Positions 1-64,000 of a stretch of 64,000 bases of DNA are shown here, in pieces. How positions within the stretch are numbered: position 1 is the stretch's first letter; every line of letters begins with the position of its first letter. The DNA is taken from positions 2,728,001-2,792,000 of the forward strand of contig NZ_CP076547.1 in NCBI RefSeq assembly GCF_018889995.1, written 5' to 3'. The notes beneath the pieces are model-generated. The model was not told where the DNA came from. It saw nothing but the letters and a program-made list of their open reading frames with translations, and did no database searches. Position numbers and translations under genes: made by a program. This DNA is from Subtercola sp. PAMC28395. Lineage in GTDB: Bacteria; Actinomycetota; Actinomycetes; Actinomycetales; Microbacteriaceae.

Positions 1-381
1 CGTGCCCTGCTTGGCCAGACTCTCCACCTCGGCATCGCGGTTGCGAGCCTCGGTCAGCAGCGAATCGATCAACTTGGCATTCTCGGGGATTCCATCAGCG
101 ATGAATTCCAGTGACGGCGTCAAGCGCGACGTGATGTTCTTACCCACCTCTGTCCGCAGCATTCCCGTCGCTGACTTCAACGCCGCAGCGCTGTCGGCGC
201 GCTCCTCATCGGTGCCGTACACCGTGTAGAAGATCGACGCGTGCTGAAGATCGCCCGTCACCCGAACATCGGTGATCGTCACGAACCCCATGCGCGGGTC
301 TTTGACCCCACGCTCGAGCTTCTTGGCCACGATGACCTTGATCCGGTCGGCCAACTTGCGTGCCCGCGCTTCGTCCACCAC
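1..381 (-). CDS. rbfA: Ribosome-binding factor A (3' end outside window)
   Basis: RbfA binds the 30S subunit and helps mature the 5' end of 16S rRNA, notably in the cold. The 127 visible codons contain the family core, including KLADRIKVIVAKKLERG, DPRMGFVTITDVRVTG and ASIFYTVYG. Only the variable C-terminal tail is missing, beyond base 1. I start it at GTG 381-379 (a second GTG follows directly), with a GAGAAG ribosome site about ten bases upstream. It follows infB on the same strand, as in most bacteria, but a 202-base gap with a large inverted repeat separates the two. Identity is secure; the exact start is less so. Confidence 0.93.
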   Translation of the reverse strand, partial: MVDEARARKLADRIKVIVAKKLERGVKDPRMGFVTITDVRVTGDLQHASIFYTVYGTDEERADSAAALKSATGMLRTEVGKNITSRLTPSLEFIADGIPENAKLIDSLLTEARNRDAEVESLAKQGT

Positions 382-491
382 GACAATCACCACTTCTCTT
401 CACTACGCAAATACAATCTTCTGCAACAACGATCCCACGCTCCCGGCCCCCAGCCCAGCGAATCTGGACGAGAAGCCGGCCCCGACGTGAG

Positions 492-573
492 GGGGGTCCT
501 GCTGAGTTGCCATCTGGGCAAATCGGGGTAGGGGCCCTGCTCTTTGCCCAGATGGCAACTCAGCAGGACCCCC
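492..573. repeat. Perfect 31-bp inverted repeat, 20-nt loop
   Basis: The left arm (492-522) and right arm (543-573) are exact reverse complements over 31 bases. The loop, 523-542, is G-rich. It lies between infB (stop at 584) and rbfA (start 381). Such a hairpin could act as a terminator or processing site, but there is no U-run after the stem on either strand, and 31 perfect pairs is far longer than an ordinary terminator. A palindromic mobile unit is the main alternative. Confidence 0.9.
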
Positions 574-583
574 GCATCCACGA

Positions 584-3500
584 CTAACTACGCGGCTTCT
601 CTTTCAGTTCGATCGTCTCGATCTCATCACCGATCTGGATGTCATTGAACTTGCCGAGCCCGATACCGGCCTCGAAGTCCGTACGAACCTCGGTGACGTC
701 GTCTTTGAAGCGACGCAACGACTCGATCGCCAGGTTGTCTCCGACCACGACACCGTCGCGGATGACCCGCGCCTTGGCGTTTCTCGTGATCGTACCCGAG
801 CGAACGATGACACCAGCGATGTTCCCGAACTTGGAAGAACGGAAGATCTCGCGGATCTCGGCGACACCCGACTGGATCTCTTCGAACTCCGGCTTGAGCA
901 TGCCCTTGAGGGAGTTCTCGATGTCTTCGAGCGCGTTGTAGATGACCGAGTAGAACCGAACATCCACGCCCTCGCGCGCCGCACGTTCGCGGGCCTTCGG
1001 GTCGGGGCGCACGTTGAACCCGATGATGATCGCGTTGTCGATCGTCGCCAGGTCGACGTCTGATGCGGTGACGGCACCGACGCCACGGTGGATGATCCGG
1101 AGCTGAACCGAATCGTCGACCTCGATCTTGAGCAACGACTCTTCGAGCGCTTCGACAGCACCTGAAACGTCGCCCTTGATGATGAGGTTGAGCGACTCGA
1201 CCTTGCCCTCTTCGAGCGCCTTGGTGAAGTCCTCGAGGCTGATGCGCTTGCGAGCACGGGCCAGCAGGGCGTTGCGCTCGACGGCTTCACGCTTCTCAGC
1301 GATCTGGCGTGCAGTGCGGTCTTCTTCGGTCACCAGGAACGTGTCACCGGCGCGAGGCACCGACGACAGACCCTGCACCTGCACGGGGCGGGAAGGCGTT
1401 GCCGCTGTGACAGCGACACCGTTCTCGTCGTGCATGGCGCGAACTCGGCCGTAGGCGGTTCCGGCGACGATGGCGTCTCCGACGTGGAGGGTACCCGACT
1501 GGATGAGCACGGTAGCGACAGCACCGCGACCCTTGTCGAGCTTCGCCTCGATGGCGACACCCCGGGCATCCTTGTTCGGGTTGGCCCGCAGGTCGAGCCC
1601 GGCGTCTGCAGTGAGCAACACAGCGTCGAGAAGCTTCTCGATGCCGATGCCCTGGCGAGCAGACACGTCGACGAACATGACGTCTCCGCCGTACTCCTCG
1701 GCGACGAGGCCGAATTCGGTGAGCTGCTGGCGAACCTTCGCCGGGTTTGCTCCCGGAACGTCGATCTTGTTCACTGCGACCACGATCGGCACGTTTGCTG
1801 CCTGTGCGTGGTTGAGTGCCTCGATCGTCTGGGGCATGATTCCGTCGTCAGCCGCCACCACGAGAACCGCGATGTCGGTGACCTGCGCACCACGGGCACG
1901 CATGGCGGTGAACGCCTCGTGGCCCGGTGTGTCGATGAAGGTGATGGCACGGTCGATGCCCTCGTGGGGCGCGATGACCTGGTAGGCACCGATGTGCTGG
2001 GTGATTCCACCGGCTTCACCTGCGACGACATTCGCGTTGCGAATGGCGTCGAGCAGGCGAGTCTTACCGTGGTCGACGTGACCCATGACGGTGACGACCG
2101 GCGGGCGGATCTCGAGTTCGTCATCGGTCTCTTCGGCGAGTTCTTCATCGATGTCGATGTCGAAGCCGAGCAGCAGCTCGCGATCTTCATCTTCGGGTGA
2201 GACCATCTGGATCTTGTAGCCCAGCTCGTCGCCGAGCACTCCGAAGGTCGCCTCGTCGAGCGACTCGGTCGCCGTCGCCATCTCACCGAGGTGGAACAGC
2301 ACCGTGACCAGGTTTCCCGGGCTCGCGTCGATCTTGTCAGCGAAGTCGGTGATCGAAGCTCCACGACGCAGACGCACAACGGTCGTGCCGTCACCGCGGG
2401 GAACACTCACGCCACCAAGCGATGGCGCTTCTCTGAGTTCGAATTCTGCTCTCTTCGTACGCTTCGACTTGCGCGCTTTCGCACGACCGCCACCACGACC
2501 GAAGGCACCTGCGGTACCGCCGCCGGGCCCACGACCACGGCCGCCGGCACCCGCTGCGGGGCGAGGAGCGCCGAAGGTGTTACCGGGAGCAGCACCTGGG
2601 GCGCCACCGGGACGGAAGCCTCCACCGGCACCAGCGGGGCGTGCCCCACCTGCACCACCGGGGCGGAAGCCACCGGCACCTGCCGGACGCGCACCGAAGC
2701 CACCGGGGCGTGCACCCTGGCCGGCACCACCCGGACGCGGCGCGCCGGGACGAGGTGCACCCGGGCGCGGAGCGCCAGGGCGGGGAATGTTGCTGGCACC
2801 GCTACCGGGAGCTGCAGGCGCAGCACCGGGCCGGGCGGCGGAGCCACCGGCCTGCATGCCCTGCTGGCTGGCGAAGGGGTTGTTGCCGGGACGGGGAGCG
2901 CCGGGGCGCTGCATTCCCTGGCTCGAGGCGAACGGGTTGTTGCCCGGACGAGGGCCACCGGGACGGGGAATGCTGCCGGGGCGAGGAGCCGAGCCAGTAG
3001 TTCCGTCTGTTGCGCCCACTGACGCAGCGCTGCTTGCGGCGTCGGCAGAAGGCGTCGGCGTGGAACCGGCGGTGGCTGCGGGAGTGCTCGATGGTGCTGG
3101 CTGTGCTGCTGCCGGCGAAACTGGTGCTGCCGACCCTTGAGCAGCGGGTGCTGACGGAGTCGAAGGAGCAGAATCGCGCGAAGCGGGCTGGGCAGAGGCC
3201 GCCGCGGCTGGGGCCGTCGGCGCAGAAGGTACGGAAGCCGTTGCAGCTCCAGGACGTGCCGCGCCGGGCGTGGCTGAAGATGGCGTAGTTGAGGGCGCAG
3301 GTGCCGAGGCAGCCGGTGACGGCGACTTCGGCGCAGCAGGGCCGGGCCTGGTGCCCGGGCGTGCGGCCGATGCGGCTGCGGGAGCACCCGCACCACTCGT
3401 GCCAGCGCCCGCCGTCGCCTTGGCGGCAGCGCTCTCAGCCTGCAGCGCCTCTTTGAGACGACGCGCAACGGGCGGTTCAATGCTTGATGACGGCCCCTTG

Positions 3501-3592
3501 ACGAACTGGCCCATTTCTTTGAGCTTCGCCAGGGCGACCTTACTGTCGACGCCGAGTTCGCTTGCGATCTCGTGTACGCGTGGTTTTGCCAC
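584..3592 (-). CDS. infB: Translation initiation factor IF-2
   Basis: IF2 is the GTPase that brings fMet-tRNA to the 30S subunit and promotes subunit joining. The 1002-residue protein begins [17 protein letters not shown] (IF2 N-terminal domain). It continues with roughly 330 residues of Ala/Pro/Gly/Arg-rich low complexity containing repeated [10 protein letters not shown] units. The G domain begins near residue 500 with GHVDHGKT, followed by DTPGHEAF and NKID. The C-terminal domains that bind initiator tRNA follow. I chose GTG 3592 because GGAGAATT lies just upstream and the family start aligns there; an in-frame ATG 24 bases earlier is possible. It is downstream of ylxR and nusA. Confidence 0.97.
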
Positions 3593-3681
3593 AATTCTCC
3601 TTGTTCGGGCCGGCACCCGAAAAGGGGCAGGCCTTAGCTACGTGCGGGACTCATTTCGAGCCGCTCATTAGTTGCTACTCA

Positions 3682-3984
3682 TTAGATGTTCACAGTGTCT
3701 TTACTCACGGTTTCGTTGTTGAGTGATTCGGTGTTGACGGATGTTCGCAGCTTTTCACGCAGCGCGCCCGTATCCAATTGTGATTCAGAACGCAGGGCCC
3801 GGCCAAAGGCCCGACGCTTGAGTGCATTCTGAAAACAACGCTCTGTCGCGTGCAGATACGCGCCACGACCCGGCAGAACAGCAGCCTCATCGGCAACAAG
3901 CTCTGAATTGTGGGCCACGACCCTCAGAAGAGCCGACTTGCTGGCACGTGTTCGGCAACCGACACACGTTCTTACGGAATTCAT
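3682..3984 (-). CDS. ylxR: YlxR family RNA-binding protein (DUF448)
   Basis: This 100-residue basic protein has the YlxR signature: RTCVGCRTRASKSALLRVV near the start and GRGAYLHATERCF in the middle. YlxR proteins are small RNA-binding factors encoded between nusA and infB in many Gram-positive bacteria; a nucleoid-associated regulatory role has been proposed in some species. The position between nusA and infB is the canonical one. It is separated from nusA by 269 bases holding a 97-bp tandem duplication, so it may be expressed partly independently. Confidence 0.92.
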   Translation of the reverse strand: MNSVRTCVGCRTRASKSALLRVVAHNSELVADEAAVLPGRGAYLHATERCFQNALKRRAFGRALRSESQLDTGALREKLRTSVNTESLNNETVSKDTVNI

Positions 3985-4061
3985 TCTAGCACCGCCAATT
4001 TTGCTGCCGCCCGAATGACCCGGCGTTGTACGGGCAACGCACGGACAATGGATGATCGGCT

Positions 4062-4287
4062 AGTCGCCCTCGAGGATCGAGTCCGGCTGAATACAGCGAG
4101 TCTAAACCGCGTCGCCAACGCTGAGCGCGTCGTCGGCACGGCGCGAAGCCCGATATTCAGTCGCCCTCGAGGATCGAGTCCGGCTGAATACAGCGAGTCT
4201 AAACCGCGTCGCCAACGCTGAGCGCGTCGTCGGCACGGCGCGAAGCCCGATATTCAGTCGCCCTCGAGGATCGAGTCCGGCTGAATA
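4062..4287. repeat. 97-bp tandem duplication reaching into the nusA 3' end
   Basis: Two identical 97-base copies occupy 4062-4158 and 4159-4255. A third, partial copy of 32 bases (4256-4287) is the last stretch of nusA itself. Each unit therefore contains a copy of the nusA C-terminal coding sequence plus about 65 bases of spacer. Identity between the full copies is complete, which suggests a recent event. The period is not a multiple of three, and translation still ends at the original stop (4254-4256). Confidence 0.95.
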
Positions 4288-5363
4288 TCGATCTTCGCGC
4301 CCGTCAGCTTCGCGGCTAGGCGGGCATTCTGGCCCTCCTTGCCGATCGCGAGAGAGAGCTGGTAATCGGGGACGAGGGCACGCACAGCCTTGAGCGAAGC
4401 GTCGATAACGAACGAGCTGGTGACCTTGGCAGGAGACAGGGCGTTCGCGACGAAGGTCGGCAGGTCATCCGAGTAGTCGACGATGTCGATCTTCTCGTTG
4501 CCGAGCTCGCTGGTGACGGCGCGCACACGCTGGCCGAGTTCTCCGATGCACGCGCCTTTGGCGTTGATGCCCGGTTCTGTCGCACGAACGGCGATCTTGG
4601 TGCGGTGCCCGGCCTCGCGAGCGAGTGAGACGATCTCGACGGCACCGCTCGCGATCTCGGGCACTTCGAGAGCGAAGAGCTTTCGAACCAGCGAGGGGTG
4701 CGTTCGCGACACGGTGATCTGCGGGCCCTTGAGTCCACGGGTCACGGCCGTGACGTACACGCGGATGCGATTCCCGTGGGTGTATGCCTCGCCGGCCACC
4801 TGCTCCTCTGGCGGCATGATGGCCTCCACCGTACCGAGGTCGACGTGGATCATGCGGGGGTTCGGGCCCTGCTGGATGACCCCGGCGACGATGTCGCCCT
4901 CGCGACCCTTGAACTCGCCGAGCACAGCGTCGTCGGCGATGTCACGCAGTCGCTGGTTGATGACCTGCTTCGCGGCGAACGCGGCGATGCGACCGAAGTC
5001 GCTCGGGTTGTCTTCGGATTCCCCGATGACCAGGCCTTCGTCGTCGAGTTCGGGCACGAAGATACTCACATGACCGGACTTGCGGTCGAGGTGCACCCGT
5101 GCTTTGGGCGCCTCGGGTGGTGTCGCCGCACTGTGGTTGGTCGCACCGTGGCTGGTCGAAGTGTGGTTGGTCGAGCTGTGCGCTGACGAATTGTGCGCTG
5201 ACGAGCTGTGTGAAGGCGATGAACCGGCGGGGACATGGTCTGCCTGGCCGGTGTGCTTCAGGTACGCGGTCAAGATCGCTTGCTCGATGATCTGCACGAG
5301 TTCGTCGAACGGGATGTCACGTTCGCGTTCCATGAGCTTGAGCACGCTGAGGTCGATGTCCAC
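4254..5363 (-). CDS. nusA: Transcription termination/antitermination factor NusA
   Basis: NusA binds RNA polymerase and nascent RNA and modulates pausing, termination and antitermination. The 369-residue protein has the N-terminal polymerase-binding domain ([18 protein letters not shown]), an S1 domain around [19 protein letters not shown], and two KH domains, the second containing [17 protein letters not shown]. It lacks the acidic C-terminal repeats of enterobacterial NusA, as usual in actinobacteria. About 35 residues rich in Ser, His, Asn and Thr (near residues 47-82) interrupt the N-terminal domain and are coded by short DNA repeats. rimP, the usual upstream neighbour, is absent; the ole operon lies there instead. 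Confidence 0.97.
5112..5225. repeat. Degenerate short tandem repeats inside nusA
   Basis: On the plus strand, units close to GTGGTTGGTCG and GTGCGCTGACGA recur several times in a row. Read on the nusA strand they give the Ser/His/Asn/Thr-rich insert. The insert lies in the region after the first helices of the NusA N-terminal domain, which is normally short. The boundaries are approximate because the units are imperfect. Confidence 0.75.
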
Positions 5364-5470
5364 GGCCGGCCTCCTTCTTTTTCTGTATTCAGTTCTGCAG
5401 TCCAGCTACCAAGAATAGCCGAATGTCGCACGCCTCGCAGTCCTCGCCAGTACGGGCAAGCTTCGAAGCA

Positions 5471-6442
5471 CTACTGGGCTGCGTACCAGTCGCGCAGACG
5501 GCCAAGGCCCTCATCGAGGCTCACCGCGGGCTCCCAGCCAAGAGAGTGCCGGGTGCGTCGCTGGTCGTACCAGTGCGACGTCGACAACTGCTCGGCGAGA
5601 AACCGCGTCATCGGCGGTTCGTCGGCGCGTGCCTTGAGGCCCCAGAAGTGTTCGATCGCGCCGCCCGCTGCCCGAGCCAGCGGTGCCGGCACTCCCCACT
5701 GCGGCGCAGGCACGCCAGCTGCAGCGCAGATTCCCGCCAGCAGTTCCCTCACGGTGCGCGGTTCACCATTGGTCACGACGAAGGATTCTCCATGCACCTG
5801 CACCGCACGACCGAGGCCAGCGACGATCGCCGTTGCCGCGTTGTCCACATACGTCGTATCGATGAGCGCCAGCCCCCCGCTCAGAAGCGGCAGGCGACCC
5901 TGTCTGGAGCGCTCGACGATGCGCTCGATCAGCTGGGTGTCGCCGGGCCCCCACACGATGTGTGGCCGCACCGCGACGACAGCGAATCCGGGCCGGTCCG
6001 CCGCCAGTGCAAGCAACTCGGATTCAGCCTTACTTCGTGCGTAGTCACCGCGGGCGTTTGCGGGGTCGGCCGGCAGTGCATCGTCGCCGATCACCGCGAC
6101 TCCCGCGTGGGCGACAGAGGGCGAAGAGACCATCACAAACCGTGAGACGCCGGCTTGGCGAGCCGCCTCCAACAGTGATCGAGTGCCCTGCACGTTCACC
6201 GCGTCGAAGTCGGCGACGCGACCTGCCATCGACACCTTGGCAGCAAGATGGATGATCGACTCCACTCCCTCGACAGCCCGCTGCACCTCCCGCTCATCGG
6301 TGAGCGAGCCGCGAACGTCCCTCGCTCCAGGCACGCCCGACACTCCGCGCTGGAACGTCGACACGGTGTGGCCAGCGCGGATCAGCTCGGTGGCAACCGC
6401 CCGCCCGAGCATTCCGCTCGCGCCGGTGACCAGTACCGTCAT
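5471..6442 (-). CDS. oleD: OleD-type 2-alkyl-3-oxoalkanoate reductase
   Basis: This is an extended short-chain dehydrogenase of 323 residues. It has a Rossmann motif TGASGMLG at residue 6 on, a central HLAAKVS, and the catalytic YARSK pair. By family knowledge, OleD uses NADPH to reduce the beta-keto acid made by OleA to a beta-hydroxy acid. The start ATG (6442-6440) overlaps the stop of the OleBC gene by four bases, so the two are translationally coupled. Alone it would be called an NAD-dependent epimerase/3-beta-hydroxysteroid dehydrogenase; the neighbours make the Ole assignment strong. Confidence 0.88.
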   Translation of the reverse strand: MTVLVTGASGMLGRAVATELIRAGHTVSTFQRGVSGVPGARDVRGSLTDEREVQRAVEGVESIIHLAAKVSMAGRVADFDAVNVQGTRSLLEAARQAGVSRFVMVSSPSVAHAGVAVIGDDALPADPANARGDYARSKAESELLALAADRPGFAVVAVRPHIVWGPGDTQLIERIVERSRQGRLPLLSGGLALIDTTYVDNAATAIVAGLGRAVQVHGESFVVTNGEPRTVRELLAGICAAAGVPAPQWGVPAPLARAAGGAIEHFWGLKARADEPPMTRFLAEQLSTSHWYDQRRTRHSLGWEPAVSLDEGLGRLRDWYAAQ

Positions 6443-9291
6443 GGTGCGTGCCGACGCCCGCCGGCGAGAATGTCGCCAGCCCAGGCCGCGAGAGCGATCC
6501 GGTCGATCTTCGAGTTGTGCCGAACATCCGTCGGCAGGTCGCTCACCACGAGCACAGCGGCTACGTCACTCCCCCCGACGTGGGCTGTGGAAGCCCGCAC
6601 AACGTTTCGTACATCACTACTGAGAGTGGCTGTTGCCAGAGTCACCCCTGAGCGCAGACGCTTCGCACCGTCGAGTTCGACGACGACGACGAGCTGCTGC
6701 GCACCGCTGGGCCCGACGCCCACTGCCGCGGCCCGCTTGACTCCGGGTAGCTTCTCGACGGCCTGCTCGGGGCCGACCGGAGTGATCACACCCGCGGCCG
6801 TCGAGATGACATGCGACAAGCGCCCTTCGACCCAGAGGCGGCCGTTCGCGTCGAAGTGGCCCACGTCTGCGGTGCGGTGCCAGCGCGATTCGGAGAGACC
6901 CGACGCGGTCTTGGCGGCGCTATCACGATCGCGCCGCGATTCGCGTTCCGTCACCCAGAGCTGGTCGTAGTGGTCTTTCAGATGTGCCGCCGCCACGACG
7001 ATCTCCCCGGTCACTCCCGGCGTAGCGAGGAGCTCGCCTGTCGCTCCTCCGAGAGCGTCGAGGGCGCTGATCCGAATGCTGACCCCGGCGACGGGCCTGC
7101 CCACGCACACTCCGCCCGCTACCCCGCCGTCGGCTGCCGACCTCAGGATCTCTGCCAGTGTGACATCGGTCATCACCAGCCCTTCTGTCATTCCGTAGGG
7201 GGTATGGATGATCGCCTCAGGAACCAGCTTCTGAACCCGTTCGAGCAGCGGCACGGCGAGGGGGGCGCCCGCAGACAGCACGGTCGAGACCGACCCGAGG
7301 GCACGCCGTTCAGACAGCGTCAGCTCCGACGCTGTCGCAAGAACGTTCACCAGGGCGGCGGGAGAGGCGAACACGACGGTGGCGTCGACCGCGATGGCGG
7401 CCTGGGCGACCGCCTGCGCCGTCAGCGTTCGAGGTGAGGTGACGTCCATGTCCGGTGTGACCGAGACTGCGCCGAGGGCCGGGCCGAGCAGGGCAAAGGG
7501 CGCGAATCCGGCGACGAGACCGGTACCTGGCCCGATGCCGAATTGGCGTGACAACACGGAGATGAGGGCACTGAGCTGGCCGTGGGTGTAGACGACTCCC
7601 TTGGCCGGGCCGGTCGAGCCCGAGGTGAAGAGAATAGCCGCGGTGTCACCAGCGCCGACAGCAACATCTGCGCCGACGGCATCGTCAGAACCGAGCGGCA
7701 ATTCTCCCCGTTGTTTTCGGGCGTCGCGGCCGATCCGGGCGATGTCACCCAGTGAGTGCGAGACCCGGAGCACGGAGGCAAGCGGCCGACCGAGCTGACC
7801 CGCTGAGATCTTCTGCCCAGGCCAGCCGAGGGCGCGGGCGGCAGTCAAAGCACGCTGGATTCCGATGATGTGTGTGGGGTGGGCGCCCCGTACGGCACGC
7901 CCGAGACCAGTAAGACCGAGCCCGGCGTCGGCGACCACGATGATCGCCCCGATGCGGAGGCAGGCGTACACGACGGCTGTGAGGTCGGCACCGGGCGGAA
8001 TCAACAGCGACACCCGGTCGCCCTTCTTCACGCCGATCTGCAGCAGGCCCTCTGAGATCTCCGACACGCGTTTACCAAGCAACCCCCAGGTGACCACACG
8101 CTGCTCACGGGAACCGCGGGGAGCCATCTCGACGAGGGCGGTTTCTGCTGCCCGGGTGCTGTCTCCGGCGAACTCGTCGAGCGTCGCCCAGAGCGGACGC
8201 CACGGGGCAACACTGATCTCATCACCGGCGGGCACCGCGGAGTGCTCGGCTGCGGGATGAGTGCCCTGTGCGCTGACGGGCTGGCGATCATCCGAAGCCG
8301 TGATGTGCTCTGCGAGCCACGTCATCATGATCGGCGCGACGGCCACGTCTTCGCCCACGAGGTGCCCAGCTCGCTCGAATCGCGCCACGTCGGCGTGGGG
8401 CAACCGGGTGATCAGGTCGGCCAGGTAGCGGTCACTGAAGACAGGGTCACGAGGACCCCAGAGCATGAGTGCAGGAACCGACAGTTTCGCTACAGCCGTG
8501 GAGATGCGGCTGAGCTCGACAGAACTCTCGTGCTCGTCATCCACCGGAATGTCAGCCACAAAGGCACCGATGCCCGCCCTCCTGGCAGCCGTTCGATAGG
8601 GAGCCCGGAAGGCTGCTCGTACATCTCCAGCCAGAGCCGGATGAGCAATCGCGAGGGTGGTGTCGAGAAAACCGGTGGTGCGAACCGTGCTCGTGACGAG
8701 CAAAGACCGCTGGAGTACGAGACGAAGCACGGCCGGCAGCGGCGAATCCTCTGGCTGGTGGATCGCGGTGTTCAGCAGCATCACGCCGGCCAGAAGGTCA
8801 GGATGATCGACAGCCCAGCCGAGCGAGACGACGCCGCCCCAGTCGTGCCCGAGTGTGACGACGGGAGTCTGGAGTTCGAGGGTCTCGGTCAGCAGGCCGA
8901 GGTCGGCGACGCGCGTCTTCAGCGTGCGGCTCTGGCCGGAGCGCTCGGAGTAGCCCATTTCGAGCTGGTCGACGGCGATGACCCGCCAGACTTCTGCAAT
9001 GCCCTGGGAGGTGTCGCCCTCAGATGCATCGCCCTGAGGTGCATCGCCGCCAGATCGAGCCCATTCGGTCGCTTGCTGCAACACGGTTCGCCAGAGGTAC
9101 GACCAGGTGGGGTTGCCGTGCACGCAGAGAATCGTTCCCGTAGGCGTCAGCCCGGCCGCCGCGAGTTCGGCTCCATTGTCGAGAATGTGCCACGTGCGTG
9201 AGCCACCGAGGGAATCGGGTGCCGACACCAGGCGGGACCACTCATCACGGAGTCCCGGCATACCGCGAGGCGGGAGAGATGCCGGAATCAC
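6439..9291 (-). CDS. oleBC: OleBC fusion: beta-lactone decarboxylase plus beta-lactone synthetase
   Basis: A 950-residue fusion. Residues 1-330 form an alpha/beta hydrolase of the haloalkane-dehalogenase group, with HGNPTWSYLW, the nucleophile in GHDWGG (Asp150) and a late RAGHLVGED histidine. Residues from about 365 on form an ANL adenylating enzyme, with LFTSGSTGPAKGVVYTH and TPYGMTEGL. Known OleC converts the beta-hydroxy acid to a cis beta-lactone with ATP, and OleB removes CO2 to give the alkene; the fused form is known in actinobacteria such as Micrococcus. The GTG start overlaps the oleA stop by one base. A short GD-rich repeat (residues 82-97) interrupts the hydrolase domain. Confidence 0.9.
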   Translation of the reverse strand: MIPASLPPRGMPGLRDEWSRLVSAPDSLGGSRTWHILDNGAELAAAGLTPTGTILCVHGNPTWSYLWRTVLQQATEWARSGGDAPQGDASEGDTSQGIAEVWRVIAVDQLEMGYSERSGQSRTLKTRVADLGLLTETLELQTPVVTLGHDWGGVVSLGWAVDHPDLLAGVMLLNTAIHQPEDSPLPAVLRLVLQRSLLVTSTVRTTGFLDTTLAIAHPALAGDVRAAFRAPYRTAARRAGIGAFVADIPVDDEHESSVELSRISTAVAKLSVPALMLWGPRDPVFSDRYLADLITRLPHADVARFERAGHLVGEDVAVAPIMMTWLAEHITASDDRQPVSAQGTHPAAEHSAVPAGDEISVAPWRPLWATLDEFAGDSTRAAETALVEMAPRGSREQRVVTWGLLGKRVSEISEGLLQIGVKKGDRVSLLIPPGADLTAVVYACLRIGAIIVVADAGLGLTGLGRAVRGAHPTHIIGIQRALTAARALGWPGQKISAGQLGRPLASVLRVSHSLGDIARIGRDARKQRGELPLGSDDAVGADVAVGAGDTAAILFTSGSTGPAKGVVYTHGQLSALISVLSRQFGIGPGTGLVAGFAPFALLGPALGAVSVTPDMDVTSPRTLTAQAVAQAAIAVDATVVFASPAALVNVLATASELTLSERRALGSVSTVLSAGAPLAVPLLERVQKLVPEAIIHTPYGMTEGLVMTDVTLAEILRSAADGGVAGGVCVGRPVAGVSIRISALDALGGATGELLATPGVTGEIVVAAAHLKDHYDQLWVTERESRRDRDSAAKTASGLSESRWHRTADVGHFDANGRLWVEGRLSHVISTAAGVITPVGPEQAVEKLPGVKRAAAVGVGPSGAQQLVVVVELDGAKRLRSGVTLATATLSSDVRNVVRASTAHVGGSDVAAVLVVSDLPTDVRHNSKIDRIALAAWAGDILAGGRRHAP

Positions 9292-10316
9292 TACCAGACG
9301 ATCTCGGTCATCGCTGTGTTGATGCCTGACCCGACCCCCATGCAGAGAATCCGCTGGCCCTTGATGAGCTTCTCGACCTCGAGTGCCAGGGTCATCGGCA
9401 GCGAAGCCGGCCCCACATTGCCCAGCAGCGGATAGGTGAGCGGGATCTTCTTACGATCGATCTTCGCGGCCTTCACGATGGAGTCGGTGTGCACATCGGA
9501 GACCTGGTGAAGGATGTAGCGGTCCATCTTCTGCCAGTCCCACTGGCCCTTGGCTTCCTTCCACGCTTCGACCACGAGAGCCATGCCTCCGGCCAGCAGC
9601 TCCTTCGTGTGCGTGAACATGCCATCTTTGTCGCCGACGCAGAGCAGGTGGTGCTCGGTACCGGCTCGCGAGATACCCCCGATGATCCGGTGGCCCTCTG
9701 GGTGGGCATCGGCCGGGCCGAGAACGGCGGCGGCGGCACCCGATCCGAGAGTGAGCGACGCGAACTCGTTAACGAAGTCCTTGCGTGAGATGCCGGGCTG
9801 CGAGAGCCGGTGGATGGTGTTCGCCTGGATCTCGTTCGAGTCTTCGCCGTCGACGATGACCGCGTACTTGATCTGACCGGAGTCGATCATCTGCGAGGCA
9901 AGCGTCATGCCGTTGACGAATCCGAGGCAGGCATTCGTGATGTCGAAGTTCATCGCCGACGACGGCAGCCCCAGGGCATGGTGGATGCCCACTGCGACCG
10001 ACGGTTCGAGGTGCTTGCGCGTCACAGAGGTGTTGATGAGCAGACCGACGTCTTTCGGGTCGACCTTCGCAGCCTCGAGGGCGTCTTGTGCGGCAGATGC
10101 TGCTGCCTGGTCGAACGTCTGGGTCTCATCCCAGTTGCGGCGTGAAACGACGCCGGCCACCCGCTCGAGCAGGCCCGTCGGCAGCCGGAGCCGCGTCAGA
10201 GCCTCGGCGAGGCGAACATCGATCTCTTCTGACGTGACCACGAGGGGTGCGAGCCGCGCTTTGACCGCCAGAAGAGCGGAGTTCTGATGCCGGAACGTGG
10301 CATTGCTGTTCGTCAA
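9291..10316 (-). CDS. oleA: OleA-type thiolase (head-to-head acyl-CoA condensation)
   Basis: A 341-residue thiolase-fold enzyme of the KAS III group. Visible catalytic residues are Cys130 (DITNACLGFVNG), His270 (YILHQVSD) and Asn300 (LLGNVGPAS). Glu104 in RKHLEPS matches the glutamate that OleA, unlike FabH, carries near the active site. Known OleA joins two fatty acyl-CoAs by a non-decarboxylative Claisen condensation to a 2-alkyl-3-keto acid. It heads the oleA-oleBC-oleD operon. FabH is the alternative, but the adjoining OleB, OleC and OleD partners settle it. Confidence 0.9.
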   Translation of the reverse strand: MTNSNATFRHQNSALLAVKARLAPLVVTSEEIDVRLAEALTRLRLPTGLLERVAGVVSRRNWDETQTFDQAAASAAQDALEAAKVDPKDVGLLINTSVTRKHLEPSVAVGIHHALGLPSSAMNFDITNACLGFVNGMTLASQMIDSGQIKYAVIVDGEDSNEIQANTIHRLSQPGISRKDFVNEFASLTLGSGAAAAVLGPADAHPEGHRIIGGISRAGTEHHLLCVGDKDGMFTHTKELLAGGMALVVEAWKEAKGQWDWQKMDRYILHQVSDVHTDSIVKAAKIDRKKIPLTYPLLGNVGPASLPMTLALEVEKLIKGQRILCMGVGSGINTAMTEIVW

Positions 10317-10340
10317 GGGAGTCCTTTATGACCATGATGT

Positions 10341-10370
10341 AGATGAGCGTTGTGCAGATGAGCGTTGTGC
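10341..10370. repeat. Two tandem 15-bp repeats upstream of oleA
   Basis: The 15-mer AGATGAGCGTTGTGC occurs twice head to tail at 10341-10355 and 10356-10370, 25-54 bases before the oleA start, in the region where its promoter or leader should lie. The rest of the 136-base gap to proS shows no clear feature. A regulator site is possible; simple slippage duplication is equally possible. Confidence 0.8.
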
Positions 10371-10452
10371 AGTCGATCCATGACTGCGCATCGAACAAGT
10401 CTAGGTCCGCCCGGATGGGAGTTCGCCCGGGGTGATCGACCGAGCGCAACCG

Positions 10453-12213
10453 CTACACTGCGCCCGCAACGGAGTCCAGCGTGATTTCTGCCCGCTCTCC
10501 CGTTGCCCTGTTCCACACTTCGACGATTCCGTCAGCCACGCCGCGACCGACAATGACGATCTTCGGCACACCGATCAACTCAGCGTCGCCGAATTTCACG
10601 CCGGGCGAGACCTTCGGCCGGTCATCGAAGAGAACCTCTTTGCCCGCCGCCTCGAGCTGCGAGACGATCGCTTCTGCAGCCGCGTAGACCGACTCATCAC
10701 GACCGGTCGCGACAACGTGCACATCGAACGGTGCCACCTCAGGAGGCCAGATCAGTCCCTTCGCATCGTTGTTCAGTTCGGCGATGATCGCCAGGATGCG
10801 CGTGACACCGATACCGTACGAACCCATCGTCACCGTGACGAGCTTTCCGTTCTCGTCGAGCACCTTGAGCCCGAGGGCCTCCGCGTACTTGCGGCCGAGC
10901 TGGAACACGTGGCCGATCTCCATGCCGCGTGCCGTCTCGATGGGGCCGGAGCCGTCAGGAGCCGGGTCACCGTCTCTCACGTTCGCGGCCTCGACGATGC
11001 CGTCGCCCACGAAGTCGCGCCCGGCAACAAGACCGAAGACGTGCTTCTGGTCTTCGTTTGCGCCTGTGATCCACTGGGTACCGTCAACGACGCGCGGGTC
11101 GAGAAGGTACCGGATGCCCGTGGCAGACTTCTCTCCCAGCACGGCCCCGGCCTCAGTCCACGGGCCGATGTAGCCCTTGACGAGCTCCGGGTATTTTGCG
11201 AAATCGGCCTCGTTGGCCGCGTCGACCTCGGCCGGCTGAAAGGCGACCTCGGCACGCTTCAGGTCGACCTCGCGGTCGCCCGGCATACCGACAACCACGA
11301 TCTCGCGTGAACCGTCGAGGTTCGTGAGGGCGAGAACGACGTTCTTGAGCGTGTCGCCCGCCGTCCACGCTCGTCCATCGTCGCGGGGCTGTTCGGCGTT
11401 GGCCAGGTCGACGAGAGTCTGGATGGTCGGGGTGTTCGGTGAGTCGAAAACCGTCGGCTCAGGCAACCCCTCGATCGGCAGCGTGTCGGGCACGAGCGTC
11501 GTGAAGGCTTCGACGTTGGCGGCGTACCCACCGGCGGAGCGCACGAAGGTGTCTTCACCGACCGGGGTGGGGTGCAGGAACTCTTCGCTCTTGGACCCAC
11601 CCATTGCGCCGGCGTCGGCCTTCACAATCACGTATTCGAGACCGAGCCGGGTGAAGATGCGCTCGTATGCATCGCGCTGCGCCTGGTAGGAGGCGTCGAG
11701 GCCGGCATCGGTGTAGTCGAACGAGTACGCATCTTTCATGGTGAACTCACGGCCCCGAAGGAGCCCCGCCCGCGGGCGCGCCTCATCGCGGTACTTGTCC
11801 TGGATCTGGTAGATCGACAGAGGCAGATCTTTGTAGCTGTTGTAGAGGTCTTTGACCAGCAGCGTGAAGACCTCTTCGTGCGTCGGCGCCAGCACGTAGC
11901 CTGCACCGCGCCGGTCCTCCAGACGGAACATGCCCGGGCCGTACTCCACGTATCGACCGGTCACCTCGTATGGCTCCTTGGGCAGGAGGGCGGGAAAGTG
12001 CACCTCGTGCGCACCCGCGTTCGTCATCTCGTCCCGGATGATCGCTTCGATCTTGCTCTTCACCCGCAGCCCGAGTGGCAGCCAGGCGAAGATCCCCGGC
12101 GCTTGCCGACGGATGTAGCCGGCACGCACGAGGAGCCGATGGCTCGTCACCTCAGCGTCGGAGGGGTCTTCGCGAAGAGTCTTGAGAAAGTAGTTGGTGA
12201 GACGTGTTGGCAC
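10453..12213 (-). CDS. proS: Prolyl-tRNA synthetase
   Basis: Class II aminoacyl-tRNA synthetase of 586 residues that charges tRNA-Pro. The class motifs are clear: [17 protein letters not shown] (motif 1 area), [21 protein letters not shown] split over motif 2, and GSYGIGVTR (motif 3). The bacterial editing (INS) domain sits between motifs 2 and 3, including [11 protein letters not shown]. The C-terminal anticodon-binding domain includes VAPFDVHVV. Start is GTG at 12213-12211. It ends 137 bases before oleA on the same strand. Confidence 0.97.
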
Positions 12214-12262
12214 TGTACGAGTCTATTTGTTCTGCCTGTGCCGCTTGTTCTCCCCGTATCGC

Positions 12263-13633
12263 TCAGTGCCCCTGCTGGTCGCCTGGCCCCTGCGCCTGAT
12301 CCGAAGGCAGCGGGCGAGCCGTGCCGGAAGGGTCTGGCCCAGCGAAGGGTGCGGGCACGGGTGCGGGTGGCGTAGTGGCCAGTTTTCGGCGTCGGGCGCG
12401 AAGCAACACCAGCAGAAGGACGACCGCCACGATCACGATGACGAAGAAGACAACCGCACCGACGATGACCCAGATCACCCAGCCTGTGGTGTTCTCCTGC
12501 GGGAATGAGGCGATCGCCTTGGTCTGGTATTGCTGCGCTATCGCGTTGGACGGGTCGCGCGTGGTCACCGTGCCAAGGTCGGCAGCGGCATCGTGGAAGT
12601 GACCGGTGAAGTACTCGTTCAAGCCCTTTCGGTAGAGCGTGTCGAGGTCGCTCAGTCTGTTGGTGACACCGTTGCGCGAGAGGATTGCCGAGATCGTCTC
12701 GGGTGCTGTCGCAAAATTGAGCTGCTGCGTGTCGCTGGATGGCCCGAAACTCACGGTTCCGACAACGTCTCCACTGGTGTTCACGACCGGCCCTCCGCTC
12801 ATACCGGGGCTCATGGCGACGCCGATCTGGGTGAAGGGGCCACCGCTGGTCTGCTGCCGCCCGCTCACCTGCCCCTGGGCGAAGGTCGGTTCGGGGTTGC
12901 CACTGACGAGCCCTGACACGTTGCCGGGATAGCCGATCGCGTCGACGGTCTGGCCTGTCGAGGGTGCGTTCGGCGACACGAGCAGAACCGGCAGCGGGCT
13001 TCGGGCATCGATCTTGAACAGCGCGCTGTCGCCCTGGCCGATCGGCCTGTCGTCGACCAGCACAGCGTCGAAGCTCTGGGAATTGTCAGCGGTGATGGTG
13101 ATGGCCGGGTAGACCTTCATCGCCAACACGGGCGGTTCGCCCGATTGCGCCCCCTCCACCGGCCAGTTCTCTTCGGCACCAGCGGCGATGTACGCCTGCG
13201 CGTCGGCTTCAGTGATGTCTCCGTTGGACACCTCGTCGCTGAGGAACTGGTCGACCAGGCTGGTCTTGCCCTCCGCGGGGTCAGCGCAGTGGCCTGCGGT
13301 GACGACGTAGCCGTCGGAGCTCGCGATGAAGCCGCTGCAGCTGAATGACGCATCGACCTCGTTCGACCATGCTGAGCTGCCATCGGGTTTCGGAAAGTCG
13401 ACGAAGCCCGACCAGGTGCCGCTGAGGTAGACCGTACCGGCTTCTCCGATCGCTGCCACCTGTTCCTGCGGCAGATCGGCAGCGGTGCCCGCAGCATCGG
13501 CGGCAACCGTGCCGCCGAGCGCCGGCCACAGCGTCGAGGTCGCCACGCAGATCACCGCTGCCCCGACAACGGCTCGGGCCAGTCGCGGGTTGAAGCCACG
13601 AAGCAGACCGAAGCGAGAACGAGTGGTGGGCAC
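12263..13633 (-). CDS. Membrane-anchored trypsin-like serine protease
   Basis: A 456-residue secreted protease. A hydrophobic stretch (residues 20-45) looks like a signal peptide. The chymotrypsin-fold triad is His115 (TAGHC), Asp202 (QGDSALFKI) and Ser279 (PGMSGGPV; Met replaces the more usual Asn before Ser). A helical repeat-like segment (residues 330-375) follows, then a transmembrane helix near 384-412, an Arg-rich stop-transfer and a Pro-rich cytoplasmic tail. The catalytic domain should face outside. GTG start with GGGAGG seven bases upstream. Substrate is unknown; a stress-sensing or cell-wall role is only a guess. Confidence 0.82.
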   Translation of the reverse strand: MPTTRSRFGLLRGFNPRLARAVVGAAVICVATSTLWPALGGTVAADAAGTAADLPQEQVAAIGEAGTVYLSGTWSGFVDFPKPDGSSAWSNEVDASFSCSGFIASSDGYVVTAGHCADPAEGKTSLVDQFLSDEVSNGDITEADAQAYIAAGAEENWPVEGAQSGEPPVLAMKVYPAITITADNSQSFDAVLVDDRPIGQGDSALFKIDARSPLPVLLVSPNAPSTGQTVDAIGYPGNVSGLVSGNPEPTFAQGQVSGRQQTSGGPFTQIGVAMSPGMSGGPVVNTSGDVVGTVSFGPSSDTQQLNFATAPETISAILSRNGVTNRLSDLDTLYRKGLNEYFTGHFHDAAADLGTVTTRDPSNAIAQQYQTKAIASFPQENTTGWVIWVIVGAVVFFVIVIVAVVLLLVLLRARRRKLATTPPAPVPAPFAGPDPSGTARPLPSDQAQGPGDQQGH

Positions 13634-13713
13634 AATAGCCTCCCGTGTTAGTGAGCATTCCCCAGTACTAAGAATATCTCACTATACGACCTCAGAGCGC
13701 AATTCACCCTCGT

Positions 13714-15090
13714 TCAGCGCCTGTTCTCGACCTCGTCGATCACAATTTCATCCTTCAGTTGTTCTCTTTCGGCGTTGAAGTCTCCTGGCAGAACGATCGG
13801 CGTCGTCTCGAGCACGTGGATGCTGCGACCATCGCCATCGTGGGTGACGATGAACCGCGGCGAGCCGTGCGCCTGCACGGCGATGCGGAGATGCTGGTGG
13901 GCGATCATCCAGATCAACCCGGCCAGCGCAGCGGCAAAACCTGCGGCGGCGCCGACCCCGATCGCCCAGCGCGGACCGTAGACGTTGGCGACCCAGCCCA
14001 CGATCGGTGCCCCGATCGGCGTACCGCCCATGAAGATCGCCATGTAGAGCGCCATCACCCGGCCGCGGAACTCCGGCGCGGTTGTCAGCTGCACGGACCC
14101 GTTGGCGGTCGTCATCAGGGTCTGGGCGGAGAAGCCCAACAGCACGAGGGCGAGGGAGAACGTCAGGTACGACGGCGCGAGGGCTCCGAGCAGACAGCTG
14201 AGGCCGAACATCGCGGCGGCGGCGAACATGAGCCGCAGTCGCGGAGTCTCACGCCGTGCAGAGAGGAGTGCGCCCGCTACCGACCCGACAGCCACCACCG
14301 ACGAGAGGAGCCCGAAGGCGGTCGAATCGAGCTTGAATACGCTGGTCGTCATCGTTGAAGTGAAGATCTGGAAGTTCAGCCCGAAGGTGCCGATGATGGC
14401 GATCACAACGAAGACGATCACGATATCCGGTCTTCTGGAGACGTATCTGAACCCGTCGAGCAGCTGCCCGGGGCCACCGCGCGCCTTCTGCGCGACCCGC
14501 AGGTCCTGCCGACGCATGCGGGTCAGCGAGACGAGCACCGCAGCGAAACTCGCCGCATTGATCACGAACACCCAGCCGGCACCGACCACGGCGATGAGTA
14601 CGCCCGCGAGTGCTGGGCCGATCATCCGTGCGCCGTTGAAGGAGGCCGAGTTCAGCGCCACAGCGTTCGGGAGATTCTTGTCAGAGACGAGGTTCGAGAC
14701 GAACGACTGGCGGGCTGGCGCATCGAACGCCGAGGCAATGCCGAGCAGCAGGGCGAACAGGTACACCTGCCACAGTTGCGCCGTACCGCTCAGCACGATC
14801 ACCCCGAGCCCCAGGCCGAGCAGGCCCATCGTCGCCTGGGTGAACATGAGCAGCACGCGCCGGTCGACACGGTCGGCCACCATGCCGGTCCACGGAACGA
14901 GGAGCAGCTGTGGGCCGAGCTGCAGGGCCATGACGACGCCGACCGCCACAGCGTCATTGTCGGTCAGAACCGTCAGCACGATCCAGTCCTGGGCGATTCG
15001 CTGCATCCAGGTACCGATGTTCGAAACCAGGGCTCCGCCGAACCAGAGGCGGTAGTTGTAGTCGCTGAAGGAGCGGAACATCGCGCTCAC
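13714..15090 (-). CDS. MFS transporter, 12 TM (EntS/MFS_3 type)
   Basis: Major facilitator of about 458 residues. The first helix region reads FGGALVSNIGTWMQRIAQ, followed by a loop motif ADRVDRRVLL and DAPARQSFVSNLV, typical of the MFS_3 drug/siderophore exporters. A C-terminal soluble tail of about 50 residues carries VTHDGDGRSIHVLE. I start at GTG 15090 (GAGG seven bases upstream), since a longer reading would run into marR. It is 52 bases downstream of a MarR regulator on the same strand, so an inducible efflux pump is the likely role. Substrate unknown. Confidence 0.85.
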   Translation of the reverse strand: MSAMFRSFSDYNYRLWFGGALVSNIGTWMQRIAQDWIVLTVLTDNDAVAVGVVMALQLGPQLLLVPWTGMVADRVDRRVLLMFTQATMGLLGLGLGVIVLSGTAQLWQVYLFALLLGIASAFDAPARQSFVSNLVSDKNLPNAVALNSASFNGARMIGPALAGVLIAVVGAGWVFVINAASFAAVLVSLTRMRRQDLRVAQKARGGPGQLLDGFRYVSRRPDIVIVFVVIAIIGTFGLNFQIFTSTMTTSVFKLDSTAFGLLSSVVAVGSVAGALLSARRETPRLRLMFAAAAMFGLSCLLGALAPSYLTFSLALVLLGFSAQTLMTTANGSVQLTTAPEFRGRVMALYMAIFMGGTPIGAPIVGWVANVYGPRWAIGVGAAAGFAAALAGLIWMIAHQHLRIAVQAHGSPRFIVTHDGDGRSIHVLETTPIVLPGDFNAEREQLKDEIVIDEVENRR

Positions 15091-15142
15091 CAGTGCGCCT
15101 CGACCAACACGGGGCGGCCCTCGCTGACAGCTGTGGGCACCG

Positions 15143-15592
15143 TCAACTGTCGGCCATCCCTCGAAGAATTTCGGATGCCCGCAGCAGCGTGTGGCGATCC
15201 ACATCCGTCAACTCGTCGAGCCGACGGTGCAGCCACTCGTCGCGACGACGACGGGTCTCGAGCACCAGCGCAGTGCCAAGCGGTGTGAGCGTCATGACGA
15301 CCTTGCGCCCGTCTTCGGCGGAGGGGCTGCGCTCGGCGTACCCCGCGGCCACGACAGCATTGATCGTGCGGTTCATGGAGGGCGGGGTCACGCGCTCGAA
15401 ACGCGCGAGCTCGCCGGGAGTGCTCGGGCCGTGGTTGTACAGGTAGGCCAGGACGACCGACTGTGTGTCACTCAGCTCGCTGTCGGCCTTCTCGGCCCTG
15501 AGCCGGCGCGAGGTGCGAAGAACCGCCTGCCTGAGCTGGGACGAGAGATCGGTCTCGGGACCCGTCCCAGGGGTGTCGGCATGGCTGGTCAT
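15143..15592 (-). CDS. MarR family transcriptional regulator
   Basis: A 149-residue winged-helix protein. The recognition helix region is TPPSMNRTINAVVAAGY and the wing is SAEDGRKVVMTLTPLG. MarR proteins are dimeric repressors released by small ligands. It precedes the MFS exporter, and an inverted repeat sits 11-29 bases before its start, so autorepression and control of the pump are the simplest reading. The inducer cannot be read from sequence. Confidence 0.92.
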   Translation of the reverse strand: MTSHADTPGTGPETDLSSQLRQAVLRTSRRLRAEKADSELSDTQSVVLAYLYNHGPSTPGELARFERVTPPSMNRTINAVVAAGYAERSPSAEDGRKVVMTLTPLGTALVLETRRRRDEWLHRRLDELTDVDRHTLLRASEILRGMADS

Positions 15593-15596
15593 ATCG

Positions 15597-15622
15597 TTAG
15601 CCTAGCTCATTAGCAGAGCTAA
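15597..15622. promoter_or_regulatory. Nested inverted repeat, likely MarR operator
   Basis: TAGCTC (15603-15608) and GAGCTA (15616-15621) are inverted with a 7-base spacer. They are nested in outer TTAGC (15597-15601) and GCTAA (15618-15622). The site begins five bases before the marR ATG, so a bound dimer would block transcription or early translation. Size and spacing suit a MarR dimer. Confidence 0.7.
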
Positions 15623-15633
15623 GCAACGTGTCT

Positions 15634-16785
15634 TCAGTTCCTGGTGATGACCTGGGGGCTGCCCGTCGCGCTTGCCGGCATCTCAGCGGCGAGGCGGTTT
15701 GCCTCCTCGATCAACGTGGCGACGATCTCCGACTCCGGAACAGTCTTGATGACTTCACCCCGCACGAAGATCTGGCCCTTGCCGTTGCCCGATGCGACAC
15801 CGAGGTCGGCGTCGCGAGCCTCACCCGGCCCGTTGACGACACAGCCCATGACAGCGACCCTCAGCGGAACGGTCATGCCCTCGAGCCCTGTGGTCACGTC
15901 GTTCGCGAGTTTGTACACGTCGACCTGGGCACGGCCGCAGCTCGGGCAGGACACGATCTCGAGCTTGCGCTCCCGCAGGTTCAGGGACTGCAGGATCTGG
16001 AGGCCGACCTTCACTTCCTGCTCGGGCGGAGCGGAGAGCGAGACCCTGATGGTGTCGCCGATACCCTCGCCCAGGAGGATTCCGAAGGCCGTCGCACTCT
16101 TGATCGTTCCCTGGAACTCCGGGCCCGCCTCGGTTACGCCGAGGTGCAGTGGCCAGTCACCGCGCTCGGCGAGCAGCCGATAGGCCTTGACCATGATCAC
16201 CGGGTCGTTGTGCTTCACAGAGATCTTGAAATCGTGGAAATCGTGCTCTTCGAAGAGGCTCGCCTCCCAGACCGCACTCTCGACGAGTGCCTCCGGGGTC
16301 GCCTTGCCATACTTCTCCATCAGGCTCGGCTCAAGAGAACCGGCATTGACGCCGATGCGGATGCTCACGCCGGCAGCCTTGGCCGCAGCGGCGATCTTGC
16401 CGACCTGGTCGTCGAACTTGCGGATGTTGCCCGGATTCACGCGGACGGCTGCACAACCGGCGTCGATGGCCGCGTAGACGTAGTTGGGCTGGAAGTGGAT
16501 GTCGGCGATCACCGGGATCTGGCTCTTCTTCGCGATGATCGGAAGCGCCTCTGCGTCATCACGGCTCGGAACGGCCACCCGCACGATGTCACAGCCCGAC
16601 GCGGTGAGCGTGGCGATCTGTTGGAGGGTGGCGTTGATGTTCGTCGTCGGTGTTGTGCACATCGATTGAACACTGACCTGGGCGTCACCGCCCACGAGTA
16701 CCTTGCCGACTTTGATCTGACGGGATTTGCGACGGGGGGCGAGGGTCTCGACGACCTTGGGCATCCCTAAGTTGATTGCAGCCAC
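15634..16785 (-). CDS. ispG: 4-hydroxy-3-methylbut-2-enyl diphosphate synthase (flavodoxin)
   Basis: IspG (GcpE) is the 4Fe-4S enzyme that converts MEcPP to HMBPP in the MEP isoprenoid pathway. The 383-residue protein has [11 protein letters not shown] near the start, ADIHFQPNY, the cluster ligands SCPSCGR and [10 protein letters not shown], and full family length. GTG start. dxr, another MEP gene, lies 5 kb away with rseP between; this loose dxr-rseP-ispG association is common in actinobacteria. Confidence 0.97.
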
Positions 16786-16863
16786 GTCACGAGCTTACCT
16801 CCGCAATCGGTACCCTCACCCCCCATCCGGCTGGCCCACCGAACGCCGGTCCGGCTCAATTCG

Positions 16864-16918
16864 GACGAACCTCAGCCCGACCATCCCGAATACGTGCGAG
16901 GTGGGGCTGAGGTTCGTC
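16864..16918. repeat. Perfect 15-bp inverted repeat, 25-nt loop
   Basis: Arms 16864-16878 (GACGAACCTCAGCCC) and 16904-16918 are exact reverse complements. The element starts 19 bases after the stop of the SHOCT gene and lies 79 bases before the ispG start. A terminator for the SHOCT gene is possible, but no U-run follows and the loop is long. Confidence 0.88.
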
Positions 16919-16937
16919 AGAATGTGGAATTCAGAAG

Positions 16938-17327
16938 TCAGGCAGCGGGCGGTGTCGGGCCGCTCGGGCGGTTTGCCTGCAGCACCTCGAGCCTCGCGCG
17001 GTACTCGACTTCGTCGATGTCGCCCCTGGCGAATCGGTCGGCCAGGGTCTTCTCAGCGTCGCTGGTCGAGTTCTGGCCGCCCCAGTTCTGGCCACCCCAC
17101 GGGCCGCGCCCGCCCCAGCCCGGGCCACCCCAGCCGGGGTGCCCGCCGTTCGCGGCCCAGTACTTGCGGCGACGACGACTCACGAGAGAGACGATGAGAA
17201 TGACCACGCCGATCCAGAAGAGCGGGATCAGCAGGAACAGGAATCCGAAGCCGCCGGGGCCCCCCCAGTGACCCCAGTGGGTGAGCGCAGCCTGGGTGGG
17301 GGCTGCAGCGACAGCAGTTGTCAACAC
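16938..17327 (-). CDS. Small membrane protein with C-terminal SHOCT domain
   Basis: About 129 residues: an N-terminal hydrophobic region, a transmembrane helix (FLFLLIPLFWIGVVILIV), a basic RRRRKYW stop, a Gly/Trp/Pro-rich linker with repeated GWGG/PWGG units, and a C-terminal SHOCT motif (LADRFARGDIDEVEYRARLE). SHOCT domains are short C-terminal helices often found in membrane or oligomerising proteins; their function is poorly defined. I start at GTG 17327 because GAAAGGA precedes it. An 11-bp box about 111 bases upstream is shared with the adjacent histidine kinase promoter, so it is probably a target of that two-component system. Confidence 0.8.
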   Translation of the reverse strand: MLTTAVAAAPTQAALTHWGHWGGPGGFGFLFLLIPLFWIGVVILIVSLVSRRRRKYWAANGGHPGWGGPGWGGRGPWGGQNWGGQNSTSDAEKTLADRFARGDIDEVEYRARLEVLQANRPSGPTPPAA

Positions 17328-17437
17328 GATGGTTCCTTTCAACAAGTCGACCCGAGAGGGCCGAGAAGACCCGTTTGGGCCCGGTATCAAGGTTCCCGTT
17401 CGGGCATCCTTCGCACATCAGCCGGCGGATGCTCGTG

Positions 17438-17448
17438 GGGTACTCCCC
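17438..17448 (-). promoter_or_regulatory. GGGGAGTACCC box upstream of the SHOCT gene
   Basis: The 11-mer GGGGAGTACCC (minus strand) lies 111-121 bases before the SHOCT gene GTG, close to the response regulator stop. The identical 11-mer is part of the palindrome upstream of the histidine kinase gene. Read together they suggest a binding site for the encoded regulator; here only one half-site is well preserved. Confidence 0.55.
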
Positions 17449-17490
17449 CGGTTGCATCTCTGCCCCGCCAGATCACTCCCGCGGCACGCC

Positions 17491-18153
17491 TCAGTTCCAG
17501 CCGGCCCGCACGAGCCCAGCTTCGTAGGCGACGACAACGAGCTGGGCGCGGTCGCGCGCGGCCAGCTTGCTCATCGTGCGCGACACATGGGTCTTCACCG
17601 TGAGTGGGCTGAGGAACAGACGCCCGGCGATCTCGGTGTTGGTGAGCCCCTGCCCGACGAGGGCAAGTACTTCACGCTCGCGGTCGGTGAGCGCCTCGAG
17701 TTGCACCGCGTGCGACGAGTCCCTGAGCCCGCTCGCGACACGCTCGAGCAGACGGCGGGTCACGCTCGGCGAGAGGAGCGCCTCTCCTCCTGCGACGACA
17801 CGAACGGCTCTGATGAGTTCGACCGGCTCGGTGTCCTTCACCAGAAAGCCGCTGGCCCCGGCCCGGATCGCGCGCCCGACGTATTCGTCGAGTTCGAAGG
17901 TCGTGACGATGACGATGTGCGTCGAGACGAGCGCCGGGTCTGCCGCGATCTGCTCGGTGGCCCAGAGGCCGTCGCCGTCGGGCATCCGGATGTCCATCAG
18001 AACCACATCGGGATGAAGCCGCTTTACGAGCTCGACGGCCGCGGTGCCCGTTGCGGCCTCGCCGACGACATCGATGTCGGGTTCGTTCGCCAGCAGTGCG
18101 CTGAAGCCCGCCCTGATCAACTGCTGGTCGTCTGCGATCGCTACCCGGATCAC
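17491..18153 (-). CDS. NarL/LuxR-type response regulator
   Basis: 220 residues: a receiver domain with the acidic pair DD (residues 8-9), phospho-acceptor Asp54 (LMDIRMPDGDG) and Lys in FLVKDTEP, followed by a LuxR-type helix-turn-helix (LTDREREVLALVGQGLTN, then TVKTHVSRTMSKL). GTG 18153 is the start that fits the receiver fold; longer readings add non-conserved sequence that overlaps the kinase gene. It lies 40 bases after the kinase on the same strand and is its evident partner. Likely output: its own operon and the SHOCT gene. Confidence 0.93.
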   Translation of the reverse strand: MIRVAIADDQQLIRAGFSALLANEPDIDVVGEAATGTAAVELVKRLHPDVVLMDIRMPDGDGLWATEQIAADPALVSTHIVIVTTFELDEYVGRAIRAGASGFLVKDTEPVELIRAVRVVAGGEALLSPSVTRRLLERVASGLRDSSHAVQLEALTDREREVLALVGQGLTNTEIAGRLFLSPLTVKTHVSRTMSKLAARDRAQLVVVAYEAGLVRAGWN

Positions 18154-18193
18154 AGGGCTACCCCGTGCGCATGAGGGGGCTGGAGTGGAACCG

Positions 18194-19474
18194 TCATTGC
18201 CCGCTCCTTCTGGGCAGTGTCGCGACCACGGTGAAACCCCCACCTGTTGCCGGACCGGCATCGAGGCGGCCGCCCAGGAGTTCGGCGCGCTCACGCATGC
18301 CGAGCAACCCCCTGCCTTCGGTGACGGAGCTGGCCGCGCGGTGGTCAGTCGACGTTCCGTTGTCGGTCACGGCCAGCACATAGTCAGCCGGATGCTCGAC
18401 GAGAAGCACCTCCGCGTTCGTGGCCCCTGCGTGCCTCACGATGTTCGTGAGGCTCTCCTGGGCGATGCGGTACAGCGCCAACTGCACGCCGGGCGGCGGT
18501 TCGGAGGTCAGGCGGTTGTCCAGTTGCACGCTGAGCTCATCGGTCGAGATGGACTTCACCAGCGCTGGCAACCGCGAGAGGTCGGCCTGGGGAACGAGGG
18601 CAGCTTCACTGAGGATCTCCTCTGCACCCCAACCGATGTTTCCCTCAGAGCGGAGAAAGCCGAGCACTCCCCTCACCTCGTCGAGTGCGGTCTTGCTCGT
18701 CGCCTTGATGTTGCTGAGTGCTTCGCGTGCCTTCTCGGGTTGGGAGTCGATCAGGTGCAACCCCATTCCGGCCTGCACGTTGATCTGCGAGAGCGAGTGG
18801 GCGAGAACGTCGTGAAGTTCACGGGCGATCCGCACGCGTTCAGCGCCGGCGGCGTCTTCCCTGCGCTTTCTCGACGCGGCCTGGAATGCGGCAACGCGCT
18901 CACCCCGCGTACGGACGGCCTCACCGATCAGCATCACGACGATGATGCCGAGCGCCGTCAGCAACACCCTGCCCGGATGCCATGGAACACCCAGGGTCGC
19001 AGAACCCACCAGCACGACCACCCAGCCCGCCGCGATCGACGCGAAGGCCCACCGCCTGGCACCGCGCACGATCGCCGAGATGACGGCGAACGCCAGCGCC
19101 AGGTACGGCGCCCCGGAACCCGGAGTGAAGAGCAGGTCCGCGGCTGTGGCAGCGGTGGCGATTGCCACTACGGGGCCGGGAAAGCGCCGTGCCCCGATGA
19201 GAGCCAGTGGCCCGACCAGAGCAAGCGCGACAATCGGCAGGGCCAGCTCGGGGGGAAGCCTGGCGCGGTTTGTCACGACCAGCGCGGGTACGACCTGCAC
19301 GAGAAACGAGATGATGACAGGAAGCCAGAGACGGGCCCAGCGTGGCGGACCTGAGCGGTTGCCTGCCGGAGCGTCTGCTGAGGTCCGGCGCTCCCACCTC
19401 GATATCGCGTCGGCGCGATTCGCCCAGGCCTCCGGAGTTCTATCAGCGCTGGGATCGTGGTCAGGACTGGGCAT
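18194..19474 (-). CDS. Membrane sensor histidine kinase (HisKA_3)
   Basis: About 426 residues with several predicted membrane segments in the first half, then the dimerisation motif RIARELHDVLAHSLSQ with phospho-acceptor His221, and a C-terminal ATPase with AQESLTNIVRHAG (N box), VTDNGTS and GLLGMRERAELLGG. This is the NarL-partner kinase class. There is no large extracellular sensor domain, so membrane state may be the signal, as in DesK/LiaS kinases (inference). I start at ATG 19474, seven bases after a TACGAT -10-like element, which would give a leaderless mRNA; an in-frame GTG at 19558 would put the operator palindrome inside the gene. Confidence 0.9.
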   Translation of the reverse strand: MPSPDHDPSADRTPEAWANRADAISRWERRTSADAPAGNRSGPPRWARLWLPVIISFLVQVVPALVVTNRARLPPELALPIVALALVGPLALIGARRFPGPVVAIATAATAADLLFTPGSGAPYLALAFAVISAIVRGARRWAFASIAAGWVVVLVGSATLGVPWHPGRVLLTALGIIVVMLIGEAVRTRGERVAAFQAASRKRREDAAGAERVRIARELHDVLAHSLSQINVQAGMGLHLIDSQPEKAREALSNIKATSKTALDEVRGVLGFLRSEGNIGWGAEEILSEAALVPQADLSRLPALVKSISTDELSVQLDNRLTSEPPPGVQLALYRIAQESLTNIVRHAGATNAEVLLVEHPADYVLAVTDNGTSTDHRAASSVTEGRGLLGMRERAELLGGRLDAGPATGGGFTVVATLPRRSGQ

Positions 19475-19529
19475 GCGCAGAATCGTATCGAAGTGTGCGC
19501 CGCCGGGCATCCCTCGACCGAGGCGTGGA

Positions 19530-19548
19530 GGGTACTCCCCTGGGAGTA
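19530..19548. promoter_or_regulatory. Palindrome TACTCCC-CT-GGGAGTA upstream of the kinase
   Basis: A perfect 7-2-7 palindrome lies at 19533-19548; with its flank at 19530 it contains the same GGGGAGTACCC (minus strand) found upstream of the SHOCT gene. It is 59-74 bases upstream of the kinase start, a place suited to activation by the response regulator. Confidence 0.68.
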
Positions 19549-19581
19549 TGCGCCGCACAGCCCATTCGCTCAGTGGGATGG

Positions 19582-20922
19582 TCAGCCAAAGATGTTCACG
19601 GGGTTCACGATGTCGGCGTACATGAGGAGGGCGCTGACGCCACCGAGGAAGATGACGACCACGAACGTCAGTGGCATCAGCTTCGCGGTGTCGACGGGCC
19701 CCGGGTCTGGCCGCTTGAAGAGCTTCGCGAGACGGCGTCGCAGGCCCTCCCAGAGGGCACCGGCGATATGGCCGCCATCGAGGGGCATCAGCGGCACGAG
19801 GTTGATCACAAAGAGGCCGATGTTCACCGACCCGAGCAACCCGATCAGGGTCGCCACCTTGCTGGCCAGTGGAATGTCGATCGTTGCGATCTCCCCGGCC
19901 ACCCGACCGACACCGACAACGCTGATGGGGCCGTTGATGTCGCGGGTTCCGTTGCCGAACGCAGCGTTCGCCACCCCGACCAGCCGCTGGGGGAGGTTGA
20001 CGATCGTGTTTGCGACACCTGCCACATTCTGGCCGACGAACGGCAGCACCGAGGTGATCGGCTGTGGCACCAGCTGGCTTGCGTAACCGATGCCGACAAA
20101 GCCGACCTGTTCGGTCACGGCCTTGCCCGAGGCATCCGTCACCGTCTGCACCTGGCCGTTCACCACCTGCGTCGTGTCGCGCTCCGTGAGAAGCGGGGTG
20201 ACACTGAGCGTCTTCTGGGCCCCGTCGCGTGTCACGACCACCGCCAGCGTCTTGCCAGAGGAGGCCCGGATGATCGCGGTCGACTGGTCCCAGCTCGACA
20301 CTGCCGTGCCGTCGATACTCACGAGCGTGTCGCCCGGGAGAATGCCCGCTGCGGCACCCGGCGACACCGGGTCGCCGGCCTCACACGTCTGCCTGGTGCT
20401 GCTCGCCGGCAGCACACAGGAGCTCACCGAACCGACAGTGGTGCTGGGGCCGGCGATACCGAAACCGCATAGCACGATTGCGAAGAACACGATGCCCAGC
20501 AGGAGGTTCATCGTCGGGCCACCGAGCATGATGATCACGCGCTTGTACACCGGCAGCCGGTAGAACGAGCGCACGTCGTCGTCGCCGATCGAATCGGCGC
20601 TCGCCTTTCGAGCATCCTGCACCAGGGTCCTGAAGAAGCCGGTACTGGTGCGCCTGACCTTTCCGCCCTCCTTCTGGGGCGGGAACATGCCGATCATCGA
20701 GATGTAGCCGCCGAGGGGAATCGCCTTCAGGCCGTATTCGGTCTCGCCGCGCCTGCGCGAGAAGACGGTCGGGCCGAACCCGATCATGTACTGGGTGACT
20801 TTGACCCCGAAGAGCTTGGCCGGCACGAGGTGCCCGACTTCGTGCAGGGCGATGGACACCGCGAGACCGAGCGCGATGATGACCACACCGACGATGAACA
20901 GGAGCACGTTTTCCACCTGCAC
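19582..20922 (-). CDS. rseP: Site-2 intramembrane metalloprotease (RseP/Rip1-like)
   Basis: An M50-family protease of 446 residues that cleaves membrane proteins, such as anti-sigma factors, within the bilayer. Zinc ligands are in HEVGH (His27, Glu28, His31) in the first membrane helix and in PLMPLDGGH near the C-terminus. A PDZ domain (around GAAAGILPGDTLVSIDG) lies between. GTG start. It follows dxr by 81 bases, the usual order in actinobacteria. A 9-bp-stem hairpin in that gap may lower its expression relative to dxr. Confidence 0.94.
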   Translation of the reverse strand: MQVENVLLFIVGVVIIALGLAVSIALHEVGHLVPAKLFGVKVTQYMIGFGPTVFSRRRGETEYGLKAIPLGGYISMIGMFPPQKEGGKVRRTSTGFFRTLVQDARKASADSIGDDDVRSFYRLPVYKRVIIMLGGPTMNLLLGIVFFAIVLCGFGIAGPSTTVGSVSSCVLPASSTRQTCEAGDPVSPGAAAGILPGDTLVSIDGTAVSSWDQSTAIIRASSGKTLAVVVTRDGAQKTLSVTPLLTERDTTQVVNGQVQTVTDASGKAVTEQVGFVGIGYASQLVPQPITSVLPFVGQNVAGVANTIVNLPQRLVGVANAAFGNGTRDINGPISVVGVGRVAGEIATIDIPLASKVATLIGLLGSVNIGLFVINLVPLMPLDGGHIAGALWEGLRRRLAKLFKRPDPGPVDTAKLMPLTFVVVIFLGGVSALLMYADIVNPVNIFG

Positions 20923-20942
20923 ACGATACCGCCCGGGATCCG

Positions 20943-20972
20943 GCGGGCGCTGGGCGCGGGCTGAGCGCCCGC
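20943..20972 (-). terminator. GC-rich hairpin between dxr and rseP
   Basis: Arms GCGGGCGCT (20943-20951) and AGCGCCCGC (20964-20972) pair perfectly around a 12-base loop, 31 bases after the dxr stop and 20 bases before the rseP start. No U-run follows, so partial termination or transcript processing is more likely than full termination. Confidence 0.55.
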
Positions 20973-21003
20973 TTCACGTTCGCCCGGTGACAGCTCGAGT
21001 GAT

Positions 21004-22101
21004 TCAGCCCGCGCTGGCGATGAGGCGGTCGGCCTCGCGGCGCGCCCAGAGCTCGGCATCGGCCAGCGAGTCGCGCGTGAGTACGCCAGACGGTCGTTCG
21101 TGCAGCTGCACCACCGAGGCTATCGTCTCGACGATGTCGAGGAAGGTGATGCGCCCGGCATGGAAGGCCGCCACCGCCTGCTCGTTCGCAGCATTGAAGA
21201 CCGCGGGATAGGTACCTCCGGCCTGGCCGACCTGCTTCGCCAGCGCGACGGCGGGGAAGGCCTGGCTGTCGAGGGGTTCGAACGTCCAGCTGTGCGACGA
21301 GCTCCAGTCCAGCGGCACACCAACCCCTGCCACCCGTTTCGGCCAATCGAGACCGAGCGAGATCGGCAGGCGCATGTCGGGCGGCGACGCCTGCGCGATG
21401 GTCGACCCATCGATGAACTCCACCATCGAGTGGATGACCGACTGCGGGTGAACCGTGACCTCGATGCGCTCATAGGGAACATCGAACAGCAGGTGAGCCT
21501 CGATGATCTCGAGGCCCTTGTTCACCAGGGTCGACGAGTTCGTCGTGACGACCAGGCCCATGTCCCAGGTCGGATGCGCCAGGGCTTCACGGGGAGTCAC
21601 GTGCAGAAGCGACTCCCGTGAGCGGCCACGGAACGGGCCACCCGAGGCGGTGAGCACAAGACGCGCGACCTCTGCCGCGGTTCCGGAGCGGAGGGCCTGC
21701 GCAATCGCAGAGTGCTCGGAGTCGACGGGCACGATCTGCCCGGGTTTCGCGACGCTTCGCACGAGTTCGCCGCCGACAATGAGGCTCTCCTTGTTCGCCA
21801 GAGCCAGCGTTCTGCCCATTTCGAGCGCGGCGAGCGTGGAGCCGAGCCCGACCGAGCCCGTGATGCCGTTGAGCACCACGTCTGCGTCGACAGTGCGAAC
21901 GAGCTGCTCAGCCTCGACGGCCCCGAGTGCGACGTCGGCGACACCGAACTCGGCGGCCTGGGCATCCATCGCCACCCTGTTGCTGCCTGCGGCGAGCCCG
22001 ACGATCTCGAACCGGTCACCGTTGGCACGGATGACGTCAAGCGCCTGCACTCCGATCGAACCAGTCGAGCCGAGAACGATGACCCGCCGCCGTGCTGACA
22101 T
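21004..22101 (-). CDS. dxr: 1-deoxy-D-xylulose 5-phosphate reductoisomerase
   Basis: Dxr converts DXP to MEP with NADPH, the committed step of the MEP isoprenoid pathway. The 365-residue protein shows the NADPH motif [19 protein letters not shown], the metal-binding [18 protein letters not shown] and HPTWDMG. Length and motifs are standard. It is 13 bases from the FKBP gene upstream and may be co-transcribed with it. Confidence 0.97.
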
Positions 22102-22114
22102 CAGAGCCCCAAGC

Positions 22115-23125
22115 CTATTTGCTCGGTGCGGTGGCGAGGATGTCGATCACGAACACCAAGGTGTCGGTGCCCGAGATGCCCGCAGACGGCACGCCCGCCG
22201 AACCGTAGCCCTGGTCGGGCGGAATGATCACGATCACCTGTGAGCCGACGGTCTGCCCGACAAGAGCCTGCGTGAAGCCCGGGATCACCTGGTTGGTCGC
22301 GAACGTCGCCGGTGACTTGCCCCAGCTCTGGTCGAAGACCTTGCCTGAACCCCAGATGACGCCCTGGTACTGCACGGTGACGTTGTCGCCGGCCGCAACG
22401 ACCGCGCCCTCACCCTTCTTCAGGTCGGAGATCTGCACGGTCGTCGGTGGGTCGCTGGCCGGGATCGTGACCGTCGGGGTTCCGTCGGCCGCCAGTGCAA
22501 CGGTCGGGAATCCGGCTGGTGCGGGCTGGTCTGCACCGGTCGCCCGCGTGGGCATGTTCGGGTCGACCGTCGGCGACGGCGTGGCTGATGGCGCAGCAGT
22601 GACGTCTTTCACGTCGACGACGAAGACCAGCGAGTCACCGGCGGCGACGCCGAGGCTCGAGTTGCCTTTCGATCCGTAGGCGTCTCCTGGCGGCACAACG
22701 GCCACCACTCGCGACCCGACCGTCGAGCACGAGACGGCTTTGACGAGGCCCGGCAGGAACTGCGACTCGTTCACTATCACGGGCAGGGGCTGGCCGCCGT
22801 CTTTGATGGTGGTGAACAGTTCGGCGCCCGAGGTCGCGTTGTACAGCGTGAAGTCGATCGTCGCCTGCATATCGGTGCCGGCCTTGGCACCTGTACCCTC
22901 GGTGAGCACAGTGCGCTCGGTGATGTCGCTTGTGAGAGGCGAGGTGAACGTCGTGGTCGGGTGTTTGTCGAAGTCACCGCTGACCTTCACGGAATCCGAG
23001 GCGGGGCCCGGCGCGGTGAGCGCACAGGCGACCGGACTGGCAGACGGCGCTGCGGGGCTGCCACTGCACGCGGCCAGGGTGAGCGCGACCGCAGCGGCCG
23101 CAGCTATAACGACGAATTTACGCAT
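22115..23125 (-). CDS. Lipoprotein with two FKBP-type prolyl isomerase domains
   Basis: 336 residues. A signal peptide ends in the lipobox LAAC (Cys20), so it should be a membrane-anchored surface lipoprotein. An N-terminal, degenerate FKBP-like domain (residues 70-175) and a more typical C-terminal one (residues 225-333, [28 protein letters not shown]) flank a Pro/Ala/Thr linker. FKBPs isomerise X-Pro bonds and assist folding of exported proteins. GAGGA precedes the ATG. Divergent from the Pls-like gene across 200 bases. Confidence 0.9.
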
Positions 23126-23325
23126 ACATCCTCAGCTGTTCAAAACCCTCATGATACGCGAGGCAGTCGACAGGGCGCGCGCCGAAAGTCCTTCATCGGC
23201 CCCCTGGCGGCCTTTAGACTGTGGCCGTTCACCCCCGCGTCACCGCGCACCACTAAAATCCGAACGCGACGCTCGAGGCTCGGTTCACGCAGCCCGGCCC
23301 GAACCGTGGTGACAGACAGAACAGG

Positions 23326-26300
23326 ATGCCCAACAGGATGCCCGGCAGCACACTCCCAGATGACACCGCCCTGGCCCTGCCCGGGCTGCTCCTGGGCGGC
23401 GGCCGGGCACCGCAGCCTCGCACGCTGATGGATGTCCTGCGATCGACTGCCGCCGAGCATCCTCAGGCCTCTGCACTCGCAGACGCGGCCGGCACCCTCA
23501 GCTACCGCGAACTGCTCAGGGAGGTCAACGCGGCCGCTGCACGGCTCGCTACGGCGGGGGTGCGACACGGCGACAGGGTCGGGATCCGCATCCCCTCGGG
23601 CACCAGGGTGCTCTACATCTCGATTCTGGCGACCCTCGCGGTCGGCGCCAGCTACGTTCCCGTCGACGCCGACGACCCCGAGGAACGCGCCGAACTGGTC
23701 TTCGGCGAAGCGAAAGTGGTCGGGGTGATCGGCGCCTCTGGCACGATCGATCTCGCGAGCGCCGTTGCTCCGCGCGCCAGCCAGTCCTCGCCCCCGACCC
23801 TTGGCACTCCGACGGGCACGATGCCGGTCGTCGGTGGCCCGACCCCTGACGACGACGCCTGGATCATCTTCACCTCGGGTTCGACGGGCACGCCGAAGGG
23901 CGTCGCCGTGACCCACAGGTCGGCCGCTGCCTTCGTCGACGCCGAAGCGCGCCTCTTTCTCCAGGCCGAGCCCCTCGGGCCGGGCGACCGGGTGCTCGCC
24001 GGGCTGTCGGTGGCCTTCGACGCCTCCTGCGAAGAGATGTGGCTGGCCTGGCGCCATGGCGCCTGCCTGGTGCCGGCACCCCGCTCACTCGTGCGTTCGG
24101 GCGTCGACCTCGGGCCCTGGCTGATCGCCCACGGCATCACGATCGTCTCGACGGTTCCCACCCTGGCAGCCCTCTGGCCACTGGAGTCGCTCGAACTCGT
24201 CCGTCTGCTGATCTTCGGCGGAGAAGCCTGCCCTCCCGAACTCGTCGCACGACTGGCCGTCGACGGGCGGGAGGTCTGGAACACCTATGGGCCGACCGAA
24301 GCGACCGTGGTGGCGTGTGCTGCACTGCTCGACGGAACAAGCCCTGTGCGCATCGGACTGCCCCTCGACGGCTGGGACCTCGCGGTGGTCGACGGCTCCG
24401 GTACACCCGTCGGCGAAGGTGAGATCGGCGAGCTCGTCATCGGCGGAGTCGGGCTCGCCCGGTACCTCGACGAAGCCAAAGACCGCGAGAAGTACGCCCC
24501 CATGCCTACCCTCGGCTGGGATCGCGCCTACCGCAGCGGCGACAACGTGCTCTTCAGCGCCGAGGGATTGCTGTTCCAGGGCCGCGCCGACGACCAGGTC
24601 AAGCTGGGAGGCCGCCGCATCGAGCTCGGTGAAGTCGAAGCTGCCCTGGCAGCCCTGCCTGGAGTAGCGAGTGCAGCCGCAGTGGTGCAGCGAACACAGG
24701 CCGGAAACCAGATCCTCGTCGGGTACATCGCCCTGGCCGAGGCCGTATCGGGCTTCAGTACCCAGCACGCCTCTGAGCTGCTGCGCGAGACGCTGCCGGG
24801 TGCACTCGTGCCGTTGCTCGCCGTGGTCGAATCGCTCCCCACCCGCACCTCTGGCAAGGTCGACAAGGCCGCCCTGCCCTGGCCGCTGCCGACACCCTCT
24901 ACGCCGGTCAGCGACCGCACCCGCCGTGACGCCAGCCGCAGTGACGACACCCCCGGCGCCGGCGATTCGGATGCCCGGCCTCCGCTCTCTGCCACCGAAG
25001 CCTGGCTCGCCGTGCAGTGGACGGCCATTCTCGGAGCACCAGTGACGAGCACTGACGACGACTTCTTCGCATTCGGAGGTGGGAGCCTCTCGGCCGCCCA
25101 GCTGGTGTCGGGCATCCGGGTGCGCTTCCCTGAGACGACCGTCGCCGACATCTACGATCACCCGCGAATCGGCGCCCTTGCCACCGAACTCGATGCGCGG
25201 GCACCTGCCGCCGCACGCGAACGGCGCACGGTCCGCCCGACCCCGTTCGGCACCCAGGTGGCGCAGACGCTGCTGGGCATTCCGCTCTACGTGCTCGTGG
25301 GCCTGCGGTGGCTGGTCTATGTTCTGGCTGCCAACAATGTGCTCGCCCTCTTCGGCGACTTCGCCTGGGCGCCGACGGTGTCGTGGTGGTGGATTCTTGC
25401 GGGCTTCGTGCTGCTCATCACCCCGTTCGGCCGCATGGCGATCTCCGTCGTGTTCGCGCGGGCGTTGCTGGCTGGCGTGGAACCCGGGAACTACCCCAGG
25501 GGAGGCAGCGTGCACCTGCGTCTCTGGCTGGCTGAGCAGATCGCGAACCTCGTCGGAGCGACGAACCTCGCCGGCGCCCCGTGGATCATCACCTACGCCA
25601 GGGCACTTGGTGCAAAGATCGGGCCCGGGGTCGACCTGCACTCGCTGCCGCCGATCACGGGCATGCTGAAGATCGGGGCACGCGCCTCCGTCGAACCCGA
25701 GGTCGACCTGGCCGGGTACTGGGTCGACGGCGACATTCTGCGCCTCGGTTCGGTGCACATCGGCGCGGACTCTGCCATCGGCGCGCGAAGTACGCTGCTG
25801 CCGGGAACACACATCGGCCGCCGGGCCGAGGTTGCGCCGGGCTCCGCCGTCTCCGGGCGCGTGCAGGGAGGCCAGCTCTGGGCAGGCTCCCCCGCCGAAC
25901 GGGTCGGCAAGGCAAAACCGAACTGGCCCGACTTCCGCCCGCCCCGCAACACCCGCTGGCTCGTGCCCTTCGCCCTCGGCTCCATCGTGCTCTCGCTCCT
26001 GCCGGCATTCGCTGTGCTGGCGGGCTGTGTCGTTGTCGGTCTCTTCCTCGGCCTGGGGCACGCGCCGCTCACAATCGACCCAGGCACTGCTGTCGTGACC
26101 GAACCGGCCGCGATCCTCCTGCCCACCCTCGGCGACGCGGCGCTTCGCGCGCTGGCCGCCATCCCGCTGGCCACCCTCGCCGCCGGCATCGTCTATGCAG
26201 GTCTCACGGTCGTCTTCGCCCGACTCCTTGGCCTGGGTATCCACCCGGGGAGCTACCCCGTGCGCTCCCGGGTCGGCTGGCAGGTCTGGGCCACCGAGCG

Positions 26301-27420
26301 CCTGCTCGATGCTGCTCGAACCATCCTCTTCCCGTTCTACGCGAGCCTCTTCACTCCCGTGTGGCTTCGGATGCTCGGGGCGAAGGTGGGCAAGAACGTC
26401 GAAGCCTCCACGGTGCTGCTCCTGCCGGCGATGACCACGATCGGAGACCACGCGTTCCTCGCCGACGACACCATGGTGGCCTCGTACGAGCTCGGAGGCG
26501 GCTGGCTCCGCATCGACGAGGCCCGGGTCGGCAAGCGCGCCTTTCTCGGCAACAGCGGCATGACGGGCCCCGGGCGAACGGTGCCTCGCAACGGCCTGGT
26601 CGCCGTGCTCTCTGCGACTCCGCGCAAGGCAAAGAGTGGCTCCTCGTGGCTCGGCAACCCGCCGGTGCGGTTGCGGCGCCAGGTCGCGGAATTCGACGAG
26701 ACGCGCACCTTCCAGCCCTCAGCCTGGCGCCGGGTCGCGCGTGCACTGTGGGAGATCGGGCGCATAGTGCCGGTGATGATCAGCGTCGCCATCGGGCTCG
26801 GCGTCGTCGTGCTGCTGGAGTACCTTGTCGCGTCTGCCGGTCTCGGCTGGGCGATCGTGCTCTCGGGGGCGGTGATGCTGCTCGCCGGAGCGGTGGCCGC
26901 GCTGGTGACGACGGCCGCCAAGTGGGCACTGGTGGGCAGAATCGGGCGGGAAGAGCATCCCCTCTGGTCGTCGTTCGTCTGGCGCAACGAAGTGTCGGAT
27001 ACCTTTGTAGAGATGGTTGCTGCTCCGTGGTTCGCTGGCTCTGCCACTGGCACGCCCGCCCTGGCTGTGTGGCTGAGGTCCCTGGGCACGAAAATCGGGC
27101 GCGGAGCCTGGGTCGAGACCTACTGGCTGCCAGAGGCAGACCTCGTGAGCCTGGGCGCGGCCTCGACGGTCAACAGGGGCTGCGTGGTGCAGACCCATCT
27201 CTTTCACGACCGGGTCATGAGCCTCGACACCGTCGACCTCGAAGACGGTGCGACCCTGGGGCCGCACGGTGTCATCCTGCCGGCCGCCTCGATCGGAGCA
27301 GACGCGACCGTCGGGCCGGCCTCGCTCGTCATGCGCGGAGAACACGTGCCAGCCGGGTCGCGGTGGGCCGGGAATCCGATCGCTCCCTGGGCAGACGACC
27401 TTCCCGGGACGACGGCCTGA
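23326..27420 (+). CDS. Pls/PosA-type single-module peptide synthetase (poly-epsilon-lysine synthetase-like)
   Basis: 1364 residues. An adenylation domain (residues 35-515) has FTSGSTGTPKGVAVTH, FDASCEEMW, NTYGPTEATV, YRSGDN and TSGKVDK. A carrier domain follows, with the phosphopantetheine Ser587 (FGGGSLSA). The last 750 residues contain several pairs of membrane helices between soluble left-handed-helix-like repeats. There is no condensation or thioesterase domain. This architecture defines the Pls/PosA family, whose Streptomyces founder polymerises lysine through its side chain. By alignment to PheA the ten pocket residues read D A E S I G T V V K (Asp232 to Lys511), close to the bacitracin lysine code. 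Start uncertain: a second ATG lies 12 bases on. Confidence 0.88.
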   Translation: MPNRMPGSTLPDDTALALPGLLLGGGRAPQPRTLMDVLRSTAAEHPQASALADAAGTLSYRELLREVNAAAARLATAGVRHGDRVGIRIPSGTRVLYISILATLAVGASYVPVDADDPEERAELVFGEAKVVGVIGASGTIDLASAVAPRASQSSPPTLGTPTGTMPVVGGPTPDDDAWIIFTSGSTGTPKGVAVTHRSAAAFVDAEARLFLQAEPLGPGDRVLAGLSVAFDASCEEMWLAWRHGACLVPAPRSLVRSGVDLGPWLIAHGITIVSTVPTLAALWPLESLELVRLLIFGGEACPPELVARLAVDGREVWNTYGPTEATVVACAALLDGTSPVRIGLPLDGWDLAVVDGSGTPVGEGEIGELVIGGVGLARYLDEAKDREKYAPMPTLGWDRAYRSGDNVLFSAEGLLFQGRADDQVKLGGRRIELGEVEAALAALPGVASAAAVVQRTQAGNQILVGYIALAEAVSGFSTQHASELLRETLPGALVPLLAVVESLPTRTSGKVDKAALPWPLPTPSTPVSDRTRRDASRSDDTPGAGDSDARPPLSATEAWLAVQWTAILGAPVTSTDDDFFAFGGGSLSAAQLVSGIRVRFPETTVADIYDHPRIGALATELDARAPAAARERRTVRPTPFGTQVAQTLLGIPLYVLVGLRWLVYVLAANNVLALFGDFAWAPTVSWWWILAGFVLLITPFGRMAISVVFARALLAGVEPGNYPRGGSVHLRLWLAEQIANLVGATNLAGAPWIITYARALGAKIGPGVDLHSLPPITGMLKIGARASVEPEVDLAGYWVDGDILRLGSVHIGADSAIGARSTLLPGTHIGRRAEVAPGSAVSGRVQGGQLWAGSPAERVGKAKPNWPDFRPPRNTRWLVPFALGSIVLSLLPAFAVLAGCVVVGLFLGLGHAPLTIDPGTAVVTEPAAILLPTLGDAALRALAAIPLATLAAGIVYAGLTVVFARLLGLGIHPGSYPVRSRVGWQVWATERLLDAARTILFPFYASLFTPVWLRMLGAKVGKNVEASTVLLLPAMTTIGDHAFLADDTMVASYELGGGWLRIDEARVGKRAFLGNSGMTGPGRTVPRNGLVAVLSATPRKAKSGSSWLGNPPVRLRRQVAEFDETRTFQPSAWRRVARALWEIGRIVPVMISVAIGLGVVVLLEYLVASAGLGWAIVLSGAVMLLAGAVAALVTTAAKWALVGRIGREEHPLWSSFVWRNEVSDTFVEMVAAPWFAGSATGTPALAVWLRSLGTKIGRGAWVETYWLPEADLVSLGAASTVNRGCVVQTHLFHDRVMSLDTVDLEDGATLGPHGVILPAASIGADATVGPASLVMRGEHVPAGSRWAGNPIAPWADDLPGTTA

Positions 27421-28781
27421 TGCCGCGCTCCACACGGCCCACGTCGACAGCCCTGGCCGCTGAGGGCGCCCGTTCACTCGGAGACCCGTATCTGCCCACC
27501 AGTGGCAACGGCGGCTACACCGTGCTGCACTACGACCTCGACTGCGACTATCGGGTTAGCTCCAACAGGCTCAGCGCCACGGCCACGATCACGGCGCGTG
27601 CAACCCAGAAATTGAGCAGGTTCAGCCTCGACTTCGCGGGCCTCGTCGCCAACAAGGTGACCGTCAACGGAACCCGGGCGACCAACGTGATCCAGACGGC
27701 CCGAAAACTCGTGATCACCCCGGCCCTCCCCCTCGACAATGGCTCCGAGTTCACTGTCGTCATCAAGTACGCAGGGCTTCCGAAACCGGTGCGCAGCCAA
27801 TGGGGTGAGGTCGGCTGGGAGGAGCTCTCTGACGGGGTGATCGTGGCCGGGCAGCCGAGTGGGGCACCTTCGTGGTTCCCCTGCAACGATCATCCATCGA
27901 ACAAGGCGACGTACTCCATCGCCTTCTCGGCCGAGACGGCCTACCGGGTGCTCTGCAACGGCGAACTGGTGCTTCGAACGCAGCGGGCCAGCCGCACCCG
28001 GTGGGAATTCGAGTCGCGCGAGCCCGTCGCAACGTATCTGGCGACCGTGCAGATCGGCCTCTACGAGACCATGGGGGTCTCCCAGCGCGGAGTGCTGCAG
28101 TATGTTCTGCTGCCCGAAGACCTGCGTTCGAACGCCCTCGCAGACTTCGAGGACCAGCCACGGATGATGGCACTCTTCGAGCGCTCATTCGGGCCGTACC
28201 CGTTCTCCGACTACACCGTCGTCGTCACCGACGATGAGCTGGAGATTCCCCTCGAAGCCCAGGGCCTGGCGATCTTCGGCCGTAACCACATCGATGGTGT
28301 CGGAGGCTCTGAGCGACTGATCGCCCACGAACTCTCGCACCAGTGGTTCGGCAACAGCCTCACCATCTCGCACTGGAAGGACATCTGGCTGCACGAGGGA
28401 TTCGCCTGTTACGCCGAGTGGTTGTGGGCCGAGGAGTCGGGCTCGCTGACGGCCGACGCTTCAGCAACCCAGGCCTGGAACAAGATCAATCGCCTGCCCA
28501 AAGACCTGGTGATCGGCGACCCGGGCTCCGCCCGGATGTTCGACGACAGGGTCTACAAGCGTGGTGCACTGACGCTCCATGCCCTCCGCACCACGCTGGG
28601 CGACGATGTCTTCTTCACGATTCTGCGCGAGTGGGCAGCGACGCATCGCCATGGCAACGTCAGCACCCCGGAATTCATCGCTCTGGTCGAAACACACTCT
28701 CCAGTGCCCGTACGCTCCCTGTTCGCGGCCTGGCTCGACCAGTCGGGCTTGCCGAAGCTGCCGAAGCGCACAGCGCGCTAG
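27420..28781 (+). CDS. M1-family zinc aminopeptidase
   Basis: 453 residues. The gluzincin motif HELSHQWFGN (His303, Glu304, His307) and the third ligand Glu326 (HEGFACYAEW) are intact. The upstream substrate-binding segment reads LEAQGL instead of the common GAMEN. The protein ends soon after the catalytic domain, so it is a short M1 enzyme without the large C-terminal domain. No signal peptide is seen. Its ATG overlaps the stop of the Pls-like gene (TGATG), which implies coupled translation. In context it could trim or degrade the polymer or protect the host; that is inference from position only. Confidence 0.9.
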   Translation: MPRSTRPTSTALAAEGARSLGDPYLPTSGNGGYTVLHYDLDCDYRVSSNRLSATATITARATQKLSRFSLDFAGLVANKVTVNGTRATNVIQTARKLVITPALPLDNGSEFTVVIKYAGLPKPVRSQWGEVGWEELSDGVIVAGQPSGAPSWFPCNDHPSNKATYSIAFSAETAYRVLCNGELVLRTQRASRTRWEFESREPVATYLATVQIGLYETMGVSQRGVLQYVLLPEDLRSNALADFEDQPRMMALFERSFGPYPFSDYTVVVTDDELEIPLEAQGLAIFGRNHIDGVGGSERLIAHELSHQWFGNSLTISHWKDIWLHEGFACYAEWLWAEESGSLTADASATQAWNKINRLPKDLVIGDPGSARMFDDRVYKRGALTLHALRTTLGDDVFFTILREWAATHRHGNVSTPEFIALVETHSPVPVRSLFAAWLDQSGLPKLPKRTAR

Positions 28782-28800
28782 ACGGCCGACACGACGGCGA

Positions 28801-28832
28801 TCTGCCAGCTACCTCATCTGCCGGTTACCTCA
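28801..28832. repeat. Imperfect 16-bp duplication spanning the DHA2 transporter stop
   Basis: On the plus strand, TCTGCCAGCTACCTCA (28801-28816) and TCTGCCGGTTACCTCA (28817-28832) match at 14 of 16 positions. The second copy contains the stop codon of the minus-strand transporter gene (28825-28827). The two genes converge here with 43 bases between their stops. Confidence 0.75.
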
Positions 28833-30186
28833 ACTGAGGAGCACGCTTCGCATTCTGGATGCCGACCAGGGAGACGACTCCGCCGACCACCAGCAGGGCC
28901 GCCGTCACCAGCGCAGCGCGAGAGAAACCGTCTACCGTGAGGGCATCGCCGATGATGAGTGCCGCAGCTGCGGTCGCGATGAGGCCGGCGACGCGGGAGA
29001 CGGCATTGTTGGTCGCTGACGCGATGCCCGCCCGCTCCGGGTCGATCGAGCCGAGCACGGCCGCGGTCAGCGGGGCCACCGTCATCACCAGTCCGAGCGA
29101 GAACACAACCGTTCCGGGCAGCACCTGGCTGACATAGTCTGCCTGCGCTGTCACCTGCGAGAGCAGCAGGTAACCCACAGCGCCCACGATCGGGCCGGCC
29201 GCCATGAACCAGCGCGAACCGTACCGGCCGGCAAGAGTGCCGAACAGTGACGACAGCGAAATGCTGATCACGGTCGACGGCAGAGAGGCCAGGCCGGCCT
29301 GGGTGGCGGAGTAACCGGCAACCTGTTGCAGAAAAAGGGTGAGGGCGAATCCGCCGAGCGAGAGCGCCGCGTAGATGAAGGCTGTGGCCACATTCCCCAC
29401 CCAGAAGTTGCGCACCCGAAACAGGGAGAGAGGGAGCATCGGGTGCTTCACGACAGCCTCATTCCAGAGGAAGAGCCCGAACGAGGCGAGGCCGAGCGCC
29501 AGCGCTCCCCAGACGATCGGGTTCGACCAGCCCAATCTGCCGTGTTCGATGAGCGCGAAAACCGGCAACCCGATACCGAGAATACCGAGCATGGCACCGC
29601 GATAGTCGATCACCGGCCTCACGGCCCGGGGAGGTTCGAGGTCGATCCCGCGCAGGGCCAGGAGAGTCACCGCGATCGGAATGACGTTGATGGCGAACAC
29701 CAGCCTCCACGACACCAGGTCGACCAGCACTCCGCCCAACAGAGGGCCAGCGAGAAACGCTGTGCTCGTCCACGCTGTCCAGCGGCCGATCGCCTTTGCC
29801 CGTGCCGGCCCATCGAAGTTCGCCACGATGATCGCCAGCGAGCTCGGTACCAGCAACGCCCCGGCGACACCCTGGATGCCCCGGGAGACGATCAGCATCG
29901 CGTCCGTCACCGAGACGGCGCAGAGCACAGAGGCAGCGCCGAAACCGACGAGTCCCCAGAAGATCACGCGGCGCCGACCGAAGGCATCGGAGAGCGAACC
30001 CGCGAGCAGGATGACGGCGGTCAGTGAGATGAGGTACGCATCGACGACCCACTGCTGGCCGGCAAGGCCTCCCCCGAGTTCCCGTGAGATCGCGGGAAGC
30101 GCCACGTTGATGACGGTGCCGTCGAGAAACGCGATGAACGACGACAACACGGCAACGGTCAGAACCCGCCGCTGGTAGCTCGACAT
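28825..30186 (-). CDS. MFS drug exporter, 14-TM DHA2 family
   Basis: About 453 residues starting at SSYQRRVLTVAVLSSFIAFL. Family motifs: LDGTVINVALP in helix 1, GSLSDAFGRRRV in the first loop and GPLLGGVLVD in helix 5 (motif C of antiporters). Members export drugs, dyes or metabolites with the proton gradient. The start is uncertain: ATG 30186 aligns with the family but lacks a clear ribosome site, and longer in-frame readings reach back to the osmC gene. It could export a product of the neighbouring Pls-like locus, though a cationic polymer is an unusual MFS substrate. Confidence 0.88.
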   Translation of the reverse strand: MSSYQRRVLTVAVLSSFIAFLDGTVINVALPAISRELGGGLAGQQWVVDAYLISLTAVILLAGSLSDAFGRRRVIFWGLVGFGAASVLCAVSVTDAMLIVSRGIQGVAGALLVPSSLAIIVANFDGPARAKAIGRWTAWTSTAFLAGPLLGGVLVDLVSWRLVFAINVIPIAVTLLALRGIDLEPPRAVRPVIDYRGAMLGILGIGLPVFALIEHGRLGWSNPIVWGALALGLASFGLFLWNEAVVKHPMLPLSLFRVRNFWVGNVATAFIYAALSLGGFALTLFLQQVAGYSATQAGLASLPSTVISISLSSLFGTLAGRYGSRWFMAAGPIVGAVGYLLLSQVTAQADYVSQVLPGTVVFSLGLVMTVAPLTAAVLGSIDPERAGIASATNNAVSRVAGLIATAAAALIIGDALTVDGFSRAALVTAALLVVGGVVSLVGIQNAKRAPQLR

Positions 30187-30247
30187 CGGGCCCGACGAAG
30201 ACACTGGTTGCAGGGCAGGCACTGGCTGTGGTGACGTCAAGGGGCGT

Positions 30248-30709
30248 TCACTGTGCCCGCGGCTCGTGTAGAACAGAAAAGTTGACCGATTGCGCAATGA
30301 AGCAGAGTTGACTCGCCTCATGGTGCAGCGAATTCGCTAGCTCAGCCTGCCCGGGGTCTGCCAACGTCACAACGGGGCGGAGCGTTACAGAGGTGAAGTG
30401 GCCACCCTGGCCGACCTGCTCCATCACGCCCTCGGCCGAGTCGGTGTAGCCGGTCACCACGACGCCGTGCTGAACCGCGACGTGGAGGTACGAGAGCATG
30501 TGGCACTCGGCCAACGCGGCCAGCAGCAGTTCCTCGGGGTTCCAGCGATCGCGGTCGCCGTGGAAGGTCCGGTCGGCAGACGTCGGCAGTTCGATCTTGC
30601 CGGAGGCCCTGACAACACCCTTTCTGCTGTAGTCGCGGTACCCGGTGGTTCCCGAACCGCGATTTCCCTGCCATTCGACGTCGACGCGGTAGTGGTGTTC
30701 GGTGTTCAC
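30248..30709 (-). CDS. OsmC/Ohr-type peroxide-detoxifying protein
   Basis: 153 residues with both redox cysteines of the family: Cys69 in ALAECHMLSYL and Cys136 in ASQLCFIAQSV. OsmC-like proteins reduce organic hydroperoxides with low-molecular-weight thiols. The sequence fits the broad OsmC branch more than Ohr. The GTG start has GAGGAG directly against it, an unusually short spacing. It is 35 bases from the divergent gabT. Confidence 0.88.
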   Translation of the reverse strand: MNTEHHYRVDVEWQGNRGSGTTGYRDYSRKGVVRASGKIELPTSADRTFHGDRDRWNPEELLLAALAECHMLSYLHVAVQHGVVVTGYTDSAEGVMEQVGQGGHFTSVTLRPVVTLADPGQAELANSLHHEASQLCFIAQSVNFSVLHEPRAQ

Positions 30710-30730
30710 CTCCTCAGACTACGTCGGGGG

Positions 30731-30736
30731 TAATCT
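30731..30736 (+). promoter_or_regulatory. Possible -10 element giving a leaderless gabT mRNA
   Basis: TAATCT ends eight bases before the gabT ATG, and no purine-rich ribosome site is present in the 14 bases before the start. Transcription beginning at or next to the ATG would give a leaderless message, common in actinobacteria. I see no good -35 hexamer. Confidence 0.45.
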
Positions 30737-30744
30737 TTATTACT

Positions 30745-32100
30745 ATGACCGACATCATTGGCAGTTCCGTGTTCACCGTTTCCCAGGAGCGCAAGATCGT
30801 CACGGCGATCCCCGGCCCGAAGTCCGATGCCCTGCATGCCCGGCGTCTGGCCGTCGTGCCCACCGGTGTCTCGTCGGTGCTTCCCGTCTACATCGCCAGG
30901 GCCAACGGCGCGATCCTGGTCGACGTCGATGGCAACCAGTTCATCGACATGGGGGCCGGCATCGGCGTCACGACCGTCGGTCACACCGAGGCGGCTGTGG
31001 TCGAGGCAGCTTCTGCGCAGCTGCACGACGTCACCCACACCCTCTTCACGGTCACGCCCTACGAAGGGTACGTGCGGGTGGCCGAGCTCCTCGCCGAACA
31101 CACCCCCGGCGACTTCGCCAAGAAGACGATGCTCGCGAACTCCGGCGCAGAGGCCGTCGAGAACGCCGTGAAGATCGCCCGCAAGCACACCCGCCGGGTC
31201 GGCGTCGCCGTTCTCGAACACGCCTACCACGGCCGCACCAACCTCACCATGGCGATGAACTTCAAGGCGGCCCCCTACTCCACCGGATTCGGCCCCTTCG
31301 CCGGCGACGTCTATCGCGCACCGAACTCGTACCCCTACCACGACGGCCTCTCGGGCGCCGAGGCAGCGACCCGCACGATCAACTACCTCGAGAAGACCGT
31401 GGGGTCGTACGACCTCGCCTGCCTCGTCGTCGAGCCGATCCAGGGCGAGGGCGGCTTCGTCGTGCCAGCGGAGGGCTTCCTGCCTGCCCTCCAGGCCTGG
31501 TGCACTGAGAAGGGCATCGTCTTCATCGCCGATGAGATCCAGAGCGGCATGGCACGAACGGGTGCCTACTTCGCCAGCGAGCACTTCGGCCTCGTGCCCG
31601 ACATGATCACCTCGGCCAAGGGAATCGCAGGGGGTCTCCCCCTCGCAGCCGTCACGGGGCGAGCAGACATCATGGATTCCGCCCTGCCGGGCGGGCTCGG
31701 CGGCACCTTTGGCGGCAACCCCGTTGCCACGGCGGCGGCGATCGCCGTCTTTGCAGAGATCGAGCGACTCGGCCTGCTGGCTGAGGCCACGCGGGTCGAG
31801 CAGACGCTCTCAGCGGGCCTTCTCGAACTGCAGAAGAAGTACGACGTCATCGGCGAGGTGCGCGGAGTGGGTGCGATGATCGCCATCGAACTCGTGCAGC
31901 CCGGAACAGGCCAGACCACCAAAGAACCCAACCCTGCAGCAGTCACGGCCCTCGCGGCCTACGCAGCCCAGCACGGGGTCATCATCCTGACGGCGGGCAC
32001 CTACGGAAACGTGCTGCGGTTCCTTCCGAGCCTCACCATCAGCGATGCACTGCTCGAAGACGCGCTGGGCGTTCTCGATGCTGGCTTCGCCACGCTGTGA
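30745..32100 (+). CDS. gabT: 4-aminobutyrate aminotransferase
   Basis: A PLP class III aminotransferase of 451 residues. The PLP lysine is Lys292 (SAKGIAGGLPLAAV). The cofactor-binding SGAEAVENAVKIAR and the aspartate in IADEIQSGMARTG are present. GabT moves the amino group of GABA to 2-oxoglutarate to give succinate semialdehyde. The N-terminal AIPGPKSDALHARR and the C-terminal region fit GabT better than ornithine aminotransferase. It is coupled by a GTGA overlap to the asparaginase gene and lies near polyamine import genes. No gabD is in the window. Confidence 0.9.
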   Translation: MTDIIGSSVFTVSQERKIVTAIPGPKSDALHARRLAVVPTGVSSVLPVYIARANGAILVDVDGNQFIDMGAGIGVTTVGHTEAAVVEAASAQLHDVTHTLFTVTPYEGYVRVAELLAEHTPGDFAKKTMLANSGAEAVENAVKIARKHTRRVGVAVLEHAYHGRTNLTMAMNFKAAPYSTGFGPFAGDVYRAPNSYPYHDGLSGAEAATRTINYLEKTVGSYDLACLVVEPIQGEGGFVVPAEGFLPALQAWCTEKGIVFIADEIQSGMARTGAYFASEHFGLVPDMITSAKGIAGGLPLAAVTGRADIMDSALPGGLGGTFGGNPVATAAAIAVFAEIERLGLLAEATRVEQTLSAGLLELQKKYDVIGEVRGVGAMIAIELVQPGTGQTTKEPNPAAVTALAAYAAQHGVIILTAGTYGNVLRFLPSLTISDALLEDALGVLDAGFATL

Positions 32101-33098
32101 CGGCAAGAGAAACATTCGCGACGTCAGAGGCCGTCGAACTCGCGTTCATCGATCGCAGTGGGTTCATCGAATCCCGCCACGGCGGTTCGGCCGTGGTCGT
32201 CGGCCCCGGCGGGCAGGTGATCCGAAGCCTCGGCAACCCCGAAGCGCCCATCATTCCCCGGTCGTGCCTCAAGCCCTTCCAGGCCGTTGCGGTCGCCGAG
32301 GCGCTTGCCAGCGCGGGCGTCGAGCTGACCCCCCTTCAGACCGTGCTGTCGACGGCGAGCCACGCCGGAACCCCTGAGCACGTTGCGGTCGTGCGGAGCA
32401 TCCTCGACCGGGCCGGCCTCACACCGGATGCCCTGCAGTGCCCCCACGACTGGCCCGGTGACTCCGGCTCGCGTGACGGCCTCGTACGCGCGGGCTCCAG
32501 CCGTGCATCTGTCTACATGAACTGCTCGGGCAAACATGCAGCGATGCTGCTCACCTGCGTAGCGAACGGCTGGCCGACAGAAACCTATCTCGAACTGGGC
32601 CATCCCCTGCAGCAACGGATCCGCAGCACGATCGAAAACCTCACCGGAGAGAGTGTTGCAGCCACCGCGGTCGACGGTTGCGGCGCGCCGGTGCATGCGA
32701 TCAGCCTGGTGGGCCTGGCGCGTGGCATCGGTCGCATCACGTCTTCGACCGACGGTTCAGCGCAGTACCTGACCGATTCGGTTCTCGCCAACGGCTGGGC
32801 GATCGACGGCCCGGGGCGCGCAAACACCGTCTGCATCGACGAACTCGGCGTCTTCTCGAAGCTCGGTGCAGAGGGCGTCATGGTCATGGCGGCACCTGAC
32901 GGAACCACGGTGGCCCTCAAGATGCTCGACGGCAGCCTGCGCGCGGCCTCGCTGGTGGGCCTGACGCTCCTCGTCTCAGCCGGAGCACTGGCCCAGGCTG
33001 ACGTCGACCGGGTGCTGCCTGCTCTCGACCTGACTGTGTACGGCGGCACCGAGCCGGTCGGCGCCATACAGGTTTCTTCAGCGGTCATCGCCGCCTAG
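32097..33098 (+). CDS. L-asparaginase II family protein
   Basis: 333 residues matching the thermolabile (Rhizobium-type) asparaginase II family, not the classic AnsA/AnsB fold. Visible family segments are SCLKPFQA, STASHAGTPEHV, NCSGKHAAML and VDGCGAPV. It would hydrolyse asparagine to aspartate and ammonia in the cytosol. The GTG start overlaps the gabT stop by four bases, so it is in the same operon. Together the two genes would feed amino-acid nitrogen into aspartate and succinate. Confidence 0.88.
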   Translation: MTARETFATSEAVELAFIDRSGFIESRHGGSAVVVGPGGQVIRSLGNPEAPIIPRSCLKPFQAVAVAEALASAGVELTPLQTVLSTASHAGTPEHVAVVRSILDRAGLTPDALQCPHDWPGDSGSRDGLVRAGSSRASVYMNCSGKHAAMLLTCVANGWPTETYLELGHPLQQRIRSTIENLTGESVAATAVDGCGAPVHAISLVGLARGIGRITSSTDGSAQYLTDSVLANGWAIDGPGRANTVCIDELGVFSKLGAEGVMVMAAPDGTTVALKMLDGSLRAASLVGLTLLVSAGALAQADVDRVLPALDLTVYGGTEPVGAIQVSSAVIAA

Positions 33099-33200
33099 GC
33101 AATCGGTTCCGATGCGCCGGGCTTTGCCCAGCTCCTCAACCAGCGACGTGAATCCGACGGTTGAGTGGCTGCGCAGCGGAGCATCGAAGCCAGACTCTTC

Positions 33201-34091
33201 CTACTGGATCCGCGCGAGCCTCTTTGCGCGGGCCGCTCGTGACACCTGGGCGACGACCACGATCACGATCGCCAGGAGGAAGACCGCGGAGGCGATGACG
33301 TTCGCCTCCGCCGGAATTCCTCGCGCCGCAGCGATGTAGATGAACTTCGGGAAGGTGTCGACCGCGCCGGAGTTGAAGTTCGTGATGATGAAGTCGTCGA
33401 AGCTCAGCGCGAACGAGAGCAGCGCGGCCGCAGCGATTCCCGGCACGAGCAACGGAAAGGTGATCCGCCAGAACACCGCTGAAGCAGAACCGTAGAGGTC
33501 GCGCCCCGCTTCTTCGAGCGACGGGTCGAGGCTTGCCACGCGAGCCTTCACCGTCACCACCACGAAACTGATGCAGAACATCGTGTGCGCGATGATGATG
33601 GTCCCGAGGCCCTTGTTCACCCCCAACGACAGGAACTGTGCCGCGAGCCCTGCACCCAGCACCACTTCGGGCGTCGCCATCGGCAGGAAGAGCAGCAGCG
33701 AGATCGCCGAGCGCGCCTTGAACCGGTAGCGCACGAGCGCGATCGCGATTGCCGTACCGAGTGCGGTCGCGAGCACCGTGGCGACCACACCGACGAGGAT
33801 GCTGTTGCCGAAGGCCTCGCAGACCCCCTGTGCATCGCAGACGTGCAGCCACTTGTCGAAGGTGAAACCCTGCCAGGCGATGTTGAGTTTGCCCGAATCG
33901 TTGAACGAGAACACGAAGGTGTAGGCGATAGGAATGAGCAGGAAGATCAGCGCGAGAATCGTGTAGATCGGAAGCCCGAGACCCTTGAACCTGATCTTCA
34001 CCCGGCGGCCGCCCGCGCGGGGAGGCGCGGCCATCGGAGCTTCGAGATCAGCGGCGATGGCCCCTGGCCCGGCTGTGGAGAGTGCACTCAT
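33201..34091 (-). CDS. potC: Polyamine-type ABC transporter permease (PotC-like)
   Basis: 296 residues with six membrane helices and the EAA loop typical of importer permeases (LEEAGRDLYGSASAVFWRI). A Pro/Arg-rich cytoplasmic N-terminus of about 30 residues precedes the first helix. It is the last gene of a four-gene operon (binding protein, ATPase, two permeases) and overlaps the upstream permease by four bases. Putrescine/spermidine is the family-based substrate guess. Confidence 0.88.
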   Translation of the reverse strand: MSALSTAGPGAIAADLEAPMAAPPRAGGRRVKIRFKGLGLPIYTILALIFLLIPIAYTFVFSFNDSGKLNIAWQGFTFDKWLHVCDAQGVCEAFGNSILVGVVATVLATALGTAIAIALVRYRFKARSAISLLLFLPMATPEVVLGAGLAAQFLSLGVNKGLGTIIIAHTMFCISFVVVTVKARVASLDPSLEEAGRDLYGSASAVFWRITFPLLVPGIAAAALLSFALSFDDFIITNFNSGAVDTFPKFIYIAAARGIPAEANVIASAVFLLAIVIVVVAQVSRAARAKRLARIQ

Positions 34092-35002
34092 ATCAGGTCC
34101 TCCGTTCCTGCTCGTCGAACATAGATGCCCACGATGATCAGAATCACGGCCATCAGGATGATCGAGAGTGCGGCCGCTATCGGATAGTTCTGCAGCACAA
34201 GGAAGTTCGCCTCGATCGCATTACCGACCATCGACGTCTGCGAACTTCCCAGAAAGTCCCCGCTGGCGTTGATGTAGTCACCGGCCGCAGGGATGAAGGT
34301 CAACAGTGTGCCCGACACGATGCCGGGCATCGAGAGCGGAATGGTCACCTTGCGGAAGGTCGTCCACGGTGAGGCATACAGGTCGCTCCCCGCCTCGATG
34401 TACCGAACGTCGAGACGCTCGAGCGTCGCATACAGCGGCAGCGTCATGAACGGAATGAAGTTGTACGTCAGGCCGAAGATCACCGCGAACGGCGTGCCGG
34501 TGATATGCCCGTCGGCCGGAAAGATCGAGAGCGCCTTGAGCGCGACCACGATGGGCCCCTCGTCACTCATGATCTGCTTCCACGCAAGCGTGCGCAGCAG
34601 AAAGCTGATGAAGAACGGTGCGATCACCAGGGTCAGCAGCAGGCTCTGGAAGAGTGGCCAGCGCCTGGCCTTCACCCCGATGAAATACGCCATCGGGTAG
34701 CTGATGACCAGCGCGAGCACGGTGGCGATCACCGCGTACCCGAAAGCCCGCAGAATCAGCGGCAGGTACTGCCCGACCGCATCGGTGTAGTTCTGCCATT
34801 GGAAGCCGGCGCTGTACTGCCCGATGTCGCCGTCGATCACCGGCTGCTGAAAAGAGGTGAAGATCAGCGAGATCAGCGGGGTGATGAAGAACAGCATCAG
34901 GTACAGGATGCCCGGCAGCAGAAGAATCAGGGCGATCCAGCTGCGCTTGCGAACAGCGGGTTCAGCCGCCGCCGTCGAACTCGCGAACGCGGTGAAGGCC
35001 AT
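34088..35002 (-). CDS. potB: Polyamine-type ABC transporter permease (PotB-like)
   Basis: About 304 residues. The first helix (ALILLLPGILYLMLFFITPL) and the EAA loop (IEAGSDLYASPWTTFRKV) mark a PotB-type permease. I start at ATG 35002, one base after the ATPase stop codon, where the family N-terminus aligns; a GTG-led reading further up overlaps the ATPase gene by 44 bases. It pairs with PotC to form the membrane channel. Confidence 0.88.
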   Translation of the reverse strand: MAFTAFASSTAAAEPAVRKRSWIALILLLPGILYLMLFFITPLISLIFTSFQQPVIDGDIGQYSAGFQWQNYTDAVGQYLPLILRAFGYAVIATVLALVISYPMAYFIGVKARRWPLFQSLLLTLVIAPFFISFLLRTLAWKQIMSDEGPIVVALKALSIFPADGHITGTPFAVIFGLTYNFIPFMTLPLYATLERLDVRYIEAGSDLYASPWTTFRKVTIPLSMPGIVSGTLLTFIPAAGDYINASGDFLGSSQTSMVGNAIEANFLVLQNYPIAAALSIILMAVILIIVGIYVRRAGTEDLI

Positions 35003-35003
35003 C

Positions 35004-36215
35004 TCAGGCCTGCTCGAGCTCGGATTCGGCGGCGCGTGCATCCACACGGGCGCGCGTGGCTATCGTCGCCGTGTCGGCCGCCTCGTCTGAAACTGCGGAG
35101 TCGGGCAGCGGCGCATCTTCCAGCCCGAAGCTGTGCTCGATGCTCCAGCTGACCCAGACCTCGGCTCCCACGTGCACGACGGGCCCGAAGATCATGTTCT
35201 GTGCGAACACGACGATGTCGCCGACACCGGGAACCGCGACGATGTACTGCGTACTCACACCGCTGAACGACACATCGATCACCCGGCCGGGGCCTACGAC
35301 GTTGCGTGATCCGTCGATTACCGGAGCCTCGGTGAGAAGCAGCACCTTCTCTGGCCGCACCCCCACGGTGATCACTCCGCTGTTGCGCTGGGCACGGGCA
35401 CGAGGGATGACCAGGGTTTTGCCTGCGATCGACATTGTCAGGGCATCCGGAGTCGTTGAAACGACGGGCCCCGTGAACAGGTTCGACTGGCCGAGGAAGT
35501 TCGCGACGAACGCGGTTCTGGGCAGTTCGTACAGTTCTTCCGGCGCGCCCATCTGCTCGATCGCGCCCTTGTTCATGACCGCGATGGTGTCGGCCATGGT
35601 CATGGCCTCCTCCTGGTCGTGGGTGACGTGCAGGAAGGTCAGGCCGACCTCGGTCTGGATGTTTTTCAGTTCGAGTTGCATCTGGCGACGGAGCTTCAGG
35701 TCGAGAGCTCCGAGGGGTTCGTCGAGCAGCAGGAGCGCTGGGCGGTTGACGATTGCGCGTGCCAGAGCGACACGCTGCTGCTGCCCTCCGGAGAGCTGGC
35801 CGGGCCGGCGCGACGCGAGGTGGTCGAGTTCCACCAGCCGAAGAGCCTCGTGCGCCTTGTCGAGAGGCTTGGCGATGCTGCGTCGACGGAGACCGAAGGC
35901 GACGTTCTCGAGAACAGTCATGTGGGGGAAGAGTGCGTAGGACTGGAACACGGTGTTCACCGGTCGCTGGAACGACTTCGTCGCTGTGACGTCCTTGCCT
36001 CCGATGAGGATGCGTCCTGCCGTCGGCTCCTCGAGGCCGGCGACAAGGCGCAGCGTGGTGGTCTTACCGCAGCCCGACGGCCCAAGGAGGGCGAAGAACG
36101 AGCCCGCGGGAATGAAGAGGTCGAGTGACTCGATGGCGGTGAAGCCGGGGAAGTGCTTGTTGATTCCGACGAGTTCGAGGTCGGCGCCCTTCTCGGCGAA
36201 TGTCCCGGCGGCCAT
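35004..36215 (-). CDS. potA: Polyamine-type ABC transporter ATP-binding protein (PotA-like)
   Basis: 403 residues. Walker A GPSGCGKTT (Lys51), signature LSGGQQQR near residue 145, Walker B LLLLDEPLGALD and the switch His in HVTHDQEEAM. The C-terminal third is the TOBE regulatory domain of spermidine/putrescine and iron importers. A non-conserved acidic/Ala tail of about 40 residues follows. Its ATG overlaps the binding-protein stop (TGATG). It powers import through PotB/PotC. Confidence 0.92.
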   Translation of the reverse strand: MAAGTFAEKGADLELVGINKHFPGFTAIESLDLFIPAGSFFALLGPSGCGKTTTLRLVAGLEEPTAGRILIGGKDVTATKSFQRPVNTVFQSYALFPHMTVLENVAFGLRRRSIAKPLDKAHEALRLVELDHLASRRPGQLSGGQQQRVALARAIVNRPALLLLDEPLGALDLKLRRQMQLELKNIQTEVGLTFLHVTHDQEEAMTMADTIAVMNKGAIEQMGAPEELYELPRTAFVANFLGQSNLFTGPVVSTTPDALTMSIAGKTLVIPRARAQRNSGVITVGVRPEKVLLLTEAPVIDGSRNVVGPGRVIDVSFSGVSTQYIVAVPGVGDIVVFAQNMIFGPVVHVGAEVWVSWSIEHSFGLEDAPLPDSAVSDEAADTATIATRARVDARAAESELEQA

Positions 36216-37447
36216 CAACTGCCCAGCAGCACTTTTTGGAACGAAGCGCCGAAGTCGCTCTCCTCCTGGGCGCTGAGCGTGCGGAACACGTGGACCTGCT
36301 TGAGGTAGTCGGCGTCGGGGAAGATCAGCGGGTTGGAGGCCAAGGTGGGGTCGATGGCATCCATCGCCTCCTTGGCTCCGTTGACCGGCGTCACGTAGTT
36401 CACCCACGCTGCGAGTTCTGCGGCAACGGCCGGCTCGTAGTAGTAGTCCATGATGGCTTCGGCGTTGGCCTTGTGACGAGAGCCCATCGGCACGACGAAG
36501 GTGTCGTTCCAGAGCGTGCCACCGGAGTCGGGGATGGCGAACTGCCACTTGTCACCGGCCGTTGCGTTCAGCGAGGTGATGTCACCCGACCAGCAGATCG
36601 CCGCGAAGGTGTCTTCGTTCTGCAGGTCGTTGAGGTACTGGTTGCCCTTGATGTTGCGGATCTGGCCGTCGCTGACCTCCTTGGTGAAGACATCCATCGC
36701 CTTGTTGAACTGGTCGGCGGACCAGTTCCCGGTGATGTCGGTTCCCTGGGAGAGCATGATGAGACCGATCGTGTCGCGCATCTCGGAGAGAACGCCCACG
36801 CGGCCCTTGAGCTCCGTGGCCCAGAGGTCGTCGATACTCTTGATGCCGTTCGGCACCTTCTCCTTGTTCCAGCAGATTCCGGCGTAGCCGCCCTGCCAGG
36901 GCAGGGACTTCTGGCGGCCCTTGTCGAAGTCGGGGTTGGCGAAGGATTCGCTCAGGTTCGAGATGTTCGGGATCTTGGCGTGGTCGAGGTCCTGGATGTA
37001 ACCGAGGCGTACGAGCCTCGCGACCATCCAGTCGGTGAGACACACCGTGTCGGTGCCGATGTCCTGCCCGAGTGCGAGCTGGTCCTTCACCTTGGCGTAG
37101 TAGGTGTTGTTGTCATCGACGGCGACGTTGTACGTGACGTTGATGCCGGACTTCTGCTGGAAACCCACCAGGGTCGGGTGGTTGCCTTCGGCGTCTTCGT
37201 CCATGTAGGCAGGCCAGTTGTCCCAGATCAGGGTCTTCTCTGTGGCAGAGACATCGGTGGCCGGCGTGAGCGCCGCCTTGGTGGCTGTGGTCGGTGCGCA
37301 GGCAGCGAGGCCCAGGGCTCCGGCCCCCAACCCGACGGCCCCGAGGAAGCCGCGGCGGCTCATCGAGAGTCGCTTGGCGTTCTGCATTGCCTGTGATTGC
37401 TTGATGGCTTCGATGATCATCGGGTCGCGCGGTGGCGTCAGTGGCAT
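36215..37447 (-). CDS. potD: Polyamine-type ABC transporter substrate-binding lipoprotein (PotD-like)
   Basis: About 410 residues. The N-terminus has a twin-arginine signal (SRRGFLGAVG) that ends in a lipobox (LAAC), so it is probably exported folded by Tat and lipid-anchored. The mature part has PotD-like segments: LIWDNWPAYMDEDA, CLTDWMVARLVRLGYIQ and PWQGGYAGICWNKE. Aromatic and acidic residues that would grip a diamine are plentiful, but the exact ligand cannot be read off. It is the first gene of the pot operon. ATG 37447 is chosen because GGAG lies about ten bases upstream. Confidence 0.9.
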   Translation of the reverse strand: MPLTPPRDPMIIEAIKQSQAMQNAKRLSMSRRGFLGAVGLGAGALGLAACAPTTATKAALTPATDVSATEKTLIWDNWPAYMDEDAEGNHPTLVGFQQKSGINVTYNVAVDDNNTYYAKVKDQLALGQDIGTDTVCLTDWMVARLVRLGYIQDLDHAKIPNISNLSESFANPDFDKGRQKSLPWQGGYAGICWNKEKVPNGIKSIDDLWATELKGRVGVLSEMRDTIGLIMLSQGTDITGNWSADQFNKAMDVFTKEVSDGQIRNIKGNQYLNDLQNEDTFAAICWSGDITSLNATAGDKWQFAIPDSGGTLWNDTFVVPMGSRHKANAEAIMDYYYEPAVAAELAAWVNYVTPVNGAKEAMDAIDPTLASNPLIFPDADYLKQVHVFRTLSAQEESDFGASFQKVLLGS

Positions 37448-37555
37448 GAGTGGTGCACTCCAAGGTCTCGCGAAAAAGGTGTTTTGATACTGACACACCG
37501 ACTCAGCGAATCACAGCAAAAGCCACGAAAAGAACGATCTTGAAACACAATCTTT

Positions 37556-37597
37556 ACGAAATCAGCATCGATTTCTGCAGATGACCGATGATTTCGT
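37556..37597. promoter_or_regulatory. Inverted repeats in the pot promoter region
   Basis: GAAATC (37558-37563) and GATTTC (37570-37575) are inverted with a six-base spacer. A further GATTTCGT (37590-37597) is the reverse complement of ACGAAATC (37556-37563). The region lies 110-150 bases before potD, in the 190-base gap to the PP2C gene. GATTTCGT also occurs upstream of the Lrp gene at 38511. A shared regulator site is plausible. Confidence 0.5.
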
Positions 37598-37637
37598 CAC
37601 TGGGCATTGCCATCAGCGGCAGTGTCACGCAGCAGTG

Positions 37638-38438
37638 TCAATCGGCCGCGACGTCGATGACAAGCACAGTCACATTGTCCCGACCCCCGTTGGTCAGCGC
37701 GGCGACGACGAGATTGTTCGCGGCCTCTGCTGCGCTGCCGGCACGGCCGAGGTAGTGAGCGATGCCGTGATCGGTGAGTTCTTTCGTCAGGCCATCACTG
37801 CAGACCAGGAGTCGCTGGCCGGGCGTGACCTCGAGCAGCGTGTAGTCGGGCGCAGGCTTCTCATGGAATCCCACCGCCCTGGTGATGATGTTGCTGTCGG
37901 GGTGCGTCTCGGCCTGCTCAGCAGTGATCAGACCGGCGTCGACGAGCTCCTGCACCACGGAATGATCGACTGTCAGTCTCGCGAGTGAGCCATCCAACAT
38001 CTGGTAGACCCGCGAGTCACCGATATTGAAGACGGCCCAGACCGGCTCATCCTCGACCAGGGTGAGAGCGACGCCGGTCACTGTCGTTCCGGTACCGAGC
38101 GCATTCGCGTCCCCGACCACATCGATGTCGGCCAGTGCCAGCGACAGCGCTTCGTCGATGATGTCGCCCGTCGTGAACGACAACCCGTGCACAGCTCCGA
38201 GACGATTCACCACTGCCGCGCTGGCGACATCGCCTGCCGCATGACCACCCATGCCGTCTGCCACCGCGAAGATCGGAGGGTTTGCGACCACGCTGTCTTC
38301 GTTCACAGCGCGCTTCTTGCCGACATCGCTGAGAGCCGCCCACGAGAGGGTGAATGGTTCTGCCTCAGGCTTTGGCCCGACAACCCGGAGGGTTGCGGTC
38401 TGCTCACCGATTTGGGTCACGCGTGTTCTCTTTCCCAT
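37638..38438 (-). CDS. PP2C-type serine/threonine phosphatase
   Basis: About 266 residues. Metal-binding motifs of the PPM family are intact: SDVGKKRAVNEDS, FAVADGMGGHAAGD, FNIGDSRVY, LLVCSDGLT and GGRDNVTVLV. It is a soluble enzyme with no membrane segment, resembling the catalytic half of PstP. It stands alone, between the pot operon and the divergent Lrp gene, with no kinase or FHA protein nearby, which is unusual since PstP-type genes normally sit with ftsW/pknB. ATG 38438 is the likely start; a longer frame adds Cys-rich non-family sequence. Confidence 0.9.
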   Translation of the reverse strand: MGKRTRVTQIGEQTATLRVVGPKPEAEPFTLSWAALSDVGKKRAVNEDSVVANPPIFAVADGMGGHAAGDVASAAVVNRLGAVHGLSFTTGDIIDEALSLALADIDVVGDANALGTGTTVTGVALTLVEDEPVWAVFNIGDSRVYQMLDGSLARLTVDHSVVQELVDAGLITAEQAETHPDSNIITRAVGFHEKPAPDYTLLEVTPGQRLLVCSDGLTKELTDHGIAHYLGRAGSAAEAANNLVVAALTNGGRDNVTVLVIDVAAD

Positions 38439-38510
38439 ACGCTGCCATTCGGGCGGGCAACTGCACGTGACAACTTTAGACGAGACTCCGGCACGCTGAC
38501 ATTTTCGGCG

Positions 38511-38542
38511 GATTTCGTAGGTCAATCAGCAAAACAGCTACG
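38511..38542. promoter_or_regulatory. GATTTCGTAG...CTACG inverted repeat before the Lrp gene
   Basis: GATTTCGT (38511-38518) repeats the pot promoter motif. CGTAG (38516-38520) and CTACG (38538-38542) are inverted around 17 bases in an A-rich stretch, 43-69 bases before the Lrp start. This is compatible with an autoregulatory Lrp/AsnC site. Confidence 0.45.
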
Positions 38543-38584
38543 GATTCACTTGCTGAGCCCCTACGTCACTGACAGAATCGAGGC

Positions 38585-39052
38585 ATGAACACCAGGCCTC
38601 GTTCGACCCATCTCGATGACACGTCAAAAGCGATCATCGAACAGCTCCAGGTCGACGGTCGACGCTCGTACGCTGAAATCGGCAAAGCCGTCGGTCTCAG
38701 CGAGGCGGCCGTGCGGCAACGGGTGCAGAAGCTGACCGAGAGCGGCGTGATGCAGATCGTTGCCGTGACCGATCCCCTCCAGCTCGGTTTCTACCGCCAG
38801 GCCATGGTCGGTCTGAGGGTCACCGGTGACACCCGAGTGATCGCAGATGCCCTGGCCGCCCTCCCGGCCGTCGACTATGTGGTTCTGACGGCCGGCACCT
38901 TCGACATCATGGTCGAAGTCGTCTGCGAGAACGACGACGACCTGATCTCGCTGCTGAATTCCGATATCCGCACGCTCGATGGCGTGCTCTCCACCGAAAC
39001 ATTTGTCTACCTGAAGCTGCACAAACAGCTCTACAACTGGGGAACGAGATAA
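38585..39052 (+). CDS. Lrp/AsnC family transcriptional regulator
   Basis: 155 residues: an N-terminal helix-turn-helix (YAEIGKAVGLSEAAVRQRVQ) and a C-terminal RAM ligand-binding domain (VVLTAGTFDIMVEVVCENDDDLISLL). Lrp-family proteins bind amino acids or related small molecules and form octamers. It is three bases upstream of the putrescine-type aminotransferase, so it most likely controls polyamine or amine breakdown, in the manner of regulators adjoining spuC/pot genes. Ligand is inferred, not seen. Confidence 0.92.
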   Translation: MNTRPRSTHLDDTSKAIIEQLQVDGRRSYAEIGKAVGLSEAAVRQRVQKLTESGVMQIVAVTDPLQLGFYRQAMVGLRVTGDTRVIADALAALPAVDYVVLTAGTFDIMVEVVCENDDDLISLLNSDIRTLDGVLSTETFVYLKLHKQLYNWGTR

Positions 39053-39055
39053 CTC

Positions 39056-40462
39056 ATGACCATCACCCATCCCACCAGCGGCCTGTCGACCAAGTTCGAC
39101 GAAGCCGACCTCCAGCAGAAGGCCAAAGATCACCTCTGGATGCATTTCGCACGCCAGTCGGTGATGGAAGACGGCCACGGCGTTCCGATCATCGTCAAGG
39201 GTGACGGTCATCACATCTGGGACAGCAAGGGCAAGAAGTACTTCGACGGGCTGAGCGGGCTCTTCGTGGTGAACGCCGGCCACGGTCGCCAGCGGCTCGC
39301 CGAGGTCGCCGCCAAGCAGGCCGCTGAGCTCGCGTTCTTCCCCCTGTGGTCGTACGCGCATCCTTCGGCGATCGAACTCGCCGACCGACTCGCCGACTAC
39401 GCTCCCGGAGACCTGAACCGCGTCTTCTTCTCCACCGGCGGCGGCGAGGCCGTCGAGACCGCGTTCAAACTGGCGAAGTACTACTGGAAGCTGCAGGGCC
39501 GGCCCACCAAGCACAAGGTCATATCCCGGGCTGTGGCCTATCACGGCACCCCGCAGGGCGCCCTGGCCATCACCGGGATCCCGGCGATGAAGGAGATGTT
39601 CGAACCGGTCACCCCGGGCGGTTTCCGGGTGCCGAACACCAACTTCTACCGCGCTCCGGAGCACGGTGACCACCTCGAGCAGTTCGGGCTCTGGGCCGCC
39701 AACCGCATCGAAGAGATGATCGAGTTCGAAGGGCCCGAAACAGTTGCGGCCGTCTTCCTCGAGCCGGTTCAGAACTCCGGCGGGTGCTTCCCTCCTCCCC
39801 CCGGCTACTTCCAGCGGGTCAGGGAGATCTGCGACAAGTACGACGTTCTCCTGGTGAGCGACGAGGTCATCTGCGCGTTCGGCCGCCTCGGCCACATGTT
39901 CGCCTGCGACGAGTACAACTATGTGCCCGACATGATCACGTGCGCCAAGGGTATGACAAGCGGCTACTCCCCCATCGGCGCCACGATTGTGAGCGACAAG
40001 GTGTACGAGCCGTTCAAGCACGGCAACACCTCGTTCTACCACGGGTACACGTTCGGCGGGCATCCGGTGTCTGCAGCCGTTGCGCTCGAAAACCTCGACA
40101 TCTTCGAGGAGGAGAAGCTGAACGAGAACGTGCGCGAGAACTCGCCGGCGTTCAGACGCACCCTCGAGAAGCTGCATGACCTGCCGATCGTCGGCGACGT
40201 GCGCGGGGACGGCTACTTCTTCGGCATCGAGCTCGTCAAAGACAAGAAGACCAAGGAGACGTTCGACGACGACGAGTCGGAACGCCTGCTGCGCGGTTTC
40301 CTCTCGAAAGCACTCTTCGATGCGGGCCTCTACTGCCGCGCAGACGACCGGGGCGATCCCGTCATCCAGCTCGCGCCGCCTCTCACGATCGGCCAGCGTG
40401 AGTTCGACGAGATCGAGGGCATCCTGCGTTCGGTTCTGACCGAGGCCTGGGCGCAGCTCTAG
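39056..40462 (+). CDS. Class III aminotransferase, putrescine/diamine type
   Basis: 468 residues. PLP lysine is Lys298 (CAKGMTSGYSPIGA); STGGGEAVETAFKLAK and VSDEVICAFGRLG are the cofactor-binding segments. The N-terminal DHLWMHFARQSVM resembles SpuC-like putrescine:pyruvate and omega-amino transaminases. Expected reaction: putrescine or a related amine plus pyruvate to the aldehyde plus alanine. It sits between the Lrp regulator and the FAD oxidase. Beta-alanine:pyruvate transaminase is the main alternative. Confidence 0.88.
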   Translation: MTITHPTSGLSTKFDEADLQQKAKDHLWMHFARQSVMEDGHGVPIIVKGDGHHIWDSKGKKYFDGLSGLFVVNAGHGRQRLAEVAAKQAAELAFFPLWSYAHPSAIELADRLADYAPGDLNRVFFSTGGGEAVETAFKLAKYYWKLQGRPTKHKVISRAVAYHGTPQGALAITGIPAMKEMFEPVTPGGFRVPNTNFYRAPEHGDHLEQFGLWAANRIEEMIEFEGPETVAAVFLEPVQNSGGCFPPPPGYFQRVREICDKYDVLLVSDEVICAFGRLGHMFACDEYNYVPDMITCAKGMTSGYSPIGATIVSDKVYEPFKHGNTSFYHGYTFGGHPVSAAVALENLDIFEEEKLNENVRENSPAFRRTLEKLHDLPIVGDVRGDGYFFGIELVKDKKTKETFDDDESERLLRGFLSKALFDAGLYCRADDRGDPVIQLAPPLTIGQREFDEIEGILRSVLTEAWAQL

Positions 40463-40501
40463 CCGCGCTGTGAGTTGGAGTCGTAAAGGGCTGGCTGCCG
40501 G

Positions 40502-41926
40502 ATGATCGCGAACAACTACTGGGCCGAATCAGGTGCGTCAGCCGACGGCGAGGCCGGGCGACTGCGGCCACCGCCCGTGTCAGACCTCGATGTCGACGTG
40601 TGTATCGTGGGCGGCGGCCTGACAGGGCTCTGGACGGCGTACTACCTCGCCAAAGCAGACCCGAGCCTGTCGATCGCGATCCTCGAGAAGGAGACGGTCG
40701 GCTTCGGAGCTTCCGGCCGCAATGGCGGGTGGTGTTCTGCGCTCTTCCCCCGCTCCGCCGCCTCACTCGAACGCGCCTACGGGTTCGATCGGGCCGTCGC
40801 GATGCGCCGGGCGATGGTCGACACCGTCACCGAGGTCGGTCGGGTCTCTGCGGCAGAGGGCATCGACTGCGACTTCGCACGGGGTGGCACGATCACCTAC
40901 GCGATGAACGAGTTGCAGGTCGAATCGGCCAGGGCCGACGTCGACGAGGCGAAACACTTCGGTGTCGACGAATTGGAGTACTGGGACTTCGACCCGGCGC
41001 ATGCGCACTACGCCGGTCGCGGGCATCCGGTTGGCGCGAGAGCTGCCGCCTTCGACCCGGCCTGCGCCCGACTTCACCCCGCGAAGCTCGTTCACGGCCT
41101 CGCCCGGGTCGTCGAATCCCTCGGAGTGCGCATCTACGAGCACACCGAAGTCACGTCGTGGCTGCCGAACTTCGTAAACTTCCGCGGCCACCAGGTGTCG
41201 CCCGGTTTCGAGGCGATCGCCGCGCCGGGAGTCGCTGCCACCAACCAGATCGTCATCGCGACAGAAGCCTACGGCTCCCAGCTGCCGGGTGTCGGGCGAA
41301 GGATCCTGCCGCTGTACTCGCTGATGATCGCGACAGAACCTCTCTCTGATGACTTCTGGGACTCGGTGGGGCTCGAACACGGCAACACGTTCAGCGACTA
41401 CCGCCACCTGCTCATCTACGGCCAGCGCACGGCAGACAACCGCTTCGCGTTCGGCGGCAGGGGCGCGCGCTACCACTGGGGTTCGAGCATCCACCCCTCG
41501 TACGACCAGGTCGAGCGGGTCTTCTCGCACCTCAGCGACACACTCACCGAACTGTTCCCCGATGCGGCAGCCGCGGAAGTCACCCACCGCTGGGGTGGCC
41601 CGATCGGCGTGCCCCGGGATTGGCATGCCTCGGCCGGCCACAACCCGAAGACCGGCGTCTCGTTCGCCGGCGGTTATGTGGGCGACGGGCTCAGTACGAC
41701 GAATCTCGCGGGCCGCACCCTCAGCGACCTGATCACGGGTCGACACACTGAATTGACACGCCTGCCGTGGGTGAATCATCTGTCACCGCGCTGGGAACCA
41801 GAACCGCTGCGGTTCATCGGGGCGAACCTCGGCCTCACGTCGGCGTCAGTTGCCGACCACGAAGAGCGGATGACCGGCAGATCGTCACTCACAGCCAGGC
41901 TCCTGGGCCCGCTGACCGGCCACTGA
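40502..41926 (+). CDS. FAD-dependent amine oxidoreductase (PuuB/DAO-like)
   Basis: 474 residues. The Rossmann motif is VCIVGGGLTGLWTAYYLAK, followed by GFGASGRNGGWCS, where FAD is held in this group, and a C-terminal GYVGDGLSTTNLAG. The family includes gamma-glutamylputrescine oxidase and glycine/sarcosine oxidases. Next to a diamine aminotransferase and a polyamine importer, an amine or gamma-glutamylamine substrate is likely. The glutamylputrescine synthetase PuuA is not in the window, so a free amine cannot be excluded. Confidence 0.85.
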   Translation: MIANNYWAESGASADGEAGRLRPPPVSDLDVDVCIVGGGLTGLWTAYYLAKADPSLSIAILEKETVGFGASGRNGGWCSALFPRSAASLERAYGFDRAVAMRRAMVDTVTEVGRVSAAEGIDCDFARGGTITYAMNELQVESARADVDEAKHFGVDELEYWDFDPAHAHYAGRGHPVGARAAAFDPACARLHPAKLVHGLARVVESLGVRIYEHTEVTSWLPNFVNFRGHQVSPGFEAIAAPGVAATNQIVIATEAYGSQLPGVGRRILPLYSLMIATEPLSDDFWDSVGLEHGNTFSDYRHLLIYGQRTADNRFAFGGRGARYHWGSSIHPSYDQVERVFSHLSDTLTELFPDAAAAEVTHRWGGPIGVPRDWHASAGHNPKTGVSFAGGYVGDGLSTTNLAGRTLSDLITGRHTELTRLPWVNHLSPRWEPEPLRFIGANLGLTSASVADHEERMTGRSSLTARLLGPLTGH

Positions 41927-41949
41927 GCCCCTCGCGCCCAACTCAGTTC

Positions 41950-42597
41950 TCAGGGCTGGAGCCTCGTGATGCTCCAGCCTTCAGCGAGGCGATTGTAGAC
42001 GAAGCGATCGTGAACGCGCGAGCTGCGTCCCTTCCAGAATTCGATACGGATGGGGCTGAGCAGAAAGCCACCCCAGTTCGCGGGCCTCGGCACGGCCGTT
42101 CCTTCCGGGTACGCCAGAGCCAGCTCTTCGATGCGCTGCTCGAGCAGCTCCCGGCTTTCGATCGGCTGGGACTGCTGGCTGGCAGCGGAAGCGATCTGCG
42201 AATCCCGTGGCCTGGATGCGAAGTATGCGTCGCTGCTCTCTGCATCGAGCCGGGTGACCGAACCCGTGACGATGACCTGCCGTTGCTGCCCGTACCAGGG
42301 GAAGACGGCAGTGGCAACCGGATGCCCGGCCAACGCCCGGCCCTTCCGGGAACCGTAGTTCGTGAAGAACTCGAATCCCTCCGCCCTGACTCGACGCAGC
42401 AACACCGTGCGGCTGCTGGGTGAACCGTCATCGTCGATCGTGCCGAGCACCATAGCGTTCGGCTCAGCGAAGCCTGCTGCCTCCGCCTCACTCAGCCACC
42501 GGGCGAACTGGGCGATCGGATCGGGGTCGAGGTCGCTGGCCGACAGCGGAATGCTGCCGTAATCGGTGTGGGTCGAGAGGGAATCCATGAGAGTCAT
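41950..42597 (-). CDS. pdxH: Pyridoxine/pyridoxamine 5'-phosphate oxidase
   Basis: 215 residues. PdxH oxidises PNP or PMP to PLP with FMN. Family segments: EPNAMVLGTIDDDGSPSSR, GFEFFTNYGSRKG, the FMN-binding VFPWYGQQRQV and the C-terminal WGGFLLSPIRIEFWKGR with RLHDR-like RVHDRFVY. ATG 42597 has GGAGAG eight bases upstream. It converges on the amine oxidase gene. PLP serves the two aminotransferases nearby, though pdxH has many other clients. Confidence 0.94.
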   Translation of the reverse strand: MTLMDSLSTHTDYGSIPLSASDLDPDPIAQFARWLSEAEAAGFAEPNAMVLGTIDDDGSPSSRTVLLRRVRAEGFEFFTNYGSRKGRALAGHPVATAVFPWYGQQRQVIVTGSVTRLDAESSDAYFASRPRDSQIASAASQQSQPIESRELLEQRIEELALAYPEGTAVPRPANWGGFLLSPIRIEFWKGRSSRVHDRFVYNRLAEGWSITRLQP

Positions 42598-42708
42598 CAC
42601 GCTACTCTCCCCAGACACTCCTCCCTCACATTCGGCGTCTGGCAACGAAGCTGAACAATGTCCGATGGTGGCCAGTCCAGGCCGCTCGCACCCAGCTACA
42701 GTCGAAAC

Positions 42709-43215
42709 ATGACAGCCAGCACACTCACTATTCCCGACTACCTTCTGCGAGTCGACAGCCCCATCGGCCGCCTCGAACTCACCGCCGACGACGATGCCGT
42801 GCTCTCCCTCAGCATCGAAGGCGGCGGCACCCTGCCGCACGACGCGTTGCCAGAGAAGCCGAACGCCGTTCTCACCGAGGCTGCGCGCCAATTGACGGAG
42901 TACTTCGACGGCAAGCGCAAAGAGTTCGACGTGCCCGTCAAGCTTGTTGGAACACCGTTTCAGATGTCCATCTGGCAGTCACTCGCTACCCTCGGTCACG
43001 GAGAGTTCATCTCCTACGGCGAGCTCGGCGTTCTCGCTGGTCGACCAGGTTCGGGCCGCGCTGTCGGCGGTGCTGTCGGGGCGAACCCCATCCCCATCAT
43101 CGTCGGGTGCCACCGGGTCCTGGCATCGAACCAGAAGATCACCGGGTACAGCGGCGGCAACGGCATCCCCACCAAGGTCTGGCTCCTCGACCACGAGAGT
43201 ATCGGGCATCTGTGA
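42709..43215 (+). CDS. ogt: Methylated-DNA-protein-cysteine methyltransferase
   Basis: 168 residues. It moves an alkyl group from O6-methylguanine to its own cysteine. The helix-turn-helix region (GEFISYGELGVLAGRPGSGRAVG) and the active-site Cys134 with the HRV that follows are present. The residue before Cys134 is Gly rather than the near-invariant Pro (GCHRV instead of PCHRV), which is unusual. The downstream gene is tag, another alkylation-repair enzyme, 45 bases on in the same direction, so the pair is probably a repair operon. Confidence 0.92.
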   Translation: MTASTLTIPDYLLRVDSPIGRLELTADDDAVLSLSIEGGGTLPHDALPEKPNAVLTEAARQLTEYFDGKRKEFDVPVKLVGTPFQMSIWQSLATLGHGEFISYGELGVLAGRPGSGRAVGGAVGANPIPIIVGCHRVLASNQKITGYSGGNGIPTKVWLLDHESIGHL

Positions 43216-43260
43216 GCAGAGTCCACGAGCGCACACCGCGGTCGATAGTGGACTACACCG

Positions 43261-43854
43261 ATGAGTGAGACTCCGATCTCCCTGGTGGGTACAGACGGTA
43301 TCGAGCGATGCGCGTGGGCCGGCAATGACATGGAGTACCAGCGCTACCATGACCGTGAGTGGGGAAGACCTCTCCACTCCGACCGGGCACTCTTTGAGAA
43401 GATCAGCCTGGAGGGGTTCCAGGCCGGCCTGTCGTGGATCACCATTCTTCGACGCAGAGCCGCCTTCCGCAGAGCTTTCGACGACTTCGAGATTGACCGA
43501 GTGGCGGCTTTCACCGAGGCCGACGTCGAGCGTTTGGTGAACGATTCCTCGATCATCCGTCATCGCGGCAAGATCCGCGCTGTCGTCAACAACGCGAGAG
43601 TGACGGCAGCCCTGATCGCCGAATCCGGCACGGGAGCGCTCGATCGCCTGGTCTGGAGTTTCACCCCGGTTGTTTCACGTGCACGACCCAGAACCGCTGC
43701 CGACTTCGTGGCAACCACCCCCGAATCGATAGCCCTCAGCGCGGAGCTGCGCTCGCGTGGCTTCAGCTTCGTCGGACCGACAACGATGTACGCGCTGATG
43801 CAGTCGGCGGGGCTCGTCGACGATCACGTCGAAGGGTGCTTTCTCGCCCGGTAG
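43261..43854 (+). CDS. tag: DNA-3-methyladenine glycosylase I
   Basis: 197 residues of the Tag family, which removes 3-methyladenine from DNA. Typical segments are RCAWAGNDMEYQRYHDREWG near the start (zinc-binding Cys17 and the WG motif), LEGFQAGLSWITIL, and SFVGPTTMYALMQSAGLVDDH, which includes a zinc histidine. Length is normal. It follows ogt. Confidence 0.95.
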   Translation: MSETPISLVGTDGIERCAWAGNDMEYQRYHDREWGRPLHSDRALFEKISLEGFQAGLSWITILRRRAAFRRAFDDFEIDRVAAFTEADVERLVNDSSIIRHRGKIRAVVNNARVTAALIAESGTGALDRLVWSFTPVVSRARPRTAADFVATTPESIALSAELRSRGFSFVGPTTMYALMQSAGLVDDHVEGCFLAR

Positions 43855-43900
43855 TGCCTCGACCCCACTGAGACAACCAGGCGACAGCGAATGCCGCGGT

Positions 43901-44656
43901 TCAGACGGTCAACGCGATTTCTGAATCCCCGAACCGACGAAGATCGAACCCGGTGGCCTGAGCCCACTCGATGATCTCGTCCACAGAAGCGAAGTCGACT
44001 CCCGATTCGATGATCGCTCTCGTGAGTTCGCCCTTGGCCTTCTTGTTGAAATGGTTCAGTGCACGTTTCTGGCCGCTGTCGTCGACGGTGAATACCCTCA
44101 GGAAGAACGAGTTCGGCCGGGAATCGACTGGCCCGAAATCGACGTAACCCTCCGAACGCAAATCGAGAAGCAGCCCAGGAGCCTGAGAGAGAACGGCAGA
44201 CGTCGGCTTGGCCCAGTGATTCTTGAGAGTGACGGCCTTCGGCAGCTCTCTCAGTCGGGAGTCGTGCGAGAGACGGTACGCCGGGATCAGGTCACCCGAG
44301 CTGATCGGCCCGAACAGTGCCGAGTGGATGAAGACGTGCTCGAAGGCAAACGCCCGCTGGGCTTTCGAAAGAGTGGACGCGCCCAGTCCGTCGAAGACGA
44401 CGCCGGTGTAACGGTCGAGCGCGGGCATGGTTGGCGCCAGCGCAAGGCGTCGATTCCGCAGAACCTCGTCGTGCTGGGTTCGCCCGAGCTTCAAGGCCGC
44501 AATGGTCGCCTCAGAGTCACGGGCGAGCGATCGGACGGCACGAACGACTTCGGCCCGACGTGGCCTCAGACGCCCGAAGGCGAGTGAGGTCAGGTCGAGC
44601 CGAATGTCGGTGCCGCCATCACGCTTCGTCTCCGAAGGGGGCAGCAGAATGATCAA
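43901..44656 (-). CDS. yaaA: Peroxide stress protein YaaA (DUF328)
   Basis: 251 residues beginning MIILLPPSETKRDGG, the hallmark of YaaA. Further family segments are YTGVVFDGL and FKLN-like KNHWAKPTSA. In E. coli, YaaA lowers free iron and DNA damage under peroxide stress and has DNA-binding ability in vitro. It ends the minus-strand run downstream of atpC; its start is four bases from the atpC stop, so it may be part of the atp transcript. Confidence 0.92.
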   Translation of the reverse strand: MIILLPPSETKRDGGTDIRLDLTSLAFGRLRPRRAEVVRAVRSLARDSEATIAALKLGRTQHDEVLRNRRLALAPTMPALDRYTGVVFDGLGASTLSKAQRAFAFEHVFIHSALFGPISSGDLIPAYRLSHDSRLRELPKAVTLKNHWAKPTSAVLSQAPGLLLDLRSEGYVDFGPVDSRPNSFFLRVFTVDDSGQKRALNHFNKKAKGELTRAIIESGVDFASVDEIIEWAQATGFDLRRFGDSEIALTV

Positions 44657-44660
44657 ATTC

Positions 44661-44945
44661 CTACGAAACCAACTCTGCCGCTCGGGCGACGATCGTCACG
44701 CGGTTGTTCTCCACAGAGAGGAAGCCCTCGTCTGCCTTCGCAACAATCCTCTTGCCATCGGCGAGCGTCACGCGGACTTCGCCCTCGGCCAGAATGGCCA
44801 GCAGCGGCTCGTGCCCGCGCAGAATGCCGATCTCGCCCTCGGTGGTCTTTGCGATCACCTGCGTCGCACCGCCCGACCACACTTCGTGGTCGGCGGCGAC
44901 AACACTCACCTGAAGGGGAGCAGAGGAGTCTGAGACGTCAGCCAC
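44661..44945 (-). CDS. atpC: F1Fo ATP synthase subunit epsilon
   Basis: 94 residues, shorter than the ~135-residue enterobacterial subunit because the C-terminal inhibitory helices are mostly missing, as usual in actinobacteria. The beta-sandwich domain shows GEIGILRGHEPLLAIL. The GTG start is two bases after the atpD stop. Confidence 0.95.
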   Translation of the reverse strand: MADVSDSSAPLQVSVVAADHEVWSGGATQVIAKTTEGEIGILRGHEPLLAILAEGEVRVTLADGKRIVAKADEGFLSVENNRVTIVARAAELVS

Positions 44946-44947
44946 GA

Positions 44948-46447
<1,500 letters not shown>

Positions 46448-46485
46448 TTAAAGGTTCTGAAAACGTGTGTGCGGGAGCGCAGCGG

Positions 46486-47385
46486 CTAGCGGGACGGGGT
46501 CAGCGCGTCGGCGCCGCCCACGATCTCTGAGATCTGCTGGGTGATTTCCGACTGGCGAGCGTTGTTCGCCAGTCGCGTGTAGTCACGGATGAGCTTGTCT
46601 GCGTTGTCGCTTGCAGACTTCATGGCCCGCTGACGTGCAGCGTGCTCAGAAGCGGCGCTCTGCAACATGGCGTTGAAGATGCGGCTTTCGATGTAGACCG
46701 GGAGCAGGGCATCCAGAACATCACCGACATCGGGCTCGAACTCGTAGAGCGGCAGCACCTCATTGCTCGACGGGGCTTCCACGCCTTCGACGACCTCGAG
46801 TGGCAACAAGCGCACGACCTCAGGAACCTGCGAGACCATGCTCACAAAACGGTTGTAGACGATGTGGATCTCGTCGACGCCGCCCTCCGACGCATCCTTC
46901 AGAAAGATCTCGACAAGTGCGTCACCGATCTCCTTGGCGACCTCGAAGGTGGGCTGATCGGTGCCGCCGGTCCAGCTGTGTTCTGCAGGGCGCTTACGGA
47001 AGGCGAAGTAGGCCGCAGCCTTGCGGCCGACGATGAAATACGCGACCTCTTTGCCCTCACTGCGCAGCAGGCTGGCGAGCTGCTCGGATTCCTTCAGCAC
47101 GTTGGAGCTGAACGCACCGGCGAGGCCTCTGTCTGACGAGAACACCACGATGAGCGCGCGATCGATCTTGAGCGGCTCAGTCGTGAGAATGTGCTCGACA
47201 TTCGAGTACGTCGCGACAGCCGAAACCGCTCGCGTCACCGCACGGGCGTAGGGGCCGGATGCTGCCACCCGACTCTGCGCCTTCTGGATTCGTGACGCAG
47301 AGATCAGTTCCATCGCCCGGGTGATCTTCTTGGTCGTCTGGGCAGACTTGATCTTCTGTCGATAGACCCGGAGTTGAGCTGCCAT
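46486..47385 (-). CDS. atpG: F1Fo ATP synthase subunit gamma
   Basis: 299 residues, the rotating central shaft. The two terminal coiled-coil helices are visible ([20 protein letters not shown] at the start; [20 protein letters not shown] near the end), with [14 protein letters not shown] in the Rossmann-like part. It starts three bases after the atpA stop. Confidence 0.98.
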
Positions 47386-47388
47386 TAT

Positions 47389-49026
47389 CTATCGACGACC
47401 TTTGACGATCTTTTCCTGGTTGACGTCTTCTTTGGGCATCGCATCGAACTTCTCGCTGCCCACCGAAGCGAGCGGCTTGCCCTCACCCGTCTGGAACTCC
47501 TGCTTGAACTTGTCGACCCCTGACACCAGTGCCGCCGTGATGTCGTCAGACAGCACGTTGGTGTCGCGCAGCTTCGTCAACACATCGGTGTTGCGCGCGA
47601 AGTAGTCGAGCATCTCGCGCTCGAAGCGCAGGATGTCTTCGACGGGAACCTCATCGAGCTTGCCGTTCGTGCCGGCCCAGATCGAGACGACCTGCTCTTC
47701 GACGGGGTACGGGGAGTACTGGGGCTGCTTCAGGAGCTCGGTCAGTCGCGCACCGCGAGCCAGCTGGCGGCGGCTTGCAGCGTCGAGGTCAGAAGCGAAC
47801 ATCGCAAATGCCTCAAGTGAGCGGTACTGGGCGAGTTCGAGCTTCAGGGTACCTGAGACCTTCTTGATGCTCTTGACCTGGGCGTCACCACCGACCCGCG
47901 AGACCGAGATGCCCACGTCGACGGCGGGGCGCTGGTTGGCGTTGAACAAGTCGGACTGCAGGAAGATCTGGCCGTCGGTGATCGAGATCACGTTGGTCGG
48001 AATGTAGGCGGAGACATCGTTCGCCTTGGTCTCGATGATCGGGAGGCCCGTCATCGAACCGGCACCCAGCTCGTCGGAGAGCTTGGCACAACGCTCGAGC
48101 AGACGGGAGTGCAGGTAGAACACGTCACCGGGGTACGCCTCGCGTCCCGGCGGGCGACGAAGCAGCAGTGATACCGCGCGGTAGGCCTCGGCCTGCTTGG
48201 AGAGGTCATCGAAGATGATGAGAACGTGCTTGCTGTCGTACATCCAGTGCTGGCCGATGGCCGAGCCGGTGTAGGGAGCCAGGTACTTGAAGCCGGCGGG
48301 GTCTGACGCGGGAGACGCGACGATGGTGGTGTACTCCATCGCTCCGGCGTCTTCGAGGGCACCCTTCACCGAAGCGATGGTGGAGCCCTTCTGGCCGATC
48401 GCGACGTAGATGCAACGCACCTGCTTGTTCGTGTCGCCCGACTCCCAGTTCGCCTTCTGGTTGATGATCGTGTCGATCGCGATGGCCGTCTTACCGGTCT
48501 GGCGGTCACCGATGATCAGCTGGCGCTGGCCACGGCCGATCGGGATCATGGCGTCGATAGCCTTTATGCCGGTCTGCATCGGCTCGTGAACGCTCTTGCG
48601 CTGCATCACACCGGGAGCCTGAAGTTCGAGGGCACGACGAGCCGTGGCCTTGATCTCACCGAGACCGTCGATCGGGTTGCCGAGCGGGTCGACGACGCGA
48701 CCGAGGTAGGCGTCTCCGACGGGCACGGAGAGCACCTCACCGGTGCGCTGCACCTGCATGCCCTCGACGATCCCGCTGAACTCACCCAGAACGATGACGC
48801 CGATCTCATCCTGCTCGAGGTTCTGGGCAAGGCCCAGGGTGCCGTCGGCGAAGGTGATGAGTTCGTTCGCCATGACGCCGGGCAGTCCCTGCACGTGGGC
48901 GATACCGTCAGCGGCATCGATGACGTAACCGACCTCGACCGCGCTGGCCGCAGTTGGCTCGTATGACTTGACGAAATCCTGAAGAGCGTTACGGATCTCA
49001 TCCGGGCTGATCGTAAGTTCTGCCAT
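47389..49026 (-). CDS. atpA: F1Fo ATP synthase subunit alpha
   Basis: 545 residues. The nucleotide-binding GDRQTGKTA (Lys179) and the [20 protein letters not shown] segment mark the alpha subunit. A C-terminal extension of about 35 residues beyond the E. coli end ([15 protein letters not shown]) is typical of actinobacteria. It is preceded by a 105-base gap from atpH that holds two hairpins. Confidence 0.98.
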
Positions 49027-49062
49027 TGCCTATCCTTTGAGTTTGGGTGAAGCGTGTTCCGT

Positions 49063-49129
49063 GAGGCCAGAAGCCTCTGAGTGTGAAAATCTGTGGGTGG
49101 TTCCCGAGCCGCCGTGGCGTGGGGGAACC
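49063..49129 (-). other. Two hairpins in the atpH-atpA gap
   Basis: GAGGC/GCCTC (49063-49067 and 49073-49077, five-base loop) lies 37 bases before the atpA start. GGTTCCC/GGGAACC (49099-49105 and 49123-49129) lies just after the atpH stop, with a smaller hairpin in its loop. They may tune translation or stability between the peripheral-stalk genes and the F1 genes, which are needed at higher copy. Confidence 0.5.
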
Positions 49130-49131
49130 GG

Positions 49132-49932
49132 TCAGCTGGCCAGCTTCTGTCGAAGTTCGCTCAGGCGAGACTCGATGCTGCCGTCGATGACATCGTCACC
49201 GACCTGCACCCGGAGCCCACCGAGAACGGTTGGATCGACGATCTGGTTGATGGTCAGCTGGCGGCCGTAGAGGCGGCCGAGCGACGCCCGGAGGCGATCC
49301 AATTGCTCAGCTGCTATCGGCGAAGCAAGCGTGACGGTTGCAATCGACTGGTTCTTCGCGTCGGCCACGATGGTTGAAGCGTTGCGCAACAGTTCCGCGA
49401 TGCGGCGGCCACGGGGCTGCTGCACGAGGTGCCGAACGATCACCAGTGTCTGTTCGGATGCCTTGCCGGTGAGTAGAGCATCGACCAGCGCAACCTTTGC
49501 CGCAGGCGAACCGAGTGAGGTGCCGATGGCGAGTTCGAGCTCGGAGTCGGAGGAGACCGCTTCGCCGAATTCGAACAGCTCGCTCTCGATCGACACCGAG
49601 GCGGGAGCCGAAGCAGCAACAACCCGGAGGCCGATCTCCTCGATTCCCGCGAGAAGCTCATCGGAGTTCGACCAGCGGGCCGATGCGATCGCCGTCAGCA
49701 GTGACAGGGCGTCGGCACCGAGACCGGCCTGGAAGACACCCTTCACGAGGGCCGACTTCTGCGACGAATCCGTCGACGGGTCGCCGAGCAGTGAACGGAA
49801 CTGCGCGGACTCCCCGATGATGCGGCCTGCTGCGAAGAGGTCTTCGCCGGTCGAGACCGTCAGCGCCGAAGCCGGAAGACTGGCGAGAGCCTTCTTCGAT
49901 GACGCGAGAGCTTCTCTGGTTGCGCTACCCAT
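49132..49932 (-). CDS. atpH: F1Fo ATP synthase subunit delta
   Basis: 266 residues, longer than the 177-residue E. coli subunit because of an extended N-terminal helical domain, as in other actinobacteria. The C-terminal family signature is GLRVQVGDDVIDGSIESRL. It links F1 to the peripheral stalk. It is not fused to a b subunit, unlike in mycobacteria. It starts two bases after the atpF stop. Confidence 0.95.
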   Translation of the reverse strand: MGSATREALASSKKALASLPASALTVSTGEDLFAAGRIIGESAQFRSLLGDPSTDSSQKSALVKGVFQAGLGADALSLLTAIASARWSNSDELLAGIEEIGLRVVAASAPASVSIESELFEFGEAVSSDSELELAIGTSLGSPAAKVALVDALLTGKASEQTLVIVRHLVQQPRGRRIAELLRNASTIVADAKNQSIATVTLASPIAAEQLDRLRASLGRLYGRQLTINQIVDPTVLGGLRVQVGDDVIDGSIESRLSELRQKLAS

Positions 49933-49934
49933 GA

Positions 49935-50486
49935 CTACGCCTTCGTCTCGCTGGCTTCGAGGTCAGCCAGGAAGCGGTCGACGATCGCTGCGGAACGCTT
50001 GTCATCGCTGAGGCTCTCACCGATCACGCCGGAGGCGAGGTCGATGGCAAGCGAACCGACTTCGGAGCGCAGGGAGACGACGGCGGCCTGGCGGTCGGCT
50101 TCGATCTGCACCTGTGCGTTCGACGCGATGCGTGCGGCTTCGGCCGTGGCCTGCTCCTTGAGTTCAGCGAGGATACGCTGGCCGTCGGTGCGGGCCTGGT
50201 CCCGGATGGAACCGGCTTCGACGCGGGCATCGGCAAGCTGGGCCGTGTACTGGGCGAGCATGGCTTCTGCTTCGCGTTGTGCCACGTCGGCCTTCTCGAT
50301 GTTGCCTTCGATGGCTTCGCCACGCTCGTCGAGGAGCTTCTTCATGCGTGGCAGGATCGCACGCCAGAAGAAGACCAGCAGTACGACGAAGCACACCGCG
50401 CCCCAGACGAGGTCTGGGGTCTCGGGCAAAATCGGGTTGTGCGTTGGCTCAGCAGCCAGGACTGCGTTTGTGATGGCACTCATCAT
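49935..50486 (-). CDS. atpF: F1Fo ATP synthase subunit b
   Basis: 183 residues: one N-terminal membrane helix (VWGAVCFVVLLVFFWRAILP) followed by a long charged coiled coil rich in Ala, Glu and Gln that forms the peripheral stalk. A single b-type gene is present, with no b' copy. It is 44 bases downstream of atpE. Confidence 0.96.
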   Translation of the reverse strand: MMSAITNAVLAAEPTHNPILPETPDLVWGAVCFVVLLVFFWRAILPRMKKLLDERGEAIEGNIEKADVAQREAEAMLAQYTAQLADARVEAGSIRDQARTDGQRILAELKEQATAEAARIASNAQVQIEADRQAAVVSLRSEVGSLAIDLASGVIGESLSDDKRSAAIVDRFLADLEASETKA

Positions 50487-50530
50487 TTCGCCTCCTTTCT
50501 AACTCGTCTAAATCGAATTCTGATCGGGGC

Positions 50531-50854
<324 letters not shown>

Positions 50855-50903
50855 TCAAAAACTGGTGTGTTGCGAAAAGCTGAGGGACGGTGCCTTCTGC
50901 GTC

Positions 50904-50925
50904 GGTACCCGCTTGGTCGGGTGCC
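50904..50925 (-). other. Hairpin directly after the atpB stop
   Basis: GGTACCCG (50904-50911) and CGGGTGCC (50918-50925) form an eight-base stem (one G-T wobble) with a six-base loop that touches the atpB stop codon. A second small hairpin, CCCGGC/GCCGGG, lies at 50790-50805, 25 bases before atpE. No U-run follows. The 160-base atpB-atpE gap may raise atpE translation or stability, since c is needed in many copies. Confidence 0.55.
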
Positions 50926-51806
50926 TAGTGCTCGTCAGCCAGCGCGAGCTGGATGTAGACGCCGGTCAGAAGCGCGAAGACGTATGCCTGCAGCACCGCG
51001 ACCAGAATCTCGAACAGCGTGAAGACGAAGCCGAACGCGAGCGTGCCGATGCCGAACAAGGAATACCAGCCGCCAGCGGTGAAGAGGAAGAACGACGTAG
51101 CCGAGAAGAACAACACCAGCAAGAGGTGGCCGACAACCATGTTCATGAGAAGTCGGAGAGTCAGCGTCACCGGCCGGAGGATGAACGTCGAGACGAACTC
51201 GATCGGCGCGACGATGATGTAGAGCGGCAGCGGCACACCTGGCGGGAAGAGCGCGTTCTTGAAGAACGCCCCAGGATGCTTTCGGAGTCCGGCGTAGATG
51301 AAGCAGATGTACGACACCAGTGCCAGCACGATCGGAACACCGATGACCGAGGTACCCGCGATGTTGAGCACCGGGATGATTCCTGTCAGGTTGAAGAACA
51401 GGATCATGAAGAACATCGTGGTCAGTACCGGCAGGAACCGCCGGCCGTCTTTCTTGCCGAGCAGGTCTTCAGCGATGTTGACCCGAACGAAGTCGAGCCC
51501 CATCTCAACGAGGCTCTGGAAACGGCCCGGCACGATCTTCATCTTGCGCGTGCCGATCCAGAAGATCAGGACAATGGCTGCCACCGCGATGAATCTGATG
51601 ACCATGATCCTGTTGATCTCGAACGGAGTACCCGCGAAGAGAAGGACCTGGGGAAAAAATTCATTGATGGAGGGACCCGTAAAGCCACCTTCATCGGTTG
51701 CTAACGGGGCTAGCAGGTTTACAGCGTTAGATATCAGCGCTTTCTCCTGTATCGGGGCGTGGAGCTCGGCTCTCGCGTCGACGAATAGTGTGGGATTGCT
51801 GCGCAC
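50925..51806 (-). CDS. atpB: F1Fo ATP synthase subunit a
   Basis: Up to 293 residues, the proton-channel subunit with about six membrane helices. The essential arginine is in TLTLRLLMNMVVGHLLL; GRFQSLVEMGLDFVR and GKKDGRRFLPVL are family segments. The start is uncertain. The only upstream canonical start is GTG 51806, with no ribosome site, and it adds 23 non-conserved residues. A strong AGGAG lies six bases before an in-frame CTG at 51737, which would give 270 residues, close to family length. The coordinates give the longest reading. Confidence 0.93.
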   Translation of the reverse strand: MRSNPTLFVDARAELHAPIQEKALISNAVNLLAPLATDEGGFTGPSINEFFPQVLLFAGTPFEINRIMVIRFIAVAAIVLIFWIGTRKMKIVPGRFQSLVEMGLDFVRVNIAEDLLGKKDGRRFLPVLTTMFFMILFFNLTGIIPVLNIAGTSVIGVPIVLALVSYICFIYAGLRKHPGAFFKNALFPPGVPLPLYIIVAPIEFVSTFILRPVTLTLRLLMNMVVGHLLLVLFFSATSFFLFTAGGWYSLFGIGTLAFGFVFTLFEILVAVLQAYVFALLTGVYIQLALADEH

Positions 51807-52050
51807 AGGCGATGAACAAGTGCTGTGCAGTTGAGAAGCACAGCTCGAGACCCAGCCGGGGCAGCGGAACGAACAATTTAGACTCTATCAAGCTTTCGGC
51901 CTGCTGGACGAACAGAAGTGCCCGAAAAACCGGAGAAGTGTACGAATTTCGCACGTATTTCGACGTTCTGTAGAAGTTGGGTGGCGATCGGCACTCTGTG
52001 AGGGTTCACAGCAACCGTGCCCGAGCGTCGCAGCAGCGTCGGGGGCAGCG

Positions 52051-52560
52051 TCAGGGCAGCTTCGCGTCGCTTGCATACGGCATACGGGAACGTGCAACGA
52101 CGACCACATCGACGACGAGAGTGCCGATCACACCGATGATCAGGCAGGTGAAAAGAATTCCGTTGTTCGTCCACGGCTGGTTGCGAAGCAGGAGGGCCGC
52201 AATGATGAAGAGAACAAACTTGAGCAACCAGGCCCCGAGCACGATGGCGAAGAACAGCGTGGTGAACAACGGAGATGCGTAATAGCGGTTGGCGATGAGG
52301 ATGCTCGTGGCCGTGATTGCGAGAAAGACGAACGCCATGGCCGCACCGATCACAGCGCTCACCACGCCGACCCATCCGTCGAGGAAGTACCCGACCACTC
52401 CTCCGACGACAACGAGCACAACAGTGAGGAGCGCTGCTACCCGCAGCGCTCTCATCAGAATCGGGGTCGAACTCAGCGTCGCTCCGGTATTCACGACCGC
52501 AGCGCTCGGATTGGGGCTCGACGTGTCGTCATCGGGCAGGGCGTGGTGATCTTCTGACAC
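52051..52560 (-). CDS. AtpI-like small membrane protein
   Basis: 169 residues with a polar N-terminus of about 35 residues and four membrane helices (ALRVAALLTVVLVVVGGVVG, VISAVIG-like, and two more). Position upstream of atpB and this topology are those of AtpI, a proposed c-ring assembly factor or Mg2+ carrier. Sequence similarity in this group is weak, so the name rests mainly on context. The 244 bases to atpB hold a promoter-like A+T-rich area but no gene that I can support. Confidence 0.72.
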   Translation of the reverse strand: MSEDHHALPDDDTSSPNPSAAVVNTGATLSSTPILMRALRVAALLTVVLVVVGGVVGYFLDGWVGVVSAVIGAAMAFVFLAITATSILIANRYYASPLFTTLFFAIVLGAWLLKFVLFIIAALLLRNQPWTNNGILFTCLIIGVIGTLVVDVVVVARSRMPYASDAKLP

Positions 52561-52563
52561 GGT

Positions 52564-53757
52564 TCACACGTCTCTTTCATCGCTGGCCTGATCCAGGGGA
52601 TCAAGCACAGCACCTTCGGTTGAAATGATGCTCGATGCGGGTGCGAGCTGCACAGTCGCCTCGAGTGCCTTGCGACGCGTGAGCGGCGCAAGGGTGAGCA
52701 CAGTGCAGAGGATCATCCCGACGCCCAGGAAGATGAACGCCAGCCAGTACGGGTTCAGAATGAAGAACAACAGGCAGCCGATCGAGGCGACCGCCGTCCA
52801 GGCGTAGAAGATCAGCACAGCGTGGAATTTCGAATGACCCATGTCGAGCAGTCGATGGTGAAGATGCTGCCGGTCCGCGCTGAACGGGCTCTTGCCCGCA
52901 CGGAGGCGACGGATGACTGCGAGGCTGAAGTCGAGCAGCGGGAGTATGAGAATCGCGAACGGCAACAGGATCGGGATGAACGCCGGCAGCAGCTGCGACC
53001 GGCCGAGCGGGGTCGGGTCGATCTGCCCGGTGACCGCGATCGCACTCGTCGCCATCAGCAGGCCGACCAGCATCGATCCTGCGTCGCCCATGAAGAGCTT
53101 CGCCGGGTGCCAGTTCAGCGGCAGGAAGCCGATGCACGCGCCGATCAGCACAGCCGTGATGAGCGACGCAAGGTTGAAGTAGTCGGTGGGCGAGGTCAGC
53201 TTGGTGAGCATGTAACTGTAGAAGAAGAACACGCTGTTCGCGATGATGGCAACTCCGGCCACCAGACCGTCAAGGCCGTCGATGAAGTTGATCGCGTTCA
53301 TCACCAGCACCACTGCGAGCACCGTGATGAGCAGCGACATTCCACTCGACCCGATCGTTCGCCCGCCGATCGGCAGCGACACGATCTGCACTCCCTGCCA
53401 CGCCAGCAGCAGTGCGGCCACGATCTGGCCGGCGAGCTTGGTGAACCAGTCGAGATCCCAGATGTCATCGGCCACGCCGATCAGCACCACGATGAGTGCA
53501 GCCCCGAGGATGGCGAGGATGGGCCCGGGGTTCGCGAAGACCAAACCGAACCAGCTCACCTGGGAGGCGATGGCGACGGCGACGACGATTCCGAAGAACA
53601 TGGCTACCCCACCCAGGCGCGGCGTGGGGCGCGTGTGTACATCACGCTCGCGGATGGATGGGTAGAGCCGATACTTCGTACTGAGTTTGTAGACCAGAAT
53701 GGCCAACCCGAAGGTGACGATGGCCGAAACGGCCCCGATCAGCAGATAGAAACGCAC
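52564..53757 (-). CDS. Undecaprenyl-phosphate N-acetylaminosugar-1-P transferase (WecA/TagO/Rfe type)
   Basis: 397 residues, about eleven membrane helices. Catalytic Asp pairs are in VLIGVADDIWDLDW and NFIDGLDGLVAG, and the sugar-recognition loop is ADRQHLHHRLLDMGHS. It moves GlcNAc-1-P (or a similar sugar-P) to undecaprenyl phosphate, the first step of wall teichoic, teichuronic or other wall glycan synthesis. Its position between tsaC and the atp operon is widely kept in actinobacteria. MraY is excluded by the loop sequence. Confidence 0.92.
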   Translation of the reverse strand: MRFYLLIGAVSAIVTFGLAILVYKLSTKYRLYPSIRERDVHTRPTPRLGGVAMFFGIVVAVAIASQVSWFGLVFANPGPILAILGAALIVVLIGVADDIWDLDWFTKLAGQIVAALLLAWQGVQIVSLPIGGRTIGSSGMSLLITVLAVVLVMNAINFIDGLDGLVAGVAIIANSVFFFYSYMLTKLTSPTDYFNLASLITAVLIGACIGFLPLNWHPAKLFMGDAGSMLVGLLMATSAIAVTGQIDPTPLGRSQLLPAFIPILLPFAILILPLLDFSLAVIRRLRAGKSPFSADRQHLHHRLLDMGHSKFHAVLIFYAWTAVASIGCLLFFILNPYWLAFIFLGVGMILCTVLTLAPLTRRKALEATVQLAPASSIISTEGAVLDPLDQASDERDV

Positions 53758-53759
53758 AG

Positions 53760-54434
53760 TTAGCCGGCCGGCCCGTCTGTCGCCAGTACATCGCCGATTT
53801 CGTCACGGAGCTGTTCTTCAGTGATGGCCCCGCGCCTGATGATCCTGATGTGATCCGGTTCGGTGGCATCGAGAATTGTCGACGCGACACCTGCTGGCGC
53901 AGTCGACCCGGGATGCCCGAGGCTGAGGTAGACCGCGACGCTGTCGCCGAGCATCCGTTCGGCGTCTTCGGCCGTCAGCGCGGCGGGCTCGCCCGTCAGG
54001 TTCGCGGAGGACACCGCCAGCGGACCCGTCTCTTCGAGGAGCTCGAGTGCGATCGGGTCGGAAGGAATGCGCAGGGCCACGGTGCCCGCGGTCTCGCCCA
54101 GGTCCCACACCAGAGAATTGCGGGCTGCAACGACGACGGTGAGGCCGCCGGGCCAGAACTTCTGGGTGAGTACACGGACCGGTTCGCTCACCGACTCGGC
54201 AAGGGCGTCGAGGGTGCGCAGATTCGGAATGAGAACGGGCGGCGGTGACTGCCGGGTTCGGCCCTTCGCATCGAGCAGGCGCTGCACGGCCTCGGGATTG
54301 AAGGCGTCGGCCGCGAGGCCGTAGACGGTGTCGGTCGGGATCACCACGAGTTCGCCGCGGGCAATCGCCGCCCGGGCGAGTCGCATGCCCGTCAGTAGTT
54401 CGGTCGGAACCGTGCAGTCGTAGATGGCAGCCAT
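53760..54434 (-). CDS. tsaC: L-threonylcarbamoyladenylate synthase
   Basis: 224 residues of the Sua5/YrdC/YwlC family, which makes threonylcarbamoyl-AMP for the t6A37 tRNA modification. Family segments are ELVVIPTDTVYGLAADAF, KGRTRQSPPPVLI and PLAVSSANLTGEPA. ATG 54434 is chosen since the protein aligns from there; the open frame continues upstream without similarity. prmC is only 1 kb away; that neighbourhood is common in actinobacteria. Confidence 0.93.
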   Translation of the reverse strand: MAAIYDCTVPTELLTGMRLARAAIARGELVVIPTDTVYGLAADAFNPEAVQRLLDAKGRTRQSPPPVLIPNLRTLDALAESVSEPVRVLTQKFWPGGLTVVVAARNSLVWDLGETAGTVALRIPSDPIALELLEETGPLAVSSANLTGEPAALTAEDAERMLGDSVAVYLSLGHPGSTAPAGVASTILDATEPDHIRIIRRGAITEEQLRDEIGDVLATDGPAG

Positions 54435-54517
54435 ATCGGTTGCAATGATAGCTTGACGCCGACTGCGGCTCCTGAACCCGCGCCGCTGGATGGCCCGGCG
54501 GCTGGAATACTGTACTG

Positions 54518-55141
54518 GTGGATCTCTACCTCTTCGACTTCGACCAGACCCTCTACGCCTACGATTTTCACAAGCGGTTGCCGGCTCTCGCTGAGCTGAC
54601 GAACTGCACGCAGTACCACCTCGCCAAGTCGTGGTGGGTTGCGGGGCATGAAGAGCGCGCGGACCGTGGCGAGTACGCGACGGTCGACGCCTACCTCGAA
54701 GCGTGGGGAGAGGCGACGGGAACCGTTCTGACGCTGAAGGCGTGGCAACAGTCGCGTGGAGCCGCCATGACGCGCAGCGACAGTGCGGTGGATGCCCTGC
54801 GGTACGCCACCACGCTGGGCACCGCATCGCTGCTGTCGAACAACAACATCCTCTTTCGCACCTCACTGCCGGTTCTTGCGCCCGACGTCGCCGACATTCT
54901 CGGCGACCACGACCTCGTGTCCGCAGACCTCGGCGTGACGAAGCCGAACCCGCACATCTTCGAGCTCGCCCTCGAACGCTTCGGCGCGGCACCCGCAGAT
55001 GCTCTCTTCCTCGACGACAACGCCCGGAATGTCTCTGCTGCCCAGAACTTCGGAATTCACGCCTTCCAGGTTCCCTCGGTCGACCACGTGCCCGACGGAG
55101 CCGCGATGCGTGCGGCGATCGACGCCTTCGCCGCACGCTGA
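54518..55141 (+). CDS. HAD-superfamily hydrolase (pyrimidine 5'-nucleotidase-like)
   Basis: 207 residues. HAD motif I is LFDFDQTLY (nucleophile Asp7, Asp9), motif II ASLLSNNN, motif III Lys in GVTKPNPHIFE, and motif IV LFLDDNARNV. The all-helical cap lies between motifs I and II. Family members hydrolyse small phosphates such as nucleotides or sugar phosphates; the substrate is unknown. GTG start. It is the only plus-strand gene between 43.9 kb and the window end and converges with prmC. Confidence 0.85.
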   Translation: MDLYLFDFDQTLYAYDFHKRLPALAELTNCTQYHLAKSWWVAGHEERADRGEYATVDAYLEAWGEATGTVLTLKAWQQSRGAAMTRSDSAVDALRYATTLGTASLLSNNNILFRTSLPVLAPDVADILGDHDLVSADLGVTKPNPHIFELALERFGAAPADALFLDDNARNVSAAQNFGIHAFQVPSVDHVPDGAAMRAAIDAFAAR

Positions 55142-55173
55142 TTCACGCTGAATCGCACTCCGGCACTCCACGT

Positions 55174-55248
55174 CGTCCACTCGTTCGTCCACACGGCTTG
55201 GCGCGTGCAGAGTGCACATACCCCCGCGTCTGGACGAACGAGTGGACG
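55174..55248. repeat. Inverted repeat, 22-bp arms, 31-nt loop
   Basis: Arms 55174-55195 and 55227-55248 pair at 21 of 22 positions. The element starts 33 bases after the HAD gene stop. It is the first of two long inverted repeats in the 296-base convergent gap between the HAD gene and prmC. Confidence 0.88.
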
Positions 55249-55267
55249 CGCTGACGGCGCGAGGCCC

Positions 55268-55327
55268 GTTGGGTGCGGCCGAACGTCCCTAAGATGCCGA
55301 TTTTCGGGCCGTTTGGCCGCACCCAGC
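55268..55327. repeat. Inverted repeat, 18-bp arms, 24-nt loop
   Basis: Arms 55268-55285 and 55310-55327 pair at 16 of 18 positions; both exceptions can form G-U pairs in RNA. It follows the preceding repeat by 19 bases. The two have different arm sequences but similar geometry. Confidence 0.85.
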
Positions 55328-55374
55328 AATCCCCGCGGGTAGTCAGCGGGCGAGCAGTGGTCGGTAGAGCACGC

Positions 55375-55451
55375 TCAGCGGAGCGACAGGTCAGCGGAGC
55401 GACGGGTCAGCGGAACGCGACAGGTGGGTGGTGAGGGTCAGCGGAGCGCGG
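55375..55451. repeat. Tandem 16-18-bp repeats ending in the prmC stop region
   Basis: Units TCAGCGGAGCGACAGG (55375-55390), TCAGCGGAGCGACGGG (55391-55406) and a variant of 18 bases (55407-55424) run in tandem. After 13 bases a partial copy (55438-55451) contains the stop codon and last codons of prmC (minus strand). Confidence 0.85.
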
Positions 55452-56292
55452 TGGTGGCGCGGTCGCGCCCTGTGAGGTCACGGTGGGTCGCGGTTGCGTT
55501 CCACCCGTCGGCTGCGAGTAGCGTGCGGATCTCCGCCCCCTGCAGTTCACCGTGCTCGATGACGAGCGCTCCCCCGGCCCTCAGCAGTCGCCGGGCCGTT
55601 TGCGAAACGGAACGCACGACGTCCAGTCCGTCTTCGCCTCCGTAGAGCGCGTGCTCCGGGTCGAACAGACGCACCTCAGGGTCGCGGGGAATCGCGCCAG
55701 CCGGAATGTACGGCGGGTTCGAGACGACCACCGACACGAGCCCGTCGAGCTCAGGCAGGGCGACAGCAAGGTCGATGAAGACGAGGCGGGCATTCCGGGC
55801 ATCCACTGCCGCGAAGTTCTGCTTCGCCCAGATGAACGCGGGAGACGAGTTCTCGACGGCAACCACGCGAGCGTGCGGCACTTCGGTCGCAAGTGACAAG
55901 GCGATCGCGCCACTACCGGTACCCAGATCGACGGCCAGCGGCGATTCATCTGCCATCGATCGAAGTGAGTCGATCGCGAGGCCGGCGACGAATTCGGTCT
56001 CGGGGCGAGGCACGAAGACGCCGGGTCCGACCGCGAGTTCGAGTGAGCGGAAGCCCGTCGTGCCGGTGATGTGCTGCAGGGGCTCACGTGCGGCCCGGCG
56101 CTCGATGACCTCGGCGATCGCCACGGCATCCTCGGGGCCGACGGGCACGTCAGTGTAGGTGAACGCCTGGATCTGGCCTCGCGAAGCGCCCAGAACGTGG
56201 CCCAGCAGAAGGGTGGCGTCGACTTCGGGGTCGGGCACACCAGCCCGCGACAAAACCGCCGTCGCATGCTCGAGCAGCACGCGAACGGTCAT
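55438..56292 (-). CDS. prmC: Peptide chain release factor N5-glutamine methyltransferase
   Basis: PrmC methylates the GGQ glutamine of release factors. 284 residues from ATG 56292. An N-terminal helical domain is followed by a SAM-binding fold with VDLGTGSGAIALSLA and the catalytic NPPY (from Asn192). It is 82 bases downstream of prfA, its substrate, on the same strand. A GTG at 56319 preceded by GAGGG is an alternative start. Confidence 0.94.
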   Translation of the reverse strand: MTVRVLLEHATAVLSRAGVPDPEVDATLLLGHVLGASRGQIQAFTYTDVPVGPEDAVAIAEVIERRAAREPLQHITGTTGFRSLELAVGPGVFVPRPETEFVAGLAIDSLRSMADESPLAVDLGTGSGAIALSLATEVPHARVVAVENSSPAFIWAKQNFAAVDARNARLVFIDLAVALPELDGLVSVVVSNPPYIPAGAIPRDPEVRLFDPEHALYGGEDGLDVVRSVSQTARRLLRAGGALVIEHGELQGAEIRTLLAADGWNATATHRDLTGRDRATTALR

Positions 56293-56374
56293 TGGCCTGT
56301 CGGTCTGGATGATCGTCACCAGTCCCTCGCAGGTGCCCGTAGTACGCCGGCACCTGTCGCGTTCGTTGCAGTGC

Positions 56375-57457
56375 TCACTCCGCCGTGGCTCCGAGCTCTG
56401 CGAGTCGCGCCTCTTCGTCGGCCGCGATACACGATTCGACAACCGGTTCGAGGGCACCGTTCATGACGGCGTCGAGGTTGTAGGCCTTGTAACCGGTGCG
56501 GTGGTCGGCGATGCGGTTCTCGGGAAAGTTGTAGGTGCGGATGCGCTCGGAGCGGTCCATCGTGCGGATCTGGCTCTTTCGCACTGCGGAGGCCGCTTCG
56601 TCGATCTCCTCCTGCTGCTTCGCCAGAACACGGGCCCGCAGAACGCGCATCCCCGCTTCGCGGTTCTGCAGCTGGCTCTTCTCGTTCTGCATCGCCACCA
56701 CGATTCCGGTCGGAAGGTGGGTGATTCGAACGGCAGAGTCCGTGGTGTTGACGGACTGGCCACCGGGGCCACTCGAGCGATAGACGTCGATCTTCAGGTC
56801 GTTCGGGCTGATCTCGACCTCTTCGGGCTCGTCGACCTCCGGGTAGACCAGCACGCCGGCAGCGGAGGTGTGGATACGCCCCTGCGACTCAGTCGCCGGC
56901 ACACGCTGCACGCGGTGCACGCCACCCTCGTACTTCAGGTGCGCCCAGACACCCTCTGCTGGGTCTGTCGACTTGCCCTTGATGGCCAGCTGTACGTCTT
57001 TGATGCCGCCGAGGTCACTCGAAGTCTGCTCGATGATCTCGGTCTTCCACTTCTTGCTTTCTGCATAGTGCAGGTACATGCGTAGAAGATCCGCAGCGAA
57101 CAGGGCAGACTCTGCCCCGCCCTCCCCCATCTTGATCTCCATGATGACGTCGCGGCCATCGTTGGGGTCACGGGGAATGAGCAGCCGACGAAGCTTCTCG
57201 GTCGCGGCTTCGAGTTCCTCGGTCATACCGGGGAGCTCGGCCGCGAACGACGCATCTTCTGCGGCCATCTCCGTCGCTGCTTCGACGTCGTCGGTCAGCT
57301 GTTGCCATTCACGCCAGGCCGCAATGATGCGACTCAGCTCTGCATAGCGTCTGTTGACCTTCTTGGATCGAGCAGGATCCGAGTGAAGCGCTGGATCGGC
57401 GAGCTGCTCCTGCAGCTCGTCATGCTCGATCAGCAGAGTCTCTACCGATTCGAACAT
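56375..57457 (-). CDS. prfA: Peptide chain release factor 1
   Basis: 360 residues, recognises UAA and UAG. The catalytic [15 protein letters not shown] lies near residue 232. The N-terminal helical domain ([16 protein letters not shown]) is present, and the stop-codon reading region contains [14 protein letters not shown] in place of the E. coli PxT segment. It starts six bases after the rho stop and precedes prmC, forming a rho-prfA-prmC operon. Confidence 0.98.
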
Positions 57458-57463
57458 GTCTAC

Positions 57464-60055
57464 CTAATCCTCTTTGTGACCGTTGTGATTGGTGGTGTGC
57501 CCATTGCTGTGGCTGGTCGCCGGAGCGGCAGGCATCGACTTCTGCACCTGCATGAGGAACTCGACGTTGCTCGTGGTGTCTTTCAGACGACCCAGAACGA
57601 TTTCGAGTGCCTGCTGCTGGTCGAGACCAGCGAGGGCACGACGGAGCTTCCAGGTGATCTTCGTCTCGTCGACGCCCATCAGGAGCTCCTCGCGGCGGGT
57701 TCCGGATGCGTTGACATCGACAGCAGGGAAGATGCGCTTGTCAGCAAGCTGGCGTGAGAGACGGAGCTCCATGTTGCCGGTGCCCTTGAACTCCTCGAAG
57801 ATCACTTCATCCATCTTCGAACCGGTCTCGACGAGCGCCGACGCGATGATGGTGAGCGAGCCACCGTTCTCGATGTTGCGTGCTGCACCGAAGAACCGCT
57901 TGGGTGGGTACAGGGCCGCGGCATCGACGCCACCGGAGAGAATGCGACCCGACGGCGGGGCAGCCAGGTTGTAGGCACGACCGAGGCGGGTTATCGAGTC
58001 AAGTAGCACGACGACGTCGTGACCGAGCTCAACCAGGCGCTTTGCTCGCTCGATGGCGAGTTCGGCGACGATCGTGTGATCTTCAGCGGGCCTGTCGAAG
58101 GTCGAGGCGATGACCTCACCCTTGACCGTGCGCTGCATGTCGGTGACTTCTTCAGGGCGCTCGTCGACCAGAACGACCATGAGGTGAACCTCGGGGTTGT
58201 TGGTCGAGATCGCGTTGGCGATCTGCTGCATGACGATCGTCTTGCCTGCCTTGGGCGGCGCGACGATGAGTCCGCGCTGGCCCTTGCCGATGGGGGCGAC
58301 CAGGTCGATGATGCGCTGCGTCAGCTTGCCCGGCTCGGTCTCGAGACGCAGTCGTTCCTGCGGGTAGAGCGGAGTCAGCTTCGAGAACTCGACGCGGTTG
58401 GCTGCCTCTTCGATCGGAAGACCGTTGATCGACTCCACCTTGACGATGGCGTTGTACTTCTGGCGACCATTGCTGTCGCCTTCGCGTGGCTGGCGGATCG
58501 AACCGACGACGGCGTCACCCTTGCGCAGGTTGTACTTCTTGACCTGCCCGAGCGAGACATACACGTCGCTGTTGCCCGGCAGGTAACCGCTGGTGCGAAC
58601 GAAGGCGTAGTTGTCGAGGATGTCGAGGATACCGGCGACGGGGATGAGAACGTCGTCTTCGCTGATCTCGGGCTCGAGGTCGTCAAGACCACCCTGGCCG
58701 CGACGCTTGCGATCGCGGTAGCGGTTGCGTGCGCTGCGGTCGTTGGGGTTCTGCTGGCCCTGGCCCTGGCGGTCGTTCAGCTCATCGAGCTGCTGCTCGT
58801 CGAAGCTCGCGTCGTCCTGGCGGTCGTTACGATCCCGCTGGTTGCGCTGGTTGTTCGCGCCACGCTGGTTGTTGTTCAGACGATCACTGTTGGTGCGGTC
58901 TGCGTTCGAGCGCTCCGCGCCGTTTCGCTCGGTGCCGTTGCGATCAGTACCGTTGCGGTCGTTCGCGGCCCTGTCTGCGCCCGCAGAACCGTTGGCGGCC
59001 TGGTTGCGATCGGCATTCCGGTCGGCATTGCGGTCACGACGGTTTCGGTTACGGCCGTTCTGCCGGCCCTCGCCGGTCTCGCGGGCTTCGTCGCCCTCGG
59101 CCTCGAAACGAGAACCCTCTGCAGAGTTGTCGGCATCGGAACCACCGACGATCGGGAGGTCGGGAAGGATCGACTCGGTACGTGACCGGTCGACGGCAGG
59201 AGCGCCGTCGATGCCAGCGGCAGCGTCACGCGCGGCCTGGGCCGCACGCTGGGCGCGGGTGAGGCGGGGGGTGCGCACCTGGCGTTCGTTGCGCGGGGCA
59301 CCTGCATTGCCAGCACCCGCGTTGTCGGTGGTTTCGGCAGCGCCGTCCTGGGCAGCGATTGCCGCGTCGAGCACAGCGTCGAGCCTGCTCGTGTCGAGCG
59401 CGGGGCTCGCTTCGGCGTCAGAGGGAACCAGCGGTGCGTGCTCGGATGCAGCGGCGTTCACGTGCTGCACAGCCGAACGGCGGCCACGGCCGGCGCTTGC
59501 GCCGTTGCTTGACTGAGGCGCATTGCCAGATTCGGAAGTTTCGGCATTCTCAGTCACGATCGGAGCAGCAGGCGCCTTCGATTCCACTGCAGGGGCGCTG
59601 GTCGGCGCAGCCGTGGTGACGCGACGAGAAGCGCGGCGGCGGGGTGCCCCCAGCTCGGTGGGCGCTACGTCGGCAACGACGGGCGCTTCAGTTGCGGCAG
59701 GCGACTCGGCGGCAGCAGATGCCTCGAGAGTGTCGGAGATGGGCCCGTCGGCTGCAACAGCTTCAGGCGCGACGGCCTCGGGCACGATGGCCTCTGGCTC
59801 GGGCAGCACCGGCTCTGCCGCGACCGGCGATTCGCTTGCCTCGACCACGGCGGCCGACTCCGGCGAACCGGCGACGGAGGTGTCGGCGTTGCCCGGCTGG
59901 GCGTTCGTGATGGCGGCCACGAGGTCGCCCTTGCGAAGCTTCGACGCACCCGCGATTCCGAGGGCCGCGGCGAGCGTCTGTAGTTCTGAGACCTTGAGGG
60001 TCGCAAGATCTGTTCGGGACTCCACGCCTGAAGCGTGGATGTTGATGTCAGTCAC
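57464..60055 (-). CDS. rho: Transcription termination factor Rho with long disordered insert
   Basis: 863 residues, about twice E. coli Rho. The N-terminal helical domain (LATLKVSELQTLAAALG) is followed by roughly 400 residues of low complexity: first Ala/Glu/Pro/Ser-rich, then Arg/Asn/Asp-rich with repeated NRNRRDRNADRN- and DRNGT-like units. The RNA-binding cold-shock-like domain (ILDILDNYAFVRTSGYL) and the ATPase core (Walker A VAPPKAGKT near residue 600) are intact. Rho is an RNA helicase hexamer that ends transcription. Such inserts occur in Micrococcus and Mycobacterium Rho, where they add RNA binding. GTG start. Confidence 0.97.
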   Translation of the reverse strand: MTDINIHASGVESRTDLATLKVSELQTLAAALGIAGASKLRKGDLVAAITNAQPGNADTSVAGSPESAAVVEASESPVAAEPVLPEPEAIVPEAVAPEAVAADGPISDTLEASAAAESPAATEAPVVADVAPTELGAPRRRASRRVTTAAPTSAPAVESKAPAAPIVTENAETSESGNAPQSSNGASAGRGRRSAVQHVNAAASEHAPLVPSDAEASPALDTSRLDAVLDAAIAAQDGAAETTDNAGAGNAGAPRNERQVRTPRLTRAQRAAQAARDAAAGIDGAPAVDRSRTESILPDLPIVGGSDADNSAEGSRFEAEGDEARETGEGRQNGRNRNRRDRNADRNADRNQAANGSAGADRAANDRNGTDRNGTERNGAERSNADRTNSDRLNNNQRGANNQRNQRDRNDRQDDASFDEQQLDELNDRQGQGQQNPNDRSARNRYRDRKRRGQGGLDDLEPEISEDDVLIPVAGILDILDNYAFVRTSGYLPGNSDVYVSLGQVKKYNLRKGDAVVGSIRQPREGDSNGRQKYNAIVKVESINGLPIEEAANRVEFSKLTPLYPQERLRLETEPGKLTQRIIDLVAPIGKGQRGLIVAPPKAGKTIVMQQIANAISTNNPEVHLMVVLVDERPEEVTDMQRTVKGEVIASTFDRPAEDHTIVAELAIERAKRLVELGHDVVVLLDSITRLGRAYNLAAPPSGRILSGGVDAAALYPPKRFFGAARNIENGGSLTIIASALVETGSKMDEVIFEEFKGTGNMELRLSRQLADKRIFPAVDVNASGTRREELLMGVDETKITWKLRRALAGLDQQQALEIVLGRLKDTTSNVEFLMQVQKSMPAAPATSHSNGHTTNHNGHKED

Positions 60056-60073
60056 TAAGGTGATTTTCCTTCC

Positions 60074-60099
60074 TCTGCCGTCTTATGAGTTGCGGCAGA
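60074..60099 (-). promoter_or_regulatory. Hairpin in the rho leader
   Basis: TCTGCCG (60074-60080) and CGGCAGA (60093-60099) pair perfectly around a 12-base loop, 19 bases before the rho GTG. It may affect rho translation or mark the leader used in Rho autoregulation, but no Rho-binding pattern can be proven by eye. The rest of the 162-base gap to thrB holds nothing that I recognise. Confidence 0.45.
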
Positions 60100-60217
60100 A
60101 GAGCTGTACGCGCTTGTTTGCGTTGGGCGGAGGCTACTGATCGTGGCACTTCACGGCACAACAAGCGTCAGCGGTAATGTGGAGGATGTGCGACCGGGAC
60201 GTTCTGCAGCACAAGAA

Positions 60218-61183
60218 CTATGCGGCGTCGACCGGATGCGATATCACTGTAGCACCTTTGAAGTCGACTGCCAGTACGAGTGAGTCCCAGGGTGTCGCGG
60301 CCTCTGCGGACACCAGATCTGCAGCGGCGAGCCGCTGGCCCGGGTCGCTGCAGAGCACGAGAATGCTCGGGCCAGCACCCGAGACGACGGCAGGGAATCC
60401 CTGCGCGCGCAGTAGACGGATCAGTCGATCGGTCTCGGGCATCGCAGCGGCACGGTAGCTCTGGTGCAGCTTGTCTTCGGTCGCAGCGAACAACAGTTCG
60501 GGGCTCTGGATCAGCGCTGCGATGAGCAGCGTCGAGCGCGAGACGTTGAAGATGGCGTCTTCGTGCGGAACAGTGGCCGGCTGGAGGCTGCGCGCCAGCG
60601 CCGTCGACATGGTGGCCTGGGGCACGAGCACCAACGGCGAGACGCCTCGGTGCACCATCAGCTTCTTGAACTGGGGGCCTTCCGGTGTCACCCAGGCGAT
60701 CGTCAGTCCGCCGAAGAGTGCCGGCGCGACATTGTCAGGATGCCCTTCGAGCTCTGTCGCGAGGGCCAGGAGTCCGAGCGCGTCGATCTCCACGACACCC
60801 TCGAGCAGACCCTGCGCCGCCATGATTCCGCTCACGATGGCTGCACCGGATGATCCCATGCCTCTGCCGTGCGGGATCGAGTTGCGGGCGATGAGGTCGA
60901 GACCGGGCATCGGCTGCCCGTAGGCCGCAAAGGTGTGGGCGATCGACTTCACGACGAGGTTCGACTCGTCGGTGGGGACTTCGCCTGCACCGACACCCCG
61001 GACATCCACTGTCGCACCAGGCGCGTCGCGCACAGAGACCGTCAGTTCGTCGTAGAGAGAAAGCGACAGCCCGAGGGTGTCGAAACCAGGGCCGAGGTTT
61101 GCCGACGTCGCGGGAACCCGCACCGTGACAGACCTGCCCGAAAGGTCAGTCGTCTGCGAGCCCGATGCGGCCGTGGCCGTCAC
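60218..61183 (-). CDS. thrB: Homoserine kinase
   Basis: 321 residues, GHMP kinase family; phosphorylates homoserine in threonine synthesis. The substrate motif VPATSANLGPGFDTLG and the ATP-binding PHGRGMGSSGAAIVSG are intact. The GTG start overlaps the thrC stop by four bases. Confidence 0.97.
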   Translation of the reverse strand: MTATAASGSQTTDLSGRSVTVRVPATSANLGPGFDTLGLSLSLYDELTVSVRDAPGATVDVRGVGAGEVPTDESNLVVKSIAHTFAAYGQPMPGLDLIARNSIPHGRGMGSSGAAIVSGIMAAQGLLEGVVEIDALGLLALATELEGHPDNVAPALFGGLTIAWVTPEGPQFKKLMVHRGVSPLVLVPQATMSTALARSLQPATVPHEDAIFNVSRSTLLIAALIQSPELLFAATEDKLHQSYRAAAMPETDRLIRLLRAQGFPAVVSGAGPSILVLCSDPGQRLAAADLVSAEAATPWDSLVLAVDFKGATVISHPVDAA

Positions 61184-62286
61184 GCGGTGGCCTTGGAGAG
61201 ACCCAGCACACCGGCGATCTCGGGGACGTCCACCGGAACGATGGTGGGCTTGATGTCACTGCCGTCGGCCGCGCGGAGGGCCCACTGGGGGTCTTTCAGA
61301 CCGTGGCCCGTGACCGTCAGCACGACGGTGGAGCCCGCGGGGATCATGCCGGCTTCAGCGCGCTCGAGCAGGCCGGCGACGCTGATGGCCGACGCCGGCT
61401 CGACGAAGATGCCCACCTCGGCCGAGAGGATGCGGTGGGCTTCGAGGATGTGTTTGTCGGAGATGGCGCCGAAGTACCCGTCGCTCGTCTCACGCGCGTT
61501 GATCGCCAGATTCCAGGAGGCCGGATTGCCGATGCGGATAGCGCTGGCGATGGTCTCCGGGTTCTTCACGACGTGACCGACCACGATGGGGGCGCTGCCG
61601 GCAGCCTGGAACCCGAACATGCGCGGGAGCTTCGTGGTGGCACCGCGTTCAAGTTCTTCGGAGTACCCGCGGAAGTACGCGGTGTAGTTGCCCGCGTTGC
61701 CGACGGGAACGATGTGGAAGTCGGGCGCATCCTGCAATACCTCGACGACCTCGAACGCAGCCGTCTTCTGGCCTTCGATGCGGTCGGGGTTCACCGAGTT
61801 CACGAGGTGAACAGGGTAGTTCGCAGCGAGCTCGCGGGCGATGTCGAGGCAGTCGTCGAAGTTGCCCTGTACCTGGAGCAGTTCGGCATCGTGCGCAATG
61901 GCCTGGCTGAGCTTGCCCATGGCGATCTTGCCTTCGGGCACGAGCACCGCTGCCTTGATGCCCGCGTGTGTTGCGTAGGCCGCAGCCGAGGCAGAGGTGT
62001 TGCCGGTCGAGGCGCAGATGACGGCCTTCGCGCCGTGCTCGACGGCCTTCGAGATCGCCATCGTCATTCCGCGATCTTTGAAGGAGCCGGTGGGGTTCAT
62101 GCCCTCGAACTTGACCCAGACCTTCGCACCCGTGCGCGCGGAGAGTGCCGGGGCGGGAATGAGCGGCGTGCCTCCCTCACCGAGCGTGATGATCGGCGTC
62201 GCCTCGCTGATGTTGAGGCGGTCGGCGTATTCGTGCAACACGCCCCTCCACTGACGGGACGGGATGCGGTTACTGTTCGAAGACAC
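61180..62286 (-). CDS. thrC: Threonine synthase
   Basis: 368 residues, PLP fold type II. The PLP lysine is Lys70 (NPTGSFKDRGM); the phosphate-binding loop is VPVGNAGNYTAYFRG. It converts O-phosphohomoserine to threonine. This is the short actinobacterial class. The GTG start overlaps the hom stop by one base, so hom, thrC and thrB are one translationally coupled unit. Confidence 0.97.
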   Translation of the reverse strand: MSSNSNRIPSRQWRGVLHEYADRLNISEATPIITLGEGGTPLIPAPALSARTGAKVWVKFEGMNPTGSFKDRGMTMAISKAVEHGAKAVICASTGNTSASAAAYATHAGIKAAVLVPEGKIAMGKLSQAIAHDAELLQVQGNFDDCLDIARELAANYPVHLVNSVNPDRIEGQKTAAFEVVEVLQDAPDFHIVPVGNAGNYTAYFRGYSEELERGATTKLPRMFGFQAAGSAPIVVGHVVKNPETIASAIRIGNPASWNLAINARETSDGYFGAISDKHILEAHRILSAEVGIFVEPASAISVAGLLERAEAGMIPAGSTVVLTVTGHGLKDPQWALRAADGSDIKPTIVPVDVPEIAGVLGLSKATA

Positions 62287-63647
62287 TAGTTTCCTTCAAC
62301 TCTCATAACGGACTGCACGCTGGTGACAGCGGCATGGGTGGCCAGGTCGTCGACCGTTGCAGACAGCGCCGCCTCGGTGGACTCATGGGTCACAATGACA
62401 AGGGTAGCGGTGAGCGGGCCGGCACCCGGTACGACGGCGAGCGTGCCTGCGCCCTCGACGCTGCCGTCTCGTCGTGAACCGACGGACTGCTGCACGGCCT
62501 CGACAGACACGTCGTGTTCGCTGAACAATCCCGCGATCCGAGCCAGAACGCCCGGCTCATCGACGACTTCGAGCGTGATCTGGTAGCGCGTCAGCACCTT
62601 GCCGATCTGCACGAACGGCAGGTGCGCTGTCAGCGATTCGGCGACACCCGGGCCACCGGCGACGTGGCGCCGTGCAGCAGAAACCAGGTCTCCGAGCACT
62701 GCGGATGCTGTTTCCAACCCGCCCGCTCCGGCACCGTAGAACATCAGGTCTCCGGCGGCCTCTGCTTCGACGAACACCGCGTTCTTCGCGCCGTGCACGG
62801 CAGCGAGGGGGTGGAGGCGCGAGACAAGCGCCGGGTGAACCCGCGCCGAGATCCCCTCTTCGCCCGTCAGCGGGTCAGTAACCCGCTCGCAGATGGCAAG
62901 CAGCTTGACCACGTATCCCGAACGGCGCGCCTGCTCTACGAGAGCGGGAGTCACACCCGTGATCCCCTCTCGATGCACGGCCTCGACCGGTACGGCGCTG
63001 TGAAATGCCAGGCGTGCCAGGATCGCGGCCTTCTGGGCTGCATCGTAACCTTCGATGTCAGCCGTAGGGTCAGACTCTGCATACCCGAGCTCGGTCGCAA
63101 TGGCGAGCGCCGACTCCAGGCTGTCTCCCTCGACATCCATCCGGTCGAGAATGAAGTTGGTCGTACCGTTGACGATTCCGAGGATCCTCTTGACCCTGTC
63201 TCCGGCAAGACTGTCGCGAAGCGGCCGGATGATCGGGATCGCCCCGCCGGCGGCAGCCTCGTAGTACAGCTGCGCACCCACCTGCTCCGCGGCTTCGAAC
63301 AGTTCGGTGCCGTGCAGTGCGAGCAGCGCCTTGTTGCCCGTGACGACGTCTGCCCCGGAGTGCAGCGCCTGCAGGATGTACGTGCGCGCGGGTTCGATCC
63401 CGCCCATCAGCTCGATCACGATGTCGGCAGAGAGAATCAGAGACTCCGCGTCGGTCGTGTACAGCTCCTGTGGCAGCTCCACGTCGCGTTGTGCGTCGAT
63501 GTCGCGAACGGCAATGCCGACCAGTTCGAGGCCGGCGCCGACCCGGGAAGCGAGCTCGTCGCCGTGCTCGAGCAGCAGCTGCGCCACGCGTGAACCGACA
63601 CTGCCCGCTCCGAGCAGGGCGATCTTGAGGTTGCGGTATTCGATCAT
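62286..63647 (-). CDS. hom: Homoserine dehydrogenase
   Basis: 453 residues. The NAD(P) motif is [15 protein letters not shown]; the catalytic domain has [14 protein letters not shown] and a C-terminal ACT domain ([24 protein letters not shown]), the usual site of threonine feedback inhibition. It reduces aspartate semialdehyde to homoserine. The ATG overlaps the lysA stop by four bases. Confidence 0.98.
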
Positions 63648-64000
63648 GATGCTTTCTCGGAGGTGGGGGAAAAGACTGGCGGATGCTCGGCGACCGTCTG
63701 CGCCTTGCGCGTGCCCCGCGCGATTCCCGGGTCGCGTGCCAGAAGATCATCGACGGTCTCACCGCGCATGATGAGCCGGGCCGAGCCGTCGACCACGGCG
63801 ACGACCGGGGGCCTGCCCAGGAAGTTGTAATTGCTCGACAGCGACCAACAGTACGCACCGGTGGCGGGCACCGCGAGCAGGTCGCCGGGCGTCACATCGC
63901 CCGGAAGGTAGTCGGAGTAGACGACGATGTCGCCGCTCTCGCAGTGTTTGCCGGCGACCCGCACCAGGGCGGGATCGGCGTCGGATCGCCTGTTGGCGAG
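63644..64000 (-). CDS. lysA: Diaminopimelate decarboxylase, C-terminal part
   Basis: The last 118 codons of LysA; the start lies beyond the window. Visible signatures are GKHCESGD and the C-terminal [17 protein letters not shown], which contains the substrate/PLP tyrosine region. LysA makes lysine from meso-DAP, so aspartate-family branches for lysine and threonine are adjacent and coupled. Product lysine would also be the presumed monomer of the Pls-like enzyme, though the loci are 36 kb apart. Confidence 0.95.

Follow-up and report, generated by a model that had tools for sequence, protein, structure and literature searches.

A Pls-type synthetase gene of Subtercola with a lysine-type adenylation pocket and an overlapping M1 peptidase gene

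Introduction

Epsilon-poly-lysine is an antimicrobial, food-grade polymer, and the Subtercola host considered here is a soil bacterium.

Homologues of the epsilon-poly-L-lysine synthetase Pls are described, in the excerpted text of PMC8117764, from Corynebacterium, Brevibacterium, Arthrobacter, Microbacterium and other genera, and their pockets are the same as those of known Pls or closely resemble them. The Corynebacterium variabile enzyme is 51% identical to Streptomyces Pls, its gene forms an operon with a peptidase gene, and in Streptomyces coelicolor it made epsilon-poly-lysine of 26 to 35 residues. The same excerpts report that no polymer was detected in native C. variabile, where the Pls protein was likewise undetected in culture, and that none was detected in C. 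glutamicum carrying C. variabile pls. According to the excerpted text of PMC9223678, pldII is translationally coupled to the adjacent pls and encodes the major degrading enzyme, which affects polymer length; PldII is located outside the membrane (PMC9223678 and PMC9205021, as excerpted). Excerpts of PMC10522769 relate substrate to the adenylation pocket: position 2 tracks the chain length of the substrate, with Phe for Dap and Dab, Met for ornithine and Ala for lysine, Asp at position 1 and Glu at position 3 hold the two amines, and the epsilon-poly-beta-lysine enzyme reads DGESISVVNK, while degeneracy of such codes is possible. Within the genus, antiSMASH is reported to call an epsilon-polylysine cluster in Subtercola endophyticus (PMC9287328, as excerpted). 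A literature search pairing poly-L-lysine synthetase with Microbacteriaceae by those terms found no paper.

Here we describe a locus of Subtercola sp. PAMC28395, in a window of 64,000 nucleotides (contig NZ_CP076547.1, positions 2,728,001 to 2,792,000).

Results

The locus holds an open reading frame that starts with ATG and runs uninterrupted by stops for 1364 codons. Its parts are as follows.

23326..27420, plus strand: pls-like gene for a single-module, membrane-bound non-ribosomal peptide synthetase of the Pls/PosA family, 1364 aa (TIGR02353, 741 bits; 7WEW, 629.7 bits)
23407..24894, plus strand: adenylation (A) domain, residues 28-523 (67% identity to 7WEW over 475 aligned residues)
25003..25185, plus strand: peptidyl carrier (thiolation) domain, residues 560-620 (PF00550, 1.6e-8)
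25213..27417, plus strand: membrane polymerisation module, residues 630-1364 (three helix pairs and beta-helix-like C1-C3)

Pfam places an AMP-binding domain at residues 39-379 with its C-terminal part at 436-511, the carrier domain at 560-620 and a hexapeptide-repeat match at 810-843; condensation and thioesterase families are absent from the five Pfam matches of the protein. The NCBIfam model TIGR02353, named 'Pls/PosA family non-ribosomal peptide synthetase', spans residues 645-1352 and scores 741 bits there (cut-off 423), and this is its single full match in the genome (one contig of 3.2 Mb), two others falling far under the cut-off. Both searches bear out the layout proposed in the initial annotation, one A domain, one carrier domain and a membrane module with neither condensation nor thioesterase domain, which is the layout of Pls. 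Ser587, within GGSL, is the expected phosphopantetheine site of the carrier domain; it is kept in all 205 rows of one alignment and in 123 of the 124 rows of another, where only the incomplete L258 departs from it. The genome has two matches to the phosphopantetheinyl-transferase family.

The ten pocket residues, D232, A233, E236, S275, I296, G298, T320, V328, V329 and K511, read DAESIGTVVK, exactly as they had been listed in the initial annotation. The best solved relative is 7WEW, an epsilon-poly-lysine synthetase A domain, which matches residues 28-523 at 629.7 bits, far more than chance would give, and is identical to the window at ten of ten pocket positions, with 67% identity over 475 aligned residues. 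The bacitracin synthetase lysine code, an earlier comparator, was set aside in favour of this solved Pls, a direct relative with a 10/10 match. The PosA construct 8G95 scores 202.5 bits over residues 30-407, lower partly because its chain is shorter, and the window pocket keeps the spacing of PosA D217, M218, E221, H260, N280, T304, V312 and S313 at offsets of 15-16 (PosA positions from the excerpted PMC10522769). An identical pocket occurs in 202 of 204 rows, window and 7WEW left out; this conservation is overstated, because the 206 rows of the alignment (the window, 7WEW, 119 proteins from the protein search and 85 locus proteins) were chosen by closeness. A pocket for a non-basic amino acid was looked for and not found. 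Predicted specificity for lysine is thus well supported, and the synthetase very likely activates L-lysine.

One alternative is that the gene encodes a Pls/PosA-type enzyme acting on a different diamino acid, whether ornithine, diaminobutyrate, diaminopropionate or beta-lysine. The membrane-module family, TIGR02353, spans all such enzymes (PMC10522769, in part), and the substrate does not follow from the membrane module by itself. Yet with Asp, Ala and Glu at positions 1, 2 and 3, the window carries at position 2 the Ala of Pls (Ala233) rather than the Met of PosA or the Phe of PDAP and PDAB synthetases, and DAESIGTVVK is unlike the DGESISVVNK of the poly-beta-lysine enzyme (same excerpts). 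Those relatives whose second pocket residue is Phe (L252, L256, L257 and L259) share only 28-34% identity with the window, and none has the peptidase. We consider an enzyme for another diamino acid very improbable.

A quick maximum-likelihood tree of 48 A domains, PosA itself left out, contains a branch with SH-aLRT 100 that separates 44 lysine-code rows, among them the window and 7WEW, from four rows of other code. These four are distant and have Phe at pocket position 2; both the branch that divides the two groups and the end branch of L259 are very long. A placement outside Pls-like enzymes was looked for; the window grouped with the characterised Pls. Microbacteriaceae rows form one set of 24 within the lysine group, window included (SH-aLRT 96), which fits mostly vertical inheritance.

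The stop of the pls-like gene overlaps the start of a second gene.

27420..28781, plus strand: M1 metallopeptidase gene, PldII-like, 453 aa (PF01433, 1.8e-27, and PF17900, scanned from 27432)

Its ATG sits inside the pls stop (TGATG), and its zinc motif HELSH is intact. An M1 gene likewise follows and overlaps a gene annotated as 'epsilon-poly-L-lysine synthase Pls' in Streptomyces sp. NBC_01454, and the peptidase it encodes is 42.5% identical to that of the window; the coupled PldII-type gene expected downstream of a Pls gene is therefore present, as judged against the peptidase beside a Streptomyces pls rather than S. albulus PldII. By eye the window peptidase has no obvious signal sequence, whereas the peptidase of Streptomyces L138 starts like a secreted protein, which may count a little against full equivalence with PldII. 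Further downstream lie genes for an EmrB-like MFS transporter, an OsmC-like protein and a GABA transaminase, together with an asparaginase-II-family gene and polyamine-type ABC-transporter genes; no tie between pls and these neighbours was seen in the window.

How closely does such a peptidase follow the lysine code? We scored 120 places for a peptidase gene downstream on the same strand, starting -600 to +2300 bases from the pls stop; the family survey supplied 117 of them (L143-L258 and L262) and order-level relatives the other three (L259-L261). Of the 117 family genomes with a TIGR02353 match, one is the window's own, and the partial G249 and G279 were left out of the 120 places. The pocket is DAES[IV]GTVVK in 113 places (110 with I, three with V); the second copies L252, L256 and L257 read DFECLSVVTK, L259 reads DFEYNGTVTK, the sequences of L260 and L261 are incomplete, and most of the A domain is missing from L258. 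In 114 places an M1 peptidase gene lies downstream: in every one of the 113 that carry the lysine code, and also in L258 with its truncated A domain. No relative of it was found downstream in the other six. In a second set of 135 rows, which overlaps the 120 places, counts the window twice and is thus not independent, 132 have a same-strand peptidase gene, five of them at 577-2118 bases (L045, L048, L051, L063 and L094); none was found nearby for L026, L139 and L141. Two of these, L139 and L141, have the lysine code, which shows that the pairing is not obligatory: the association of the peptidase with the lysine code is close, yet it has exceptions. This linkage lends independent support to lysine as the substrate.

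About six transmembrane helices had been expected in the membrane module. Beyond residue 500, hydropathy gives nine overlapping windows that form five blocks, the last of which could fit two helices, and the structure model has six long helices arranged as three pairs (about 641-673/687-714, 876-907/935-969 and 1147-1171/1173-1203), alternating with the beta-helix-like domains C1-C3. The modelled layout is that of Pls, in which six membrane helices surround three acyltransferase-like domains in tandem (NRPS_term_dom). One conserved motif stands out in C3.

27190..27210, plus strand: C3 motif Q1289-T-H1291-L-F-H-D1295, proposed active-site motif (conservation)

One alignment has Q1289, H1291 and D1295 in all of its 205 rows, and a second has them in 121 of 124; the remaining three (L260, L261 and L262) are incomplete pieces that are gapped there. 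We propose from this conservation that the three residues may be catalytic.

A phmmer search with the membrane module gave only weak matches to hexapeptide proteins (best E 3.4e-4), and Foldseek with VIA-align gave hexapeptide acyltransferases at low Z (best 6.7). No solved Pls/PosA membrane module was among the 50 structural matches listed, which is weak evidence. The low-scoring resemblance to small-molecule acyltransferases would suit an enzyme that makes a short lysine oligomer, or puts lysine on a membrane or wall component, in place of a free 25-35-mer, and chain length is not revealed by sequence. We hold such a product to be improbable: C. variabile Pls gave 26-35-mers in Streptomyces (PMC8117764, in part), and a PldII-like partner suits a free polymer.

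Of 299 family genomes sampled, 117 have a TIGR02353 match above the cut-off (a count that includes the genome of the window), and these matches reach 41 of 85 genera; with 182 genomes lacking a match, the domain is common but not universal in Microbacteriaceae. It is found in 10 of 11 other Subtercola genomes, the exception (G005) being 88% complete. Among the matches listed, the closest species-named protein belongs to Subtercola endophyticus, with 81% identity to the window protein, and another Subtercola genome has a protein 95% identical over a partial sequence (L005). The protein search found at least 7217 relatives at E <= 0.001 among 7995 candidates scored, and the best 80 loci among named genomes come from Microbacteriaceae, Nocardiaceae, Mycobacteriaceae, Micrococcaceae and others; more exist. 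The initial annotation had held a poly-lysine pathway to be notable in this family, a view that finds no support in these counts or in the precedents of PMC8117764 and PMC9287328. As far as their excerpts go, the homologues of the former and the antiSMASH call of the latter anticipated the present finding at the family and genus level.

Discussion

On sequence grounds, the pls-like gene is a well-preserved member of the known epsilon-poly-lysine synthetase family. The earlier proposal of a Pls-type synthetase, which would make epsilon-poly-lysine if expressed, is supported by the pocket, the tree and the overlapping pldII-like gene, and we are highly confident that the gene encodes an epsilon-poly-L-lysine synthetase. 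By analogy with described systems, the A domain would activate L-lysine with ATP, D232 contacting the alpha-amine and E236 the side-chain amine, while the small A233 would leave room for the six-carbon chain. Activated lysine would be loaded onto the phosphopantetheine arm at Ser587, and the three beta-helix domains on six membrane helices would couple the thioester to the epsilon-amine of free lysine or of the growing chain, so that bond formation and iterative polymerisation may proceed without a condensation domain. The polymer would be exported from the cell, and the PldII-like M1 peptidase may trim or degrade it, probably for self-protection or length control.

Is the window gene a working one? 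We infer that this copy is expressed and that epsilon-poly-lysine is probably its product. A silent or non-functional relic would agree with the report that native C. variabile made no polymer (PMC8117764, as excerpted), and that result, along with the lack of detected polymer in C. glutamicum, means that the window gene may be silent too. Nevertheless, the open frame, the pocket, the carrier serine, the C3 motif and the peptidase zinc motif are all intact, and the family domain is retained in 10 of 11 further Subtercola genomes; we judge a relic to be extremely improbable. The alternatives weighed here partly overlap the reading as a Pls, and their likelihoods need not add up to certainty.

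The small additions of this analysis are the linkage between lysine code and peptidase and the invariant Gln-x-His-x3-Asp motif of the membrane module. A bolder reading would make C3, around Gln1289-x-His1291-x3-Asp1295, the sole working site of the module, and would have the pls-pldII pair of Microbacteriaceae inherited largely vertically, with a constant part in envelope or physiology instead of an occasional one in antibiosis. Such a standing role is suggested by persistence of the pair even in genomes of about 1.6-1.75 Mb; taken as a whole, we offer this reading as a speculation that is rather unlikely to hold. While the window gene leaves knowledge of the enzyme family unchanged, it marks Subtercola as a plausible source of this food-grade antimicrobial polymer, with a gene that is widespread in Microbacteriaceae, and the invariant C3 motif is a clear target for how Pls/PosA enzymes form bonds without a condensation domain.

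Among known systems, the delta-poly-L-ornithine synthetase PosA of Acinetobacter baumannii (8G95-8G98; PMC10522769, in part) belongs to the same family and has a similar modelled membrane module, but differs in having Met where the window has Ala at pocket position 2 and in a weaker A-domain match (202.5 against 629.7 bits, the 8G95 chain being shorter). The NAPAA cluster of S. endophyticus is from the same genus and another species, a computed call with no product reported in the excerpted text of PMC9287328. Coryneform Pls homologues share the architecture of the window, and C. variabile has the peptidase operon as well; the strain sets in the excerpts of PMC8117764 are cheese and skin isolates, and Subtercola is not named there among the genera with homologues. 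The published pls-pldII pair has its counterpart in the M1 gene that overlaps the pls stop in the window, an overlap also seen in Streptomyces L138; the A domains of L138 and L142 are 90-93% identical to 7WEW, and their whole proteins are 54-55% identical to the window. Streptomyces albulus Pls is compared through its A domain 7WEW with a window product that is predicted from sequence: the two share the order A-T-C1-C2-C3 with six membrane helices, published for Pls and modelled for the window, an overall A-domain identity of 67%, and a pocket identical at all ten positions.

Second synthetases with a Phe pocket

Three genomes of a single genus (G166, G104 and G218) carry, besides a lysine-code copy at another site, a second Pls/PosA-family protein (loci L252, L256 and L257) whose A-domain pocket reads DFECLSVVTK and which shares 28-29% identity with the synthetase encoded in the window. 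Because pocket position 2, Ala in the lysine code, is Phe in these proteins, their sequences suggest that the substrate would be a shorter diamino acid. No M1 peptidase gene lies beside any of them within the fetched loci. The Q-x-H-x3-D of C3, the third beta-helix-like region of the membrane module (window 27190-27210), is conserved among enzymes that differ in pocket code.

Distribution and gene neighbourhood

Two small genomes, G212 (about 1.75 Mb) and G299 (about 1.6 Mb), retain both the lysine-code gene and the peptidase gene (L247 and L254, respectively); in the family survey, other small Microbacteriaceae genomes, for example G016, G020 and G023, gave no match to the family model TIGR02353. 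At L262 (G109:C1:2188642-2190701) the family match comes in two pieces, and therefore the gene may be broken at this locus or the assembly may be in error.

Lysine-code pls genes are also found on plasmids, one of Streptomyces viridifaciens (L139) and pROB01 of Rhodococcus opacus (L141), with no relative of the peptidase found within either fetched stretch. The window itself holds, further along, a group of genes looking like a polyamine-use cluster:

30745-37498: genes for a GABA transaminase, an asparaginase-II-family protein and a polyamine-type ABC transporter

When 14 well-known genomes were searched as controls, the sole match over the family cut-off was in Corynebacterium glutamicum.
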